A stretch of DNA of 64,000 nucleotides from Deltaproteobacteria bacterium (lineage in GTDB: Bacteria; Desulfobacterota; Desulfuromonadia; Geobacterales; Pseudopelobacteraceae), in NCBI GenBank assembly GCA_021781535.1, contig JAJXWO010000016.1, forward strand, positions 1 to 64,000, in the 5' to 3' direction. This document shows positions 1 to 64,000 of the stretch, one piece after another. Position numbers and translations under genes: made by a program. The notes under the pieces are model-generated. The model saw nothing but the letters and a program-made list of their open reading frames with translations. It searched no databases and had not been told where the DNA came from. Positions within the stretch are counted from its first letter, which is position 1. Each line of letters begins with the position of its first letter.

Positions 1-257
1 AGGACGACGGCGACGGCGACGACGATGATCGCGTTGAAGATCCACTGCGGCGCCGGCTTGACGACGGTCTGGCTGGTGTCCGGCAGCGGCAGGCCCGAGA
101 TCCGCGGCATCTGCGTCGGCTGCGAGCTCGGGACCTGCATGAGAGGCCCGTGAGGGTCGAGCGTCCCCAGGCCGCCGATGCCGGTGCCGGCGCCCATGCC
201 GAGCGTCACGAGGACGACGGCGGCGCCACCCACGACGCCGTACGCACGGGCACCCAT
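1..257 (-). CDS. Actinobacterial membrane protein, N-terminal fragment (runs off window)
   Basis: About 85 residues are visible; the gene continues past base 1. The ATG at 257 is the only possible start because a TAG lies four codons upstream in frame. The N-terminus is hydrophobic and rich in Ala, Gly and Val, like a signal anchor. A Pro/Ser/Thr-rich stretch follows, and then a second hydrophobic run (FNAIIVVAVAVV) starts at the window edge. GC and codon use match the DUF4349 gene beside it and not the rest of the window. The two-helix layout recalls N-termini of actinobacterial DUF4129-type proteins, but too little is present to name a family. Confidence 0.5.
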   Translation of the reverse strand, partial: MGARAYGVVGGAAVVLVTLGMGAGTGIGGLGTLDPHGPLMQVPSSQPTQMPRISGLPLPDTSQTVVKPAPQWIFNAIIVVAVAVV

Positions 258-278
258 GCGCCAACCCTAGTGGGGGGG

Positions 279-1202
279 TCAGTGGGGCGTGTCCCCGCCG
301 TCCGCTGGGCCCGCGGTCGTCGGAGGACGACGGAGACGGCGGCGTACGAGCCACACCACGGGCACTCCGACGACCGCCAGCGCCACGAGGAACGGGAGTA
401 GCGCACCGAGGACGGTCGACAGGCCGAGGGCGAAGACGACGAACGCGTGCCACCCGGCCTTGAGCCCGGCCAGGAATCCCGTCTCCGGCGCGGGCGGGGT
501 CTGGACCACGGGGACGCGGCTCAGGGTCACCGTGATGGGACTCTGGGCGACGCGCTGGGCGAGCGCCTTCTGCTGGGCCAGCAGCGACTCGAGCTCCGAC
601 TCGCGTGCCGTGAGCTCGCTCTCCACCTGGGCGATCTCGGCGACCGACCCGGCCCTGGTGAGCAGGTCCCGGATGCGGGCGATCGAGGCGCGCATCGTGG
701 TGATCCGCGAGTCGACGTCGGCGACCTTGGCCGTGACGTCCGTGCTGGCGATCGTCCGCAGGGTCACCTCGCCGATGGCTGCGATGTCGGTGAGAGCGGT
801 GTCGAGCTCGTCGGCCTGAACGCGCAGTACGACGGTCGAGACCGCGTACGCGGACTTCTCGCCGCCGCTCACGACGTTCTCCATCGTCACCGTGCCGCCG
901 TGGCCGAGAGCGATGGCACGCAGCCGGGTAGCCGCCTGGACGACGTCCGGCACGACGACGGTCATCGTGGCGGACCGGATGATCTGCTGGGTGTCGACCG
1001 TGGGTGCCTGCGGGACGGTGCCCGTCTTGCTCTCATCGGTCTGGGCCGGCAGCGCACCGGGCTTGGAGACGGTGCCCGAGTTGGGCACGCTGTCGGCCTG
1101 ACCCGCGGAGCTGCTGCTCGTCCGCGTCGGGCTCGAGCATCCGGCGAGAAGGGCGCACGCGATGGCCAGCGGAACGAGGACCCGGGCCGAGATGAGGGAC
1201 AT
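279..1202 (-). CDS. DUF4349 domain lipoprotein (actinobacterial)
   Basis: This 307-residue protein starts with a lipoprotein signal peptide whose lipobox is LLAGC (Cys at about 22). A Ser/Thr/Pro linker follows, then a DUF4349 domain with its usual plan: a beta segment (IIRSATMTVVVPDV), a long coiled coil rich in Glu, Leu and Ala (about 165-225), and one C-terminal membrane helix (LPFLVALAVVGVPVVWLV) followed by an Arg-rich tail. This predicts an envelope protein tethered at both ends. DUF4349 has no established function. The start is supported by AAAGGAC just upstream, although that site lies in an inverted repeat. GC content and codon use are of high-GC Gram-positive type, unlike everything right of 1.58 kb. 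Confidence 0.85.
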   Translation of the reverse strand: MSLISARVLVPLAIACALLAGCSSPTRTSSSSAGQADSVPNSGTVSKPGALPAQTDESKTGTVPQAPTVDTQQIIRSATMTVVVPDVVQAATRLRAIALGHGGTVTMENVVSGGEKSAYAVSTVVLRVQADELDTALTDIAAIGEVTLRTIASTDVTAKVADVDSRITTMRASIARIRDLLTRAGSVAEIAQVESELTARESELESLLAQQKALAQRVAQSPITVTLSRVPVVQTPPAPETGFLAGLKAGWHAFVVFALGLSTVLGALLPFLVALAVVGVPVVWLVRRRLRRPPTTAGPADGGDTPH

Positions 1203-1206
1203 GGCC

Positions 1207-1236
1207 GTCCTTTCACGATGTGAACACTGAAAGGAC
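1207..1236 (-). repeat. Inverted repeat covering the DUF4349 ribosome-binding site
   Basis: GTCCTTTCA at 1207-1215 and TGAAAGGAC at 1228-1236 form a perfect 9-bp stem with a 12-nt loop. On the minus strand the second arm contains the AAAGGAC ribosome-binding site of the DUF4349 gene, so the RNA hairpin could hide it. No T-tract follows, so it is not an intrinsic terminator. Confidence 0.5.
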
Positions 1237-1247
1237 GTTCTGGGCTC

Positions 1248-1578
1248 TCAGACCGTTGACGCGACCGGCAGCTCGAGCCACCCGTACCGGCACTCGATGT
1301 GCCCGCCCGCCGCGAGGTGGTCGAGCATCCCCCGCTGCAGCCGCGTGTCCCGGGGCAGGTCGTGGCGCGGCGTCGTGGGGGCGCGGAACACGAAGTCGAG
1401 GGCCGACTGGTCCGACTCGCGCGCTGTACGGAAGAGGCGGTAGCGCGCCCCGAACCTCGCGATGTTGGAGCCGGGGACGATGCTGCCCAGCTGCGGGTCG
1501 AGCAGCCACGAGTCGCACGTCGCGTAGCGGATCGTGCCGAGCTCCGGGAAGTGGGCGGCGAAGAACTCCTGGGCGCGG
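1248..1578 (-). pseudogene. C-terminal fragment of GNAT-like acyltransferase (actinobacterial), cut at junction
   Basis: The last ~110 codons of the frame that stops at 1248 are unrelated to the TPR protein they are joined to. They read as the C-terminal GNAT-like domain of actinobacterial acyltransferases: FFAAHFPELG, then CDSWLLDPQLG, SNIARFGARYRLF, LDFVFRAP and a final LAAGGHIECRYGWLELPV. In intact relatives this domain follows an N-terminal acyltransferase domain of similar size, which is missing. The fragment shares strand, composition and spacing with the DUF4349 gene downstream. I take it as the 3' end of a real gene whose 5' part was lost at the chimeric join near 1578. Confidence 0.7.
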
Positions 1579-4500
1579 TTATTGCGCAGATCATAGGCCA
1601 TTGCCCAGCGGGAGCCAAGCGTGCGGTCGATGGCAAGCGCTTTTTCAAGCGTTTCCAGCGCCGTGGCGTATTCTCCAGCTTCACGCTGCACGAGGCCGAT
1701 ATTATTCAGCGTCGTCGCGACTTCATCACGCCGGACAGCCAGCTTTTCAGCCCGCTCCAGTGCCCCGTGCAGTTCAAGCTGGGCTCGCTTGTTGTCGCCC
1801 AGAGTCCACCAGATCAGGCCTCCGGTATTCTTCACCATAACCTGCTCAAGCGGCCATTTTTCAGCCAGAGCACTCTTCTCCACCTGCTCGCGCAGGTCGA
1901 AGGCCTCCTGGTAGCGTCCCTGGAACCAGGCGTTATTGGCCTGTTCCAGCACTATCCGCATTTTCGTACGCAGATTCTTTGCACCGACCTTTGCCAGTGC
2001 GTTGGTGTAAAGCACGGCGGCGGCAGGAAAGTTGCCGAGCAGGCGCTGACAGCGCCCCCGTTCAAGAAGAGTTTCGGCTTCCAGAGCTGCGTTGCCCTCC
2101 TTTGCATAGATATCTCCGGCCTGGGCATAATAGCGCTCGGCAACGGCATACTGGTTGAGGCGCAGGTCATAGATGCGGCCGAGGTTCCGGTATTGCTCCG
2201 CCAGCGGCATTTCATCCTTCAAGGTCCGGCGCAGACCGGCCGCTTCCTCGAAGTACGTCCGGGCCGCACCAAAATTGACCGCATTTTCCATCACCACGCC
2301 AAAGTCAGCCAGCGCCGCCGCCTGTTCCTTCACCATGCCGAGATCGGCGAAGATGCCAACAGCCTCTTTTAGTGAAACTGCGGCAGCGGAGAAGCGTTCG
2401 GCGTTCCCCTGCAGCAGACCGAGCCGCAGCAGGGCATCGGCATGCTCGGGTGAATACGGCTTTTCTTTGGCCACCCCCTTGACCAGCGCATCGGCGTGGA
2501 GTATCGCCCGGTCGGTAAACCCGGCGGCAAACGCGCTTTCACGGGCGTAGCGGTGCAACTGGGTGCGATACTTTGCCAGGGAAGGATTTTCAGCGACGAT
2601 CGTCAGCGCACTTTCAAACAGGGAGAGCGCTTTCGGATATAACCCGGCGTTATGGGCCAGCACTCCTGCTTTGCCGTATTCGGTGAAACGGCTTTTGCCC
2701 AGTTTTGCCGCCTCGGCTGCATCCGGCCCCCAGTCACCGATCAGGAGCCAGCCTGGATGGAGCTCTGTACGGGCATCGCCGACCGACCGGCGCGCATATG
2801 CGGCGACGAAAGCTTTTGAATCAACTGTCGCACCATTGCCCGGTGCGCCATCGGCCAGAAGAAGCGACGGAATCCCCTGCAGCGCGGCCAACTGCCCGAG
2901 AAAATAGCCCTGACGTAGACCGGCATGGGGAGCAATCACGAGCGAAAGATTCTCCGCCGCACTCAGTTCGTAAAAGAGGTGGCGATGACCCTTCTCATCA
3001 TCCCATAACGGCAGCGAGTAACCGCTCCCGCCACTGCGTGACGGGACTTCAGGCAGCAGACCTGCACGCGCAGGAAGGACCAGCGTGTGGGCATCGGGGA
3101 GGCGGGCGCTCATCGGTGATGACGGGAGTTTGGTAAACGGTTCGCCTCTCTGCCACCAGCCGGCCGGATCAAGTAGCTGGCGCCGGAACGGCTTGCGCTC
3201 GGAGAATGACAGCAGAAGATGGGTGGCGCTCAAGCCCCAGCTGGTAACCGGAGCGGTTGAAAACTGGGCTGGTTCCTCATAGGCGGCCAGCACCGGCGGC
3301 ACCACGGAAAGCCGGGCGTCAAGCGTCCGCCTGTCAACCGTCTCGGCAATAATTCCGGCCGTGCCGCCAACAGTAAAGAGCAGCCAGCGCGTACCATCGA
3401 GTGGTGTAAAGCGGAGCAGGGTCTTGCCCGACAGCGTTTCAAGGACATCGATCAGTTCAACCGGTTGCGGTGAAATCAGCCGGCAGAGTTTTCCCCCTTT
3501 TCCGGCAGCACACTCCCTGTTGAAGGACGTCTGAATGGAACTGAAGCGCTGCTGTGCGGCCTTGAGTGCCTCGGAGTGCGGCTGCGTGGCTGCATCCGCT
3601 GGCCGGGACAGCCTGCTCAAGTCAACCGATGCTGCCGCGAGCCGCAGCGCACCTTCTCCGGCCAGGGCATAATATGAGGGAATACGTTCAAGTTTCGTTC
3701 CGAAAAGGTCGTCAACAACAGCCTGTTCCTGTTGCAGCCGCAACTGCAGATAATTCTTGTCGGCAGCAGCCGCCTTGGAAACCGCTCCACGGAGCCGGTC
3801 GATCTCGGCCAGATGGGGCGCAGCGGCTTGAAACCGAGCGGCAGTGGCTGGATCATCCAGACCGAGTGTTCCCCGGCCGAGCAGTTGGACCCGTTCCAGT
3901 TCGCTCAGCTTTTCCAGCAGGGCAAATGACTGCTCCGGATTTTTGGCGGCACGCTGCTCAAGACGCGGTGCGAAGCGCTCCATAAGTTCACCGCGCTGCA
4001 GATCATACTCCGCCAGCGGCAGATGTTCGAGTACCCCAAGTGCCTCGTCATAGCGCCCGAGCGCTGCAAGAGCACGCCATTCAAGCGAATATGCGGCTGT
4101 GCTGCGGGCTTCATCAAGAGCAGCAGTACAGGCCGATTCTGCGCCATCGGCAAGGCCGAGCGCCATCAGGACCGCACCGCGGTTAAGCTGGGCGGCCACC
4201 CGCTGACGCCGCTGCTGATGGAGCACCTCCGGGTCTCTGCTGTCGGCGGCTGTCAGGAGCGTCCTGTCCCACTCCTCCAGCGCTTTGTACAGCAAGGCCT
4301 GACGACCGCCATCATCCGGTATTGCCTGAACCAGTCGGGCAAGCAGCGTTCCGGCATCATTGTGATAGCGGCCAGAGACAAGCGGCGGGAGGACGGTACG
4401 CGAAGCGTCCGCCAGGCGGGAGACCTGCGCCTCTATACCAAGGAAATCGGCGATATCACCCGACTTCTGTTCCGTGGCCAGCAGTTCTCCCCAGTTAACC

Positions 4501-7500
4501 AGGTTGAGCATTGCACTGACCGGGTTTCCGCCCTGCAGAGACAGGAGTGTCGAACGGCGAAAACCGTCTGCGGCATTTTTCACGTCACCCAGGGCATAAT
4601 CAATATGAGCGGTCCGGTGCGACAACAGCGCGACTCCGTACAGATCACCCACAGCAATGGCGCTGTTATCGGATGGATATTGTTTCAGCTGATTCCTGAG
4701 CAAAACGGCCGCAGCCGCCGGCTCACCCAGTTCGGACTGGATGCGGGCCAGATAAACCTCGGCGAGCCGTTTTTCCTGCACGGCGCTGAAGCCGAAGGCA
4801 GCAGCGGTAGAGCCACCCTTGTCAAGTGCCACATTTGCGGAGATTTCCACGAGGCCGCCGCTCCGTTTTGCCGGCGCCTTAGATTTTGGAGGGTTCGTGG
4901 CGATCAGCGTTAGCAGTTCGGTGAAACCGTCACGGCTCAGACGCAACAGCCGCTGTTGCTCCTCGCCGGAAGCGGCGTGCGCCTCCTTATAGGCGGCAAT
5001 GCTGGCCGAACGCCGGTTGGAGGCGAGATTGCCACTAAACCCGAGCCCCTTGTTCAGCCTAAAGGCGGCATCAAACTGCTCGCGGGCTGCCGTATAGCGA
5101 TCCGCTTCAAGATACGCCAACCCGAGTCGATCGTGGATTTCCGCTGTTGTTTCCACCAGGCGCGGAACCGCGTCCAGCTCTTTTTCCACTCCGGAGAGCA
5201 TGCTGTTCAGCTCTGCAGCACTATCGGCAGCCCCCTCTTTGTTCCAGGCGGGAGCCGAGTCCAGCAAAGCCCGTTGCCGGTTCAGCAGCAAGCGCACCGA
5301 ACTGTCAAAACTCGTCCATCCGGCCGATGGAGGCGCCTCCGGCGGGGAGACTCCGAGGCGATCAAGTTCCGCACTGATTGACTGTTGCTCACCCAGTGCA
5401 GCTTCAGTGGACGGCGGCCGTTCCGTTCCGGGAAAGAGCCGTTCCACGACCCTTCTCGACAGGCGGCCGAACAGTTCGAGCGGACGGGACGGGTTCAGAC
5501 GGGCCTCAGCCAGCTGAAGCGCCCTGAGATAGCCGGTGATCGGCGCTTCTTTTTCGCGCATCTGAAAGGCAACCGCAGCATAGCGCTGCTGAAAGATCAG
5601 CTCGGTATCCGGATTGTCAAACGGGATCTTTGCAGCAAGCCTCTGGCTGTAGAACGTCCAGGCGGTCGCCTTGCTGCCGAGCAGAAATGCGATATTGCCG
5701 ATATTCAGGTCCAGGTTGGCGCGGTTTTCCGGCTGTTCCAGCGGCCGGTTGAGCAGCCAGGCGCGGCGATAGAGTGCAAGCGCCCGCTCCAGGCCGCCCC
5801 GTTCACCATGCACCGTTTCTGAAATCTCGGCCAGATATCCCCTGGTCTGGGGTGGATACTCGGAAGACGGCATCCGCTCCGCCGCCCGCGCGATCAAACG
5901 GTCCGCCTCCTTCAGACTCTCCGTGCCCGGCAGATAGGTCAGGGCAAGTCCGGCTGCGTACAACAGCACCGGATCGTCTGGGTAGGAGTGCAGCATCTGG
6001 CGGTACCGGTCAAGCAACTCCCGGGCTTGCCCCATGGCGGCAACCGATTTGATATAGCCGCGATGCGCTTCGACGCTCCGTCCGTCATAGCGGATAAGAT
6101 CAAGAAATATCGAACGGGCAGCGGCAACCTCTCCCAGCCGGTACAGATTTTCACCCGCCGTGACCGTCTTACGGATGTAGGCGGCGCGGGCGAGCTGGTA
6201 GAGCGGCGTGTCTTCCGCCTGTTCGGTCATTTCCGTTTCGTACAGCGCCTTCGCTTCCGCATAGCGCTCCTCGCGGTAGAGCACCTCTGCCAGCGCAAAG
6301 CGCGCCGCCGCCGTCGGGGTCGGCAGGACGGGGAACTTTTCCAGCACCGTGCGGTAGGCATCCTTGGCCCTGGCCCACTCGTTCGCTCGATAGGCCACGT
6401 CACCCTGGCGGTTCCACGCCCCCATCGCCAGGCGAGGCAAAATAGTCCGGTACTGTTCCGCCAGCGCCGAAAGCGCCGCATGATCCGGGTGATCGCGGGG
6501 TGAAACCTGATCCAGAACGGCAGTGATCGCCGCCTCAGCCCACTCTTCCTGGTCGCCGTAGGCCGTAGCCACCTCGACGAGCGCCGCAACCGCTCCCGGA
6601 CCTTTTTCAAGTTTCGCCAGCAGGACAGCGCGCCTCAAGGCGGCCTCAGCCTTGAGCGGGCGGGCAGCATCCTTCAGGATGGCGACCTGTTCGGCCAGTC
6701 CGACGGCGGTCAGTTGATCCGCTGCTCCTGCACCGAAATCAGCCAGAAGTCGTGCGGAATCGATCAGGCAGCGGGCGGCAGCATCGTCGCCTTTCCCCGC
6801 CGCAGCAACGTTCATGGCCTTTCTCGCCTCACGGAGTATTTCCTGGCGTCGCTGCAGCAGCACGATATCGTTGCAGCGCTGCGTCGCCCCGGCTCTGATC
6901 CGGGCTATTTCGGCCAGAGCGGCTTCCTGCGGGAAACGGCTGTAGCGGCGAGCCACCGCAGCGTACTGAGCCTCGCCTTGTGCGATTTCACCGGCCCGCT
7001 CCATCAGCGAGGCAAGCGCCAGTCCGGCCTCTGCTCCGGACCGCGTCGGGGACTCTTCCCGCGCCAGCACACGGGCGCACGCCAAACGGGCATGGGCCGG
7101 ATCGGGGGGCTGACGTTCCAGGATGATGCGCGCCAGCGCCCATTGCTCAGCAACGGTCGGACGATCCGGTATTTCACCGGATGCGGGGAGGGACATCACC
7201 TGACCGCCACCGGCCAGACCGGCGACAAAATAAAAATCATCCCCCGCCGGAAGCGGCGCCACCGCCATCAGTGCCGCAGAGGTAAGGGGAGAAACCAGCG
7301 GGAAGCCGTCATCGCCGGTCCGCTTCAGATGCAGCCGACAGATCTGTCCCGGCTCCCGACCGGTCGCTGCATCCCCCCCGACAGCAGTCTGCCGGGTAAA
7401 AAGCAGCGTATCCGCACCTTCCCAGGCGGGATACAGATCGCGTTCAGCGCCGCTCGTCAGTTGGGTAAGCTGCCCTCCCCGTTCGTTCCACTGCCAGAGA

Positions 7501-8168
7501 TCACCATTCGGATCGGATTTCCGCGACACGAACACCCATCTATTCCCATCATGTGCCGGGGCCGCAAAAGCTGCATCGATGCCGATCGGCAATTGCTCGC
7601 TCCGGTTATCCGTGAGATGAATCCGCATCAGTTCACGAACATCCGCGCCCGGTTGCTGACGCTGGTACACGAGAGCCGAACCATCAGCCGTAAACACCGG
7701 CGCATCGTCGGCAGATTCCCGGCCGGTCAGCCGCCGGGGTACCGAGTTCGCTTTCGTCACATCAAGCAGCCAGATATCACCCTTGACATCATCTTGTGCA
7801 TCAACAAAGGCAACGAGTGTTCCTGATGAATTGAGCGCCGGGGCGGCAAGGCGTACCGGGCTTGCATGGAGCAGCCGCGGCAGTTCCGGAACAGCTGCAA
7901 AGGTATAGAGCCAGAGCTCGTCCCCATTGTCCCCCCGTTCAACGGTAACCATCCGTGTACCATCGAGAGTCCTGGCTACGTACAGAACCGGGCGGGAGCT
8001 GAAGATGGCCGGTTGGGGTGAAATTTCCGGACGCGAGCGGGGTGCCGGACGGGGTGCCGCCGGTGCCAGCAGATCATCGCCGAGAGGCAGCGCCGACGCT
8101 CCGGATGAGCAGGCCAGTACCACCAGTACGAAAAGCCCGGCTATCTGCAGTACCCGCTGCCGCTTCAT
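1248..8168 (-). CDS. Giant periplasmic beta-propeller/TPR protein with degenerate CHAT-like region (3' end chimeric)
   Basis: Residues 1 to ~2196 belong to this gene; the final ~110 are foreign (see the fragment at 1248-1578), so the true C-terminus is missing. Order of parts: signal peptide with a possible weak lipobox (VLAC); a TolB/PD40-like propeller at about 50-340 with repeated SxDGxxLxF-type blades; many TPR-like helical pairs at 350-1560; a CHAT-like region at about 1570-1800 (LLRFTPLDGTRWLLFTVGG, later LSLVIAPHAG and a helix ending in FVAAYARR); and canonical TPRs at 1815-2190. The position where CHAT proteases carry Cys (ACETG) reads APHAG, so protease activity is unlikely. The start is the ATG at 8168, which overlaps the upstream stop as ATGA; an ATG 12 bases further upstream is also in frame. 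Coupling to the DUF1318 and AsmA-like genes suggests a joint envelope role, which is inferred. Confidence 0.75.
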   Translation of the reverse strand: MKRQRVLQIAGLFVLVVLACSSGASALPLGDDLLAPAAPRPAPRSRPEISPQPAIFSSRPVLYVARTLDGTRMVTVERGDNGDELWLYTFAAVPELPRLLHASPVRLAAPALNSSGTLVAFVDAQDDVKGDIWLLDVTKANSVPRRLTGRESADDAPVFTADGSALVYQRQQPGADVRELMRIHLTDNRSEQLPIGIDAAFAAPAHDGNRWVFVSRKSDPNGDLWQWNERGGQLTQLTSGAERDLYPAWEGADTLLFTRQTAVGGDAATGREPGQICRLHLKRTGDDGFPLVSPLTSAALMAVAPLPAGDDFYFVAGLAGGGQVMSLPASGEIPDRPTVAEQWALARIILERQPPDPAHARLACARVLAREESPTRSGAEAGLALASLMERAGEIAQGEAQYAAVARRYSRFPQEAALAEIARIRAGATQRCNDIVLLQRRQEILREARKAMNVAAAGKGDDAAARCLIDSARLLADFGAGAADQLTAVGLAEQVAILKDAARPLKAEAALRRAVLLAKLEKGPGAVAALVEVATAYGDQEEWAEAAITAVLDQVSPRDHPDHAALSALAEQYRTILPRLAMGAWNRQGDVAYRANEWARAKDAYRTVLEKFPVLPTPTAAARFALAEVLYREERYAEAKALYETEMTEQAEDTPLYQLARAAYIRKTVTAGENLYRLGEVAAARSIFLDLIRYDGRSVEAHRGYIKSVAAMGQARELLDRYRQMLHSYPDDPVLLYAAGLALTYLPGTESLKEADRLIARAAERMPSSEYPPQTRGYLAEISETVHGERGGLERALALYRRAWLLNRPLEQPENRANLDLNIGNIAFLLGSKATAWTFYSQRLAAKIPFDNPDTELIFQQRYAAVAFQMREKEAPITGYLRALQLAEARLNPSRPLELFGRLSRRVVERLFPGTERPPSTEAALGEQQSISAELDRLGVSPPEAPPSAGWTSFDSSVRLLLNRQRALLDSAPAWNKEGAADSAAELNSMLSGVEKELDAVPRLVETTAEIHDRLGLAYLEADRYTAAREQFDAAFRLNKGLGFSGNLASNRRSASIAAYKEAHAASGEEQQRLLRLSRDGFTELLTLIATNPPKSKAPAKRSGGLVEISANVALDKGGSTAAAFGFSAVQEKRLAEVYLARIQSELGEPAAAAVLLRNQLKQYPSDNSAIAVGDLYGVALLSHRTAHIDYALGDVKNAADGFRRSTLLSLQGGNPVSAMLNLVNWGELLATEQKSGDIADFLGIEAQVSRLADASRTVLPPLVSGRYHNDAGTLLARLVQAIPDDGGRQALLYKALEEWDRTLLTAADSRDPEVLHQQRRQRVAAQLNRGAVLMALGLADGAESACTAALDEARSTAAYSLEWRALAALGRYDEALGVLEHLPLAEYDLQRGELMERFAPRLEQRAAKNPEQSFALLEKLSELERVQLLGRGTLGLDDPATAARFQAAAPHLAEIDRLRGAVSKAAAADKNYLQLRLQQEQAVVDDLFGTKLERIPSYYALAGEGALRLAAASVDLSRLSRPADAATQPHSEALKAAQQRFSSIQTSFNRECAAGKGGKLCRLISPQPVELIDVLETLSGKTLLRFTPLDGTRWLLFTVGGTAGIIAETVDRRTLDARLSVVPPVLAAYEEPAQFSTAPVTSWGLSATHLLLSFSERKPFRRQLLDPAGWWQRGEPFTKLPSSPMSARLPDAHTLVLPARAGLLPEVPSRSGGSGYSLPLWDDEKGHRHLFYELSAAENLSLVIAPHAGLRQGYFLGQLAALQGIPSLLLADGAPGNGATVDSKAFVAAYARRSVGDARTELHPGWLLIGDWGPDAAEAAKLGKSRFTEYGKAGVLAHNAGLYPKALSLFESALTIVAENPSLAKYRTQLHRYARESAFAAGFTDRAILHADALVKGVAKEKPYSPEHADALLRLGLLQGNAERFSAAAVSLKEAVGIFADLGMVKEQAAALADFGVVMENAVNFGAARTYFEEAAGLRRTLKDEMPLAEQYRNLGRIYDLRLNQYAVAERYYAQAGDIYAKEGNAALEAETLLERGRCQRLLGNFPAAAVLYTNALAKVGAKNLRTKMRIVLEQANNAWFQGRYQEAFDLREQVEKSALAEKWPLEQVMVKNTGGLIWWTLGDNKRAQLELHGALERAEKLAVRRDEVATTLNNIGLVQREAGEYATALETLEKALAIDRTLGSRWAMAYDLRNNRAQEFFAAHFPELGTIRYATCDSWLLDPQLGSIVPGSNIARFGARYRLFRTARESDQSALDFVFRAPTTPRHDLPRDTRLQRGMLDHLAAGGHIECRYGWLELPVASTV
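1570..1590. other. Composition and homology breakpoint (probable assembly chimera)
   Basis: Left of about 1578 the DNA is GC-rich with actinobacterial genes; right of it the DNA is Geobacter-like. The frame stays open across the join by chance. The exact base cannot be fixed by eye; the change lies within the GCGCGG/TTATTG transition. No repeat, integrase, tRNA or insertion-sequence end is visible there. Confidence 0.8.
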
Positions 8169-8764
8169 AGCGTCCGCCACCGTCCATCGGCATCCTGCAC
8201 CTTGGAGCCGGGGGCGCTGTTCTGACGGTTTATCTTGGCAAAAACCTTGTGAATAGCCGGCAGATCCTTGATCGTGAAGTTTTCATTGGTCTGCACCACC
8301 CGCATCATCAGCACTTCACGTGACCGGTTGACCTCCTTCACCACCTGCTGGAATTCGGCTTCGCCGTAATTGGCGGCAAACAGCTTCAGCTCTGCGGACG
8401 CCACCTTCGGCGGTTCACGGGTAAAGGGGGTCAGAAGGCCCTCCTGATTCTCGCCTACCCAGCCGAAACGCTTGAAGGTCTCCACATCATCGGCGTGAAA
8501 GGCGATGGTTTCCATCGCCCGGATGGCGTCAACCTGCTCCGGTGTATGACGGGGCGGTGCATCTATTTTTCCGGTCGGCGCGACGCCCCGTACCGATGCG
8601 ACCAGCAGCATATCCTCACTCAGGCTGTTGTAGGTTCCGAGCACCTGGTTTTCAAGAGACGTCCGCTCGCTGACCACATTGACATCAACCTTGGCAAGGG
8701 TACAGCCGGAGATAACAAGCGCCAGGCCAAGCGCCACTGAAACTGGTATAAATCTACTGTTCAT
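8165..8764 (-). CDS. DUF1318 (YdbL-like) lipoprotein
   Basis: This 199-residue protein has a lipoprotein signal peptide with lipobox VISGC (Cys at about 21). The C-terminal half matches the DUF1318/YdbL plan: FGWVGENQEGLL, a central helix with EVNRSREVLMMRVV, NFTIKDLPAIHKVF, and an ending GSKVQDADGRWRTL that parallels the GxYVQxxNGQW ending of E. coli YdbL. In E. coli, YdbL is a periplasmic partner of the lipoprotein YnbE, which binds the AsmA-like protein YdbH. Here the segment just after the lipid-attachment Cys (KVDVNVVSERTSLENQ) could serve as the YnbE part, making a natural YnbE-YdbL fusion; that is inference. The start overlaps the AsmA-like gene by 11 bases, and the stop overlaps the giant TPR gene as ATGA. 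Confidence 0.8.
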   Translation of the reverse strand: MNSRFIPVSVALGLALVISGCTLAKVDVNVVSERTSLENQVLGTYNSLSEDMLLVASVRGVAPTGKIDAPPRHTPEQVDAIRAMETIAFHADDVETFKRFGWVGENQEGLLTPFTREPPKVASAELKLFAANYGEAEFQQVVKEVNRSREVLMMRVVQTNENFTIKDLPAIHKVFAKINRQNSAPGSKVQDADGRWRTL

Positions 8765-11700
8765 ATATCCTCCGCTTCAATGATAATTCCCCTTTGGGAC
8801 CGACAACCAGCATATCAGCCCGCACCAGGTCGAGCAGGGTGCGCAGCGCCATGACCGCCTCCCTGTTCTTGACCAGTTCCTGACGGAGCGGCAGCTCGGA
8901 AATACGCACACGCTCAACCTTCGGCAGATCAACCGCCACACCTTTGACCTGCGCTTCCCCCTCCATACTGAAGGCGCCGTCGACCGCAGTGGCCCGAAGC
9001 CCAAGCAGACGGCCATGCCGCAGCATCTTGCGCTGAGAGACCACCTGTTCGTTGCGCTCGTACGGATCAAGGCTGAAAAGCGCCCGTTCGATCGTATTGG
9101 GCCCTATCTTGCGCAGATTCAGCGCAAGCCGCAGCTGTTCGAACAGCTCCCGTTGTTCGGGTGTCAGCGGCGCAGTAAGACTGATCTCGCCGGTGATCTC
9201 GGCATCCTGTCCCGCCTCCAGCCTTCTGGTCTCTTTCGGCAGCAGCTGCGAAATATCAAGATGTGAAAAAGAACCGGCAGCAGCGATGGCCGGAACCACC
9301 GGCTGCAGGTCGAATACGCCGCGGGCGAGGAGCGTCCCCCCGAGAAGATTTGCCTGGAAAAAGCTGAGGCCGCACTCTTTCTGGCTGAAGAGCAGATCAC
9401 CCTCCAGCGCGGTAAGCTCCAGCGGCACACCGGACACCTGTGTTGTAACGCGCCGGATCGAGAACGAACGGGTGCCGCGAACATCACCGCGCAAATCATT
9501 ATGGATCCGGCCGATAATTTCAGCCGCGCCGGGGTTGGCCCTTGTAACGGGCGGCGGCCGGACAAGGGCCGTCGAAAGAGGAATCCAGGACTCTCCCCTG
9601 GGCGCAGCCAGTGCATAGGCTTGATTAACGGCAATATCGGAGCGGAGACCCTCGACCTTTGTCCCGTTGGCAAGCTGAACGCCAAAATCGTTTGTTTTCA
9701 ACGTGCAGCGGAGCGCAAGTTCTCGCCCGGCACTAAGATCGACCCGGACACCGCCGCTGATATCGCCTGCCAGATCAAAACCGGGGAGAAGCTGTTTCAC
9801 TCCCCGGGAGAATACCCCCTCAACATCGGCAAACAGAGTGGCGTCCAATCGTTTGATCAGTGTCGCCGTGCTGAATGGCTCTTTTTCGTCCATCAGCGCA
9901 TCGATGCGGCTCACGGTGAGTTCGCCCTCATGCGAGACAGCCAGCGGATCGACCCGCAGCTGTTCGCTCACGCGAAAATCCCGCCAGCCGGAAAGTTCGC
10001 CGTTGAAGGTAAACGAGCCATGCTGGGGCGGCACTGTACCGGCGCCCCCCGGCAGGCCGCTCACGCCTCCAAACAGGACTCCTCCCTCAAAACCGACTGA
10101 TTCACCTTTTTGTGTTGTCACAACCCGCACATCCGGCTTCGTCCGCACCCCCGTCACCGTAATGGTCCCTTTGGCCGTAGGAAGTGTGGCGGAGACCGCA
10201 TCAAGGTTTACCCCCAGTTCAAGCGTGTCAAACAACGACAATCCGGCTCTGGCACTCCGCAACGGATGTTTCTCGGCGGCAGGAGTCTTTTCCGGCAGCG
10301 GTGCGGTCATGTTCCAGCGCGCGGTCACGATGCCACCCGCCTTCAGCCCGGTCGGAACAAACGGGACGGCAAACGGCATGGCGCGCCGCAGGTCAAGACG
10401 CGCAATGCCACTGGTAATGGCACGCAAGGGTGACGCACCCGAAAGGGCCGCCTCAGCAGCAAGCTGCAGAAAATCACCCGCCGCAACATGTGCTGATGCA
10501 CGCTGCAGAGTCGGCAGCCCACCCTTATCAGCCGGAAGATGAAAGCCGGCGACTGACAGAGACGCTATGAGCGGGATCGGAACAAAGTGTTTTCCGGCCG
10601 CAGTACCCTGCAGTGAGGCTGCGGTAACGGCGAACTCCGGGATATTTGCCTCAATTTCGCCGTTCTCGGCGGCTCGGGCCAGAACCCGGAGCTGCTCATG
10701 AACTTTTTCGACGGTCAACTGCGCTCCAAGCGCAACGCGATCAAGGTCAACGCCCTGGGTAAGAATCACAGAGGCAGCGACTTTACGCGGCGAAGCGCTT
10801 TTGAGATTGAGATCCGTAACCGCCACCCTGAGCCTCCCGTGCGCACCCTGAATAACAAGCGGCTGGGCACCGGTGAGGACGGTACGCTTGAGGCTCCAGA
10901 GGAGGTCCGCAGTCAGCCTGGCCGGCAATGCGGCGGTCAACGGACATTCCGCACGTTCGACGAGCAGATCAACATCCTCTGCGCTCAATTCCCCTTTTTT
11001 AAGCGCCAGCCGCACGCGCGGAAGTTTGATGCCGAACCCGGCAACGGCAAGATTGCCATTATTTTTGGGACCAGTCAGATGAAGCGAGAGGGAACGGAGA
11101 GAAACCTCTCCGGCAAGATCCTTGACCGGAGTGCCAGGCGGGAGAAACGGGGCAGCCAGAGAGTGCGCGCGGGCCAAGTCAAGACGCAGAGGGCCGAACG
11201 TGACGTCCAGCGACCGGCCCGGCTCTGTCGGATGGGTAACTTTCGCGCTCCACGCGGCATCGATCAATCCCGGGATCGCCATGGCGCCGCCGGGGAAATC
11301 TACCCGCTGGGTACCATGGTCGGTGACGATCTGCTGCCGCAGCAACAGATTAATCGGGCCAACCCGCCGTGCCTTCAGCGAACCGCCACGGGAGGCGAGT
11401 CCGCCCCCTTCCAGTGTCAGCGTGGCGCGCAGATCACGGTTCGCATCGCTCTTCGCCCGGACCAGAACCACAATAGTCCCCTCAAGCTGCGGAACCGTGG
11501 CGGGAATAAACGGCTGGGCGACCGCCAGTAATACGGGCAGATTCAGCGTGCAGTGCGCCGCAAAACCGTCATTCTGGCTGAGTCCGCCGGACAGGGTCAT
11601 ACTCGTGCCGGGAGCTGCAGCAGCGACGGCAAAGAGCGCGGAGGAGAGATGAATCCGCCGCTCTTTTGTTACCAGATCGCTCACCTTCGCGTTCAGGCTG

Positions 11701-12356
11701 ACGTTCCCGATCTTTCGCCCATCCACCGATATCAGGCCGCTCACCTCCGCCGTAACCGGCTTGGCTGCCAACGAGGGCATCGCAAGGCGAAACGAGAAAT
11801 CCTGCAGCAACAGCTGCCGCCCAGGTATCCGGTACGAGAGCTGCAGTGGCGCCACGTCAACCATGACGTGCAGATCAACCGGCAACGGGTAGTCGAGTCT
11901 CTGGATGCGCTGGATCGACTCCGCCAGAAGCGTCAACGGATCTTTACCCGATGGTGGAGGTGGTGGCTTGGCGGGGCCGGGAGCAAGTTCGGCCCGAACG
12001 TTGCGTATCCGGACCACGAGGTTGATGCCGAAGCGTCCGTCGACTCCGCGACCGACTGATGGGGCGACAACGATCTGCTCAACAGCGGTTTTCAGCAGCG
12101 GCGCGACTCCGTCGCCGAGCATAAGCCCGGAGAGTGTCAGGCCGTCGGACCAGCTCATGGCGAAGCCGGACCAGGTCACATCTCGTTTCATGGTGGTGGA
12201 GAGGGAGTGCTTAATCCGGCTCTGCACCGCATGGCTGCTGACAAACTCCGGGAGGAAATACAGGCAGACCAGCAGCAGCGACAGGACGACGACAATGGCG
12301 AGCGCCGCAATTTTGAGGACTCGGCCGATATGTATCCTGCGCATGACGTTTTTCAT
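8754..12356 (-). CDS. AsmA/YdbH-like inner-membrane protein
   Basis: About 1,200 residues. A short basic N-terminus leads into one membrane helix (LAIVVVLSLLLVCLYFLP). A very long run of amphipathic beta-strand and Gly-rich turns follows, typical of AsmA/TamB/YdbH proteins that form hydrophobic grooves for phospholipid transport between the membranes. The early segment V-x-S-R-I-x-H-S-L followed by L-x-L-x-G-L-x-L-G-D is characteristic of the AsmA N-terminal region. Family placement rests on architecture and on the DUF1318 neighbour, as in E. coli ydbH-ynbE-ydbL. I chose the ATG at 12356; an in-frame TTG at 12386 gives ten more residues but is less likely. It is first in a coupled operon of three. 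The substrate is unknown. Confidence 0.75.
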   Translation of the reverse strand: MKNVMRRIHIGRVLKIAALAIVVVLSLLLVCLYFLPEFVSSHAVQSRIKHSLSTTMKRDVTWSGFAMSWSDGLTLSGLMLGDGVAPLLKTAVEQIVVAPSVGRGVDGRFGINLVVRIRNVRAELAPGPAKPPPPPSGKDPLTLLAESIQRIQRLDYPLPVDLHVMVDVAPLQLSYRIPGRQLLLQDFSFRLAMPSLAAKPVTAEVSGLISVDGRKIGNVSLNAKVSDLVTKERRIHLSSALFAVAAAAPGTSMTLSGGLSQNDGFAAHCTLNLPVLLAVAQPFIPATVPQLEGTIVVLVRAKSDANRDLRATLTLEGGGLASRGGSLKARRVGPINLLLRQQIVTDHGTQRVDFPGGAMAIPGLIDAAWSAKVTHPTEPGRSLDVTFGPLRLDLARAHSLAAPFLPPGTPVKDLAGEVSLRSLSLHLTGPKNNGNLAVAGFGIKLPRVRLALKKGELSAEDVDLLVERAECPLTAALPARLTADLLWSLKRTVLTGAQPLVIQGAHGRLRVAVTDLNLKSASPRKVAASVILTQGVDLDRVALGAQLTVEKVHEQLRVLARAAENGEIEANIPEFAVTAASLQGTAAGKHFVPIPLIASLSVAGFHLPADKGGLPTLQRASAHVAAGDFLQLAAEAALSGASPLRAITSGIARLDLRRAMPFAVPFVPTGLKAGGIVTARWNMTAPLPEKTPAAEKHPLRSARAGLSLFDTLELGVNLDAVSATLPTAKGTITVTGVRTKPDVRVVTTQKGESVGFEGGVLFGGVSGLPGGAGTVPPQHGSFTFNGELSGWRDFRVSEQLRVDPLAVSHEGELTVSRIDALMDEKEPFSTATLIKRLDATLFADVEGVFSRGVKQLLPGFDLAGDISGGVRVDLSAGRELALRCTLKTNDFGVQLANGTKVEGLRSDIAVNQAYALAAPRGESWIPLSTALVRPPPVTRANPGAAEIIGRIHNDLRGDVRGTRSFSIRRVTTQVSGVPLELTALEGDLLFSQKECGLSFFQANLLGGTLLARGVFDLQPVVPAIAAAGSFSHLDISQLLPKETRRLEAGQDAEITGEISLTAPLTPEQRELFEQLRLALNLRKIGPNTIERALFSLDPYERNEQVVSQRKMLRHGRLLGLRATAVDGAFSMEGEAQVKGVAVDLPKVERVRISELPLRQELVKNREAVMALRTLLDLVRADMLVVGPKGELSLKRRIYEQ

Positions 12357-12462
12357 AGAAGACCTATAAAACCAACCGGCTGACAACTGCCCGGGCCAGG
12401 AGAACGGTTTTGAAACACGTATGAGCTGAATTGTGGTGAATAGGGACTATTTATATAATGGG

Positions 12463-12912
12463 TCAGTGGCGGAGAAATGTTGCTTTAATCCCGTCAATGA
12501 GCTGGCGCTTCTCGGCCTCAGTCAATCGCGCTTCCGGATGAGCCAATCGGAATTGAATAGGCGGCATTTCTCCTTCGTTGATTTCACTGGCGATCTTGTC
12601 AGGATTCTCTGCTTTACGCGCGCCATATTGCCAATCGGAAAAGTTCAGCTTACTTCGCCCTTCGTCCACATCGTGACGCACGAGCCAGGATGCCGGAGCA
12701 ATGTGAGAGTACCATGGCCAGACGGTCTCGTTACTATGGCAGTCGAAACAGGCACGTTTTGCAAGGGCGCGAGTAGCAGGGCTATCCCATGATGGCTCGC
12801 GGACAACGGGTGGATTGGTGTAGCTCTTGCCGTAAGGAATTGCCTGAATCAGTATCAAAGTTGCTACAGTTGCGACCGCTGATACTACGATTTTTTTTGA
12901 CTTCGTTGACAT
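12463..12912 (-). CDS. Haem-binding domain protein with one CxxCH motif
   Basis: This 149-residue protein has an N-terminal signal anchor (VVSAVATVATLILIQAIPYG) and a single c-type haem site, CFDCHSNET, followed by VWPWYSHIAPASWLV. That motif and the tail N-E-G-E-M-P-P-I-Q-F identify the small haem-binding domain family found in Bacteroidetes and Geobacter-like bacteria. Its likely place is the periplasmic face of the membrane, with haem attached by the cytochrome c maturation system. The electron partner is not shown. AGGAGAG just upstream supports the start. It is transcribed divergently from dbpA across a gap of about 150 bases and probably stands alone. Confidence 0.85.
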   Translation of the reverse strand: MSTKSKKIVVSAVATVATLILIQAIPYGKSYTNPPVVREPSWDSPATRALAKRACFDCHSNETVWPWYSHIAPASWLVRHDVDEGRSKLNFSDWQYGARKAENPDKIASEINEGEMPPIQFRLAHPEARLTEAEKRQLIDGIKATFLRH

Positions 12913-13065
12913 GTGCCCACTCTCCTTAATCAGAAATTGATATTTTTACACGTAATTCTTCCCCATCATAACGCCGACTGCTGCTATTATAGCAAACCAA
13001 ACCGGATTCACAGGTTTCATAATAAGTACCAGTGTATGAATCACATGTCAAAAAGAGAGTATCCC

Positions 13066-14457
13066 ATGACCACGAAAGCTTTTTCCGCGCTCCACCTGAA
13101 GAGTCCCATGATCAAAAACCTCGTTTCACTCGGCTATGCCGAAATGACGCCCATTCAGGCCCACACCCTGCCGCTGATTCTCGCCGGCAAGGACGTGATC
13201 GCCAAGGCGAAGACCGGCAGCGGCAAGACCGCCGCCTTCGGTATCGGCCTGTTGACGCACCTTGAGACAGCATCGTCGAACGTTCAGGCGTTGGTGCTCT
13301 GCCCCACCCGCGAGCTGGCCGACCAGGTCGGCAAAGAGCTGCGACGCCTGGCCCGTTTTACCGACAACATCAAGATCCTGACCCTCTGCGGCGGCGTTCC
13401 TTTCGGCCCCCAACTCGCCTCCCTCGAACATGGAGCTCACGTGGTGGTCGGCACACCCGGCCGCCTTCTCGACCACCTGCGCCGGGGAAGCCTCGATCTC
13501 ACATCCCTGCAGACGCTGGTCCTCGACGAGGCCGATCGCATGCTTGATATGGGTTTCCTGGAAGATATCAGTACGCTTATCGCCGCCACCCCTAAAAAGA
13601 AACAGACGCTGCTCTTCTCTGCGACTTACCCGACGGCGATTACAGCGCTGAGTGCGACGCTCCAGCACGAACCGGTCGAGATCAGCGTCGACGAAACCCA
13701 TGACGAAAGCGCTATCGAGCAGGTTTTCTATGAGGTGGAACCTGAAGAGCGAACCGCAGTGGTAGCGCGGCTTCTCATGCACTTTTCCCCGGAATCAACC
13801 CTGGTTTTCTGCAACACCAAAGTCGAGTGTCAGGAGGTAGCTGCCGCGCTGTCTGAGAAAGGATTTGCCGCGCTGGCTATTCATGGCGACCTGGAGCAGC
13901 GGGAACGTGATCAGGTACTGATCCGCTTTGCCAACAAGAGCGCCTCGGTGCTGGTGGCAACCGACGTGGCCGCACGCGGTCTCGATATCAAGGAGCTCGC
14001 GGCGGTCATCAACTATGAGTTGCCCCGCAACCCGGAGATTCACACCCACCGCATTGGCCGAACCGGACGTGCCGGCGAGCAGGGACTGGCGCTCAGTCTG
14101 ATGACAGCGCACGAGACCCGGCGGGTGCAGGCGATCGAAAGTGCTCTCGGCATCAGCGTCGCCCGTGGGGAGATGCCACCGCTGCCGGCGGCTGCGGGCA
14201 AACCTCGCGCCCCCGCCATGGTGACCCTTTGCATCAACGGTGGCCGCAAAAACAAACTGCGCCCCGGCGATGTCCTCGGTGCCCTGACCGGCGAGGGTGG
14301 CATTGCGGGAAGCGAGGTCGGCAAGATTGACGTCCTGGATGGCAGCAGTTATGTGGCGATTGTGCGTTCAAGCGTCGACCTGGCCCTCTCCTGTCTGGGC
14401 AGAAACAAGATCAAGGGGCACTTTTTCAAGGTGAGCAAGGTACACAGTATGTACTGA
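13066..14457 (+). CDS. dbpA: ATP-dependent RNA helicase DbpA
   Basis: 463 residues. All DEAD-box helicase motifs are visible: the Q motif (MTPIQ), Walker A (AKTGSGKT), PTRELADQV, TPGRLLDHL, DEAD, SAT, VATDVAARGLD and HRIGRTGRAG. The C-terminal ~75 residues (VTLCINGGRKNKLRPGDVLG, then IKGHFFKV) match the DbpA RNA-binding domain, which recognises hairpin 92 of 23S rRNA and directs the enzyme to large-subunit assembly. Upstream in-frame codons exist. The ATG at 13066 fits best because GAGAG sits about 7 bases before it and homology begins there; an ATG at 13045 has no ribosome-binding site. The gene stands alone, divergent from the haem protein. Confidence 0.93.
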   Translation: MTTKAFSALHLKSPMIKNLVSLGYAEMTPIQAHTLPLILAGKDVIAKAKTGSGKTAAFGIGLLTHLETASSNVQALVLCPTRELADQVGKELRRLARFTDNIKILTLCGGVPFGPQLASLEHGAHVVVGTPGRLLDHLRRGSLDLTSLQTLVLDEADRMLDMGFLEDISTLIAATPKKKQTLLFSATYPTAITALSATLQHEPVEISVDETHDESAIEQVFYEVEPEERTAVVARLLMHFSPESTLVFCNTKVECQEVAAALSEKGFAALAIHGDLEQRERDQVLIRFANKSASVLVATDVAARGLDIKELAAVINYELPRNPEIHTHRIGRTGRAGEQGLALSLMTAHETRRVQAIESALGISVARGEMPPLPAAAGKPRAPAMVTLCINGGRKNKLRPGDVLGALTGEGGIAGSEVGKIDVLDGSSYVAIVRSSVDLALSCLGRNKIKGHFFKVSKVHSMY

Positions 14458-14589
14458 GCAATTCTGCAAAAAATATTTTGGCTACTGTCCAATCACCGTT
14501 AATCACGACCGGGGAGAGCAAATAATTGCCAGTTTGATCGAATTTCGGCATAGTTGCTTCACTGTGTAAAACCGGTCGAAAGGATACCC

Positions 14590-15501
14590 ATGGCGGCATT
14601 AATTGAAGTTGAAAACTTACGCAAGTCTTACGGTTCAGCCGTCGCGGTTGACGGAATAAACTTTACCGTACAAGCAGGCGAATGCTTCGGCCTGCTTGGT
14701 CCGAATGGAGCCGGCAAGACAACCACAATTCGTATGCTCTACGGGTTTACCCCACGGGAGAGCGGTCGGTTACGTCTTTTCGGCACGGACTGTGACGGAA
14801 CGTGGAGATCCATAAAAGCTAAAATCGGTGTTTGCCAGCAGGAAGACAATCTTGATCCGGATCTGACCGTGCGTCAGAATTTGGAAACATTCGCCGCCTA
14901 TTTCAATATACCGTCGAATCTTGTCAATGACCGGGTTATGTCCCTGTTACAGTTTACGGCCTTGGAAGGCCGTGAGCATGCAAATGTCATGGAACTGTCC
15001 GGCGGCCTTAAACGGCGCCTTGTACTGGCACGAGCCCTTCTCAACGAGCCACAGCTGCTCATACTGGACGAACCAACCAGCGGACTTGATCCACAATCCC
15101 GGCATCAGTTATGGAGCCGCCTGGATGATTTGAAACAGCGCGGTCTTACGACGTTACTAACAACGCACTATATGGACGAAGCGCAGCGACTATGCGATCG
15201 ACTGATAATTATGGATCAAGGGAAGATTCTGATTGAAGGGGCACCACTCGACCTTATCCAGGAACATGTCGGAAAAAGTGTCATTGAAGTCATAGCACCC
15301 TGTTCAGATCTCCGTCAGGTGCTGAAAGAAAAAGGTATTGCCTATGAGGATGTAGGTCAGAGGTTGATTATCTACAGCCATGACGGTGAGAATCTTTACC
15401 GTGACTTGCTCGGCGAGCATTGTCGTGAAGGGTGCATGCTTCGTCCAGCAACGCTGGAGGATGTCTTTTTGCGGTTAACGGGAAGGGAGTTGCGAGAGTG
15501 A
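14590..15501 (+). CDS. ABC transporter ATP-binding protein, NodI/DrrA type
   Basis: 303 residues. Walker A GPNGAGKTT, a Q-loop near CQQED, a slightly altered signature (LSGGLKRRL), Walker B LLILDEPTSGLD and the H-loop LLTTHYMDEA are all present. A C-terminal extension of about 80 residues follows, as in the ABC-2 exporter subfamily (NodI, DrrA, CcmA-like). The start at 14590 has AAAGGA upstream. The stop overlaps the permease start as GTGA, so the two are translated together. Likely role: powers export of a lipid-linked or amphipathic molecule. NodI itself exports Nod factors in rhizobia, but no nodulation genes are present, so the substrate here is unknown. Confidence 0.9.
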   Translation: MAALIEVENLRKSYGSAVAVDGINFTVQAGECFGLLGPNGAGKTTTIRMLYGFTPRESGRLRLFGTDCDGTWRSIKAKIGVCQQEDNLDPDLTVRQNLETFAAYFNIPSNLVNDRVMSLLQFTALEGREHANVMELSGGLKRRLVLARALLNEPQLLILDEPTSGLDPQSRHQLWSRLDDLKQRGLTTLLTTHYMDEAQRLCDRLIIMDQGKILIEGAPLDLIQEHVGKSVIEVIAPCSDLRQVLKEKGIAYEDVGQRLIIYSHDGENLYRDLLGEHCREGCMLRPATLEDVFLRLTGRELRE

Positions 15502-16280
15502 TCGGTTTTAATATAAGCAAACGTTTTATTCGCGTATGGCAGCGTAATCTTCGGGTCTATAAAAAGACGTGGAAGATATCTTTTGTACCGCCGCTGCTTG
15601 AGCCTCTTTTCTATCTTGCGGCATTCGGCGTCGGTCTCGGTGGATTGGTAGGCGTCTTATCCTATGGTGGCAAAGCAACCGCGTACACGGCGTATATTGC
15701 GCCGGCACTCATTGCTATAAACATCATGCAGAGTTCGTTTTTTGAGAACACCTTCGGTTCTTTTGTGCGTATGTATTATCAGAAAACGTTCGACGCTATG
15801 CTGGCAACCCCGCTTACAATTGAAGAAATCATCACCGGCGAAATCCTTTGGGGCGCGACCAAGGCGGTCATCGGCACAGCACTCATGATGATCATCATAA
15901 CGTGTTTCGGTTTATTGCACTTCCCGGAGGCTTTGTTGCTGTTGCCGGTAGCTTTCCTTGGAGGCTTTGCTTTCGCATGCGCCGGAATGGTCTGTACGTC
16001 TATAGTCCCGACAATTGAAACTCTCAATTTACCGATTTTTCTGTTTATAACACCAATGTTTCTCTTCTCCGGTACTTTTTTCCCGCTCGACAATTTACCG
16101 GGTTGGGCACAGCTTTTCGCGAAGACACTACCTCTTACCCACTTGGTCGAACTATGCCGTGCTTTTGCGCTCGGCAGACCAAGCTGGTCGAATTTGATCG
16201 CTATTGCCTATCTCACGATCTGGTGCGTGATAACGTTTCCGATTGCTATCACTGGAATGCGGCGGCGATTGGTGCGGTGA
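15498..16280 (+). CDS. ABC-2 type transporter permease, NodJ type
   Basis: 260 residues when started at the GTG at 15498, which overlaps the ATPase stop (GTGA) and follows a GGGAG element. An in-frame ATG at 15432 lies inside the ATPase gene and is rejected. About six membrane helices are visible, with the ABC-2 conserved segment FLFSGTFFPLDNLPGWAQ typical of NodJ/DrrB proteins. It forms the membrane half of an exporter with the preceding ATPase. It faces the UbiD gene convergently with about 50 bases between stops; I see no strong terminator there. Confidence 0.9.
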   Translation: MIGFNISKRFIRVWQRNLRVYKKTWKISFVPPLLEPLFYLAAFGVGLGGLVGVLSYGGKATAYTAYIAPALIAINIMQSSFFENTFGSFVRMYYQKTFDAMLATPLTIEEIITGEILWGATKAVIGTALMMIIITCFGLLHFPEALLLLPVAFLGGFAFACAGMVCTSIVPTIETLNLPIFLFITPMFLFSGTFFPLDNLPGWAQLFAKTLPLTHLVELCRAFALGRPSWSNLIAIAYLTIWCVITFPIAITGMRRRLVR

Positions 16281-16333
16281 GTTCGCCATGGGATTTGGTT
16301 CGAGACCGGGTGACCATCGATGTAGTCTGTATT

Positions 16334-18175
16334 TCAGATAATTCCGTGAAGCGGGGCACCGGGTGCGCCAAGCGCGTCGATTTTACGTTCAACCGCCGGA
16401 TCATCCACCAGAGGGGGGGCATGGAACGGCTTGATCCGGGCATCAATCACCAGTGCGCCGCTGCACCCCCAGTGCCTGCCGCGGATTTCCTGACGGATGC
16501 CATAGATATCGACCGCCGGGTTGGAGCGGGTAAAGGTCACCCAGAGGAAGTTGTTGAGGGTCGCTGCCGTGAAACGGCTGTCATCACAGATCACGATGAG
16601 CGGAAAACCGTCAAAGGTATTCCGCTCATCATAGAAACGGCAGAAATCGTCAAGCAGCGGATCGCTTTCCCCCCTCCCCTGCGCTGACGGAGGCCCCTGA
16701 ATAGCCAGAATACCCGGCAGACAGAGAGCAACCGGTCCAAATCCTGCCGGCAGTTCAAGCCCCGCAGGTAGTTCCGTTGCCAGCTTCTGTCGCACCGGAC
16801 CGGCGGCGGCAATAACCACTTTTGATCCCTCGTTTAGTCCGGAGCCGCTGTAATCGAGAGTATCAACCGTGGTCGCCGTCTGGAAGTGCAGATTGGTGCG
16901 CCAGTCGGTACGCTCCAGAATGTGTTTCAGGAATGCGGCAATGTCGTGGGTGTGCAAGTCCGGTGCATCCTCGTTTGCTGCGATCAGCAGGTATTTGGCA
17001 AGCGACAGCTGCCCCTGGCCGAGAATGGCGTTGGCGACAGTCAACAGCTCCTGCGGCTGGCGGACGGCTGCATAGGGGACATAGCGCTCGGCGGCAATCG
17101 CCAGCAGCAGCGGATGGACACCGGCAGCGTCAACGGCATGCACCTCCTTCACCCCGGACACAACGGTCGGTATCAACGGGCCGGTCAGTTCATGGATGAA
17201 AGCACCGAAACTGGTATCTTCCTGCGGTGGACGCCCAACGGTCGTAAAAGGAAGAATGGCATCCCGGCGGTGATACACCGCATCAACCTCTATATAGGGA
17301 AATTCGTGAGTCAGGCTGTAATAGCCGAGATGGTCGCCAAAGGGGCCTTCCGGCAGGGTTTTGGCCGGATGAACGATGCCGCTGATGCAAAAATCGGCCT
17401 CTGCAGAGACCGGCAGATGCCCCGGAATCCTGGCCATCGGGATACGATGACCGGCCAGCAGACCGGCAAAGGAGAGCTCCGGCATCCCTTCCGGCAGCGG
17501 CATAACCGCCGCAACCGTCATGGCAGGCGCCCCGCCCAAAAAAATGTTGACCCTGAGAAGGTCACCCCGGGCAATCGCCTCTGCATGGTGGGCGCCGATG
17601 CCGCGATGAATCTGATAGTGCAGTCCGGCCTGTTTATCCGGTTGATAGCTGTTTCCGGAAATCTGGATTCTATACATTCCCAGATTTGATTTGGCAAAGC
17701 CGGGATGTGCCGGACTTTCACTGTACACCTGCGGCAGAGTCAGAAATGCGCCGCCATCCCCGGGCCACGAGACGATCTGCGGCAGAGCGGAAAGGGTTGT
17801 GGAACATTCCAGAACCGGAGCTTTCGATGTGACGGCAGGAAGGAGATGATAGGCCGCACGAGGAGCCTTGACGATATCAAGCGGATTTTTAAATAGTGAA
17901 ACAGGGTTTATTTTGAGTTCTACAAGGCGGCGGATGTCGTCCAGCGTATCACGGAAGATGAAGCGGGTCCGCTCCAGCGTTCCGAACAGGTTGCCGAGCA
18001 ACGGGAAATGGCTCCCGGCCACATTCGTAAACAGCAGCGCCGGCCCTCCCGCCTGATACACACGTCGCTGCACCGCGCCAATTTCCAGATAGGGATCAAG
18101 CGGCGCATCAACACTCACCAGCATGCCGCGTTTTTGAAGATCCGCTACACATTCCTGCAGATTTTTATAGCCCAT
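16334..18175 (-). CDS. UbiD family prenylated-FMN decarboxylase
   Basis: 613 residues. UbiD-family landmarks are present: an N-terminal domain with LQKRGMLVSVD and AGGPALLFTNV, the flavin/metal region NLGMYRIQISGNSY and HYQIHRGIGAHH, then LPEGPFGDHLGYYS with the conserved Glu, and HAVDAAGVHPLL. It needs prenylated FMN made by a UbiX partner, which is not in this window. The family includes the ubiquinone/menaquinone enzyme and many aromatic-acid (de)carboxylases; the extended C-terminus resembles the large UbiD paralogues of Geobacter-type bacteria. The substrate cannot be told. Homology begins at the ATG at 18175 (MGYKNLQECVADL); the 37 codons upstream look non-coding. It is monocistronic here. 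Confidence 0.88.
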   Translation of the reverse strand: MGYKNLQECVADLQKRGMLVSVDAPLDPYLEIGAVQRRVYQAGGPALLFTNVAGSHFPLLGNLFGTLERTRFIFRDTLDDIRRLVELKINPVSLFKNPLDIVKAPRAAYHLLPAVTSKAPVLECSTTLSALPQIVSWPGDGGAFLTLPQVYSESPAHPGFAKSNLGMYRIQISGNSYQPDKQAGLHYQIHRGIGAHHAEAIARGDLLRVNIFLGGAPAMTVAAVMPLPEGMPELSFAGLLAGHRIPMARIPGHLPVSAEADFCISGIVHPAKTLPEGPFGDHLGYYSLTHEFPYIEVDAVYHRRDAILPFTTVGRPPQEDTSFGAFIHELTGPLIPTVVSGVKEVHAVDAAGVHPLLLAIAAERYVPYAAVRQPQELLTVANAILGQGQLSLAKYLLIAANEDAPDLHTHDIAAFLKHILERTDWRTNLHFQTATTVDTLDYSGSGLNEGSKVVIAAAGPVRQKLATELPAGLELPAGFGPVALCLPGILAIQGPPSAQGRGESDPLLDDFCRFYDERNTFDGFPLIVICDDSRFTAATLNNFLWVTFTRSNPAVDIYGIRQEIRGRHWGCSGALVIDARIKPFHAPPLVDDPAVERKIDALGAPGAPLHGII

Positions 18176-18591
18176 TCTAGATACCCGCCCGCGTTTTAAC
18201 TGATGATTATTACCCGCTGGAATCAGCACAGAAGGGGCAAGAAACCAGCTTTGAAAAGATAATCTTACCCTTGGGCAAGGTATCATTGTAAGCGTTGAAA
18301 TACAATCAGGATTGCACCATCTGGAGCCGCTACAGCGCGATTCACACTCTTTAAAAAGATCCTTACACCTTATTCATTCGGATTATCAATCATCACGTGC
18401 ATCATTTTACAATACCCTGATTTTACATTTTTATTCCGGCAGAAGCATGCGGTTTTCTGCAGCTTCTGACACACCATAGCTGCCACCGCTTTTACGCCGA
18501 AATTTAACTGATTCACATTCTCTTTAAAAAGAAGTACATTTGCGGCGCGTGGGTATTTTATGACAACTGTGCCGGTAACTGGAGGAACATG
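18176..18591. other. 416-base intergenic region with direct repeats and a hairpin
   Basis: No convincing gene lies between ubiD (minus) and the receiver gene (plus). Two similar blocks are present: GATTCACACTCTTTAAAAAG starting at 18339, and GATTCACATTCTC followed by TTTAAAAAG at 18510-18532. The inverted repeat CAGAAGC (18440-18446) / GCTTCTG (18462-18468) lies between them. The second block is about 50 bases ahead of the receiver gene's GGAGGA site, so these may be promoter or operator elements; this is inferred. Confidence 0.4.
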
Positions 18592-19008
18592 ATGCAACAA
18601 ACTCAAAAAGTCCTGATTGTTGACGACTCTGATTTTCAAGCAGATATGTTGGAATCTATTCTCAATGACCTGGGTGTCAGTAATGTAACAAAAGCGATAA
18701 ACGGCAGTGATGCCCTGAAACATTTTGAAGAAGCGTTGCAGGGCGGAGCTGCATATTCTCTTGTATTTCTTGACATTGTCATGCCTGAGATGGACGGACA
18801 AGAGGCTCTAAAGCGTATGCGCGCCTTGGAAAAAGAGGCGGGGATTAGCGGGGAAGACAAAACAACCATCATCATGGTTACGTCGCTCAGTTCACCCACA
18901 GATATGATTACGGCACTTATTGAAGGTGATTGCACCGATTATGTTGTGAAGCCCGTTGCAGAAAGTATCCTCAAGGCACTGCTCGTCAAGTACGGTTTGA
19001 TTAAGTAA
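18592..19008 (+). CDS. Stand-alone CheY-like response regulator
   Basis: 138 residues forming one receiver domain and no output domain. The acidic pair (VDDSD), the phospho-acceptor Asp in FLDIVMPEMDG, the switch Thr in MVTSL and the Lys in VVKPV are all present, so it should be phosphorylated normally. Two ATGs occur in tandem; GGAGG is better placed (6 bases) for the second, at 18592. No histidine kinase or chemotaxis gene is nearby, so its partner is unknown. It could signal to a motility system or a separate enzyme. Confidence 0.88.
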   Translation: MQQTQKVLIVDDSDFQADMLESILNDLGVSNVTKAINGSDALKHFEEALQGGAAYSLVFLDIVMPEMDGQEALKRMRALEKEAGISGEDKTTIIMVTSLSSPTDMITALIEGDCTDYVVKPVAESILKALLVKYGLIK

Positions 19009-19073
19009 GCTGTTAACAATTTACTACTTTTTATTCCTGTTATTTGCAGGACTGTCTCTAAATCACTTTGACA

Positions 19074-19877
19074 TCAAGTCACCATCACCGCAGCATACCC
19101 GACCACCTGATCGTTGTCTCCGGTCACGTCCCCACTGGTGCCATACGCCACCAATTCCGCAAGCGACGCCCCCAACTGAAGTGCCGCCTCGATCATGACG
19201 GTCGCCGGCACAACGCCGCACATCGTTATCCCCTGGCTGTGACAGACTTCAAGCAGTCCTTTGCCGTCCAGCGCCAGTGCCCGTTCAAGCGCCATTTCAT
19301 CCTTGTGACGGGCCGAAGCAGCGGATTCATAATGGGTCATATCCGAGCTGGCCACGATCAGCACCTCATCCCCGTATTCCCGGATGGCCGCAGCGATGCC
19401 GGCACCAATCTCGCGCAGAGGAACATAATCGCCATGACCAAGGCAGATAGCTGCAATAGTCACATCGGGGCGGAGATACTGAATGAAAGGGAGTTGGACT
19501 TCAAGGGAGTGTTCAAGTTGATGAGCGACACGATCTGACTGGATATACGGTGTATGCCGGAGCAGAAGCGAGTTCAGGCGGGCATTGATTGGCGCTCCCC
19601 CGAGCGGAGTCAACCATTCGCCATCCGGGTACAGTGCTGCGGCCGCCCCGGTTCCATGGTGATTGGGGCCAAGAATCAGAACTGTGGCGGGAATGGCTAT
19701 CCGTGAAAACAGCTGGCCGGCAATTGAACCGGAATAGACATACCCGGCATGAGGCGAAATGATGCCCTTTACCCGTTGCGGGGAAACATTTTCAGGTATC
19801 AGCTGAGAAAGTGCAGTGCGAAGTTTATGTTCACTCCCCGGATAAAATTGACCTGCTACGGCCGGTTGTCGCTGCAT
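19074..19877 (-). CDS. amrB: AmmeMemoRadiSam system protein B (Memo-like)
   Basis: 267 residues. The Memo family hallmarks are present: PAVAGQFYPG at the N-terminus, SPHAGYVYSG, LGPNHHGTG, the histidine-containing HSLEVQLPFIQ, and SSDMTHYE. The fold relates to extradiol dioxygenases. The AmmeMemoRadiSam trio (AMMECR1-like, Memo-like, radical SAM) is conserved as a set, but the reaction is not settled. The other two members are not in this window. It is the last gene of trpS-scpA-scpB-amrB, 17 bases after scpB, and is probably cotranscribed. Confidence 0.9.
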   Translation of the reverse strand: MQRQPAVAGQFYPGSEHKLRTALSQLIPENVSPQRVKGIISPHAGYVYSGSIAGQLFSRIAIPATVLILGPNHHGTGAAAALYPDGEWLTPLGGAPINARLNSLLLRHTPYIQSDRVAHQLEHSLEVQLPFIQYLRPDVTIAAICLGHGDYVPLREIGAGIAAAIREYGDEVLIVASSDMTHYESAASARHKDEMALERALALDGKGLLEVCHSQGITMCGVVPATVMIEAALQLGASLAELVAYGTSGDVTGDNDQVVGYAAVMVT

Positions 19878-19894
19878 GCCCCACCTCCATGCCG

Positions 19895-20500
19895 CTATTC
19901 AAACGGCAAATCATTCTCCACCGGAACAGGCTTTTCCGGTTCAAGCTGCAATTCTTCCTGACGCTCGTACTGCGGCTGTTCATCCAGTGCCTGGATTTCT
20001 TTAAGCGTTGGTAAAGATTTTAAATCTTTAAGACTGAATATTTCAAGAAATTCTTTTGTCGTGCCGTAAATAAGGGGACGGCCTGGAATATCTTTTTTCC
20101 CCAGAATCCGCACCAGGTGTTTTTCCAACAGCGACTTGAGAACGCCACCGCAATCAACGCCGCGCAGATGCTCAACTTCAGCGCGGGTAATCGGCTGACG
20201 GTAGGCAATGATCGCCAGGGTTTCAAGAGCAGATTGCGAGAATTTAGATGTTCTGGTTTTGATGTGGCGGGTAATGTAACTATGAAAAGCGGGACGGGTT
20301 CTGAATTGCCAGCCGCCGGCCACCTCGACCAGTTCGAAGCCCCCTCCCCGTTCCTGATAACTGGCAGCCATCTCTGTCAGGACAGATCTGATTTCATCGC
20401 GTCCAAATTCATTCAGCAATTCACAGATGCGCTCGGTTGAAAGCGCCGCTTCAGCGGTAAAGATGAGACTCTCTACTATAGCAGGCAATTCGGAATTCAT
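19895..20500 (-). CDS. scpB: Segregation and condensation protein B
   Basis: 201 residues. Two winged-helix domains are evident (IVESLIFTAEAALSTERICE at the N-terminus; ALETLAIIAYRQPITRAEVE and VDCGGVLKSLLEK in the second). ScpB binds the kleisin ScpA and the SMC ATPase in the condensin-like complex that compacts and separates chromosomes. The acidic, Gln-rich tail after LKSLPTLKEIQ is poorly conserved, as usual. It starts 6 bases after scpA, so the pair is coupled. Confidence 0.95.
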   Translation of the reverse strand: MNSELPAIVESLIFTAEAALSTERICELLNEFGRDEIRSVLTEMAASYQERGGGFELVEVAGGWQFRTRPAFHSYITRHIKTRTSKFSQSALETLAIIAYRQPITRAEVEHLRGVDCGGVLKSLLEKHLVRILGKKDIPGRPLIYGTTKEFLEIFSLKDLKSLPTLKEIQALDEQPQYERQEELQLEPEKPVPVENDLPFE

Positions 20501-20506
20501 CGAAAA

Positions 20507-21307
20507 TCAAACCTCGGAGGAATCGGCGGCCACGGCCGGAACAAACCAGATCGAGCCATGCTCGCTCCCCTGAAAAATACGGATCAGCTTGAGACGGCAC
20601 AGTTCCAGAAGCGCCAGAAAGGTAACTATTATTCGTTCACGAGAATATTCATCCCGGACCAGATCGTCAAACCGGATGGTATCCCGCTCCTGTAGCACGG
20701 AGAGAATTTCGTTGATACAGTCTGCTATGCTGAGAGAGTCACCCGGGGCAACATCATGAAAACTTTCTTCAGGAATCCGCTGTAACAGCCCACGGAAGGC
20801 GTCTACCAGTTCAAACAGACTTACTTCCAGTGGGCCTTCCACATTTTGCGCCGCTGCCAGCAACGGCTCGACAGCAGTGCGGGCAAAAACTTCACGTCCC
20901 AGCAACGCTCGTACGCCGATCACCATTCCGGCTTCCTTATACTGTTGATATTCCAGCAAACGGCGCACCAGCTCGCCGCGCGGGTCAGGCTCGTCAGTTT
21001 CCTGCTCTTCCTGATCATCAAGCGGGAGCAGTTGACGGGACTTGATCTGCAGCAGTGTAGCTGCCATGACAAGAAAGTCACCTGCAACTTCAAGATTCAG
21101 CTCCTTCATCAGCTTGATGAAGTCGAGGTACTGCCGGGTAATTACCGCAATCGAAATATCACAGATATCCAGTTCATTTTTCTTGATCAGATGCAGCAGC
21201 AGATCGAGCGGCCCATCAAATTTGTCAAGGTGAACACTGTACTGTTCGTGAAAACCATCCAGCAGCGGCAGGTGCTCCTCGTGATGACCGTGCGCCTCGG
21301 CTGTCAT
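20507..21307 (-). CDS. scpA: Segregation and condensation protein A (kleisin)
   Basis: 266 residues. The kleisin N-terminal signature FDGPLDLLLHLIKKNELDI is followed by MAATLLQIKSRQLLP and a C-terminal winged helix (RERIIVTFLALLELCRLKLI). ScpA bridges the SMC heads with ScpB. The first ~20 residues (His-rich, EAHGHHEEH) are extra relative to many homologues but follow directly after the trpS stop with a 1-base gap, and there is no better start. The middle acidic segment (DDQEEQETDEPDPRG) is a linker. Confidence 0.95.
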   Translation of the reverse strand: MTAEAHGHHEEHLPLLDGFHEQYSVHLDKFDGPLDLLLHLIKKNELDICDISIAVITRQYLDFIKLMKELNLEVAGDFLVMAATLLQIKSRQLLPLDDQEEQETDEPDPRGELVRRLLEYQQYKEAGMVIGVRALLGREVFARTAVEPLLAAAQNVEGPLEVSLFELVDAFRGLLQRIPEESFHDVAPGDSLSIADCINEILSVLQERDTIRFDDLVRDEYSRERIIVTFLALLELCRLKLIRIFQGSEHGSIWFVPAVAADSSEV

Positions 21308-21308
21308 A

Positions 21309-22289
21309 TCAGAACTTGAGTGCCGTACGAACCTCAGTCATCACGGCATCCGATATCAGGGACGCCTTTGTGCTCCCCTCCTGCAGCAATTCATCGACAA
21401 AGGCAGGGTTGGTGGCAAGCTCTTCACGGCGGGCACGGGAAGGGGCCAGGCGTTCGTTCATGTAACCGACCAGTATCTTCTTGCATTCCACACACCCTAT
21501 CGTCGCATTACGGCAGGCCGGGATGATCTCTTCCAGCTTCTCCTGCGGCACGTATATGCGGTGCAGATTGAAGGCAACGCAGACGTCCGGGTCGCCCGGA
21601 TCGTTACGCCGAACCCGGGCCGGGTCGGTCATCATTGACATGATTTTTTTGCTCGTTTCTTCAGCGGTGTCGGAGAGGTAAATCGAATTATTGTACGACT
21701 TGCTCATCTTTCGCCCGTCAAGGCCGGGAAGCTTGGGAGTCTCGGTGAGCAGCGCTTCCGGCTCGGGAAACACCTCTCCGTACAGATGGTTGAAGCGGCG
21801 TGCAATCTCACGGGTAATTTCCAGGTGCGGCAGCTGATCCTGGCCGACCGGAACTCGCAGCGCCTTGTAGAGGATGATGTCGGCGGCCATCAGCACCGGA
21901 TAGCCGAGGAAGCCGAACGTGGAAAGATCCTTGGTTTCCAGGTTATCCTGCATTTCCTTGTAGGTCGGACAGCGTTCCAGCCAGGAAACCGGCGTTACCA
22001 TGGAAAGAATCAGGTTCAGTTCCGAATGGTGCGGCACCAGGCTCTGGCGGAATATAATGCATTTTTCGGGGTCAAGCCCGAACGCGACCCAATCGAGCAC
22101 CATTTCACGGATATTCTGGGCAATACCGGAAGTATCGGCGTATTCCGTCGTTAGAGAATGCCAGTCGGCCACAAAAAAGAAACAGTCATATGATTCCTGC
22201 ATTGTGATCCAGTTTTCAAGAACTCCGTGATAATGGCCGATATGCAGTCTGCCGGTTGGCCTCATGCCGCTGACAACGCGTTGCTTCAT
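21309..22289 (-). CDS. trpS: Tryptophan-tRNA ligase
   Basis: 326 residues, normal for the family. It charges tRNA-Trp in the cytoplasm. The class I HIGH motif appears as GRLHIGHYHG and KMSKS as GRKMSKSYNN; the tryptophan-binding region includes VLMAADIILY. A CVECKK segment near 270 is typical of the bacterial subgroup that includes Geobacter. It is first in an operon with scpA, scpB and amrB and divergent from dut across about 80 bases. Confidence 0.96.
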   Translation of the reverse strand: MKQRVVSGMRPTGRLHIGHYHGVLENWITMQESYDCFFFVADWHSLTTEYADTSGIAQNIREMVLDWVAFGLDPEKCIIFRQSLVPHHSELNLILSMVTPVSWLERCPTYKEMQDNLETKDLSTFGFLGYPVLMAADIILYKALRVPVGQDQLPHLEITREIARRFNHLYGEVFPEPEALLTETPKLPGLDGRKMSKSYNNSIYLSDTAEETSKKIMSMMTDPARVRRNDPGDPDVCVAFNLHRIYVPQEKLEEIIPACRNATIGCVECKKILVGYMNERLAPSRARREELATNPAFVDELLQEGSTKASLISDAVMTEVRTALKF

Positions 22290-22370
22290 GGTAAAACGCT
22301 CCTTGTGTACTATAGGTCGATTCTGCTAGAGTGAGCCGCTAAAACTCATCTCCAGGACAAGGAAATTTAC

Positions 22371-22835
22371 ATGAAGCGACCTGAAATTGAAACCAAAATC
22401 ATGAATCCTCTGATCGGCACGACCATTCCGTTACCATCATACGCAACGAGCGGTGCCGCAGCGTTGGACTTGCGAGCCTGCCTGGAAAGCCCGAAAACCG
22501 TGCAACCGGGTGAGACCGTGGTGATCCCGAGCGGCATTGCTATCAGTATTCACGATCCCGGCCTGGTGGCCCTGCTGGTGCCACGCTCCGGCCTGGGTAT
22601 CAAGCATGGCATTGTCCTGGCAAACACGGTCGGCGTCATTGATTCAGATTATCAGGGAGAGATCGGCATCGGCATCGTCAATCGCGGAGCCGCATCATAC
22701 ACGATCGAGCCGGGTGAGCGCGTCTGCCAGATGATGTTCGTACCGGTACTGCAGGCTGATTTGAATGTGGTGAATGAATTCAGTCAGGAAAGCGAGCGGG
22801 GAGCAGGCGGGTTTGGCTCAACCGGAAGCCTTTAA
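22371..22835 (+). CDS. dut: dUTP diphosphatase
   Basis: 154 residues. It hydrolyses dUTP to dUMP and pyrophosphate, keeping uracil out of DNA and supplying thymidylate synthesis. All five trimeric dUTPase motifs are visible: [25 protein letters not shown] with the catalytic Asp, ERVCQMMF, and [10 protein letters not shown] at the C-terminus. The start has AAGGAAA a few bases upstream. It is a single gene between the divergent trpS and the convergent phosphatase gene. Confidence 0.96.
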
Positions 22836-22865
22836 ATAAAACGTACATGCGGGAGAGTGGCGCCA

Positions 22866-24392
22866 TTACTGCTCAAAAGTAACCACTCCCGCAAATGCCT
22901 TTTCGAAGAGGTCCTTTTTGGTATTCCCCCCAAAAATTTCCACAGAGATATCTTCCGTACCAAGCAGCTTGAAACAGAAGTTTGCTTCATTCCGTTTAAG
23001 CTCTACCACGTCAACGAGTCCACTCCTGCGCCGGTCCAACCCGTCAGACAGCCGCAGGATCCCACCAAGCCGGCTTACGATCTGCTGATCTTTTGCTTCC
23101 AGGCGTGCAAATTCCGGGTGCTTTTTCTTTGGCAGTGACTTGCGGTGATAACGGGCGATCAGCGCCATCATTTCCCGTTCCCGTGGGGAAAACCCGAACA
23201 GCTCGGCGTGACGAATAAGATGAAGGGAGTGCTTATGGTGACTGTTGTAGCTGATAAAATAGCCGACATCGTGAAGAAGAGCTGCCGCTTCAAGAAGCCT
23301 CCGGTCGTTTTTCTTAAGCCCGAATTCTTTGGCAAGGGCATCAAATATATTCAAAGATATCTTGGCGACATGGCGTGAATGCGGTTCGTCAAAATGGCAG
23401 GAACGGGCGAATTCAATGATCGATTCCTTCCAGTTGCGTTGCATGGTTGAATCGGGGAGCAGTTGCAGGCGCTTCATGCAGCGGATTATCAGTCCCTCGC
23501 GGATACCGCGCTCGTTCACCAGCAACATGTTGGCCCCGAAATATTTCAACAGTTCGTCGATCACCACAAGTCCGGCAATGATTATGTCGGCGCGGTCAGG
23601 GTTAAGACCGGGCACATTTCTAAGTGATTTCAGATCCTTGCGCACCAGCATTGCCAACAGATGAACGACCTCCGAGCGGAGTACTTCAAATCCGTGAGAG
23701 GTGGAGTAGGTCTGACGGCGCATGTTCATAACCATGCTTGCCAGAGCGGTTATTGTCCCGCCTGAACAGATGAAGGACTGTACCGACGGCTGTTTTTCAC
23801 CGAAGGCTGTTTTCAGCTCGGAACGAATAAAGCGGCGTAACCTGGCTATATCAGCATCACGAACCGGGTCTGAAGTAATAAACCTGTCGGTCATGCGCAC
23901 AGCACCCAGCTCAAGCGAAAAGCATTTCTCAACATGATTGGCAACGGCACTCATGATTTCAACGCTGCCGCCGCCGATATCAATGATCATGTAACGTTTA
24001 CCGCTCATATCGAAATTGTGGCGCACCGACAATGCGACCAGATCGGCCTCTTCATCTCCCGATATGACTCTGATCTCCCGCCCGAGCTCACGGGTCAGAA
24101 CAGTAACAAGCTCGTCTCCGTTTGAGGCGCTCCGCACGGCACTGGTAGCTACCGCTTCGACTTCTGTCACTTTCAGGCCATCTATCAGCTTGCGAATGCG
24201 TGACATGGCATCTACTGCGCGGGCAAAAGCCGCAGCCGAGATGGCACCGCTTACGGCCAGATTTTCTCCGAGACGCACGGTCGCTTTTTCATCATCAAGA
24301 ATCATGTAACGGCCCTGCTGATCGACCTCGACAACAATACAGCGGATAGAATTGGTTCCTATGTCAATAGCGGCAAGGCGACTCTTGCTCAT
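22866..24392 (-). CDS. Ppx/GppA family phosphatase with C-terminal HD domain
   Basis: 508 residues. The ASKHA-type N-terminal half carries AAIDIGTNSIRC, SGDEEADL and the phosphate-binding IDIGGGSVEI; the C-terminal third is an HD-type helical domain (LLHDVGYFISYNSHHKHS). The family covers exopolyphosphatases and pppGpp phosphatases; sequence alone does not separate them. Start: the ATG at 24392 has a strong GGAGGTG 6 bases away, so the extra 15 codons upstream are dropped. No ppk gene is nearby. Confidence 0.9.
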   Translation of the reverse strand: MSKSRLAAIDIGTNSIRCIVVEVDQQGRYMILDDEKATVRLGENLAVSGAISAAAFARAVDAMSRIRKLIDGLKVTEVEAVATSAVRSASNGDELVTVLTRELGREIRVISGDEEADLVALSVRHNFDMSGKRYMIIDIGGGSVEIMSAVANHVEKCFSLELGAVRMTDRFITSDPVRDADIARLRRFIRSELKTAFGEKQPSVQSFICSGGTITALASMVMNMRRQTYSTSHGFEVLRSEVVHLLAMLVRKDLKSLRNVPGLNPDRADIIIAGLVVIDELLKYFGANMLLVNERGIREGLIIRCMKRLQLLPDSTMQRNWKESIIEFARSCHFDEPHSRHVAKISLNIFDALAKEFGLKKNDRRLLEAAALLHDVGYFISYNSHHKHSLHLIRHAELFGFSPREREMMALIARYHRKSLPKKKHPEFARLEAKDQQIVSRLGGILRLSDGLDRRRSGLVDVVELKRNEANFCFKLLGTEDISVEIFGGNTKKDLFEKAFAGVVTFEQ

Positions 24393-24444
24393 GCAAACAC
24401 CTCCATGTGAACGTGATTCGTTGCTACTATGCATCAATTTTTGA

Positions 24445-24478
24445 CAAAAGAAAAGGCGGAGCCATTTTCGGCTCCGCC
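24445..24478 (-). terminator. Intrinsic terminator after pnp
   Basis: GGCGGAGCC / GGCTCCGCC (24455-24463 and 24470-24478) form a perfect 9-bp stem with a 6-nt loop. On the minus strand it is followed by TTTTCTTTTG. It lies just after the pnp stop and closes the large translation operon. Confidence 0.88.
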
Positions 24479-24513
24479 ACTGTTCACACCATCAGATATC
24501 TGCACGCACAGGA

Positions 24514-26622
24514 TTATGCAGCATCAATCTTAGTGCCATCAAGGTTGAATCCAAGCGCTTCCTTGCGGGAGAGCTTGATCTTGCCGTTTTTATCAACGCC
24601 GATGCACTTAACCAGGACCGTGTCGCCCTCGTTCAGAATTTCAGTAACGGTCTTGACCCGCGCAGTGTCCAGCTCGGAAATATGAACAAGTCCGTCTGTA
24701 CCGGGCATGATTTCGACAAATGCGCCGAAATCCATGATTTTGCGAACGGTGCCCATGTACAATTTACCCTCTTCAGCCTCATCGGTCAGACCGCGGATCA
24801 TCTGGATCGCCAGATCGCATGCTTCCTTGTTGGTACTGGCGATGTTGATGCGACCGGTATCATCGATATCAATCGTCACACCGGTGGTCTCGGTGATATT
24901 GCGGATATTTTTACCGCCGGTGCCGATGACGTCGCGAATACGATCCGTCTTGACGTAGATGGTGGTAATGCGCGGAGCAAACGAAGACATTTCTGGGCGC
25001 GGTGCGGCAAGGGTTTCAGCCATTTTGCCGAGAATGTGCAGACGACCTTCACGGGCCTGTTTAAGAGCCAGCTCCATAATTTCCTTGGTTACGCCGCCGA
25101 TCTTGATGTCCATCTGCAACGCGGTAACACCTTCAGCCGTTCCGGCAACTTTAAAGTCCATATCGCCAAGATGATCTTCATCACCGAGAATATCGGAGAG
25201 GATGGCAAATTTGTCGCCTTCCTTGATCAGCCCCATGGCGATGCCTGCTACCGGTGCTGTAATCGGAATACCGGCATCCATCATCGACAGACAGCCGCCA
25301 CAAACAGCTGCCATGGAGGAAGAACCATTACTTTCAAGAGTTTCTGAAACGATGCGGACCGTGTACGGAAAATCATCATGAGCGGGAAGAACTGCAGCAA
25401 GAGCGCGTTCAGCCAACATGCCGTGACCAATCTCGCGACGCCCCGGTCCCAGACGGAAGCTGGTTTCACCAACCGAGAACGGGGGGAAATTATAGTGCAG
25501 CAAAAAGCGTTTGCGTGACGCACCATATAAAGAGTCGATACGCTGTTCATCGCTGGATGTACCAAGTGTAGCAGCAACCAACGCTTGAGTTTCACCGCGG
25601 GTAAAGAGCGCCGAACCATGAACGCGCGGAAGAAACCCGGTTTCAGTGCTGATAGGACGGATAGTGTTGGTCGTACGGCCGTCAATGCGGATACCGGTAT
25701 CAAGGACATCAGCACGAACACGGTCATACTCGAAATCGCCCAAAAACGCTTTGATCTGCTTGGCTGAACCCTCAAACTCAGCGGTAAGAGCTTCAATCGT
25801 TTCAGCCTTGATCAACTCAATCTGGTCATGACGTTCATTTTTTGCCTTGAGCTTAACAGCCTCACCAATACGGTTGTAGGCTAACTCCTTAACTCGTGCC
25901 AGCAAAACTTCATCAACTACCGACTCTTTAACAGCACGTTTTGCCACCCCTGCCAGTTTCTGCAGTTTTTCCTGGGCTTCAATAAGCGGCAGCATTGCTT
26001 CTTTGGCAAAAAACACGCCTTCCAGCAGATCAGCTTCGGATACAAATTTAGCTTCACCTTCGACCATGATTATTGCGTCGCGACTTGCAGCAACAACAAT
26101 TTCAAGATCACTTTTTTCAAGTTCTTCAGCAGATGGATTGCAGATAAATTTACCATCGACGCGGGCTACTTTGGCACCGGCAATGGGGCCGTTGAACGGG
26201 ATGTCGGAGATCATCAGTGCTGCAGAAGCTCCCAGCATTGAGAGAATCCCGGGGTCATTGTCCTGATCGGCGGAAACAACTGTCGCAATTATCTGGGTAT
26301 CATTCAGAAATGTTTCCGGGAAAAGCGGGCGGATCGGACGGTCAATAAGACGGCAGGTAAGTGTTTCAGGATCGGAAGGACGTGCTTCTCGCTTGAAAAA
26401 CCCTCCCGGGATTTTGCCGCCGGCATATGCCTTTTCGGTGTAATTAACGGTAAGCGGGAAAAAATCCTGCCCTTCTTTCGCTTCTTTTGCTGCAACAACG
26501 GTTACGAGTACGACTGTATCGCCACAACTGACAACTACCGCTCCACTGGCCTGCTTTGCCATTTTGCCGGTGGACAGCGTAATTGTTCTGCCCCCAAACT
26601 CAACCTGAACATTTTGTTCCAT
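24514..26622 (-). CDS. pnp: Polyribonucleotide nucleotidyltransferase (PNPase)
   Basis: 702 residues, full length. Phosphorolytic 3'-5' exoribonuclease. Two RNase PH-like halves are separated by a helical linker; the active half contains [15 protein letters not shown] and [11 protein letters not shown] domain ([12 protein letters not shown], GxxG loop as GTGG) and an S1 domain ([20 protein letters not shown]) follow near 555-690. It sits directly after rpsO, the conserved bacterial arrangement. Its leader forms a long imperfect stem-loop, which in E. coli is the RNase III/PNPase autocontrol target. GAGGAGA lies ahead of the ATG. Confidence 0.97.
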
Positions 26623-26645
26623 ACTATATTCTCCTCTTCGGTTGC

Positions 26646-26709
26646 GTTGGGGCCGTCGTTACAACCTCTGCGGCTGATTTACCACAGGAGTTCCAACCAC
26701 GTCCCCAAC
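26646..26709 (-). promoter_or_regulatory. pnp 5' leader: long imperfect stem-loop (possible RNase III site)
   Basis: The transcript from 26709 to 26646 folds back on itself. GUUGGGG pairs with CCCCAAC at the base, then pairs and wobbles continue with only isolated mismatches up to a loop of about six bases (AAAUCA), giving arms of about 29 nt. A near-perfect RNA duplex just ahead of pnp is how E. coli pnp is controlled: RNase III cuts it and PNPase then destabilises its own message. The same control here is inferred from position and shape. Confidence 0.65.
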
Positions 26710-26710
26710 A

Positions 26711-26738
26711 AATATAAAAAGGGCCGCAAAGCCCTTTT
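26711..26738 (-). terminator. Intrinsic terminator between rpsO and pnp
   Basis: AAAAGGGC / GCCCTTTT pair over 8 bp (26717-26724 and 26731-26738) with a 6-nt loop, followed on the minus strand by T then ATATT. It would release part of the rpsO transcripts and let the rest reach pnp, like t1 of E. coli rpsO. Confidence 0.75.
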
Positions 26739-26765
26739 CTTAAATGAGCATACAGTAAACAGAGC

Positions 26766-26797
26766 GGCGGTATACCTGCATTGACAGATATACCGCC
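26766..26797 (-). repeat. Stop-proximal hairpin after rpsO
   Basis: GGCGGTATA (26766-26774) and TATACCGCC (26789-26797) form a 9-bp stem with a 14-nt loop beginning 5 bases past the rpsO stop. There is no T-tract. It may protect the rpsO 3' end or act with the next hairpin. Confidence 0.6.
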
Positions 26798-26802
26798 TGC
26801 TA

Positions 26803-27069
26803 CTATCTACGAATGCCGAGACGCTCGATAACTGTTTTGTATCTTGCCAGCTCTTTGCCTTTCAGATAATCCAGCAGGCGCCTTCTCTGGCCAACAAGCT
26901 TTAGAAGACCACGGCGGCTATGGTGATCTTTCTTGTGAATTTTGAAATGCTCTGTCAGATAGGTGATCCGCTCGGTCAGAATTGCGATCTGCACCTCTGG
27001 TGAACCTGTATCGCTCTCATGCTTCTTGAATGCATTGATTATTTCTTGTTTTTTATCGGTTGCCAGCAC
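26803..27069 (-). CDS. rpsO: 30S ribosomal protein S15
   Basis: 88 residues, the normal size. It binds the central domain of 16S rRNA early in small-subunit assembly. The S15 core is clear: [36 protein letters not shown] and [16 protein letters not shown] precedes the ATG. About 118 bases separate it from truB; this gap could hold an internal promoter, but no clean one is visible. Confidence 0.98.
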
Positions 27070-27187
27070 TGTCTACTCCTCCATAAAACTGATTGATGAG
27101 ATTACGAAATCAGGGGGGGAACCCCGAAACGTATATAACTGAGTTGTAATGAGTATCACAGCAACGACTCATTTGTAAAGTACTAAC

Positions 27188-28099
27188 TTACATAAAAACA
27201 CGCTTCAAAACGATGGCCGCACAGGGGTCCTCACCTGCAACCAACCTGGCAACGGCAACCAGAGTCCCGTCATGAGAAAGACGCACCATTTCCGTACCAG
27301 GCGGCACAGAATCGCCGTGGACGTGGGTGTCATTCCAGAGCGGAGAACGCCCGAAAGATACTTTTGCCAAGCCGGAATCAGCAAGCGGTACATCCAATAG
27401 ATGTTCCAAAGCGCTGAAAGGCGAAGTACAGAGAGACGACAAGCACTGTTCATCTGCCGCACTCTGCAACGACTCCAGTGTGTGCGCAGCACCGATTACA
27501 AACGGGCCGCTGGCAGTTCTGCGCAACTCCTTCAGTGCGGCACCGCAGCCTATCGTGGCGCCAATATCGTCAGCCAGTGTGCGAACGTAGGTCCCCCGTG
27601 AGCAGGTGACTCTGATTGATACAAAGGGGGGAATAAAAGAAAGCAGCTCGATGGAATGAATCTCCACCGGACGGGCGGCACGTTCGACCACCTCCCCCAT
27701 CCGGGCCAATTTATAGAGAGGTTGTCCACCCTGCTTAATTGCAGAATACATCGGGGGGATCTGAAGAAGAGAGCCTGTAAAACGTTCAAAAACGTCCAGC
27801 ATCTGCTGCCTTGAAACAGAATAAAACTCACTCTCACGCAAGACGTTACCGGTCATATCAAGAGTGTCGGTTGCTACCCCAAGCTGCATCAGCGCTTCAT
27901 AACATTTGACACCTTCATCCAGAAAAGGGATGGCTTTGGTACCATCGTTAATCGCTATTGGCAGGACGCCGGTGGCAAACGGATCGAGAGTACCGGTGTG
28001 CCCAACCTTTCTGGTCCCCAGAATACGCCGCACGCGGCTGACCACATCATGCGAAGTAATACCAGCCGGTTTGTCGATAACTATAAAACCGTTAATCAA
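27188..28099 (-). CDS. truB: tRNA pseudouridine(55) synthase
   Basis: 303 residues. It makes pseudouridine 55 in the T loop of tRNAs. Visible motifs: GFIVIDKPAGITSHD, KVGHTGTLDPFATGVLP with the catalytic Asp, PPMYSAIKQGGQPLYKLAR, and CSRGTYVRTLADDIG. A C-terminal segment of about 70 residues completes the protein. The start overlaps the DHH phosphoesterase stop by four bases (ATGA), so translation is coupled. Confidence 0.97.
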   Translation of the reverse strand: MINGFIVIDKPAGITSHDVVSRVRRILGTRKVGHTGTLDPFATGVLPIAINDGTKAIPFLDEGVKCYEALMQLGVATDTLDMTGNVLRESEFYSVSRQQMLDVFERFTGSLLQIPPMYSAIKQGGQPLYKLARMGEVVERAARPVEIHSIELLSFIPPFVSIRVTCSRGTYVRTLADDIGATIGCGAALKELRRTASGPFVIGAAHTLESLQSAADEQCLSSLCTSPFSALEHLLDVPLADSGLAKVSFGRSPLWNDTHVHGDSVPPGTEMVRLSHDGTLVAVARLVAGEDPCAAIVLKRVFM

Positions 28100-29055
28100 A
28101 GAGACTTTCCAACGATGGTGTACACAATGGCCTTTACTTCATCCAGTGTCCCATCAATGGTACATCCGGCAGCGTTATGATGGCCGCCTCCGCCGAGAGC
28201 CGCCGAAAATGCCGCAACATTCACTTTCCCTTTCGAACGGAAACCGACTTTGAATCTTTTTTCTTCCAGCTGCCTGAAAAAGACTGCCACTTCAACCCCT
28301 CGAATGGACCGCGGATAATTGATAAAACCATCCGTTAGTTCGGCATCTGCCCCGGAAGCCCTGTACATGTCCTGCGTCACCGTAACGGAAGCAGCCAGCC
28401 CATCTTTAAAAACCTCCAGTGTAGGCAGGCATTTTGCTAATAGCTCAAGACGTCTTTGCGGCTGGTTTTCAAAGAGTTTTTCTGCAACATCCCAGGCATT
28501 CACCCCGTGTTCAATCATTTCTCCGGCTACGGAAAAAGCCTCACGGTTGGCATTCGAATATCGAAAGGAGCCGGTGTCGGTGATAATTGCGACATAAATA
28601 CAGATGGCTGTTTCACGGTCAAAGCTATAGCCGAACGCATTAAGAATCCGGTACACAAGTATGCCGGTTGCCGCAGCCTGGGTGTCAATAAGGTTATAGT
28701 CACCAAAAGTATCGCAGGAAAGATGGTGGTCAAGATTGATAGTCGTGGTGACGCGTAAGAAATCACAGAACTCTTTACCGGCCCGCTTCCGTTCGCCAAT
28801 ATCAAGTACGAAAGCAACGTCGTAATGCTTATCAGGAATGTGCGCAAGGGCAGAATCTGCAGCGGGAAGAAATGTATACAATTCGGGAACAGAATCCTGA
28901 TAGTGCACGGTTACGTCTTTACCGATCTTGCGTAGAAACGATGCCAGTGCCAGGGATGATCCTACTGCATCACCATCCGGACCTTCATGGGAGGTAATAA
29001 GAAATGAAGAGTTGGTACGAATAACTTCAATTATCTGCTGAACTGTTTCCGTCAT
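28096..29055 (-). CDS. nrnA: DHH family phosphoesterase, NrnA-like oligoribonuclease/pAp phosphatase
   Basis: 319 residues. The DHH motifs (GPDGDAVGSSLAL, LDIGE, NLDHHLSCDTFGDYN, TDTGSFRY) are followed by the DHHA1 domain ending in GGGGHHNAAGC. NrnA-type enzymes degrade RNA dinucleotides and dephosphorylate pAp in bacteria lacking Orn. Its place between rbfA and truB is the usual one in this operon. The start overlaps rbfA by 29 bases, and the stop overlaps truB by 4. Confidence 0.92.
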   Translation of the reverse strand: MTETVQQIIEVIRTNSSFLITSHEGPDGDAVGSSLALASFLRKIGKDVTVHYQDSVPELYTFLPAADSALAHIPDKHYDVAFVLDIGERKRAGKEFCDFLRVTTTINLDHHLSCDTFGDYNLIDTQAAATGILVYRILNAFGYSFDRETAICIYVAIITDTGSFRYSNANREAFSVAGEMIEHGVNAWDVAEKLFENQPQRRLELLAKCLPTLEVFKDGLAASVTVTQDMYRASGADAELTDGFINYPRSIRGVEVAVFFRQLEEKRFKVGFRSKGKVNVAAFSAALGGGGHHNAAGCTIDGTLDEVKAIVYTIVGKSL

Positions 29056-29398
29056 GCTCAGTGTGTATCTCCTTAAGAAGAGATTCTATCCGACTGCCGT
29101 AATCAAGGGATTTATCGTATTTAAAAACAAGTTCCGGCGTATGACGAATCGTAAGTTTTTTGCCGATATCACGGCGAATAAATCCTTTTGCGCTATTCAG
29201 TCCGGCTTCCGTCTCTTTCTTAACTGCATCATCACCAATCACGGTGAAATAGATGCGGGCAAGGCTCAGATCGTCTGTGACTTCGACTCCGGTAATCGTA
29301 ACAAAACCGATCCTCGGATCATTGAGGCCCCGGGAAAGAATGGTGCAAACAATCTCATGTATGGTTTCAGCAACCTTGTCCGAACGCTTGTGCTGCAT
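29027..29398 (-). CDS. rbfA: 30S ribosome-binding factor A
   Basis: 123 residues from the ATG at 29398, which has GAGGGA about 5 bases upstream; a TTG four codons earlier is less likely. The single KH-like domain is visible: SDKVAETIHEIVCTILSRGL, DPRIGFVTITGVEVTDDL, ARIYFTV, and near the end RHTPELVFKYDKSLDYGSRI. RbfA helps mature the 5' end of 16S rRNA. It lies between infB and nrnA, as in many bacteria. Confidence 0.96.
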   Translation of the reverse strand: MQHKRSDKVAETIHEIVCTILSRGLNDPRIGFVTITGVEVTDDLSLARIYFTVIGDDAVKKETEAGLNSAKGFIRRDIGKKLTIRHTPELVFKYDKSLDYGSRIESLLKEIHTEHDGNSSADN

Positions 29399-29481
29399 AG
29401 ATTCCCTCAAAGGTACGGGAAAGCGTAGTCAGGCTTCAGGCTTTTACTGTCGCCTGTATCCCGGCCACGATCTCCTCGTCC

Positions 29482-32220
29482 CTACAGTTTGGTGGCAATT
29501 TTTTCCATTTCAAACGCTTCGATGATATCGCCAATTTTGATATCGTTGTAATTTTCAAGCCCGATGCCGCATTCATACCCCGAGGCAACGTCTTTTACGT
29601 CATCCTTAAAACGACGCAGCGATGACATTTTACCTTCATACACTACTACATTGTCTCGCAATAAGCGGACTTGGGCATTACGAACCATTTTCCCGTCAGT
29701 AACGTAACAGCCGGCAACATTACCGAATTTGGGAACACTGAATACATCCCTGATTTCAACCCGACCAAGGAATTTCTCCTTGAAGGTCGGATCAAGCAAG
29801 CCCTCCATGGCTTTTTTAACATCTTCAACCGCATCATAGATAATGCTGTAGAGCCGTATATCAACACCTTCACGTTCAGCATGTCCCTGTGCCTTAACTT
29901 CAGGCCGGACGTTAAAGCCGATAATGACGGCATTTGAAGCTGCGGCCAGATTAACGTCTGTTTCGGTAACCGCACCAACAGCAGAATGGATCACGTTCAG
30001 GCGTACCGCTTCAGTCGAAAGCTTACGCAGAGTTTCACTGACTGCCTCGACAGACCCCTGAACATCGCCTTTAACAACGACATTGAGATCTTTGACTTCG
30101 CCGCTCTGAATCCGTTTATATAGGTCGTCAAGCGACAGTTTAGTATGTTTGGCAAACTCGACTTCGCGCTGCTTGATCTGGCGTAACGTAGCGATTTCCT
30201 TGGCCTGTTTTTCGTCTTTCATAGCCACGAAAATATCACCCGCATCCGGCACGCCGGATAAACCAACCAGTTCAACCGGCATTGAAGGCCCGGCCTCGGT
30301 AACTTTTTCACCGCGGTCATTTTGCATTGCTCTTACACGCCCGGAATGAACACCCACGACACAATAATCACCGGTTTTTACGGTTCCTTCCTGTACCAGT
30401 ACGGTAGCAACCGGACCTCGGCCTTTATCGAGTTTACCTTCGACAATGGTTCCTTTGGCTAATTTATTAGGATTAGCCGTTAGCTCCATCAGATCAGCTT
30501 GCAGAAGAATCATTTCCAGCAATCCATCCAAGTTAAGGCGTTGTTTGGCCGAAACCTCCACCATTGTGACATCGCCGCCCCACTCAGATGAGACAAGACC
30601 CTGTTCGGTCAACTCCTGCTTTACCCGATCCGGCTTGGAACCAGGCTTGTCGATTTTATTAATTGCGACAATGATGGGTACTCCGGCAGCTTTGGAGTGA
30701 TTGATGGCTTCTTTGGTCTGCGGCATAACCCCGTCGTCAGCTGCAACAACGAGAACAACAATGTCGGTGACCTTGGCGCCACGAGCACGCATGGCGGTAA
30801 ACGCTTCATGTCCTGGAGTATCGAGAAATGTTATCTTGCGGCCATTCAGCTCAACGTCATATGCACCAATGTGCTGCGTAATTCCGCCTGCTTCCCCGGC
30901 AATAACGTTGGCTTCACGAATTGCATCAAGCAGAGAGGTTTTACCATGATCAACGTGCCCCATGATCGTCACAACAGGTGGTCTTTTAACAAGTGTTTCC
31001 GGTGCATCGACCGTGGATTCGAGGATTTCATCAAGGTCTACCGCTACATTTTCCACTTCATAATCATACTCAGATGCCAGAATGACCGAAGTATCGTAAT
31101 CAAGCTGGTGGTTAATGGTAACCATCATCCCCATCTTCATCAGCGATTTTATAAGATCGTTTGCTTTAATGCCGAGGCGCTTGGCAAGCTCACCAACCGA
31201 AATACTCTCCGAAATCTTGATAATACGCTTGATCGCCTTCGGAACGGTAATTTCCGTCTTTTTGGTATCAGTAATCCGTTCTCTTCCGCCGCGTTTCTTT
31301 GACCCTTTATAAACCGGATCAAAGGCGCGTTCACGTTTTTCAATAATTTCATTCTTGCGTGGCTGCTCTTTTTTCTTGGCTGGTGGCGCCCCCTTCTTGG
31401 CACCTTTACCCGCATCACCGTAACCGGGACCATCCTTCTTCCCGCCACGACGATTGTCGCCACCCGGGAGTGCAGCCGGAGCAAGCTGAACCTGTTTCAT
31501 GCGTGAACGGTCAAGCTCAACAGCTGGAGCAGACGGTGCCGCAGACACAGGCCGTTTCTGGTCATATCCCGATGATGGCCTGCGTGTATCGGTGCCGGGT
31601 GCCGGCCTTCTCTGGTCCGCAGTTGCTGGCGCAGGCCGTCGCTGTGGAACCGTTGAATCCTGGGCAGGCCGTTGCGGAGCAGTTCGAGGCGTAGCAGGGG
31701 CATCTTTTGTTACAACTCGTGTAGGACGATTGGTAACTCCGGGAATCTCCATCATGCCAAGAATCCTGGCCTGGTTTGGTCCCGCTTTCACGGGCTCAAC
31801 CACTTTTACCGGTTCTGCAATCGTTTCAGGAGGTGCGATGATAACTGCAGCGGCCTCTTTATGTATTTCCTCGCTTGAGGTAACCGCCGCAACAGGTGGC
31901 TCCGCAGGCGGTGTTTCCACCGGAGGGGGGGTAACAGAAACCGGCGGCTGAACAGATGCCGGTTCAACGGCAGCCACTGTTTCAGCTTCTTCAGCGGCCG
32001 GGACTACCTTGGCGCGCCGCCGAATGATATTTGACGCAACCCTGACCTCATTTGTACCGGTATCTTTCGGCTGGGGGGCTGTCAAGCGCGCAACGACACC
32101 CTCATCAACCTGCGATGTAGCCGTTTTTGCGTCAACACCAATTTCTTTTAGTCTGGCGATCGCATCCTTGGGCTCGACGCCCAACGTCTTCGCCAAACTA
32201 CCCACACTAATTTTACCCAT
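29482..32220 (-). CDS. infB: Translation initiation factor IF-2
   Basis: 912 residues. The N-terminal IF2_N module ([21 protein letters not shown]) is followed by a long Pro/Ala/Glu-rich and then basic linker (about 60-300), a second IF2_N module ([20 protein letters not shown]) and the GTPase domain near 415-585 with [16 protein letters not shown] and NKID. Domains II-IV follow, including the C2 domain that binds fMet-tRNA. The linker is of low complexity and rich in direct repeats of Pro-Val-type codons. It starts 5 bases after the YlxR/L7Ae gene. Confidence 0.97.
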
Positions 32221-32225
32221 ATCCT

Positions 32226-32828
32226 TTATACCTCCCCCAGGAAGTTTTTGTATCTGTCAATTGCCTTCACCAGCTGCGCAACAAAACCGCCTGATGCTAC
32301 GGCAATCGCGCTTCTGGGTGCTTTACCTAATATTGCCCCAAAATCATTTTTTGTAATAACCGTTCGATACTGCACATTATGTGATGCCGCAGCATGTAAA
32401 ATCTTGTTCCCAATCGCTTCCGATACGTCCGTTGCAACAATTACGAGGCCCGGCTTTTTCTTGCCCCTCAATGCATCAATCACCATAGATCCGCCGCCGG
32501 TTATAAAGCCCGCTTTATTGGCCAGCCCGATCAACCCTAAAATGCGATCGTGCAATTGCTTACGGACGTATTCGATAAGCTGTTCCGCCGGCATGACCGA
32601 CACATCGTGCTTAAAGGAACGTTTGAATTGCCGCTGTTCAATTGCAGCAGCAAGGCACTGCTTATCAATGCAGGTATATGCGCCTCTGCCGGGAAGGCAG
32701 CTTTCCAGATCAGGCAGAATTTCCATTTCAGGCGTCTGGACAAACCTGAGTAACAGGTTCTTATCCTTGCTTGTCCTGCACCCGAGACAACTGCGCTGGG
32801 GGGCTTCTACATTCCCTTTACGGGCCAT
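32226..32828 (-). CDS. YlxR (DUF448) and L7Ae-like fusion protein
   Basis: 200 residues with two domains that are separate genes in Bacillus (ylxR and ylxQ). Residues about 5-85 are Ylx[20 protein letters not shown] and the conserved GRGAYTC. Residues about 95-200 are an L7Ae/L30e RNA-binding fold: [25 protein letters not shown], and [18 protein letters not shown]. YlxR proteins have been linked to RNase P regulation and transcription control. It lies between nusA and infB, the conserved site for both domains, with gaps of only 5 bases. Confidence 0.92.
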
Positions 32829-32833
32829 ATTCT

Positions 32834-34015
32834 CTATTTCTCGTCGACTGCATCGGTATCGGTATCGGTATCGGCAACAGCAGCTTCCTGCTCCAGAGCG
32901 GAGGCCTCTTCAGTTTCGCCGGCTTCATCAGCATCGGTGCCATCAAATGATGAAAACTCCTGCCTTTCCTCCGGCTCGGCAACTTTTGACTCGCTCTTGA
33001 TATCAATCCTGCAACCGGTCAGGCGAGCAGCCAGACTGACATTCTGACCGCGCTTGCCAATAGCGAGGGAGAGTTGATCGTCTGCAACAATAATTTCAAG
33101 GGCGCGCTTTTCTTCGTCCACGAAGACTTTGGAAACCTGTGCCGGCGACAGAGCATTGCAGGCAAAACGGGCAATATCTTCAGACCAGGGGACGATATCG
33201 ATTTTTTCTCCCCGCAGCTCAGAAACCACATTCTGAACACGGGCACCGCGCATGCCGACGCAGGCGCCAACCGGGTCTACATCACGATCATTTGATGAAA
33301 CCGCAATTTTAGCACGGCTGCCGGCATCACGCACTATGGCGTTAATTTCAACGATACCTTCGGCAATTTCCGGCACTTCGGCCTCAAACAGTTTGGCAAG
33401 CATGCTGGGATGTGTCCGGGAAAGCATAATCTGCGGTCCCTTGGTGGTCATGCGGATGTCGGTAATAATCGCGCGGATACGATCTCCGGGGCGATATACT
33501 TCACGCGGCATCTGTTCTTTGGCCGGCAGCACGGCTTCTGCACGTCCCAGATCGATAAGTAGCTCTCCCTTTTCAAAACGACGCACCATACCAGTGATGA
33601 CTTCCCAGATACGATCACTGTATTCGTTATAAATCGTTTCACGCTCGGCATCACGCACCTTTTGAATAATTACCTGTTTCGCTGTTTGAGCAGCGATACG
33701 GCTAAACCCGCTGGAATCCAGTTTCTCGCCCAAAGAATCGCCGATCTCAGCTTCGGGATCTATCTCGTGAGCTTCATCAAGACCAATTTCTTTATAAGAG
33801 TCCTCTACATCTTCCACAACCGTGACAAATTCGAAGAGTTCAACCTCTCCACTCTCATGATTGTAATGTGCTTCAAGTTCACGGGTGTTGCGATATTTTT
33901 TATTAGCAGCCGTCAAAACAGCCTGTTCCATAGCTTCCAGAACAATCTGCCGGTCAATGCCCTTCTCTTTTACAAGTTGGTCGATAGCGTGCTTGAGGTT
34001 AATAGTTGTATCCAC
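32834..34015 (-). CDS. nusA: Transcription termination/antitermination protein NusA
   Basis: 393 residues. The N-terminal polymerase-binding domain (ALEQAVLTAANKKY after the first helix), the S1 domain (GMVRRFEKGELLIDLGRAEAVLP) and two KH domains (VGACVGMRGARVQNVVSEL; LSLAIGKRGQNVSLAARLTG) are present. It is about 100 residues shorter than E. coli NusA because the C-terminal acidic repeats are missing, a common form. In their place is an acidic tail partly encoded by a hexamer repeat (32853-32876) giving alternating Asp-Thr. Confidence 0.96.
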   Translation of the reverse strand: MDTTINLKHAIDQLVKEKGIDRQIVLEAMEQAVLTAANKKYRNTRELEAHYNHESGEVELFEFVTVVEDVEDSYKEIGLDEAHEIDPEAEIGDSLGEKLDSSGFSRIAAQTAKQVIIQKVRDAERETIYNEYSDRIWEVITGMVRRFEKGELLIDLGRAEAVLPAKEQMPREVYRPGDRIRAIITDIRMTTKGPQIMLSRTHPSMLAKLFEAEVPEIAEGIVEINAIVRDAGSRAKIAVSSNDRDVDPVGACVGMRGARVQNVVSELRGEKIDIVPWSEDIARFACNALSPAQVSKVFVDEEKRALEIIVADDQLSLAIGKRGQNVSLAARLTGCRIDIKSESKVAEPEERQEFSSFDGTDADEAGETEEASALEQEAAVADTDTDTDAVDEK

Positions 34016-34053
34016 GTTTACTTCTCCTTGCTGGCATATATGGGTATTTCGGA

Positions 34054-34539
34054 TCAGATTTCAAATTCAAGATTGGCCTTGGCAACCTGCTCAATCGGGA
34101 TAGAAGCGGTCTGCCCCTCCGTAAGCGTCATTTTAACGACACCATCCACAAGTCCTGTGAGCTTTCCAAGAAATGTTTTACGCTTGTTGCCACTATCATC
34201 AAGAAATGGTTGATAGGTGCGGACTTTAATAAGACGACCGGCAAAACGGTCATAATCAGACTGTTTTTTAAGCGGTCGGTCAAGCCCCGGGGATGATACT
34301 TCCAAGGTATAATTAACTGCTATGACATCCTCAACATCAAGGACTAGCGATAGTTCCCGACTGAATTGAGCACAGTCATCTAGCATCACGCCGCCTTCTT
34401 TATCAATAAACAGACGCAGCACAGCATCAGGCCCGACTCTTCCAAACTCGATATCGACGAGCTCAAGGCCCATTGATTCCAGTATCGGCTGGGCAATACT
34501 GCTGACAACTGTACATGTATCTTCTTTTTGAGCAGCCAT
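34054..34539 (-). CDS. rimP: Ribosome maturation factor RimP
   Basis: 161 residues from the ATG at 34539 (MAAQKEDTCTVVSS); the longer frame upstream runs through a terminator hairpin and is not protein. Motifs: LESMGLELVDIEF, LRLFIDKEGGVMLDDCAQFSRELS, DVEDVIAVNYTLEVSSPGLDRPL. It acts in 30S assembly and is first of the rimP-nusA-infB operon. The start lies only 17 bases after the T-tract of an intrinsic terminator, so expression needs read-through or a promoter overlapping the hairpin. Confidence 0.95.
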   Translation of the reverse strand: MAAQKEDTCTVVSSIAQPILESMGLELVDIEFGRVGPDAVLRLFIDKEGGVMLDDCAQFSRELSLVLDVEDVIAVNYTLEVSSPGLDRPLKKQSDYDRFAGRLIKVRTYQPFLDDSGNKRKTFLGKLTGLVDGVVKMTLTEGQTASIPIEQVAKANLEFEI

Positions 34540-34556
34540 ACCAATCCCGTTTGGAC

Positions 34557-34583
34557 AAAAAAAAGTGAGCCTTGCGAGCTCAC
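34557..34583 (-). terminator. Intrinsic terminator immediately upstream of rimP
   Basis: GTGAGC (34565-34570) and GCTCAC (34578-34583) pair over 6 bp with a 7-nt loop, followed on the minus strand by eight T (34557-34564). It lies about 80 bases past the ATPase stop and 17 bases before the rimP start. It may end the upstream transcript, act as a rimP attenuator, or both. Confidence 0.75.
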
Positions 34584-34661
34584 GTACTGAGTGAACATAA
34601 ATTGTTGTTATACCTACCATGCTGACACGGGAAATGCAAGCATATTTTTACTTTTAAACTG

Positions 34662-36596
34662 TTATTTTATGCAGACTCTGCGTACTTCATGAATATCTGT
34701 AAAGCCATGGAGTACCTTAAAAATGCCATCCTGTTTAAGCGTGGTCATGCCATCACGAACTGCTTGTTCCCGAACCTTATCCGTATCAACCCGACGCTTG
34801 ATAAGACCTCTAATAACATCAGTACATTCGAGGGCTTCATGAATGCCAAGGCGACCGCGATAGCCCGTATGGCCACAATTATCACACCCGACGGCGTGAA
34901 ACATGACAACATCCGCAATACCCAATCCAGTAGTGGCAAATTCATCTCTGCCGTATTCATCAACTAAATCCTCATATTCCGCTTCGGACGGATGATAGCT
35001 TTCCTTGCAATCATTGCAAAGCCGTCGTGCAAGTCTTTGCGCCAGAACACAGACCAGGGAATCAGAAAAGCTGTACGGATCAAGGCCCATTTCAAGAAGA
35101 CGCGTAACCGTTTCCGGCGCTGAATTCGTATGCAAAGTTGAAAAAACCAGATGCCCGGTCAATGACGCTTCAATGGCCATACTGGCGGTTTCCTCATCAC
35201 GCATTTCTCCAATCATAATAATATCTGGATCGAGGCGGAGAAACGAGCGTAGCGCAGCGGCAAAAGTAAAACCGATACGAGGATTAACCTGAACCTGCCG
35301 AAGACCGGCTTGAGTTATTTCTACCGGGTCCTCTGCCGTCCATATTTTGCGGTTTGTCTGATTGATCAGTGCGAGTCCGGAATGAAGAGTGGTTGTCTTA
35401 CCTGACCCTGTCGGCCCGACAACCAGCACCAATCCATGAGGGCGCGACAATGATTCTTTAAAAATGCTCATATTTCGTTCTGTCAGGCCAAGGTCGTCAA
35501 AACCGATTGGATCACCGTTTGTCAGAACGCGGATCACAACATCCTCAAGTCCGCCAACCGTGGGCATGGTTGCGACACGTAGTTCGACATCAAGCGGCCC
35601 GAATTTTTTAAACTCTATTTTTCCGTCCTGTGGTCTTCTTCGCTCAGCAATATCCAGATCACCCATTATCTTGATGCGTGAAGGAAGTGCAAATTTATAT
35701 TTATAGGGAATCTTTTGATAAATTGAACACTGGCCATCAACCCTGATACGGACTATGACATCTTTTTTCCCCGGGTATGGTTCTATGTGGATATCAGAGG
35801 CTTTATTCATGTAAGCATCATAAATGATCTTATTGACCAGCTTGACGATAACACTGTCTTTCTCGGTAACTTTCTTGGTTTCTTCTTCCACATCCGGTTC
35901 ATCACCAGCCGAGCTTTTACTCAGCAGGTCAACAATACTGTCTGGTACCAAGTCGAGATTTACCTCGTCTTGCGCGGTAACAGTGCTTACTACGTCAATA
36001 TTGTATAACCGTTTGAGAGACGTGGAGATGCTCGTCTCCGTGGCGATCGCGGAAATGATTTTGAGCCGAATACTGTCTTCCAGTTCACGAAGATCATGTG
36101 ATTTAAGTGGCTGAGCCATGGCCAGCGTAAGCGTATTACCTATTTTGGAAATAGGGGCAATGCGCTGTTTCTGGGCATAGACGGCACTTATATATTGGGA
36201 GAGGGAACGATCAAGGTCAGTCACGTTGATCTGGACATACGGCATGTCATACTGACTGGCGACAGCTTTTGAAAGACCTTCTTCGTCAACATAGTTCAAC
36301 TTCAACAACGCTTTCTCAAGGGATATATTGTTCTGCTTGCCGACTTCACGGGCATGGGAAAGCTTCTGCTGGTCTATGAGGCCACTCGTCAGCAGTATGT
36401 CCGACAGCTTACGGCGTTTGTTCTTCTGGTCCAGTACAATTCCGAGATCACTTTCTTTTATAAAGCCGAGCTTGCAAAGCAACTGCCCAACCGGCTGATC
36501 CGGAAACAGCTTCTGAAGATCAAGGGCCTCAAGCAGATGTTCCTGCGTAATCAGTTTTTGGTCTACAAGGAGTTCTCCAACTTTTTTCACATTCAT
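34662..36596 (-). CDS. GspE/PilB-type secretion or pilus ATPase
   Basis: 644 residues. The N-terminal MshEN-type modules (LLVDQKLITQEHLLEALDLQ; LSDILLTSGLIDQQKL) bind c-di-GMP in some relatives. The ATPase core follows: Walker A GPTGSGKTTTLHSG near 400, Walker B IMIGEMRDEET near 460, His box STLHTNSAPETV. A zinc site of four Cys is present (CNDC near 528, CDNC near 572). The C-terminal DGMTTLKQDGIFKVLHG is typical of GspE/PilB. It powers pilus or pseudopilus extension at the inner membrane. No other pilus or type II secretion genes are in the window. Its start lies 22 bases behind an intrinsic terminator. Confidence 0.9.
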   Translation of the reverse strand: MNVKKVGELLVDQKLITQEHLLEALDLQKLFPDQPVGQLLCKLGFIKESDLGIVLDQKNKRRKLSDILLTSGLIDQQKLSHAREVGKQNNISLEKALLKLNYVDEEGLSKAVASQYDMPYVQINVTDLDRSLSQYISAVYAQKQRIAPISKIGNTLTLAMAQPLKSHDLRELEDSIRLKIISAIATETSISTSLKRLYNIDVVSTVTAQDEVNLDLVPDSIVDLLSKSSAGDEPDVEEETKKVTEKDSVIVKLVNKIIYDAYMNKASDIHIEPYPGKKDVIVRIRVDGQCSIYQKIPYKYKFALPSRIKIMGDLDIAERRRPQDGKIEFKKFGPLDVELRVATMPTVGGLEDVVIRVLTNGDPIGFDDLGLTERNMSIFKESLSRPHGLVLVVGPTGSGKTTTLHSGLALINQTNRKIWTAEDPVEITQAGLRQVQVNPRIGFTFAAALRSFLRLDPDIIMIGEMRDEETASMAIEASLTGHLVFSTLHTNSAPETVTRLLEMGLDPYSFSDSLVCVLAQRLARRLCNDCKESYHPSEAEYEDLVDEYGRDEFATTGLGIADVVMFHAVGCDNCGHTGYRGRLGIHEALECTDVIRGLIKRRVDTDKVREQAVRDGMTTLKQDGIFKVLHGFTDIHEVRRVCIK

Positions 36597-36618
36597 ATCC
36601 CGTATGCTCCCGGAGCAG

Positions 36619-36652
36619 AAAAAAGCTCGTCCTTAGATTACAAGGTACGAGC
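36619..36652 (-). terminator. Intrinsic terminator between LysM gene and ATPase gene
   Basis: GCTCGT (36625-36630) pairs with ACGAGC (36647-36652), and CCTT (36631-36634) with AAGG (36642-36645), with one bulged base. Six T follow on the minus strand (36619-36624). It lies 35 bases past the LysM gene stop and 22 bases before the ATPase start. Confidence 0.75.
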
Positions 36653-36686
36653 GTTATAACAGATTAATCGACAAAGTAAACCGGTT

Positions 36687-38222
36687 TCACTGGCTATCGA
36701 TTGTAAATCCATTTTCGATAAAAAGATCCTTTACGATGCGATCCATGGGACGATCTGTCAAAAACATACCACCGCCGGGAAGCAGAGGATCATCCAGCTT
36801 GAAACCTGACATTTGCAGCGAATATCCCGCCGCTTTATCCTGCAGTAACGTCTGTTGGGCAAAAACTCCTTTTATCTTCATTCGAGAGATTATTTTTTCC
36901 GACATCTTACGGAAATTATCATGCGGTTCAATAATGACGACATGGTAGCCCTTGGTTTCAAGAATTCTGAAGAGGGTATAATTTATCGGATCACCATCAA
37001 ATATGGTGACGACATACCGTTGGCCACCACGCTCGAAATATCGTTCGGCCTTGACCGACAGGGAGATGCCGTTATTATCTGCGGCAAAAACATCAATACG
37101 GCGCCCCAGCACTGAAGATACTGAAAAAGCGGATAAAATTGAGTCAATCATCTCTGGTTGTTTTTTTGCCGATATGTAGTGAATTGCGCGCGAGTCTCGC
37201 TGCGCAAAGGGTTTGAGGGTAGCAAACGGTTCATAGAGCGAAAAGCCCTCTTTTTGGAGGAACACGCCAATAGAGGAAGGAAGCGACGTGCGCCCGCTGT
37301 TCACGAGAGCGATCTCCTGCTTGATAAGACTATCTGCCGTTTTTTCTATTTTGAAATCTGCTTGAACCGTAAGCTTCGGATCAACGCCAAATTCCATGCT
37401 AAAATTTTCCTCAACAGAGTAAAATCCCGCAGCTCCAAGCAGGGATGCCATAAAGCGTTTCGTTCCGGATGGCGCTTCAGTCACAATTCGCACAGAGGCA
37501 TCTTTATCTTCTATCAATGACTTTACGAGCGGCGGAATGCTGCCGTTCTGGTCCAGCACGATGCGCCCCCCATCCATCCTGGCGAATGTAGGATAGCGTT
37601 CCGGGTCCAGAGTTAACGAAAAGGTTGTTGTCTGCAGTGCCAGCGGTTTCTGTAACCCTTTTTGCGCCGGAATTATCTTATTCCACACATCATGTACCCT
37701 GGTAACAGCTTCCTGTTCAGATAGTTCGGGGATTGAAGATTCGAGTTTGAATGATTGTTCGGGAACAGTATTTGAGCCGGATTTCTGTATATTGCCACTC
37801 AGTACGTCATGAGACAGTATGAGTGAGCCATCAGAACGCCTATGAAGTGGAGGGACACTGATTTTTTGACCGATTTTAAGTCGTTTAATATCGTAAATGT
37901 TGTTTTCACGTTTTATTTCTTCAATAAATGACTCGGCGTCATCATTGCTCAACCCATAATCACGCATGAGAATTTTAAAAAGGTTATCGCCGGCTTTTAC
38001 CGTGTAGAAGCCCCCTTTGGCAAACGTGGATGATTGCTTTGCGTGGGAATGGATCGAGCGCTTTCTTCCGGTATGGTGGGGTTTTGCAACACTTTTCAAG
38101 CCCGACAGTGTCTGTGGATCAAGATCAAAACGCGGATCAATTATCGCATATGCGGCAGTCACATGGATCAGCATGCCGATACAGACGACTAAGGGTAAGC
38201 GGATCTTTAAAAAGTGAGGCAT
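36687..38222 (-). CDS. LysM domain periplasmic protein of unknown function
   Basis: 511 residues from the ATG at 38222, chosen because GGAGAC lies about 5 bases upstream. A signal peptide (LPLVVCIGMLIHVTAAYA) is followed by a basic His/Ser/Lys linker and one LysM peptidoglycan-binding domain near 72-125 (FYTVKAGDNLFKIL, then LKIGQKISVP). The remaining ~370 residues are an alternating alpha/beta region without a family I recognise. It ends with LTDRPMDRIVKDLFIENGF. It is probably transcribed with the pseudo-receiver gene upstream (81-base gap). Joint occurrence with a PilB-like ATPase suggests a wall-anchoring accessory, as FimV is for type IV pili; this is inferred. Confidence 0.75.
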   Translation of the reverse strand: MPHFLKIRLPLVVCIGMLIHVTAAYAIIDPRFDLDPQTLSGLKSVAKPHHTGRKRSIHSHAKQSSTFAKGGFYTVKAGDNLFKILMRDYGLSNDDAESFIEEIKRENNIYDIKRLKIGQKISVPPLHRRSDGSLILSHDVLSGNIQKSGSNTVPEQSFKLESSIPELSEQEAVTRVHDVWNKIIPAQKGLQKPLALQTTTFSLTLDPERYPTFARMDGGRIVLDQNGSIPPLVKSLIEDKDASVRIVTEAPSGTKRFMASLLGAAGFYSVEENFSMEFGVDPKLTVQADFKIEKTADSLIKQEIALVNSGRTSLPSSIGVFLQKEGFSLYEPFATLKPFAQRDSRAIHYISAKKQPEMIDSILSAFSVSSVLGRRIDVFAADNNGISLSVKAERYFERGGQRYVVTIFDGDPINYTLFRILETKGYHVVIIEPHDNFRKMSEKIISRMKIKGVFAQQTLLQDKAAGYSLQMSGFKLDDPLLPGGGMFLTDRPMDRIVKDLFIENGFTIDSQ

Positions 38223-38303
38223 TTTGTCTCCGCACAGGTACAATATTGTTAAGATACGATTAAATATTGGCGGGTTATAACGTGCGCCAAAATATAAGTC
38301 AAC

Positions 38304-39890
38304 TTAGTTTACTGATACAACAAAAGCTTTAATAGCCCCATTTTGCCTGTAAATCTTAACGTCACCTTTATTCTGGATCTTGCCGTTTTCAATCCGGACA
38401 CCAGCCTTCGAACTTCGAGAGGTTGTCCGGTAATCCGCACTACCAACAAGGTCGATCAAGACCGATTTTAACAAAGTTTCTGAAACAGGCGCATCTTTCA
38501 CTGACAGCACCTGTACCGCTTGTATATGACCAGAAGCACTGAATACCCTGAATTCATGTAGTTTTCCGACGTAGCGTTGCCAACCTGGGTGCTTTAGTGC
38601 GTAAGAACTGTCTTGTCCCTCTTTTGGAATAAATGCGGGAAGTGTCAAGGGAATGTCCTGCCGCAAAACGGGAGGAGGAACCGTTTTCATAACTGGTGTC
38701 GCTGCCGGCGGCGTTACCTCTGGTTGTTGTGCTCCTGACAATGAAGACATAAATCGCTGTTTCAGCGAGCTCACGAGTTGAGATTTTTGAATACCAAGAT
38801 ACCATCCACCACCGGCGAAGATGACACATATCAGGGCAATAACGGCTCTGCGTCTGACAAACAGGGACTCTGACCGGTAGTTCTCTTCAAAAGCCAGAAG
38901 CAAATCTTCGGGAAGAGGGTCTTCATGCTGAGGAGCGTTCTTACAGATTTGAAATTCAGCAACAGGTGGTGGTGTGACCGGCGGCAAAGCAGTTTGTGTG
39001 CCTTTGTTTTCAGATAGGGGCGCAGAAACTTTTGCCGACTGATTTCTACGGACAGTATTTTCTTCAGATACAGATGATTCGGCAAAAACATGTGCTCGCG
39101 GCTTTACAGAGACCGTTTTGGGTTTTGAAATATCTTTTAAATCCGCTTCCGGTTTATCCGTATCAGGAGAAGGTGCTGCGGCAATGCCTTCATCCCGGAG
39201 GTTATTGGCACCTTCTAGGAGAAGGATTTCCGCCAGAGAGTCGTTGATGGACTGTGCCCTATCGAACTCGACGCTTCTGGAAACGTTTTCAGGAGTTACG
39301 TGAGATTCTGGCTGCGGAACTCTTGACAATTCCCCGGCGGCATTGTCAGGAGGTGGTGCAAATGGAGTTTGTCCATCGATAACAGGAAAATCAGATTTTT
39401 CAAGATCGGATAAAAAATCATCCACGAGTTTGTCTGCATCTGCACGAGACTCAACAGGAACGGATACCGGCAATCGGACTGAACTTTGTACCGCTTTCGG
39501 TGGTATATATATTTTTTCCCACTTTTCACCAAGCAACAATTTGAGAGTATCTTCCAAATCTTCTACAAGTTTGCCATCCGGCTGACTCATATCAATGAGA
39601 TGTTCATACAGCCCCTTGGCCGCCTTTGCCGGACCATTTCCTGAATGAAGAAGAATAAACGTCGGCGCACTGTTTCCAAGCAACATCTGGATATGGCGGG
39701 CAACGCTTTCACCGGTAACGCCGCCAATCTTATCCTGGATACAGACGGTACCCGGGCGCTTTTCAAACACATCCTTCAAACCGTTATCGAAATCAGTTAC
39801 GACATCGATCACAACCTTAAGAACAGGCTGAAGCGTACGTTTGATATATTCAGCCTTTGGACTGTCCGATATGAAAAGCAGGTTAAGCAT
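38304..39890 (-). CDS. Pseudo-receiver domain protein with membrane helix, unknown function
   Basis: 528 residues. The N-terminal ~120 residues look like a response-regulator receiver (LNLLFISDSPKAEYIKRTL, VVTDFDNGLKDVFEKRPG). The phospho-acceptor position reads VCIQDK where receivers have LLD, so phosphorylation is doubtful. A long Pro/Ser/Glu-rich disordered segment (about 150-330) leads to a basic stop-transfer and one membrane helix near 347-365 (AVIALICVIFAGGGWYLGI). A C-terminal region of about 160 residues would then be outside the cytoplasm. No known family is recognised for the whole. It is first of a probable operon with the LysM gene, under a good promoter. Confidence 0.65.
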   Translation of the reverse strand: MLNLLFISDSPKAEYIKRTLQPVLKVVIDVVTDFDNGLKDVFEKRPGTVCIQDKIGGVTGESVARHIQMLLGNSAPTFILLHSGNGPAKAAKGLYEHLIDMSQPDGKLVEDLEDTLKLLLGEKWEKIYIPPKAVQSSVRLPVSVPVESRADADKLVDDFLSDLEKSDFPVIDGQTPFAPPPDNAAGELSRVPQPESHVTPENVSRSVEFDRAQSINDSLAEILLLEGANNLRDEGIAAAPSPDTDKPEADLKDISKPKTVSVKPRAHVFAESSVSEENTVRRNQSAKVSAPLSENKGTQTALPPVTPPPVAEFQICKNAPQHEDPLPEDLLLAFEENYRSESLFVRRRAVIALICVIFAGGGWYLGIQKSQLVSSLKQRFMSSLSGAQQPEVTPPAATPVMKTVPPPVLRQDIPLTLPAFIPKEGQDSSYALKHPGWQRYVGKLHEFRVFSASGHIQAVQVLSVKDAPVSETLLKSVLIDLVGSADYRTTSRSSKAGVRIENGKIQNKGDVKIYRQNGAIKAFVVSVN

Positions 39891-39918
39891 GAACGCCCTT
39901 TAAATTAATATGGCTGTT

Positions 39919-39947
39919 TATGTACACGGGACACCCTCAATTGTCAA
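39919..39947 (-). promoter_or_regulatory. Sigma-70-type promoter for pseudo-receiver/LysM genes
   Basis: On the minus strand TTGACA (39947-39942) is followed after 17 bases by TACATA (39924-39919). This is a near-consensus housekeeping promoter 29 bases ahead of the pseudo-receiver start codon, after the sucA stop. Confidence 0.65.
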
Positions 39948-39990
39948 CAGCAATTGGGACACAGGATCAGTATAATAGCACGTCCGCGGC

Positions 39991-42684
39991 TTATTCTTGA
40001 AATGCGGCCGCCAGGATTTCCGCCTGCTGATCTGCATGAATATGGTGAGACCCCACGGCCGGGCACGAATCTGCAGGCCGACCTTTATACCCGACTGAAG
40101 CTGATATTTTTTTGAAAAAGCGTTCAATATACTGCCAGGCTCCCATATTTTCAGGTTCTTCCTGAACCCAATACAATGTACAGTCATCCCCGCACAGATC
40201 AACGACACCTTTTATGGCATTGATGTCCAGCGGATATAACTGCTCAATCCGGACGATGACAGTAGTAGTTCGTGCCAATCGGACGCGTTCTTCTTCCAAC
40301 TCGTAATATATTTTTCCGCTGCAGAACAGAATCTGCCGGGCAACAGAAATATCACCGGAGCCAACAATGCAGGTTTGAAAAGTGCCCGAGCAGCATTCAG
40401 CAACGGTAGAGATGCAGATCGGATGACGCAACAGACTTTTGGGAGTAAACACTACCAATGGTTTTCTAAAAGCTTGCAGCATCTGGCGTCTGAGCAGGTG
40501 AAACATCTGTGCCGGCGTCGACGGACAGGTCACGATCATATTTTCTGAAGCGCAAAGCTGCAGATAACGCTCAATACGGGCGCTGGAATGTTCCGCGCCC
40601 TGTCCCTCATACCCGTGAGGGAGCAGCATTACCAGACCGCTGGCACGATTCCATTTTGTTTCGCCGCTGGCTACAAATTGATCAATAATAACCTGGGCTC
40701 CATTAGCAAAATCTCCAAACTGTGCTTCCCAAAGAGTGAGCGACTGCGGAGTTTCCAATGAATACCCGTATTCAAAAGCAAGTACACCGAACTCGGAGAG
40801 CAGACTGTTCCAGGCCTGAAAATCAGCTCCATCACGGGCAACTGTTTCAAGAGGTGTATAACTGCGTTCATCATGACTGTCAATCACGACACAATGGCGA
40901 TGATTAAAGGTTCCGCGCTGTGAATCCTGACCAGAGAGTCGAACGGAATAGCCCTGATCAAGCAACGTTGCATACGCAAGGGTTTCGGCATTCCCCCAGT
41001 CGATCCCCTCCCCCGTAAGTACCGCCTCAAACCGTTTTTGAATCAGGGCACCAATTTTCACATGTGGTGTGAAACCGGACGGAAGGACAGCGAGCCGTCT
41101 GGCAGTGGTCACAAGCTTTTCAACTGATACAGCTGTAACAACAGGTTCGGCACTGTAATTGGTGCTGATGGTACTCCACATGTCAGAAAACCCAACCGGC
41201 CGATCATCAGGAATTTTTTTAAGAGAAGACTCCAATGCGTCGCTGACACGCCGTTCAATCATCTCCAATGTATCCAAAGAGACTCCGCCCTCTTCTGCCA
41301 ATGCAGCAGAATAAATGCGGTTTATCGAGGGGCGGGCCGCTATCTTCTGATACATTATCGGCTGGGTGAATGCCGGCTCATCACCTTCGTTATGGCCGTG
41401 ACGGCGGTAGCAGATCAGCTCAACAACAACATCGCGATGAAATGTTCGGCGGTATGCCAAGGCAAGATCAACAGCATGCAGTGCCGATTCAGGAGCTTCG
41501 CCCTGAACATGGAAAATCGGGCAGGAGAGCATCTTGGCAACATCAGTGGCATAGCAGGTAGAACGGGAGTCTTTTGGAATAGTCGTAAAGCCGATCTGAT
41601 TGTTAAGCACGATATGAATCGTCCCACCGGTTCCATAGCCGTCCAGCTGTGACATATTAAGAACTTCCATGACGCTTCCCTGCCCTGAGAAAGCCGCATC
41701 GCCATGGATCAGGACCGGAAGCACCCGACTGGTGCCATCAACGCCATAGCGGTCCTGCCTGGCGCGACATTTACCCTCAACCACAGCATTTACCGCTTCA
41801 AGATGGCTGGGATTTGCGGCAATTGTTACGTGCAGCTGGTGTCCTTCAAGGTCAATATCGCACGAATATCCCTTGTGATATTTCACATCGCCATCTCCAA
41901 TGAAACCGGGTGAAACGCTCTCCTTAAACTCTGCAAAAAGAGTTTCGTACGGCTTACGCAAAATATGCGTCAGCACGTTCAGCCTTCCACGATGCGACAT
42001 TCCCATCACGACATCACTTATCCCGGCCTCTGGACAATTGCGAACGATCCGGTCCAGAACCGGAATCAGAATTTCGCCACCTTCAAGCGAAAAACGCTTT
42101 TGTCCAATAAATCTGCGATGCAGAAACTGCTCGAATAAAGCAGCTTGATTGAGTTTTTCCAGAATATGTAGTTTTTCATCAATCGAAAAGTCAGGATGAT
42201 TTCGACAGGGTTCCATGCGGTCAATCAGCCACTGCCGCTCATCCGGTTCCTGGATATGCATGAATTCAACACCTGTTTCCCGGCAATATGTTTCACGCAT
42301 GGTTTCCAGAACTTCACGTAACGAAGCACGGGGTTTCAGAAATCGACGGCAGGCAAAGATAGTGTCGAGATCGCTTTCATCAAGTCCAAAACAGGAGAGT
42401 TCAAGCAGGGGGTGGAAAAGCTGACAAGGGGAGAGTGGATCCGTGCATGCCAGGAGATGGCCAAGGGAACGATAGCGATAAATAAGGGACTGGACACCCG
42501 ACAGTTTCAGCGCTTCCTGTTCGCTAACACCGCCATCACTAACGCGCACATTATCCAACCCAAGTTCAAAACCTGAGAAAAAATGCCGCCATTCCTCCGG
42601 TACCAAACCGGCTGAACGCTGCCATTGGCGGTAAAGTACATCCAGCGATTCTCCCGGCATGGCGGCCAGAAAATTTGCATCCAT
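39991..42684 (-). CDS. sucA: 2-oxoglutarate dehydrogenase E1 component
   Basis: 897 residues, normal length. It is the thiamine diphosphate-dependent decarboxylase of the 2-oxoglutarate dehydrogenase complex. Motifs: an N-terminal segment LYRQWQRSAGLVPEEWRHFF, FSLEGGEILIPVLD, GMSHRGRLNVLTHIL, the ThDP-binding HGDAAFSGQGSVMEVLN, NNQIGFTT, and near the end LYWVQEEPENMGAW. The E2 (sucB) and E3 genes are not adjacent, whereas they are usually clustered, so they must lie elsewhere. A GGGGATG ribosome-binding site precedes the ATG. The gene follows a BrkB-like gene in the same direction. Confidence 0.95.
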   Translation of the reverse strand: MDANFLAAMPGESLDVLYRQWQRSAGLVPEEWRHFFSGFELGLDNVRVSDGGVSEQEALKLSGVQSLIYRYRSLGHLLACTDPLSPCQLFHPLLELSCFGLDESDLDTIFACRRFLKPRASLREVLETMRETYCRETGVEFMHIQEPDERQWLIDRMEPCRNHPDFSIDEKLHILEKLNQAALFEQFLHRRFIGQKRFSLEGGEILIPVLDRIVRNCPEAGISDVVMGMSHRGRLNVLTHILRKPYETLFAEFKESVSPGFIGDGDVKYHKGYSCDIDLEGHQLHVTIAANPSHLEAVNAVVEGKCRARQDRYGVDGTSRVLPVLIHGDAAFSGQGSVMEVLNMSQLDGYGTGGTIHIVLNNQIGFTTIPKDSRSTCYATDVAKMLSCPIFHVQGEAPESALHAVDLALAYRRTFHRDVVVELICYRRHGHNEGDEPAFTQPIMYQKIAARPSINRIYSAALAEEGGVSLDTLEMIERRVSDALESSLKKIPDDRPVGFSDMWSTISTNYSAEPVVTAVSVEKLVTTARRLAVLPSGFTPHVKIGALIQKRFEAVLTGEGIDWGNAETLAYATLLDQGYSVRLSGQDSQRGTFNHRHCVVIDSHDERSYTPLETVARDGADFQAWNSLLSEFGVLAFEYGYSLETPQSLTLWEAQFGDFANGAQVIIDQFVASGETKWNRASGLVMLLPHGYEGQGAEHSSARIERYLQLCASENMIVTCPSTPAQMFHLLRRQMLQAFRKPLVVFTPKSLLRHPICISTVAECCSGTFQTCIVGSGDISVARQILFCSGKIYYELEEERVRLARTTTVIVRIEQLYPLDINAIKGVVDLCGDDCTLYWVQEEPENMGAWQYIERFFKKISASVGYKGRPADSCPAVGSHHIHADQQAEILAAAFQE

Positions 42685-42774
42685 TTAACACATCCCCGTT
42701 ATCTCAGAACAAACTGACACACATGAAGTCCCTCACACGTCGGAACTGTAACTATTCCCGGCCAGATCTCCGGC

Positions 42775-44067
42775 TTATTTTACAACCTTCATCAACAACT
42801 CTCGCACAGTTACCCCTTCCAGAGAAGTCCGACTGCCATCCCATCCCTGGCGAATGACATCTTCGGCAAGTTGCAGTACCGGTGTCGTAACCTGCAGTGC
42901 CGCTTTGCCACGTAACGCCCCGATAAGCTCACTTATCCGGATTTCAGAGGGGTCACGGGCAGGCAGCCAACCGGACCCGCTTCCCGCTGTTGCAACCAGA
43001 TAGCCCAACTGTTCCAATTCATTGATAACAGTCTCAAGCGACAGCAATGGCACGCGTAACTCATCAGCCAAATACTGGGCAGACGGCGGGATGCCGCCTT
43101 TTTTAAAATGAAGGCTCGCCTGCACCAGTACCGCCACTGCCAGTTCTTCGCGCTCTGTCGCAGTCAGACGGGAAGCGCTACTTCCGGGCAGGCTGCGCCC
43201 ATGGTGTTGATGGGCAAACACGATCTCAAGTCCGAACAGCACGATAAGCCAACTCGTATAAATCCAGACCAGAAAAACAGGAACTGCCGCCAGAGTTCCA
43301 TAGATAGCATTATATTTGGCAACCCCAACCTGAAAGTGAAAATAACCCCACTGAGCAAGCTCCCAGGCAGTACCGGCTATAACACCTCCTGTTACGGCAG
43401 ATTTAAAATGAATTCTGGTGTTCGGTATAAAAATGTACAGAAAAACCATGGCCACCCAGACACTGAGATACGGCAAAAAGCGAAACAGCAGCAGAATTGC
43501 ATCGCCAAAATACGTATTCTGAATTATCCATTGCAGCATCCATTGGCTCTGCAAAGAGGAGGTCATGCTCGTCGCTGCGAGCAGCAGAATAGGTCCTACG
43601 ATAATGACACTCAAGTAATCACTGAAACGTCTCTGGACCGAACGGGTCTCACGTACGCCCCAAACTGCGTTGAATGCCTCCTCAATATTCCCCATCAGTG
43701 AGATGACGGTCAGAACCAGCATTACAAGACCAATGGCACCCATTGACTTCACATTGGTGTTATTTACATAGTCAACGATACGGGAGATAGTTTCTTCTGA
43801 ATCACCTGCGATCCTTTGCAGAAAGGGCTTCAGCGCATTCTGCGCCCCAAGACCTTTGAGTACTGAAAAAGCAATGGCCAGGAACGGGACAAGCGATAGG
43901 ACCGTGGTATAGGTGAGTGCAGCGGCACGCAAGAAGCCCTGGTGGATGGTAAAATTAATCGAAATCAAATAGGCGGTCCGAAGAATTGAAAACAAACGCC
44001 CTTTCAAGCCTCGCCACTCATCGGGAGAATCAGTCTGTAATATGTCAGGAATTTTTTGATTCTGCAT
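42775..44067 (-). CDS. YihY/BrkB family membrane protein with C-terminal winged-helix extension
   Basis: 430 residues. The first ~290 form the YihY/BrkB domain with about six membrane helices: FLRAAALTYTTVLSLVPFLA, GAIGLVMLVLTVISLMGNIE, IIVGPILLLAAT, and the conserved end YGTLAAVPVFLVWIYTSWLI. The last ~140 residues look like a soluble winged-helix domain (PPSAQYLADELRVPLLSLET, then ELEQLGYLV), a fusion known in part of this family. Older annotation as RNase BN is not supported for this family; its function remains unclear. The start has GAGG upstream. It is separated by 38 bases from a small membrane protein upstream. Confidence 0.88.
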   Translation of the reverse strand: MQNQKIPDILQTDSPDEWRGLKGRLFSILRTAYLISINFTIHQGFLRAAALTYTTVLSLVPFLAIAFSVLKGLGAQNALKPFLQRIAGDSEETISRIVDYVNNTNVKSMGAIGLVMLVLTVISLMGNIEEAFNAVWGVRETRSVQRRFSDYLSVIIVGPILLLAATSMTSSLQSQWMLQWIIQNTYFGDAILLLFRFLPYLSVWVAMVFLYIFIPNTRIHFKSAVTGGVIAGTAWELAQWGYFHFQVGVAKYNAIYGTLAAVPVFLVWIYTSWLIVLFGLEIVFAHQHHGRSLPGSSASRLTATEREELAVAVLVQASLHFKKGGIPPSAQYLADELRVPLLSLETVINELEQLGYLVATAGSGSGWLPARDPSEIRISELIGALRGKAALQVTTPVLQLAEDVIRQGWDGSRTSLEGVTVRELLMKVVK

Positions 44068-44105
44068 GCTGCGCCTCGCTGTAGCTCATATAACAGAAAC
44101 ATCTC

Positions 44106-44471
44106 TCAAATGGTAATCGTCTCTCCCGGGCGGACCCGCCTCTGTTCATCTCGGGTCGGAGCCTCTATTGAAGAAGAGAACAGGTAAAAGAAGAGTAATA
44201 TCACGGCAGAAACGCCAATAACAATCGGCAGGAGGCGAATATTGGCATCGTTTTTTAGCGGTGAAAGTACAAGACCAAAAGCCATCACGACAACACCATA
44301 TCCACCTATCGCTGCCGCCCAGAACATTCCGAGACTATAGAGTCGACTCTCCGCAGTAGAAGACAACGAGAGCAAATCGGATAGTTGCACGTGATAAAAA
44401 CTGGCCAGGACGATCAAAATCAGAGCCACCATGACCAGGCGCATACCATTTCTTACAGAACGTCTACGCAC
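44106..44471 (-). CDS. Small membrane protein with three hydrophobic segments, unknown
   Basis: 121 residues, starting with GTG at 44471 behind a strong GGAGGTAGG. Three hydrophobic segments are visible: MVALILIVLASFYHV, FWAAAIGGYGVVVMAFGLVL and LLPIVIGVSAVILLFFYLF. The N-terminus is Arg-rich and the tail is charged. I recognise no family. It lies 12 bases after the YrdC-family gene and 38 bases before the BrkB-like gene, so it is probably part of the tsaD-rsmA-rmuC operon. Confidence 0.7.
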   Translation of the reverse strand: MRRRSVRNGMRLVMVALILIVLASFYHVQLSDLLSLSSTAESRLYSLGMFWAAAIGGYGVVVMAFGLVLSPLKNDANIRLLPIVIGVSAVILLFFYLFSSSIEAPTRDEQRRVRPGETITI

Positions 44472-44483
44472 GGCCTACCTCCA

Positions 44484-45095
44484 TTAGAGGCTGCACCAAG
44501 AGACATCACCCAACCCGACCCGCAAAATCTCCGGAACTTCACTGATCAGGCTGACAACAGAGCTGACATCGGTTGTTAGAATACCTCCATCAATGACAAA
44601 ATCCAGCTGTTTTCCAAAGGTATCGGCAATAACGCGAGGGTCGCCTTCCGGTTCTTCACCGGACAGGTTGGCACTGGTCGTTATTATCGGATTCCCCAGG
44701 GCGGCCACGAGATCGCAACATATCCGGTTATCAGGGATACGGATACCAACCGTTTTCTGGCGGGTCAGAAGCAGATCAGGAACTTCGCGCGTCGCTTCAA
44801 AAACAAACGTATATGGTCCGGGCAGGTACCGTTTTATGATCTTAAAGGCAGAATTGCTGACCTTGGCATACTGGGAGATTTCTGACAGCGATGAGCAGAT
44901 AACCGAGAACGGCTTGCGACGATCACGCTGCTTCATCTGGTAAATTCGTTCGATACTTTTTTTACAGAAAATCGAACAGCCGATGCCATAGGTTGTATCA
45001 GTCGGATAGGCTATTACCCGGCCATCCTTGAGACTTTCGACAACGCGTGAAATCTGGTGCGGGTGAGGATATTCGGGGTTCATTTCCAGTATCAT
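44484..45095 (-). CDS. Sua5/YciO/YrdC family L-threonylcarbamoyladenylate synthase
   Basis: 203 residues. YrdC fold motifs are visible: GRVIAYPTDTTYGIGCS with the conserved Lys/Thr region, KQRDRRKPFSVICSSLSEI, LPGPYTFVFEA, VGIRIPDN, and TTSANLSGEEPEGD. Such proteins make the threonylcarbamoyl-AMP used for t6A at tRNA position 37; TsaD, the next step, is encoded three genes upstream. A YciO-type paralogue remains possible because another copy may exist elsewhere. The start overlaps the rmuC stop by four bases (ATGA). Confidence 0.87.
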   Translation of the reverse strand: MILEMNPEYPHPHQISRVVESLKDGRVIAYPTDTTYGIGCSIFCKKSIERIYQMKQRDRRKPFSVICSSLSEISQYAKVSNSAFKIIKRYLPGPYTFVFEATREVPDLLLTRQKTVGIRIPDNRICCDLVAALGNPIITTSANLSGEEPEGDPRVIADTFGKQLDFVIDGGILTTDVSSVVSLISEVPEILRVGLGDVSWCSL

Positions 45096-46471
45096 GGCAG
45101 CATTCCTAACATTTGGCTCTCATCTGAATTTTCAGACATTTCTTCGCAGTCGAAAACATCAACGGGAAGAGCGTCAGAACCCTGGTGCGGGACATCCTGT
45201 ACATCGCGCAGTTTCCGTTCAATGACTCTGGTTCGCGTAGCCGCCTGGTCAATATGGTTCCCCGCCTCCACCAGTTTTTTACGCGTTTTTTCCAGAATTG
45301 TACCGAATTTTGAAAAGTCCGTACGCACCGCCCCCAGAAGATTCCAAACTTCGGCGGAACGCTTTTCAATGGCAAGTGTCCTGAAGCCCATCTGCAGACT
45401 GTTCAGCAGTGCTGCCAGCGTTGTCGGACCGGCCACCATCACCTTGTAATCGCATTGCAGGGCTTCAAAAAGCCCCGGCAAGCGCAAGACTTCGGCATAC
45501 AGTCCTTCAGTCGGCAAAAACATGACCCCGAAATCGGTTGTATGGGGCGGGTCCAGATATTTGTCCCTGATCATTTTCGCCATTTCCCGCACCGAGCGAT
45601 CAAGCTGTTTTTTCGCGTCGGCGGCTGCGGCAGCATCGGCAGCTTCCTGTGCCTCCACCAGCCGCAGGTAATCCTCCTGGGGAAACTTGGCATCCAGAGG
45701 GAGCCAGACCATTCCTTTCTGTGTGCCATCTCGACCCGGCAGTTTCAGGGCAAATTCAACCCGCTGGCCACTCCCCTGCCTCGTTTCTACGTTTGACTCA
45801 TACTGCCCGGGAGCGAGAATCTGCTCCAATAAGCTCCCTAACTGAATTTCTCCGAATGTACCGCGCGTTTTGACATTTGTCAGGACCTTTTTCAGATCAC
45901 CGACACCGCTGGCAAGAGATTGCATCTCACCCAGACCGCGCTGCACGAGCTCAAGGCGTTCACTGACCAGCTTGAATGATTCACCGAGACGTTTTTCAAG
46001 GGTGTCGTGCAGCTTTTCATCAACGGTAGCCCGCATCTGTTCCAGTTTACGGGCATTATCTTCCTGAATCAGTTTTAGCCGGGCGTCGACACCCTCACGC
46101 AATTTATCAAGTCGCCCTTCGTTGCTTAATGTAAGTTCCTTCAATTGGGCGGCAAACAGTTCCAGCTGGTTTTTCTGCAGACCGGCAATGTCACTCATCC
46201 GCCTCGACAAAGAATCACCCAGCACGGTTATACTGCCGGTCATCTCCTCACGGATACGGCGGGATCCTGAATGAGCTTCTTCACGACTTCGCGAAAGCTC
46301 CTCCCGCAAAATTCGCTCATGACGCTCCAGAATTTTTTCAATGCCGTCTACCTTCCTCTGCACATCGGCATTTTCCGCGGCCCCGCCCCTGACTCTCGTA
46401 AAAAGCATGTACAAAAGTCCCAAGCAGGCAAGAAGCAGCAGAACAGTACTGTATCCAATCAGATTCGTCAT
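45092..46471 (-). CDS. rmuC: DNA recombination protein RmuC
   Basis: 459 residues. An N-terminal membrane anchor (TVLLLLACLGLLYMLF) is followed by a long coiled coil (about 40-170) and the RmuC nuclease-like domain (TRGTFGEIQLGSLLEQIL, WLPLDAKFPQEDYLRL, TDFGVMFLPTEGLYAEVLR). RmuC limits recombination between inverted repeats; its biochemistry is not settled. It follows rsmA by 6 bases and overlaps the YrdC-family gene. Confidence 0.93.
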   Translation of the reverse strand: MTNLIGYSTVLLLLACLGLLYMLFTRVRGGAAENADVQRKVDGIEKILERHERILREELSRSREEAHSGSRRIREEMTGSITVLGDSLSRRMSDIAGLQKNQLELFAAQLKELTLSNEGRLDKLREGVDARLKLIQEDNARKLEQMRATVDEKLHDTLEKRLGESFKLVSERLELVQRGLGEMQSLASGVGDLKKVLTNVKTRGTFGEIQLGSLLEQILAPGQYESNVETRQGSGQRVEFALKLPGRDGTQKGMVWLPLDAKFPQEDYLRLVEAQEAADAAAAADAKKQLDRSVREMAKMIRDKYLDPPHTTDFGVMFLPTEGLYAEVLRLPGLFEALQCDYKVMVAGPTTLAALLNSLQMGFRTLAIEKRSAEVWNLLGAVRTDFSKFGTILEKTRKKLVEAGNHIDQAATRTRVIERKLRDVQDVPHQGSDALPVDVFDCEEMSENSDESQMLGMLP

Positions 46472-46477
46472 TTTGTA

Positions 46478-47311
46478 TTAGTTACCCACGGATGCCGCCC
46501 GCAACTTCTCTGTTACGTGGCGCGACAGTGCGGCAAACTCTTCCAGAGAAAGTGTTTCACCCCTCCTGCGGCCGTCAATTGCACACGCCTCCAACAGTGT
46601 CACACAATCCACCTGTTTGGCGAATTCTGCAGATTTAAGGCAATTTATGAGCGTTTTGCGGCGCATCGAAAAAGCGCTTTTCACAACGCTCCTGAACACC
46701 TCTTCATCACCGACGTCAGCCCGCGCCTCTGAGCGAGGGATAAAATTCAGCACTGCCGAATCAACTTTGGGGCTTGGATGGAAACTGCCGGGATGCACCA
46801 CAAATGCCTTGCTAATGTCGAACCACAAACCGAGAAGAACCGTAGTTACACCGTACGCGGAGCAGTCAGGCGGCGCAGCCAGCCGGTCACCGACCTCCTT
46901 CTGCAGCATGAGAGTCATACGCGCCAGTCTGGCATGAACACTATATAACCGGAACAGAACTTCGGTCGAAATATTATACGGAAGATTGGCAACCACATTC
47001 CACTTCTGGGGCGTTTCGGGGAGGAGTGCGTCAAGATCCACTTTCAGCACATCGCCGTCGATGACCGTAACTCGCTGATTATCTTTAAACTGATCCTGAT
47101 GCCAGGACGCCAGTGCATGATCGAATTCAATCAACATCAGTCGCCCGGCCCGCTCGGCGAGATGCGTTGTCAGAGCGCCCCGTCCCGGTCCGATTTCTAA
47201 TACGGACTGGCCTGGCTGAATGTGGGCCGCCTGAATGATTCTGTCGATGATATTTCCATCCACAAGAAAATTTTGCCCGAGTGATTTGAGAGGCCGGCGA
47301 GTAGCACTCAT
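46478..47311 (-). CDS. rsmA: 16S rRNA dimethyladenosine transferase RsmA (KsgA)
   Basis: 277 residues. SAM-dependent dimethylation of two adjacent adenosines near the 3' end of 16S rRNA. Motifs: SLGQNFLVDGNIIDRI, VLEIGPGRGALTTHLA (SAM loop), the catalytic NLPYNIST, and the C-terminal MRRKTLINCLKS. The start overlaps the tsaD stop by four bases (ATGA). Confidence 0.96.
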   Translation of the reverse strand: MSATRRPLKSLGQNFLVDGNIIDRIIQAAHIQPGQSVLEIGPGRGALTTHLAERAGRLMLIEFDHALASWHQDQFKDNQRVTVIDGDVLKVDLDALLPETPQKWNVVANLPYNISTEVLFRLYSVHARLARMTLMLQKEVGDRLAAPPDCSAYGVTTVLLGLWFDISKAFVVHPGSFHPSPKVDSAVLNFIPRSEARADVGDEEVFRSVVKSAFSMRRKTLINCLKSAEFAKQVDCVTLLEACAIDGRRRGETLSLEEFAALSRHVTEKLRAASVGN

Positions 47312-48330
47312 GTAATTGATTCCTTTATAATGTCCATATCCCAGGTAGCGGTGACATCAAGAGACAAGGGCGAGACATGACCATGGGAGAGATAATAGTC
47401 TCCGGGAACTGCCAGCATTGCAGCATTATCGCCGCACAAGGAAGGAGTGGGTATCGAAAGCTCAACGCCGAGTTTTTTGCAAAGATCAGCCATACGGCGG
47501 CGCAATCCGCTGTTACAGGCAACCCCTCCCGCGACCACGAGACGAGCCGCACCGGTCTGAAGAATGGCAGCCTCGGTTTTTGCCGCAAGGACATGACAGA
47601 CCGCCTCCTGAAAAGATGCACACAGATCGTCTGCAGCCTGACCAGGGATTGATACAGGGTTTTTCATTGTCTGCTGCAGCACCGCCGTCTTCAAACCACT
47701 GAAGCTAAAGTTGAGGGTACCGTCACGAAGCAGCGGCCTCGGCAAACGAATCGCATCTGGATTGCCGCTCTGGGCCATCCGGTCAATCAGAATCCCGCCA
47801 GGATACGGCATTCCCATGATTTTAGCGCATTTGTCATAGGCCTCACCGGCAGCATCATCGACCGTTCTGCCAAGAGTCGTGTAATGACCAAAGCCCTCAA
47901 CATGATATAATTGGGTATGCCCTCCCGACACAACCAGCGCCAGGAAGGGAAAATCCACCGTATGTTCCAGAAAAGGCGCGAACAAATGACCTTCTATATG
48001 ATGCACACCGATAAAAGGAATTTTTAACGCAACGGCAATGGCCTTGGCTGCCGAGAAACCGACAAGAAGCGCCCCTGACAAGCCGGGCCCGCGGGTGACC
48101 GCAACCCCTTCAAGGTCTTCCATGCCGACGCCGCCATCTTTAAGCGCCTGGCTGACAACCGGCGCCAATGATTCCAGATGTTTTCTGGAAGCGATTTCCG
48201 GAACAACACCTCCATAGGCTGCATGGATGGCAACCTGGGAAGAAATGACGGAGGAGATAATTTCACGGCCGTCGCGCACAATAGCGGCTGCCGTTTCATC
48301 ACAGGAGGTTTCAATTGCAAGAAGAAGCAT
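47308..48330 (-). CDS. tsaD: tRNA N6-adenosine threonylcarbamoyltransferase TsaD
   Basis: 340 residues. It transfers the threonylcarbamoyl group to A37 of ANN-decoding tRNAs. ASKHA-fold motifs: LAIETSCDETAAAIV, AYGGVVPEIASRKHLE, the metal-binding HHIEGHLFAP, LVVSGGHTQLYHV, and VAGGVACNSGLRRRM. With the YrdC-family gene three places downstream it supplies two steps of t6A synthesis. TsaB and TsaE are not in this window. Confidence 0.97.
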   Translation of the reverse strand: MLLLAIETSCDETAAAIVRDGREIISSVISSQVAIHAAYGGVVPEIASRKHLESLAPVVSQALKDGGVGMEDLEGVAVTRGPGLSGALLVGFSAAKAIAVALKIPFIGVHHIEGHLFAPFLEHTVDFPFLALVVSGGHTQLYHVEGFGHYTTLGRTVDDAAGEAYDKCAKIMGMPYPGGILIDRMAQSGNPDAIRLPRPLLRDGTLNFSFSGLKTAVLQQTMKNPVSIPGQAADDLCASFQEAVCHVLAAKTEAAILQTGAARLVVAGGVACNSGLRRRMADLCKKLGVELSIPTPSLCGDNAAMLAVPGDYYLSHGHVSPLSLDVTATWDMDIIKESIT

Positions 48331-48359
48331 TTAGATACGCCTTGTGTATGCGAAACCGA

Positions 48360-49676
48360 TCACAATAAATTTGCTGCCAACTCGGCCAATTCAGAACGTT
48401 CGCCCCTGGTTAATGTCACATGCGCGGCAATCCGTTCTCCCTTGAATTTTTCAACAAGATAGGTCAGGCCGTTGCTGGAGGAGTCAACATACGGATTATC
48501 GATCTGGTACGGGTCACCGGTCAGCACGATCTTGGTCCCTTCGCCGACCCTGGTGACAATCGTCTTTATTTCGTGCGGTGTCAGGTTCTGGGCTTCATCA
48601 ACGATCAAATACTGATTCGGAATCGAACGGCCACGGATATAGGTCAGCGGTTCAATATCGAGGAGACCCATCGCCATCAGCTCCTTATACCCTTTGCTGT
48701 GCCGTTTTTCAGATTCATGCCCGGAAATCAGCAATTCAACATTATCAAAGATCGGCTGCATCCAGGGGGTCAGCTTTTCTTCTATGTCACCCGGCAGGAA
48801 ACCCAGGTCTTTTCCCATTGGAAAAACCGGGCGCGAAACCAACAAACGATTGTAGATATTTTCTTCGGCGGTTTTATGAAGACCGGCAGCAATTGCAAGC
48901 AGCGTCTTTCCGGTTCCTGCCTTACCCACCAGCGTCACCAGTTTGATACTGTCATCCATCAGTACGTCAAGGGCGAAGGACTGCTCCCGGTTACGCGGAA
49001 AAAGACTCCAGATCCCCTCCTTTGGCACCTTGTGAACGGGGACAATCCGGGAGTTGTCAGGATCGTTACGACAGATGGCAGAATGATTCGGGTTTTCACT
49101 GTCAACAATTGTAATAAATTCATTCGGAGCCAGATCAGCCGGCGCCTCAAGCCACCCCTGACCATAGTATCGATCAATTGCTTCCGGGGGCACCTCAATC
49201 GATCGTGTCCCGGAATAGAGATCCTGAATATCGACCTTGTCCGACTCGTAGTCTTCCGCTATCAATCCGATAGCATCAGCCTTGATCCGCAGGTTAGAGT
49301 CCTTGGTTACAAAAATAGTTTCGGTATCTGGAAAACGATCGCGGACATCCTGAGCGACAGCAATTATCCGGTTATCGCCATTATCCACCCGCAGGTCAAC
49401 CGGCAGATTCTTGAAATATTTTTCAGCAAACATCTCGATCCGCAGCGTTCCGCCGCCGGGCATGGTAACACCACCCGCAAGAGATCCCTTCTCCCGCATT
49501 GAATCCAGAATCCGTGAAACCATCCGGGCATTACGGCCCGTTTCGTTCATATCTTTTTTGAAGCGATCAATCTCTTCAATAACCGTAATCGGGATAATAA
49601 TGTTGTTATCCTGAAATCTGAACAACGACTGAGGATCGTGCAGCAATACGTTCGTGTCAAGGATGAAGTTTTTCAT
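48360..49676 (-). CDS. PIN domain and PhoH family ATPase
   Basis: 438 residues from the ATG at 49676 (MKNFILDTNVLLHDP), with AGGGGA upstream; 17 codons before it are dropped. The N-terminal PIN nuclease domain (about 1-130) has the acidic residues in LDTNVLLHD, VIEEIDRFK and FVTKDSNLRIKADAIG. The C-terminal PhoH NTPase has LVGKAGTGKTLLAIAAG near 250 and LIVDEAQNLTPHEIKTIVTR. PIN-PhoH (PhoH2) proteins of this arrangement act as RNA helicase/ribonucleases in mycobacteria. It precedes tsaD by 29 bases. Confidence 0.92.
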   Translation of the reverse strand: MKNFILDTNVLLHDPQSLFRFQDNNIIIPITVIEEIDRFKKDMNETGRNARMVSRILDSMREKGSLAGGVTMPGGGTLRIEMFAEKYFKNLPVDLRVDNGDNRIIAVAQDVRDRFPDTETIFVTKDSNLRIKADAIGLIAEDYESDKVDIQDLYSGTRSIEVPPEAIDRYYGQGWLEAPADLAPNEFITIVDSENPNHSAICRNDPDNSRIVPVHKVPKEGIWSLFPRNREQSFALDVLMDDSIKLVTLVGKAGTGKTLLAIAAGLHKTAEENIYNRLLVSRPVFPMGKDLGFLPGDIEEKLTPWMQPIFDNVELLISGHESEKRHSKGYKELMAMGLLDIEPLTYIRGRSIPNQYLIVDEAQNLTPHEIKTIVTRVGEGTKIVLTGDPYQIDNPYVDSSSNGLTYLVEKFKGERIAAHVTLTRGERSELAELAANLL

Positions 49677-49739
49677 GAGTCCCCTTCTGAATATAGTAAA
49701 TACGGCAATACGCCGGAACAAAATCAACTACAAACTGTT

Positions 49740-50891
49740 TCATGCCGATTTTCTTATTTTATCGATGCATTGTACAACGGCATCAGAAAAGAATGCAATC
49801 TCTTCACGTGTCGTAGACCACCCCGGGCTCATACGTACCGTGCCGCCGGGAAATGTTCCCAGTGTGCGATGTGCCATGGGAGCACAATGCAACCCGGCCC
49901 GGACGGCAATATCAAAACCATGGTCGAGTTCTGCGGCCAGCAGCGTCGAATCAACACCGGAAGCGGTAAATGAGAGTACCGAGCAACGGGCGGACGGATC
50001 TGAAGGGCCGTAGATCGTCACCCCGGGAATATTTCTCAATACCTGTTCAGCCTGATTAAGCAGAGCGTGCTCATGTTCAAAGCCAGCTGCAAGGCCTCGC
50101 TCAAGGATAAATTCAATGCCGGCCCGCAAACCGGCAATACCGGGAAGATTATGAGTGCCGGCCTCAAAACCGTCCGGGACGACACGCGGCTGATCCTCAG
50201 CGGTTGAATGACTGCCCGTCCCCCCGTGAATAACCGGTTTGAGTGATACGTGAGGCGCGACATAGAGCAGCCCCGTTCCGCCCGGCCCCAACAATCCCTT
50301 GTGACCGGGAACCGCCAATAGATCAATGGCGAGGTGTTCAACATCAATCGGCAGATAACCGGCCGACTGCGCCGCATCAAGCAGAAAAAAAGCGCCGGTT
50401 TCGGCACAGAGTTCCGCCAATTCCCGTATTGGCTGGATAGCACCACAAACATTGGACACGTGGCTGACAGCGATCATCCGTGTATTTGCCTGCACAGCCT
50501 GTCTGATATTTTCAACAGAAACCACACCGTCGGAACCAGCCGTGATGATAGACAACTCCACACCATTGTTTCGAAGCGCATAGAGCGGCCGCAACAGGGA
50601 ATTGTGTTCCATGGAAGTTGTAATAACATGGTCGCCGGCAGCAAGGGTACCCTGCAGAGCCAGATTGAGGGCTCCGGTAGCATTCTGCGTAAATATGATC
50701 CGGGACGAATCAGAAATCGAAAAAAATCGGGCGACTGTTTCACGTGCCTGAAAAATGATGCGCCCCGCTTCAAGAGAGCGACGATATCCGCCTCGGCCGG
50801 GTGAAGCGCCAACGTCACGCATCGCGTGGAGAACTGCTTCATAAACGATCTCAGGTTTAGGGTAGGAAGTAGCGGCGTTATCTAGATACAC
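49740..50891 (-). CDS. Class V aminotransferase-fold cysteine desulfurase
   Basis: 383 residues starting at the GTG at 50891 (read Met-YLDNAATSYPKP), where AAGGA is 7 bases upstream; the longer frame overlaps the beta-helix gene. PLP-enzyme motifs: GASPGRGGYRRS, VISTSMEHNSLLRPL-type region with the conserved His, FFLLDAAQSAGYLP, the PLP Lys in VPGHKGLLGPGGTGLLY, and the catalytic Cys in RAGLHCAPMAHRTLG. It resembles the subgroup of cysteine desulfurase-like proteins that is not part of an isc or suf operon. Sulfur transfer is likely, but the acceptor is unknown. It lies 14 bases after the beta-helix gene. Confidence 0.87.
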   Translation of the reverse strand: MYLDNAATSYPKPEIVYEAVLHAMRDVGASPGRGGYRRSLEAGRIIFQARETVARFFSISDSSRIIFTQNATGALNLALQGTLAAGDHVITTSMEHNSLLRPLYALRNNGVELSIITAGSDGVVSVENIRQAVQANTRMIAVSHVSNVCGAIQPIRELAELCAETGAFFLLDAAQSAGYLPIDVEHLAIDLLAVPGHKGLLGPGGTGLLYVAPHVSLKPVIHGGTGSHSTAEDQPRVVPDGFEAGTHNLPGIAGLRAGIEFILERGLAAGFEHEHALLNQAEQVLRNIPGVTIYGPSDPSARCSVLSFTASGVDSTLLAAELDHGFDIAVRAGLHCAPMAHRTLGTFPGGTVRMSPGWSTTREEIAFFSDAVVQCIDKIRKSA

Positions 50892-50905
50892 TGGAAATTC
50901 CTTTA

Positions 50906-51982
50906 TTATTGCATCAACTGCGGCTTTTCGTTTAACCACGGAAAAACTTGGACAGCACCGACATTTTTATTCTGAAGTACGCTATAAATCTTTTGCCTGA
51001 TCAGCGACGGGTCAGTTCCCCCCCACCAATTTTGTCGGGCACTGACAACCTCGCACCCGGCATTGTACAAATTATAGCCACCATTTGAGGCAAAGGCATT
51101 ATACAAAAAAAGGGCCTGGCCATCTTCAGTGCGTAGCGCATCCTGAAGATTATCTGCAAACAGGCTGCGCTCGATTTTGATCCGTGAACCTTGAAGATGC
51201 AGGGCTGTCTGTCCGTTTCTCAGAAAACGGGACAGAAATATCTGCCCTTCTCCGCCTTTGATCTGCGCTCCAAAGGCGTTGCCGGAGAATTCTCCACCGG
51301 TGATCTTGAGCCGGCACTCATCCGCTTCAAATCCGGTTTGTTGGTTGTTAATAATTTTCGATGCCACAAGCACAGCAGCAGATTTATTGAAGATACAGCC
51401 ACGTTGACAGGAGGCAATTGTCATGTCCGTGCCGTCAAATTCGCTGTTATAGATCTCAATCCCGGTTTCTGAATCCGAAATAGTGCCGCCGGATATCTGC
51501 ACAATCCCGTCATGAGACAGCAATGCGGTCTGCGCCTGCATTATTGAAACAGACGTTAGTGCGACTTTGGAATACCTGATATCGATGCCAATTTCAGCGT
51601 TCTCAATACGACAGTGTTCAAGTAAATTCCCTTTTTCTGTCGTGAGGAAAACAACCCCTCCCCAGGATCCGCGCATCGGTTTTGACAGATTAGATGCCAG
51701 AAAAATCGGCCGTTCAGAGGTACCTGCAGCATGGAGGCGGCCTTGAATGATCAGGGTCGGAAGCTGCTGAGCGGCAGTACCAGCAAAGCGTATAACCGCT
51801 CCCGGCTCTATGCGCAATGTCGCATGAGGAGCCACCACAACGAACCCGCGAACGAGTATTGGGCCTCTCCAGGTGACATCCTCGGTCAGCACCGCCCCGT
51901 CATATACTACGGCAGCCGGTTCGGCGGCCATTGAGAGTGTTGTTAGCAAGAAAAAGATACAGACAGTAAAAAGAGTTTTCAC
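50906..51982 (-). CDS. Secreted right-handed beta-helix repeat protein
   Basis: 358 residues from the GTG at 51982, chosen because GGAGAT lies just upstream and a signal peptide (VKTLFTVCIFFLLTTLSMAA) starts there; the ATG at 52021 would add a charged lead. The mature part repeats short strands of parallel beta-helix type: LRIEPGAVIRF, AGTSERPIFLAS, EHCRIENAEIGIDIRYSK, GTISDSETGIEIYNS, GGEFSGNAFGAQIKGG, RFLRNGQTALHLQGSRI. Such proteins bind or cleave polysaccharides, but no catalytic residues can be assigned. Near the C-terminus it reads ARQNWWGGTDP, a motif seen in several predicted parallel beta-helix envelope proteins. Confidence 0.78.
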   Translation of the reverse strand: MKTLFTVCIFFLLTTLSMAAEPAAVVYDGAVLTEDVTWRGPILVRGFVVVAPHATLRIEPGAVIRFAGTAAQQLPTLIIQGRLHAAGTSERPIFLASNLSKPMRGSWGGVVFLTTEKGNLLEHCRIENAEIGIDIRYSKVALTSVSIMQAQTALLSHDGIVQISGGTISDSETGIEIYNSEFDGTDMTIASCQRGCIFNKSAAVLVASKIINNQQTGFEADECRLKITGGEFSGNAFGAQIKGGEGQIFLSRFLRNGQTALHLQGSRIKIERSLFADNLQDALRTEDGQALFLYNAFASNGGYNLYNAGCEVVSARQNWWGGTDPSLIRQKIYSVLQNKNVGAVQVFPWLNEKPQLMQ

Positions 51983-52138
51983 TCGGGATCTCCACATAAT
52001 CAAGTACCGAACCATTACCATGATTAATCCAAACTGTAAATTTAATGTTGTTTTTTCATTAGAATATCTGCCGGTTACCCTTTATTATTAATCTTTTCAA
52101 GCCCTTTCAAGATGTTATCTGTGCACGAAATATAATTG

Positions 52139-52193
52139 TTGACAGCACATACATGTTGTGGTTTATTTCAGCACCCCCCACTAAATATAGTGT
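52139..52193 (+). promoter_or_regulatory. nrdJ promoter with NrdR-box-like operator
   Basis: TTGACA (52139-52144), 17 bases, then TTTATT (52162-52167) make a plausible housekeeping promoter about 100 bases before nrdJ. Just past the expected transcription start lies CCACTAAATATAGTGT (52178-52193), agreeing at 14 of 16 positions with the NrdR consensus ACACTATATATAGTGT. A weaker CACA...TGTG site (52146-52160) sits in the promoter spacer, centred about 33 bases upstream. Paired NrdR boxes over ribonucleotide reductase promoters are the rule. The nrdR gene is not in the window. Confidence 0.65.
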
Positions 52194-52266
52194 TTATTGA
52201 ATTAATTCCGGACTACATAAAATTATTCAGAATTACCAGCATTTGTGAAATACAAGGAGATTAATT

Positions 52267-54504
52267 ATGAAAAAGAATCCCACACCGGACACTATCCCCG
52301 GTCTGACCAAAAATGCTGCAACCGTATTGGAAAAGCGCTATCTGCGGCGTGATGAAACAGGCAAAGTTCTTGAAATGCCAGCCGACATGTTTCGACGTGT
52401 CGCTGACACAATTGCTGCTGCTGATAAAAAGTTTGACAAGAAAGCTGATGTAAAAAGTTTATCTGATACTTTTTATCGCATGATGACCAGCTTTGAATTT
52501 CTTCCCAACTCACCTACCCTGATGAATGCCGGTCGTCCTCTGGGGCAACTTTCGGCCTGCTTTGTTCTACCGGTAGGCGACTCTATGGAAGAGATCTTTG
52601 ACGCTGTTAAATTTACCGCTCTGATTCACAAATCGGGCGGCGGTACCGGTTTTTCATTTTCCCGCCTGAGACCCGCCAACGATGTCGTCAGTACAACCAC
52701 CGGCATATCCAGCGGACCGCTCTCATTTATGCGCGTATTTGATGTTGCCACCGAAACCATAAAACAGGGTGGTACCAGGCGCGGCGCAAACATGGCTATT
52801 TTACGGGTCGATCATCCCAACGTGATGGATTTCATCATGTGCAAGGCCGACCAGAAACAACTCAATAATTTCAACATTTCAGTCGGACTTACCGAAAAAT
52901 TCATGCAGGCCGTCGAACGGGATGAGGAATATGACCTCATTAATCCCCGTGACAAAAAGGTCTGCGGCAGCCTTAATGCCCGCAAGGTATTCCAGCGTAT
53001 TGTCAAACAGGCCTGGGAAAACGGCGAACCCGGAATTGTCTTTCTTGACCGCTTGAATCGCGATAATCCGACACCTCTGGTTGGTGAAATCGAATCTACC
53101 AACCCCTGTGGCGAGCAGCCTTTGCTGCCATATGAATCCTGCAACCTTGGCTCTATCAATCTGGGCAGCTTCATCAAAGACGGTACGGTAGACTGGAAAA
53201 AACTGCGGGAAACCATCCATCATGCTGTCCACTTTCTCGACAACGTTATTGAGGCTAACAATTATCCACTGCAGCAGATTCATGACATGACTCATGCCAA
53301 CCGCAAGATCGGGCTTGGTGTCATGGGCTGGGCCGACATGCTGATTTTGCTGGGAATCCCTTACTGCTCTGACGAAGCGGTAAAGCTTGGCAAGAAGGTG
53401 ATGAAATTCATTAATGACGAAGGACACCTGGCATCTCAGGAACTCGGCAAAATCCGTGGTTCGTTCCCCAACTTCAAAGGCTCGATTTTTGACAAAAAAG
53501 GGGCGCCCCCGCAAAGAAATGCAACCGTTACTACCATTGCTCCAACAGGAACCATTTCCATTATTGCCAATGCATCCTCCGGTGTGGAGCCGCTTTTTGC
53601 CGTTTCCTACATCCGTACCGTCATGGATAAGAACATCCTTGTAGAGGTCAACCCGATTTTCGAGAAAATCGCAAAAGCGCGGGGTTTCTTTTCGGAAGCC
53701 CTCATGCAGAAGATAGCCGAGCATGGTACCGTTCAGGAGATAGCAGAAATTCCGGAAGATATCCGCAACGTGTTTGTGACCTCACACGAAATCAGCCCTG
53801 AATATCACATTCAGATGCAGTCTGCCTTCCAGCTTTACACCGACAATGCTGTTTCAAAGACAGTGAATTTTTCAAATTCCGCTACCATTGAGGATGTTGA
53901 AAATGTCTATATGCTTGCATACGAAACTGGCTGCAAGGGTGTCACAATCTATCGGGATGGCTCCAGAGACGAACAAGTACTTTCAACCGGGAAAAAAGAA
54001 GAGCAGGCAACTATTGCCGCCACACCGGTTGAAGATGACAAGAAAGCTGTCAAACGGGAACGTCCCAAAGCGCTTAAAGGGTGTACCCATCAAATGCAAA
54101 CCGGATGCGGCCCACTTTATGTCACTATCAACGAAGATAATAATGGGTTGTTTGAGCTATTTACCACAATGGGTAAAGCCGGCGGATGTGCCGCCTCTCA
54201 GAGTGAAGCAATCGGTCGTATGGTATCACTCGCCTGGCGCAGTGGTGTTCAGGCTCGGCAAGTAGTAAAGCAGCTTCTGGGAATCTCCTGCCATTGTCCG
54301 TCAGGCTTTGGGGACAATCGGGTCCTTTCCTGTGCTGATGCGGTAGCAAAAGCAATCCAGAACCATTTGATAGACAATGGCTATGATATTGACAACGAGT
54401 CTGCCCAACATGAACGCGGAGCCTGCCCCGAGTGCGGCGGTATCGTAGAACACGAGGGTGGCTGTTCCGTCTGCCATGTCTGCGGCTACTCTGAGTGTGC
54501 GTAA
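52267..54504 (+). CDS. nrdJ: Adenosylcobalamin-dependent (class II) ribonucleotide reductase
   Basis: 745 residues. It reduces ribonucleotides using coenzyme B12, so it works with or without oxygen. Motifs: FLPNSPTLMNAG, LSACFVLPVGDSM, HKSGGGTGFSFSRLRP, TKQGG-type loop (IKQGGTRRGANMA), the radical-site NPCGEQPLLPYESCNLGS near 279-296, and GLGVMGWADML. A TSCPD-like module (LKGCTHQMQTGCGPLYVTIN, then GGCAASQSEAIGRM) and a zinc-ribbon tail with two CxxC pairs (CPEC, CHVC) follow. ACAAGGAG lies ahead of the ATG. No other reductase class is visible here, and no cobalamin riboswitch is recognisable upstream. Confidence 0.96.
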   Translation: MKKNPTPDTIPGLTKNAATVLEKRYLRRDETGKVLEMPADMFRRVADTIAAADKKFDKKADVKSLSDTFYRMMTSFEFLPNSPTLMNAGRPLGQLSACFVLPVGDSMEEIFDAVKFTALIHKSGGGTGFSFSRLRPANDVVSTTTGISSGPLSFMRVFDVATETIKQGGTRRGANMAILRVDHPNVMDFIMCKADQKQLNNFNISVGLTEKFMQAVERDEEYDLINPRDKKVCGSLNARKVFQRIVKQAWENGEPGIVFLDRLNRDNPTPLVGEIESTNPCGEQPLLPYESCNLGSINLGSFIKDGTVDWKKLRETIHHAVHFLDNVIEANNYPLQQIHDMTHANRKIGLGVMGWADMLILLGIPYCSDEAVKLGKKVMKFINDEGHLASQELGKIRGSFPNFKGSIFDKKGAPPQRNATVTTIAPTGTISIIANASSGVEPLFAVSYIRTVMDKNILVEVNPIFEKIAKARGFFSEALMQKIAEHGTVQEIAEIPEDIRNVFVTSHEISPEYHIQMQSAFQLYTDNAVSKTVNFSNSATIEDVENVYMLAYETGCKGVTIYRDGSRDEQVLSTGKKEEQATIAATPVEDDKKAVKRERPKALKGCTHQMQTGCGPLYVTINEDNNGLFELFTTMGKAGGCAASQSEAIGRMVSLAWRSGVQARQVVKQLLGISCHCPSGFGDNRVLSCADAVAKAIQNHLIDNGYDIDNESAQHERGACPECGGIVEHEGGCSVCHVCGYSECA

Positions 54505-54519
54505 TTATTTACACCTATA

Positions 54520-54568
54520 CCACAAGATACTTGACATACATCTAAATCTTGTGGCATAAATGTCAAGT
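54520..54568 (+). promoter_or_regulatory. Two interlocked 9-bp inverted repeats over a promoter-like element
   Basis: Arm A CCACAAGAT (54520-54528) is complementary to A' ATCTTGTGG (54546-54554). Arm B ACTTGACAT (54529-54537) is complementary to B' ATGTCAAGT (54560-54568). Both are perfect over 9 bp and are arranged A-B-A'-B'. The two hairpins are mutually exclusive as simple stems; with no spacer between A and B, a classic pseudoknot would be strained. Arm B contains TTGACA, with GCATAA or CATAAA 17-18 bases on, so it may also be the tRNA-Asp promoter with overlapping operators. Confidence 0.6.
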
Positions 54569-54587
54569 TAAACTGATTACTCGTCAA

Positions 54588-54664
54588 GGGGTTGTAGCTC
54601 AGTTGGTTAGAGTGCCAGCCTGTCACGCCGGAAGTGGCGTGTTCGAGCCCCGTCAACCCCGCCA
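54588..54664 (+). tRNA. tRNA-Asp (anticodon GTC), encoded CCA
   Basis: The 77-base cloverleaf has acceptor stem GGGGTTG / CAACCCC, discriminator G and genomic CCA. The D arm is GCTC...GAGT, the anticodon loop is CTGTCAC with GTC, and the T loop is TTCGAGC. The anticodon stem has an A-C mismatch at 29/41 and the T stem a T-C mismatch at 52/62; position 48 is G where a pyrimidine is usual. It is clearly tRNA-Asp in identity but less regular than normal. A strong terminator follows. Confidence 0.9.
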
Positions 54665-54670
54665 TTAATA

Positions 54671-54708
54671 AAAAAAGGTGCCTGCAATGGCACCTTTTTT
54701 TGTTTTTT
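54671..54708 (+). terminator. Intrinsic terminator after tRNA-Asp
   Basis: A 12-bp stem AAAAAAGGTGCC / GGCACCTTTTTT (54671-54682, 54689-54700) with loop TGCAAT, followed by TGTTTTTT. The A-tract on the other side makes it potentially bidirectional, but the nearest minus-strand gene ends over 100 bases away. Confidence 0.9.
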
Positions 54709-54816
54709 ATCAGTTTAAGCCTCAAAACGGTATCGAGCATCATTCAGTGAGTAGATCGTTATTTTCCCACTTTCTCCGAATGCCTCTGTACAGTACCCAA
54801 ACCACTTACAAAGTTC

Positions 54817-55269
54817 CTACCTCAGCCCCATACGGCTAAGAATGATGCCCATAAATTTGTTCATCGGATTATTACGGGAAAGAAAAGGTATGACCGGAGA
54901 CTTTCTGGTTCCAATTGAATCGAGCATCCGCTCCAACTCCGGACTACCTCCACATACGATCCCCTGCCTGAAAGCCTGAAGAGCTTCATACGTATTTCCC
55001 GCAACAAGATAGACTTTCCCGAGATAGAGATAGTGGAGAGGGTTGCCTGGATCGTGTTCTATTGCAGTACGGCATAGTTCATAGGCACGGGTGATTTGAC
55101 CACGTTGCTTGGCAATACAGAACCCGAGGCGGGAATACCAGATTGGATCATCCCAAATACTGAGGGCCTTTTCCAGACAGGCAAGTGCTGCCAAGACATT
55201 GTTCTGTTCAAGTTCCCGTTGTGCCAGTTCAAATTGCTTTTGGGCAATGGTGCCTGTTTCCGGATCCAT
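54817..55269 (-). CDS. Small TPR protein, unknown function
   Basis: 150 residues from the ATG at 55269, with GGAGGTT 5 bases upstream. Three to four TPR motifs are visible: FELAQRELEQNNVLAALACL, WYSRLGFCIAKQRGQITRAY, NPLHYLYLGKVYLVAGN and YEALQAFRQGI. No signal peptide is present, so it is a cytoplasmic adaptor. The C-terminal ~30 residues (FLSRNNPMNKFMGIILSRMG) are a separate basic, hydrophobic tail conserved in short Geobacter TPR proteins as far as I recall. It follows the NtrC-type regulator by about 120 bases. Confidence 0.75.
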   Translation of the reverse strand: MDPETGTIAQKQFELAQRELEQNNVLAALACLEKALSIWDDPIWYSRLGFCIAKQRGQITRAYELCRTAIEHDPGNPLHYLYLGKVYLVAGNTYEALQAFRQGIVCGGSPELERMLDSIGTRKSPVIPFLSRNNPMNKFMGIILSRMGLR

Positions 55270-55386
55270 CGTAACCTCCAAAAAAATGAGCGTCCTCCGT
55301 CAGCATAAGACTTGTCACCAATCCCGCCCTCAGTCTGTCACCTTCCGGTCCCGGATTCGTAGCTAATCGAATCGACAAAATACAAT

Positions 55387-56760
55387 TTATATTTTCAGCC
55401 TTTTAATCTTTTCAACCAGAGTAGTCCGATTAATCCCTAAAAGATCTGCGGCTTTCGCTTTAACCCCACCGGCAGATTCCAGAGCTTGCAAAATTAATGA
55501 CTGTTCGATTCGGGAAATCGTTGCGACAAGATCGACACCACCGCCCGGCAATTTAACATTAAATATTCCTTCAACAGATTTTTCACCAACAATCTTTGCC
55601 GGAACATCGTCTAGCGTTATAACAGACGCATCTGTCAACGCAACCATTCTTTCAATCAGGTTTTCCAATTCACGCACATTACCGGGCCAGGAGTACTGTT
55701 CCAATGCTTCAAGTGCCTGTTTGCTGATACTGCATGGCGGGCGTCCCATCAAACGGCACTGTTTCTCCAGAAAAAAAGCTGTCAGGTATAGAATATCCTG
55801 TTGACGCTCGCGTAGCGGGGGAAGGTGTAACGGAATAACGTTCAAACGGTAATAGAGATCTTCTCGAAATTCGCCCTGCTTCACCATATCTTCAAGATCG
55901 GTGTTAGTCGCGGATATCACTCTGACGTTAAGTTTCACCGTTTTATTAGAGCCTACCCTTTCAACTTCATGTTCCTGTAATACCCGTAACATTTTAGCCT
56001 GCAGATGCAGCGGCAACGTTCCAATCTCATCAAGAAAAATGGTACCATGATTCGCTGCTTCAAACTTCCCTGGTTTATCCTTGACAGCTCCGGTAAAAGC
56101 ACCCCGGACATGGCCAAAAAGCTCGCTTTCCAGCAACATCTCCGGAATCGCACTACAGTTTACAGCAACAAAAGGCCGATCACTGCGCGTGCCATTATAG
56201 TGCAGTGCCCGGGCAACCAATTCTTTGCCGGTTCCTGATTCACCGGTAACAAGAACTGTCGAATCCGTTTTTACAATGCGGTTCATACGTTCAAACACGA
56301 GATTCATTGCAGGAGAGCTGCCGATAATATTGCTGAATTCAAAACGTCCCTGGAGCTGTTTGCGAAGATAAATATTTTCCGAGAGAAGTTTCTGTTTCTC
56401 CAGTGCCTTTAAAATAACAATTTTCAATTCATCAAAATCAATCGGCTTGGTTATATAATCAAAAGCTCCCTCTTTCATAGCTCTGACCGCAGATTGAGCT
56501 GAAGCATACCCGGTTACAACGATAACCTCGGTGACAGGTGAAACCTTCTGAACATCCTGCAGGATATCAAGGCCGCTTTTGTCCGGCAGAAAAAGGTCGG
56601 AAACAATCACCTGATACTGCTCACGATCGATCAGCTCCAGCGCACTTGTACCCGTGGACGCTGAAGCAACATCATACCCGGTCGATCGCAACAGCATGGT
56701 CAAAGCTTCACGGCCAAAATCATCATCATCTATTACCAATATTTTGATTGCATCATTCAT
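55387..56760 (-). CDS. Sigma-54-dependent NtrC-family response regulator
   Basis: 457 residues from the ATG at 56760. The receiver (VIDDDDFGREALTMLL; phospho-Asp in VSDLFLPDKSG; Lys in ITKPID) is followed by an AAA+ domain with GESGTGKELVARALH near 170, the sigma-54-contacting GAFTGA loop, and LFLDEIG-type Walker B (TIFLDEIGTLPLHLQ). A Fis-type helix-turn-helix ends the protein (GGVKAKAADLLGINRTTLVE). It activates promoters read by RpoN polymerase. No partner histidine kinase is adjacent. It lies 21 bases after bioA, so it may be cotranscribed with it. Confidence 0.92.
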   Translation of the reverse strand: MNDAIKILVIDDDDFGREALTMLLRSTGYDVASASTGTSALELIDREQYQVIVSDLFLPDKSGLDILQDVQKVSPVTEVIVVTGYASAQSAVRAMKEGAFDYITKPIDFDELKIVILKALEKQKLLSENIYLRKQLQGRFEFSNIIGSSPAMNLVFERMNRIVKTDSTVLVTGESGTGKELVARALHYNGTRSDRPFVAVNCSAIPEMLLESELFGHVRGAFTGAVKDKPGKFEAANHGTIFLDEIGTLPLHLQAKMLRVLQEHEVERVGSNKTVKLNVRVISATNTDLEDMVKQGEFREDLYYRLNVIPLHLPPLRERQQDILYLTAFFLEKQCRLMGRPPCSISKQALEALEQYSWPGNVRELENLIERMVALTDASVITLDDVPAKIVGEKSVEGIFNVKLPGGGVDLVATISRIEQSLILQALESAGGVKAKAADLLGINRTTLVEKIKRLKI

Positions 56761-56781
56761 TATGAAGCCCCGTACCATCTT

Positions 56782-58146
56782 TCATTCCGTAACAATCCGG
56801 ATTGATTCCTGTAACACGCTCATGAGCATGTCCAACTCGCTGACTGAGATAACCAACGGAGGGAATATGACTATCGTATTCCCTAAAGGGCGGGAGAAAA
56901 CTCCTCGCTTGCGCGCTTCAAGGCAAACTCTGATTCCAATCTGCTCCTCCCAGGGATATGGTGCCCCGGTTTCCTTGTTTTCAACCAGTTCTATGCCGGC
57001 GGCCAATCCGCACTGTCGCACATTACCGACGTGCGACAGTAGCACACATTCATCAAGCCGCTGTTTAAGCCGGGATATTTTGGGTTGCAGCTCTGCCAGG
57101 AGATTGTCCTGCTGAAACAGTTCCAGGCTCTTCAAAGCAACGGCACAGGCCAACGGATTCCCGGTAAATGTATGACCATGGAAAAAAGTCTTCAACTCGG
57201 AATACGAGCCTAAAAAAGCCGAGTAAACTTTATCACCTGTCACTGTTGCAGCCAGCGGAAGATATCCAGCCGCTATCCCTTTGGAAATTGCCATGATATC
57301 TGGTATGACTCTCTCATGGTTGCAGGCAAACATCGCTCCGGTTCTGCCAAAACCGGTAGCAACTTCATCAGCAATCATCAATATATCATACCGGTCACAC
57401 AGATCTCGAACCCGCCTTAAAAACCCCTCCGGTTGAACAATCATCCCTCCCGCGCCTTGAACAAGCGGCTCAATCACGAGCCCGGCAACCAGTCCAGCAT
57501 TGAGCTTCATAATCTCTTCGAGTGAATCAATACAGTCCATGTTGCAGGAAAGTCTGTCGCAGCCAAGCTCGCACCGGTAGCAATAGGGAGCCGGAGCCTG
57601 CAAGGTATCAAACATGAGCGGTTTGAAGGTTGTATGATAAATATCGATCCCGCCAACACTCACCGCTCCAAGAGTATCACCATGATACGCATTCCTGAAG
57701 GTTATAAAGCGGCTCCGTTCCGGTCGTCCCGCATGAACCTGGTATTGATAGGCCATCTTGACCGCAACTTCCATGGCTGTCGAACCGTTATCCGAATAGA
57801 AGAAGCGGTCAAGCCCGGGAGGAGTTATTTTGGCCAGCTGTGCTGCCAAAATAATACTTTGTTCGCTTCCCAGTCCCAACAGAGTAGAATGTTCCAGGCG
57901 ATCAACCTGTTCTTTCAGGGCCTCGTTCAACTCCCGGCGACAATGACCATGAACATTCGTCCACATGGAGGCCACGCCATCAAGGTATCGCTTGCCATCT
58001 GAGTCAATCAGCCAGCACCCCTCCCCCTTGACAATAATAATCTGGTCGTCGCGGTCCCATTCCTGCATCTGGGTGAAAGGATGCCAGACATGGCGTTTGT
58101 CCCATTGGCGTAATTGTTCGGTTGATACTGAGTTCAGTGCGGACAT
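56782..58146 (-). CDS. bioA: Adenosylmethionine-8-amino-7-oxononanoate aminotransferase
   Basis: 454 residues. PLP enzyme that makes 7,8-diaminopelargonate for biotin. Motifs: WHPFTQMQEWDRDDQIIIVK at the N-terminus, SMWTNVHGH, FFYSDNGSTAMEVAVKMAYQ, TFRNAYHGDTLGAVSVGG, LMIADEVATGFGRTG, and the PLP lysine in DIMAISKGIAAGYLP. Other biotin genes are not adjacent. AAAGGAA lies upstream of the ATG. It follows glyA after a terminator. Confidence 0.94.
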   Translation of the reverse strand: MSALNSVSTEQLRQWDKRHVWHPFTQMQEWDRDDQIIIVKGEGCWLIDSDGKRYLDGVASMWTNVHGHCRRELNEALKEQVDRLEHSTLLGLGSEQSIILAAQLAKITPPGLDRFFYSDNGSTAMEVAVKMAYQYQVHAGRPERSRFITFRNAYHGDTLGAVSVGGIDIYHTTFKPLMFDTLQAPAPYCYRCELGCDRLSCNMDCIDSLEEIMKLNAGLVAGLVIEPLVQGAGGMIVQPEGFLRRVRDLCDRYDILMIADEVATGFGRTGAMFACNHERVIPDIMAISKGIAAGYLPLAATVTGDKVYSAFLGSYSELKTFFHGHTFTGNPLACAVALKSLELFQQDNLLAELQPKISRLKQRLDECVLLSHVGNVRQCGLAAGIELVENKETGAPYPWEEQIGIRVCLEARKRGVFSRPLGNTIVIFPPLVISVSELDMLMSVLQESIRIVTE

Positions 58147-58168
58147 AATTCATTTCCTTTGCCGAAGA

Positions 58169-58205
58169 TAAAAAAAGACCCACCGGAACATGTCCAGTAG
58201 GTCTT
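58169..58205 (-). terminator. Intrinsic terminator after glyA
   Basis: On the minus strand a 13-bp stem with G-U wobbles (AAGACCTACTGGA with TCCGGTGGGTCTT; 58175-58205, loop CATGT) is followed by seven T. It separates the fatty-acid/rpiB/glyA cluster from bioA. Confidence 0.88.
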
Positions 58206-58227
58206 GTAACTACCTGATATTTTAATA

Positions 58228-59475
58228 TTAGGCAAGCCTGTTAGCATAAAGAGGGAATTTTTTCATCATACTGTTTACCTGGCCTTTAATTATTTCCAGT
58301 TTCTGGTCATTCCCGATATGGGCTACCGCATCGGCGATAAAACCGGCAACCTGACCCATTTCAGCCTCTTTAAGCCCATGAGACGTACATGCCGGCGTCC
58401 CGACCCTGATGCCAGAAGTAACAAACGGAGAGCGCGTTTCAAACGGGACGGTGTTCTTGTTAACAGTGATACCAGCCTTGTCAAGTGCCTCTTCTGCAGC
58501 TTTGCCGGTTATTTCCGTACCCGAGAAATTGATCAGCATGAGGTGGTTGTCTGTACCGCCGCTTGTCAGTTTGAAACCACGGCTTACAAGAGCCGCCGCG
58601 AGAGCCTTGGCATTTTTTACGACCTGCTGCTGATACGTTTTAAACTCCGGCTGGAGAGCTTCTTTAAACGCTACTGCCTTGGCAGCGACAATATGCATCA
58701 GGGGCCCACCCTGAATACCGGGGAAAATCTGTGAATTGATTGCTTTTGCAAATTCTTCGCGGCAAAGGATCATACCGCCACGAGGACCACGCAATGTTTT
58801 ATGGGTCGTTGTAGTGACAAACTCGGCATACGGAACCGGACTGGGGTGAACACCGGCGGCGACCAACCCGGCAATATGAGCCATATCGACCATGATCTTC
58901 GCTCCAACTTTATCGGCTATTGCACGGAAAGCAGGAAAGTCGATAATTCTCGGATAGGCACTGGCACCGACCACAATCAATTTCGGGTTATGTTCCACGG
59001 CAAGGCGTTCAACCTCGGCATAATCGATCATTTCGGTCTCAGGCGAGACTCCGTAGGGAACAACATTGTAGAAACGACCGGAAAAGTTTACCGGGCTACC
59101 GTGCGTGAGGTGCCCACCATGGGCAAGATTCATCCCAAGAATCGTGTCTCCCGGCTTGCACGCGGCAAAATAAACCGCCATATTGGCTTGGGAACCAGCG
59201 TGAGGCTGAACATTGGCATGTTCAGCGCCAAAAAGTTCCTTGGCCCGATCAATGGCAAGCTGCTCGACAACGTCTACGTGTTCGCAGCCACCTTAATAAC
59301 GCTTTCCGGGATACCCCTCGGCATACTTGTTGGTCATGATCGAACCTTGTGCTTCCAACACCGCTTCCGAGACAAAGTTTTCGGAGGCGATCAGTTCCAG
59401 ATTATGTTCCTGTCGTTCCGTTTCATGACGAATCGAATCAGCTACCTGAGGATCAAATTGGGAAAGGACTGACAT
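58228..59475 (-). pseudogene. glyA: Serine hydroxymethyltransferase, interrupted by one in-frame TAA
   Basis: The full 415-codon frame runs from the ATG at 59475 to 58228, but codon 61 (59295-59293) is TAA. It follows [12 protein letters not shown], where the enzyme family has a second Tyr (KRYYGGCEHVD), and the frame continues without shift: [47 protein letters not shown] and the PLP-lysine motif [14 protein letters not shown]. So this is one base change, TAT or TAC to TAA, and not a frameshift. Everything else looks intact. SHMT is nearly indispensable, so a sequencing or assembly error is the leading explanation; a very recent mutation is the alternative. Context is the usual rpiB-glyA order. 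Confidence 0.9.
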
Positions 59476-59517
59476 GGGGGGTTCTCCTTGTAAAAGTTCT
59501 TTTCATGATGACAATGT

Positions 59518-59554
59518 GAAACAACAAACGGGACACATGCCGTAGCAGGTCCCG
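59518..59554 (-). terminator. Weak hairpin terminator between rpiB and glyA
   Basis: CGGGAC (59529-59534) / GTCCCG (59549-59554) form a 6-bp stem with a 14-nt loop, followed on the minus strand by TTTGTTGTTT. The stem is short, so termination is probably partial. Confidence 0.45.
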
Positions 59555-59592
59555 CCTGTGGGTATAGAGATGATTTTTACATCTTTTTTCAG

Positions 59593-60036
59593 CTAGGAAT
59601 ACTTTTTTTCCAGTGCTGTAATCTTGTCGAGACGCGCCTGATGGCGACCACCTTCAAATGTTGCATCAAGCCAGGCACCAACGAGATCACAGGCTTTCTG
59701 CTCATCCAGCACTCGACCGCCAAGAACAAGTATATTGGCATTATTATGCTCTCTAGCCATGCGGGCCATGAAAACATCTGTGACCAGAGCGGCTCGAATT
59801 CCGGGGATCTTGTTGGCTGCGATTGACATTCCGATTCCGGTTCCGCAAATGAGAATTCCTAATTCCGCTTCTCCAGCAATCACGGTTTCAGCAACTCTCT
59901 GGCCAAAGTCAGGATAATCTACCGAAGCATCGCTGTTCGTCCCTGCATCTGTTACTTCAATACCTCTACGATGGAGATAACTGTTCAGGGCCGTTTTGAG
60001 GGCTAATCCTCCATGGTCGCTTCCGATTATGATCAT
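59593..60036 (-). CDS. rpiB: Ribose-5-phosphate isomerase B
   Basis: 147 residues, family-typical. It interconverts ribose-5-phosphate and ribulose-5-phosphate. Motifs: MIIIGSDHGGLALK with the substrate-binding Asp-His, SVDYPDFGQRVAE, the catalytic Cys in LGILICGTGIGMSIAANK, and REHNNANILVLGGR. It lies 14 bases after fabF, as in other Geobacter-type genomes. Confidence 0.95.
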   Translation of the reverse strand: MIIIGSDHGGLALKTALNSYLHRRGIEVTDAGTNSDASVDYPDFGQRVAETVIAGEAELGILICGTGIGMSIAANKIPGIRAALVTDVFMARMAREHNNANILVLGGRVLDEQKACDLVGAWLDATFEGGRHQARLDKITALEKKYS

Positions 60037-60050
60037 TTCACCATTCCCCC

Positions 60051-61283
60051 TTACAGCTTTTTAAACAGAAGAGTGGCATTCGTACCACCAAAACCGAAGT
60101 TATTGCTCATAGCATACTCAAGCTTTGCCTCTCGTGCCGTATTGGGGACATAATCAAGATCACATTCCGGATCCGGCTCGGTGTAATTGATTGTGGGAGG
60201 AACAACCCCTTTGTCCATTGCCATAAGAGTATACACCGCTTCTATGCCGCCGGCTGCTCCAAGCAGATGGCCGGTCATGGATTTGGTTGAGGAGACCATC
60301 ATTTTCTTTGCATGCTCGCCAAATACACTCTTGATCGCCATGGTTTCATACATGTCACCAATCGGTGTCGATGTGCCATGTGCATTAATGTAGGATACCT
60401 GTTCGGGAGCGACGCCGGCATTCTTAAGCGCCATTTTCATACTACGTGCCCCTCCTTCTCCACCCGGTGCAGGTGCGGTCAGGTGATATGCATCCCCAGT
60501 CATGCCATATCCCACAACCTCGGCATAAATTTTGGCTCCGCGTGCCTTGGCGGATTCATATTCCTCAAGAATAACAATACCGGCACCTTCGCCCATGATA
60601 AAACCATCACGGTTTTTGTCAAAGGGGCGTGATGCAGTTGCAGGATCGTCGTTTCTGTCGGAAAGTGCCTTCATAGCAGCAAAACCGCCAATCCCGAGCG
60701 GTGTGATGACTGACTCTGCTCCACCTGCTATCATGGCATCGGCATCGCCTCGTTTGATAATGTGATACGCATCACCAATCGAGTGGGTACTGGTTGCACA
60801 GGCAGAAACGGAAGAGATATTCGGTCCCTTCGCTCCATATCTGATGGAAATGTGGCCTGGAGCAAGATTAATGATCAGCATCGGGATAAAGAACGGAGAA
60901 ATCTTCTTGTAGCCACCTTCAGCCACCAGAGTATGGTATTTTTCAATTGTTGGTAAGCCACCAAGTCCGGCACCAACGAGAACCCCGACCCGCTCGGCAT
61001 TTTCATCATCGATCACCAGCCCCGAATCTTCCATGGCAAAATGAGCCGCCGCCAGAGCATATTGAATAAAGAGGTCCATTTTTTTGATCTCTTTTTTGTC
61101 AATATACTCTTCAGCATTAAAATCAGGAACCTCTCCGGCAATTTTGACTGACAAATCCTTCGTATCAAAACGGGTTATCAAGCCAACTCCAGACTTTCCC
61201 GACGTGAGCGCATCCCAGTTTTTGGTATTCCCGCACCCAAGTGGTGAAACCGCTCCAACGCCAGTAATTACAACTCTTCTCAT
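60051..61283 (-). CDS. fabF: Beta-ketoacyl-ACP synthase II
   Basis: 410 residues. It elongates fatty acyl-ACP with malonyl-ACP. Thiolase-fold catalytic triad: Cys in [16 protein letters not shown], His in [14 protein letters not shown], His in [16 protein letters not shown]. Start [14 protein letters not shown] and end [13 protein letters not shown] are standard. It follows acpP by 83 bases that contain a terminator-like hairpin. Confidence 0.97.
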
Positions 61284-61317
61284 GATAAATAACTCCGTAT
61301 GGCAGTAACTTCTGTTA

Positions 61318-61352
61318 TGGGAAGATAAAATAAGAGGGGCTAGTGCCCCTCT
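61318..61352 (-). terminator. Intrinsic terminator after acpP
   Basis: AGAGGGGC (61333-61340) / GCCCCTCT (61345-61352), an 8-bp stem with a 4-nt loop, followed on the minus strand by TATTTTATCTT. It probably releases part of the abundant acpP transcript before fabF. Confidence 0.75.
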
Positions 61353-61366
61353 CCAATTAAGTGATT

Positions 61367-61600
61367 TCAGCTATGTTCGGTGATGTATTCTATAGCATCG
61401 TTTACTGTTTGGATTTTCTCGGCATCTTCATCAGGAATCTCAATGTCAAACTCTTCTTCAAGTGCCATAACCAACTCAACTGTGTCAAGGGAATCGGCTC
61501 CAAGATCATCCATAAAAGAAGACTCGGTTAGAACCTGGGCTTCCTCAACACCAAGCTGCTCTGCAACAATTTCTTTCACCCGCTTTGCAATATCAGACAT
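61367..61600 (-). CDS. acpP: Acyl carrier protein
   Basis: 77 residues, acidic. Phosphopantetheine attaches to the Ser in [18 protein letters not shown]. The sequence is full length from [20 protein letters not shown] to EYITEHS. GGAGGTGG lies ahead of the ATG. It has its own promoter in the 108-base gap after fabG, suiting its need for high expression. Confidence 0.98.
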
Positions 61601-61658
61601 TTTCCACCTCCGTGTGATTTTAAACCTATTACAGGTTTTGTGTGTAACGCTGTGTGCT

Positions 61659-61687
61659 TAATTAAGCATGAAATCTTTAAAAGTCAA
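61659..61687 (-). promoter_or_regulatory. Sigma-70-type promoter for acpP
   Basis: On the minus strand TTGACT (61687-61682), 17 bases, then TAATTA (61664-61659), about 60 bases before the acpP start. Good spacing and near-consensus hexamers. Confidence 0.65.
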
Positions 61688-61708
61688 TCGATATTTATCC
61701 ATCTGTAT

Positions 61709-62443
61709 CTACATATACATCCCGCCATTTACCGACAACACCTGGCCAGTTATATAGCCCGCCTGTGGGGAAACCAGAAAACGAACAGCATATGCAACAT
61801 CGTCAACTAATCCAAGACGTTCCATGGGAATAGTGTGCAGAAGCGCCTCACGTCCCTTTTCCGGAAGAACAGCCGTCATATCTGTTTCAATAAATCCGGG
61901 AGCCACAGCATTGACGGTAATGTTGCGCTTTGCCAGTTCACGGGCAGCTGATTTTGTTAAACCGAACAGACCTGCCTTGCTGGCACAATAATTTACCTGA
62001 CCTGGATTGCCCATTTCACCAACAACGGAACTGATATTGACGACACGTCCGTAGCGAGCTTTCGTCATAATTTTGGAAGCTTCCCGCAGACAGTTGAAGG
62101 AGCCTTTGAGATTTGTATCAAGAACCGAATCCCAGTCGCTATCTTTCATGCGCATCATGAGACCATCTTTTGTTATGCCGGCATTATTAACCAAAATATC
62201 AAGCCGCCCTTGTTCGGCAACAATTTTTTTAAAGAGAGCTTCAACTTCAGAAGAGTTTGTAACATCGAGCTTAACTGCATGAGCAGCTCCTCCCTGTGCC
62301 ACAATTGCTGCAACAGTTGCCGCAGCGCCCGACTCCGACGTAGCCGTCGCAACAACATAAATTCCTTCGGCAGCAAGTTTCAGTGAAATTGCCTGCCCAA
62401 TGCCGCGCGAAGCGCCTGTTACCAAAGCGACCTGTCCTTTCAT
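61709..62443 (-). CDS. fabG: 3-oxoacyl-ACP reductase
   Basis: 244 residues. NADPH-dependent short-chain reductase of fatty acid synthesis. Motifs: VTGASRGIGQAISLKLA (cofactor), LVNNAGITKDGLMMRM, the catalytic NISSVVGEMGNPGQVNYCASKAG with Tyr and Lys, and the end TGQVLSVNGGMYM. The ATG overlaps the fabD stop by one base (TAATG). Confidence 0.97.
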   Translation of the reverse strand: MKGQVALVTGASRGIGQAISLKLAAEGIYVVATATSESGAAATVAAIVAQGGAAHAVKLDVTNSSEVEALFKKIVAEQGRLDILVNNAGITKDGLMMRMKDSDWDSVLDTNLKGSFNCLREASKIMTKARYGRVVNISSVVGEMGNPGQVNYCASKAGLFGLTKSAARELAKRNITVNAVAPGFIETDMTAVLPEKGREALLHTIPMERLGLVDDVAYAVRFLVSPQAGYITGQVLSVNGGMYM

Positions 62444-63375
62444 TACTCCTTCTCCCCAACGGCTTTTATGCCGGCTACATCTTCTATGTTAGCCAGAACC
62501 GCCTCCTTGTTAATCCTTTTAACCAGCCCACTTAATACTTTGCCCGGACCAAGTTCAATAAACCGTGTTACACCCAGCGCCAACATGGTGTTTACCGATT
62601 GTTCCCACAGTACCGGAGAACAAACTTGCGTAACCAGCAAAGGTTTTACCCGGGTCTTATCACTGTTCGGTGCTGCATCGGCATTTGAAATAACCGGCAC
62701 GTTCAAGTCATGAACCAAGATTGTTTCCAGAACAGCTTCCAAGCGGTCGGCAGCCGGTTTCATCAAGGCGCAATGAAACGGGGCACTGACCGGCAGTAGC
62801 ATGGATTTTCTAAAACCACGGCTCTTGGCAATTTCAATAGCACGTGCAACAGCGGCAACCGAACCGGCAATAACAATCTGCCCGGGAGAATTAAAATTTG
62901 CCGGTGAAACGATCTCACTGCCAGCAGCTTCACGACATATTTCGTCTAGTATGTCACACTCAATACCAAGCATGGCAGCCATCGTTCCGACACCGACCGG
63001 GACGGCTTCCTGCATGAATGTTCCACGGGCACGAACCGTTCTGACTGCATCGGCAAAAGAGAGAGCTCCGGAACAAACGAGAGCCGAATATTCACCAAGA
63101 GAATGACCGGCTACAAAATCAGCCTTCAGCCCGGTTTCGTGTTCAACAACCTTCAATACTGCGATACTTGTTGTCAAGATCGCCGGCTGGGTGTTGGCGG
63201 TCAACTTGAGATCCAAGTCATTCCCTGAAAAACAAAGCTCGGACAATTTGAATCCAAGAGCATCGTCCGCTTCTTCAAACAGTTGACGTGCAACTGTATA
63301 TGTGTCGGCCAGATCCTTGCCCATGCCGGGATACTGAGAACCTTGACCTGGAAAAATGAATGCTGATTTAGCCAT
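62443..63375 (-). CDS. fabD: Malonyl-CoA:ACP transacylase
   Basis: 310 residues. It loads malonyl groups onto ACP. Motifs: FIFPGQGSQYPGMGKDLA, the nucleophile Ser in VAGHSLGEYSALVCSG, ARGTFMQEAVPVG, and the catalytic His in SAPFHCALMKPA. It lies 38 bases after fabH and is coupled to fabG. Confidence 0.97.
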   Translation of the reverse strand: MAKSAFIFPGQGSQYPGMGKDLADTYTVARQLFEEADDALGFKLSELCFSGNDLDLKLTANTQPAILTTSIAVLKVVEHETGLKADFVAGHSLGEYSALVCSGALSFADAVRTVRARGTFMQEAVPVGVGTMAAMLGIECDILDEICREAAGSEIVSPANFNSPGQIVIAGSVAAVARAIEIAKSRGFRKSMLLPVSAPFHCALMKPAADRLEAVLETILVHDLNVPVISNADAAPNSDKTRVKPLLVTQVCSPVLWEQSVNTMLALGVTRFIELGPGKVLSGLVKRINKEAVLANIEDVAGIKAVGEKE

Positions 63376-63413
63376 AGAAGTATTCCTGTTTCTCGTTAAA
63401 GTTTACTAAATGA

Positions 63414-64000
63414 TTACCAGTCAATAAGTGCAGAGCCGTAGGTGAAGCCACCTCCAAAAGCTACGAGCAAAATCTTGTTGGCGGGTTTGAGAGTCCCCTG
63501 GCGGTTCGCTTCATCAAGTGCAATTGGAATTGAAGCAGAAGAAGTGTTGCCGTAATGGTGGAGGTTAACGAACACTCTATCAGAATCAACTCCAAGCCGT
63601 TTTGCCGTCGCATCAATAATGCGCCGGTTGGCCTGATGAGGTATCATAAGCGAAATATCTGTTGATGTGAGTCCATTGGCATCCAGGGCTTTTACGGCAG
63701 CTTCCTCCATACCACGGACAGCATGCTTGAAGACATCATTTCCTGCCATCGACAGATAGATCCGCCGTTCATCCAGCGTACGGGTGGCGGTAGCCGGATT
63801 ACGACTGCCGCTTCCCTGCTGATAGAGAAGGTTCCAGTATTCGCCGTTGCTGAAGGTGTGGGTTGAAAGCAGGGAATGATCACCTTCAGAACCCTCAAGG
63901 ACAACGGCGCCAGCCCCGTCACCGAACAGAACGCAGGTGTTGCGATCCTGCCAGTCGACAATACGCGATAGTACTTCAGCCCCTATCACCAGAACCTTTC
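63414..64000 (-). CDS. fabH: Beta-ketoacyl-ACP synthase III, 5' end outside window
   Basis: About 195 C-terminal residues are visible, about 60% of a normal FabH; the frame is still open at base 64000 (K-V-L-V-I-G-A-E-V reads straight through). It starts fatty acid synthesis from acyl-CoA and malonyl-ACP. Visible motifs: TCVLFGDGAGAVVLEG, the catalytic His in LMIPHQANRRIIDA and Asn in HHYGNTSSASIPIALDEA, and LLVAFGGGFTYGSALI. The active-site Cys lies beyond the edge. Confidence 0.96.
   Translation of the reverse strand, partial: KVLVIGAEVLSRIVDWQDRNTCVLFGDGAGAVVLEGSEGDHSLLSTHTFSNGEYWNLLYQQGSGSRNPATATRTLDERRIYLSMAGNDVFKHAVRGMEEAAVKALDANGLTSTDISLMIPHQANRRIIDATAKRLGVDSDRVFVNLHHYGNTSSASIPIALDEANRQGTLKPANKILLVAFGGGFTYGSALIDW

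Follow-up and report, generated by a model that had tools for sequence, protein, structure and literature searches.

The window examined here is the whole stretch of 64,000 bases that forms positions 1-64000 of contig C103 (70,000 bases) of assembly G000, and near its left end a single minus-strand open frame with a GTG start (1248-8180, 2,310 aa) runs through an abrupt change in composition and gene content. An earlier note had described a shift of GC content and gene family near 1578 within one open frame, and both descriptions hold: among breakpoints tried from 200 to 3800 within positions 1-4000, 1578 is the best single one for GC (0.715 in 1-1578 versus 0.619 in 1580-8180), and the encoded protein matches GNAT_C on the left and, by Pfam, TPR families on the right. 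The accompanying shift in codon use is confirmed for third-position GC, the only codon measure taken, which is 0.964 to the left of the seam (111 codons, including the seam codon and the stop) versus 0.655 to the right (2,200 codons), where the maximum among 2,089 windows of 111 codons is 0.811. The frame is indeed continuous across the seam, with its length amended from 2,306 to 2,310 aa; the shorter figure would mean a slightly later start. The features are as follows.

1-1578, minus strand: foreign actinobacterial fragment (Propionibacteriaceae-like), almost certainly wrongly joined to the host contig (blastn against L007-L011)
3-257, minus strand: beginning of an actinobacterial gene, truncated where the contig starts (N-terminal sequence common to L007:5815-6570)
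279-1202, minus strand: complete actinobacterial gene for a DUF4349 protein of 307 aa (PF14257, E 1.3e-57; gene order as in L007)
1248-1577, minus strand: actinobacterial GNAT-type acyltransferase, C-terminal 109 residues only (PF18164 GNAT_C, 42-142; intact protein in L007)
1578-1580, no strand: the false seam (L007-L011 alignments end at 1574-1578; identity to C125 from 1580; GC breakpoint at 1578)
1580-1666, no strand: the true link, 87 bases that recur exactly as the final 87 of C125 (57779-57865 of 57865)
1580-8180, minus strand: N-terminal 2,200 codons of a large host TPR/CHAT protein (C-terminus on C125, L004:11056-12864, minus strand)
8165-8764, minus strand: gene for a DUF1318 protein, upstream neighbour, host DNA (PF07027, E 2.8e-8; region colinear with G016)
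8754-12386, minus strand: gene for a 1,210-aa protein without Pfam match, host DNA (0 families at E 0.001; 8164-12342 is 73% identical to G016)

An actinobacterial fragment left of the seam

The left-hand fragment aligns by blastn with L007 (JAJZQV010000088.1; MAG: Actinomycetes bacterium SKS1.bin60) over window 1-1577, in one colinear piece at 85.2% nucleotide identity, and with each of L008-L011 in two or three pieces at 71-83% identity; in all five loci the last aligned piece stops within the narrow interval given above. Relatives of the GNAT piece are encoded at 19 loci (genome_contigs search), the best five of which show 75-89% protein identity and come from MAGs titled Actinomycetes, Propionibacteriaceae or Propionibacteriales. 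L007 has its GNAT, DUF4349 and DUF4129 genes arranged as in the window, and the product of L007:5815-6570 matches PF13559 (DUF4129) over residues 168-237, a domain that belongs to the downstream part absent from the window. A search of a plasmid collection with window 1-3000 returned one record, from Nonomuraea, at 66% identity over 340-626.

The earlier note had read this side as an actinobacterial GNAT-like domain deprived of its N-terminus, and the comparison with NAT_N/GNAT_C acyltransferases (PF18082, PF18164) agrees. The intact L007 protein (305 aa, 88% identical to the window piece) carries NAT_N and a full GNAT_C, whereas the left fragment matches GNAT_C only, in those last 109 residues and from profile position 42 of 142 onwards, so that its start is missing. 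About 196 N-terminal residues are absent from the window; in L007-L011 the GNAT frames measure 306-309 codons and the part matched by the window begins at residue 199-202. By this comparison, what the window contains is the final third of an actinobacterial gene of ordinary kind.

At the seam itself, base 1579 differs from C125, and the actinobacterial match there is also uncertain. No repeats of at least 10 bases were found within 1400-1750, no tRNA within 1-13000 and no integrase among the Pfam matches of six scanned pieces (279-12386); the claim that repeat, integrase and tRNA are all lacking at the seam thus stands for the first and the last, and for the integrase it amounts to none among those Pfam matches. 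Comparison of the expected actinobacterial continuation with the true TPR sequence revealed no evident common stretch, and for this reason a chimeric read fits the seam better than a repeat-driven error.

The host TPR/CHAT gene and its continuation on C125

When G000 was searched with window 1300-3000, a second perfect match appeared, between 1580-1666 and C125:57779-57865. Read inward from this end of C125, a 602-codon open frame follows in the phase of the window's TPR gene; its first residues repeat the end of that gene, and then come more TPR repeats, a CHAT domain (PF12770, E 1.3e-56, 192.6 bits against a curated cut-off of 24, profile positions 3-289 of 289; outside the window) and a stop. 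The right-hand piece had been described as a TPR protein without its C-terminus, and here the missing end is found. Given the exact 87-base end overlap, the matching frame and the C-terminus that the window lacks, the right-hand side has its true neighbour in the end of C125. Over both contigs the host gene encodes TPR repeats and then, at its C-terminus, a CHAT domain, as in TPR/CHAT proteins (PF12770, PF13424), and it is nothing unusual within its own lineage.

A search for the 573-aa C125 piece covered 58 genomes including G000, the 57 others being 36 of the same genus and 21 of the same order. Thirty of the 57, namely 25 of the 36 same-genus and 5 of the 21 same-order genomes, match it at 73-97% identity along 571 or more of its 573 residues, and 27 of these 30 have it in an open frame of 2,706-2,853 aa, the host protein being about 2,800 residues long in relatives; the frames of the other three (1,208-1,549 aa) reach the contig start by their coordinates. 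The remaining 27 genomes comprise 17 without a match, 8 with a weak or short one, G026 with a 241-residue piece at 98% identity, and G055 with a split gene. In this last genome (G055:C1:3225174-3226888) the TPR/CHAT gene lies in two frames (2,297 and 728 aa) with the break early in the C-terminal part, which reflects either a frameshift or a sequencing error.

Both halves were then sought together, by means of the C125 piece and the 440 window residues adjoining the seam, at 29 loci from the 30 full-length relatives. In all 29 the window part (69-93% identity) precedes the C125 piece in the same frame, and the two overlap by their common residues only. The GNAT piece occurs at none of these 29 TPR loci and, reciprocally, the TPR piece at none of the 19 actinobacterial GNAT loci (tblastn, E up to 1e-3 in both cases). 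Another genome with the same join, which had been named beforehand as the finding that would speak against a misjoined contig, was accordingly sought in 48 loci and not seen in any. The protein read across the seam, held from the outset to be probably unreal, fares no better: its join is missing from both sets of loci and the true C-terminus lies elsewhere.

The contiguity is plainest in G016, where a single contig of 369,552 bp aligns with successive blocks of window 1581-31818 at 73-86% identity, in the window's order, and beyond them with the C125 tail at 80-82%. There the window blocks and the tail (L004 9671-12866) meet with nothing between them and with an 86-base overlap that is the stretch common to C103 and C125; the TPR/CHAT gene is one frame of 2,820 aa, and window 1-1580 has no match within the 40 kb examined.

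These results bear directly on whether the frame could be a genuine fusion gene, that is, a TPR protein ending in a GNAT-type domain. Such a gene would account for a single open frame of 2,310 codons, but its GNAT_C domain would be truncated at profile position 42, its third-position GC would jump from 0.655 to 0.964 at the seam, and the true C-terminus, on C125, is conserved at the identities given above in the 30 full-length relatives. The relatives' uninterrupted TPR/CHAT frames (27 of 57 genomes; 29 of 29 loci) and the contiguity in G016 also speak against it, and we consider a fusion gene scarcely credible. That the frame stays open across the seam is coincidence; with both genes on one strand, the odds of this are about 1 in 3.

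Directly upstream of the giant TPR/CHAT gene lie the genes for the DUF1318 protein, which we take to be YdbL-like, and for the 1,210-aa protein, presumably AsmA/YdbH-like; G016 has the same arrangement, with products of 199, 1,202 and 2,820 aa. Nine of ten more window genes scanned between 12.9 and 61.3 kb match common bacterial families (polynucleotide phosphorylase, IF-2, ribonucleotide reductase etc.), and the tenth, a 518-aa open frame at 36687-38243 whose neighbours are otherwise common genes, has no Pfam match at E 1e-10. Window 1580-12400 has a GC of about 0.61 versus 0.50 elsewhere in the window. The fall from about 0.61 to 0.50 near 12.4 kb raised the question of a second seam there, which was ruled out, the blocks of 1581-31818 being in order on one G016 contig. 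The GC rise over 1580-12400 looks native to the lineage rather than like a second seam, because in G016 GC rises similarly around the TPR/CHAT gene cluster (about 0.54-0.58 versus about 0.50).

Origin of the join

Taken together, we argue that the C103 seam is almost certainly an assembly chimera, in which about 1.58 kb of actinobacterial DNA is fused to the middle of a host TPR/CHAT gene. The misjoin suspected in the earlier note is supported by the C125 partner, by the relatives' uninterrupted gene and by the left-side colinearity up to the seam, and the two sides, when placed separately by nucleotide search as it had advised, go their own ways, the left to L007 at 85.2% and the right to the C125 end, with synteny in G016.

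The alternative at the level of the organism would be a real horizontal transfer, in which part of the host population, perhaps a minority, carries an actinobacterial chromosomal insert, caught in transit, in its TPR/CHAT gene and C125 derives from an insert-free strain. A seam without common sequence could also result from illegitimate insertion, and the probes that were tried found no other actinobacterial piece in G000. However, the C125 overlap reaches the host side of the seam itself, which places an uninterrupted allele within G000 too, and a second junction did not turn up. The fragment is an ordinary piece of actinobacterial chromosome: it is colinear with L007, it breaks off inside a gene at either end, and none of the genes seen in it belongs to a mobile element. 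Since the GNAT piece is also absent from all 29 loci of relatives, we regard such a transfer as very improbable, if slightly less so than a fusion gene, and return to an assembly chimera.

G000 consists of 133 contigs (3.8 Mb), its completeness being rated at 94.93% and its contamination at 8.87%; the number of contigs and the contamination lead us to infer that it is metagenomic. Within it, WhiB had no match and GNAT_C matched only the window's own copy, the actinobacterial fragment itself, used as a probe, found no further actinobacterial piece, and a gene near the L007 GNAT gene, for a ribonucleotide reductase relative, had no close copy, only the host's own at 32-33%. A bin rich in actinobacterial contigs is thus unsupported by the few probes tried (WhiB, GNAT_C, the fragment and one ribonucleotide reductase).

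How the join arose can perhaps be outlined. The assembly graph would have forked at the seam. The correct path would run from there into the true gene on C125, and a second path into the actinobacterial fragment, the second arising perhaps from a spurious low-coverage edge or from chimeric reads, one or a few in number; C103 would then have retained the wrong path, and the right one would have been severed as C125. In a de Bruijn assembly, a join without a common k-mer normally requires at least one spanning read, and hence a molecule or read bearing the C103 join probably existed.

The length of the overlap offers a hint as to the step concerned. When the outer 400 bases of both tips were compared for 40 of the 133 contigs, four other tip pairs had exact common stretches, of 127, 126, 126 and 126 bases (in three of the four the stretch sits 5-19 bases short of one tip), which suggests a final assembly k near 127; the idea that 87 was itself the final k was rejected for the same reason. 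One of the four pairs belongs to a single contig, C113 of G000 (L088, L128), whose opening 126 bases are repeated in direct orientation near its far end, with 9 bases remaining beyond them; this would suit a circular molecule or an element of about 63 kb bounded by repeats. The preset k series of MEGAHIT, in steps of 10, extends to 127. A passage of PMC8036350 gives such a step-10 MEGAHIT series from 27 to 87. As 87, like 127, lies on a ladder of tens from 27, one might guess that the false edge dates from an earlier round at k=87 and from a chimeric read. The 87-base overlap is nevertheless unlike the 126-127 bases at the other tip pairs, so the assembly step is uncertain; the guess has no bearing on the verdict of a chimera.

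Comparison with chimeric contigs and consequences

Chimeric contigs, a known class of error in which fragments of two sources are combined in one contig, are described in the GUNC paper, which also rates misassemblies as relatively rare compared with mis-binning (PMC8201837). C103 resembles the type set out there in having two sources in one contig and a change of lineage along it (PMC8201837). The two sides belong to different lineages (L007-L011 on the left; same-genus relatives and G016 synteny on the right), the true continuation lies elsewhere, at the C125 end, and the join is absent from the relatives of either side (0/29 and 0/19). Here, in addition, the true partner contig is identified, which makes the demonstration of an artefact more direct than a change of lineage would on its own.

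In the light of the C125 continuation, the relatives' uninterrupted gene, the contiguity in G016 and the absence of the join from all loci of both kinds, the 2,310-aa frame is a chimera, an artefact rather than a biological novelty. The first 1,579 bases of C103 deserve a flag as foreign, and the rest of G000, in view of its contamination rating, warrants a check at the level of contigs. Biologically the seam is ordinary and offers nothing new; what the finding provides is a correction of data, removing from a genome in use a false fusion protein of 2,310 residues and, with it, a false case of actinobacterial gene transfer.
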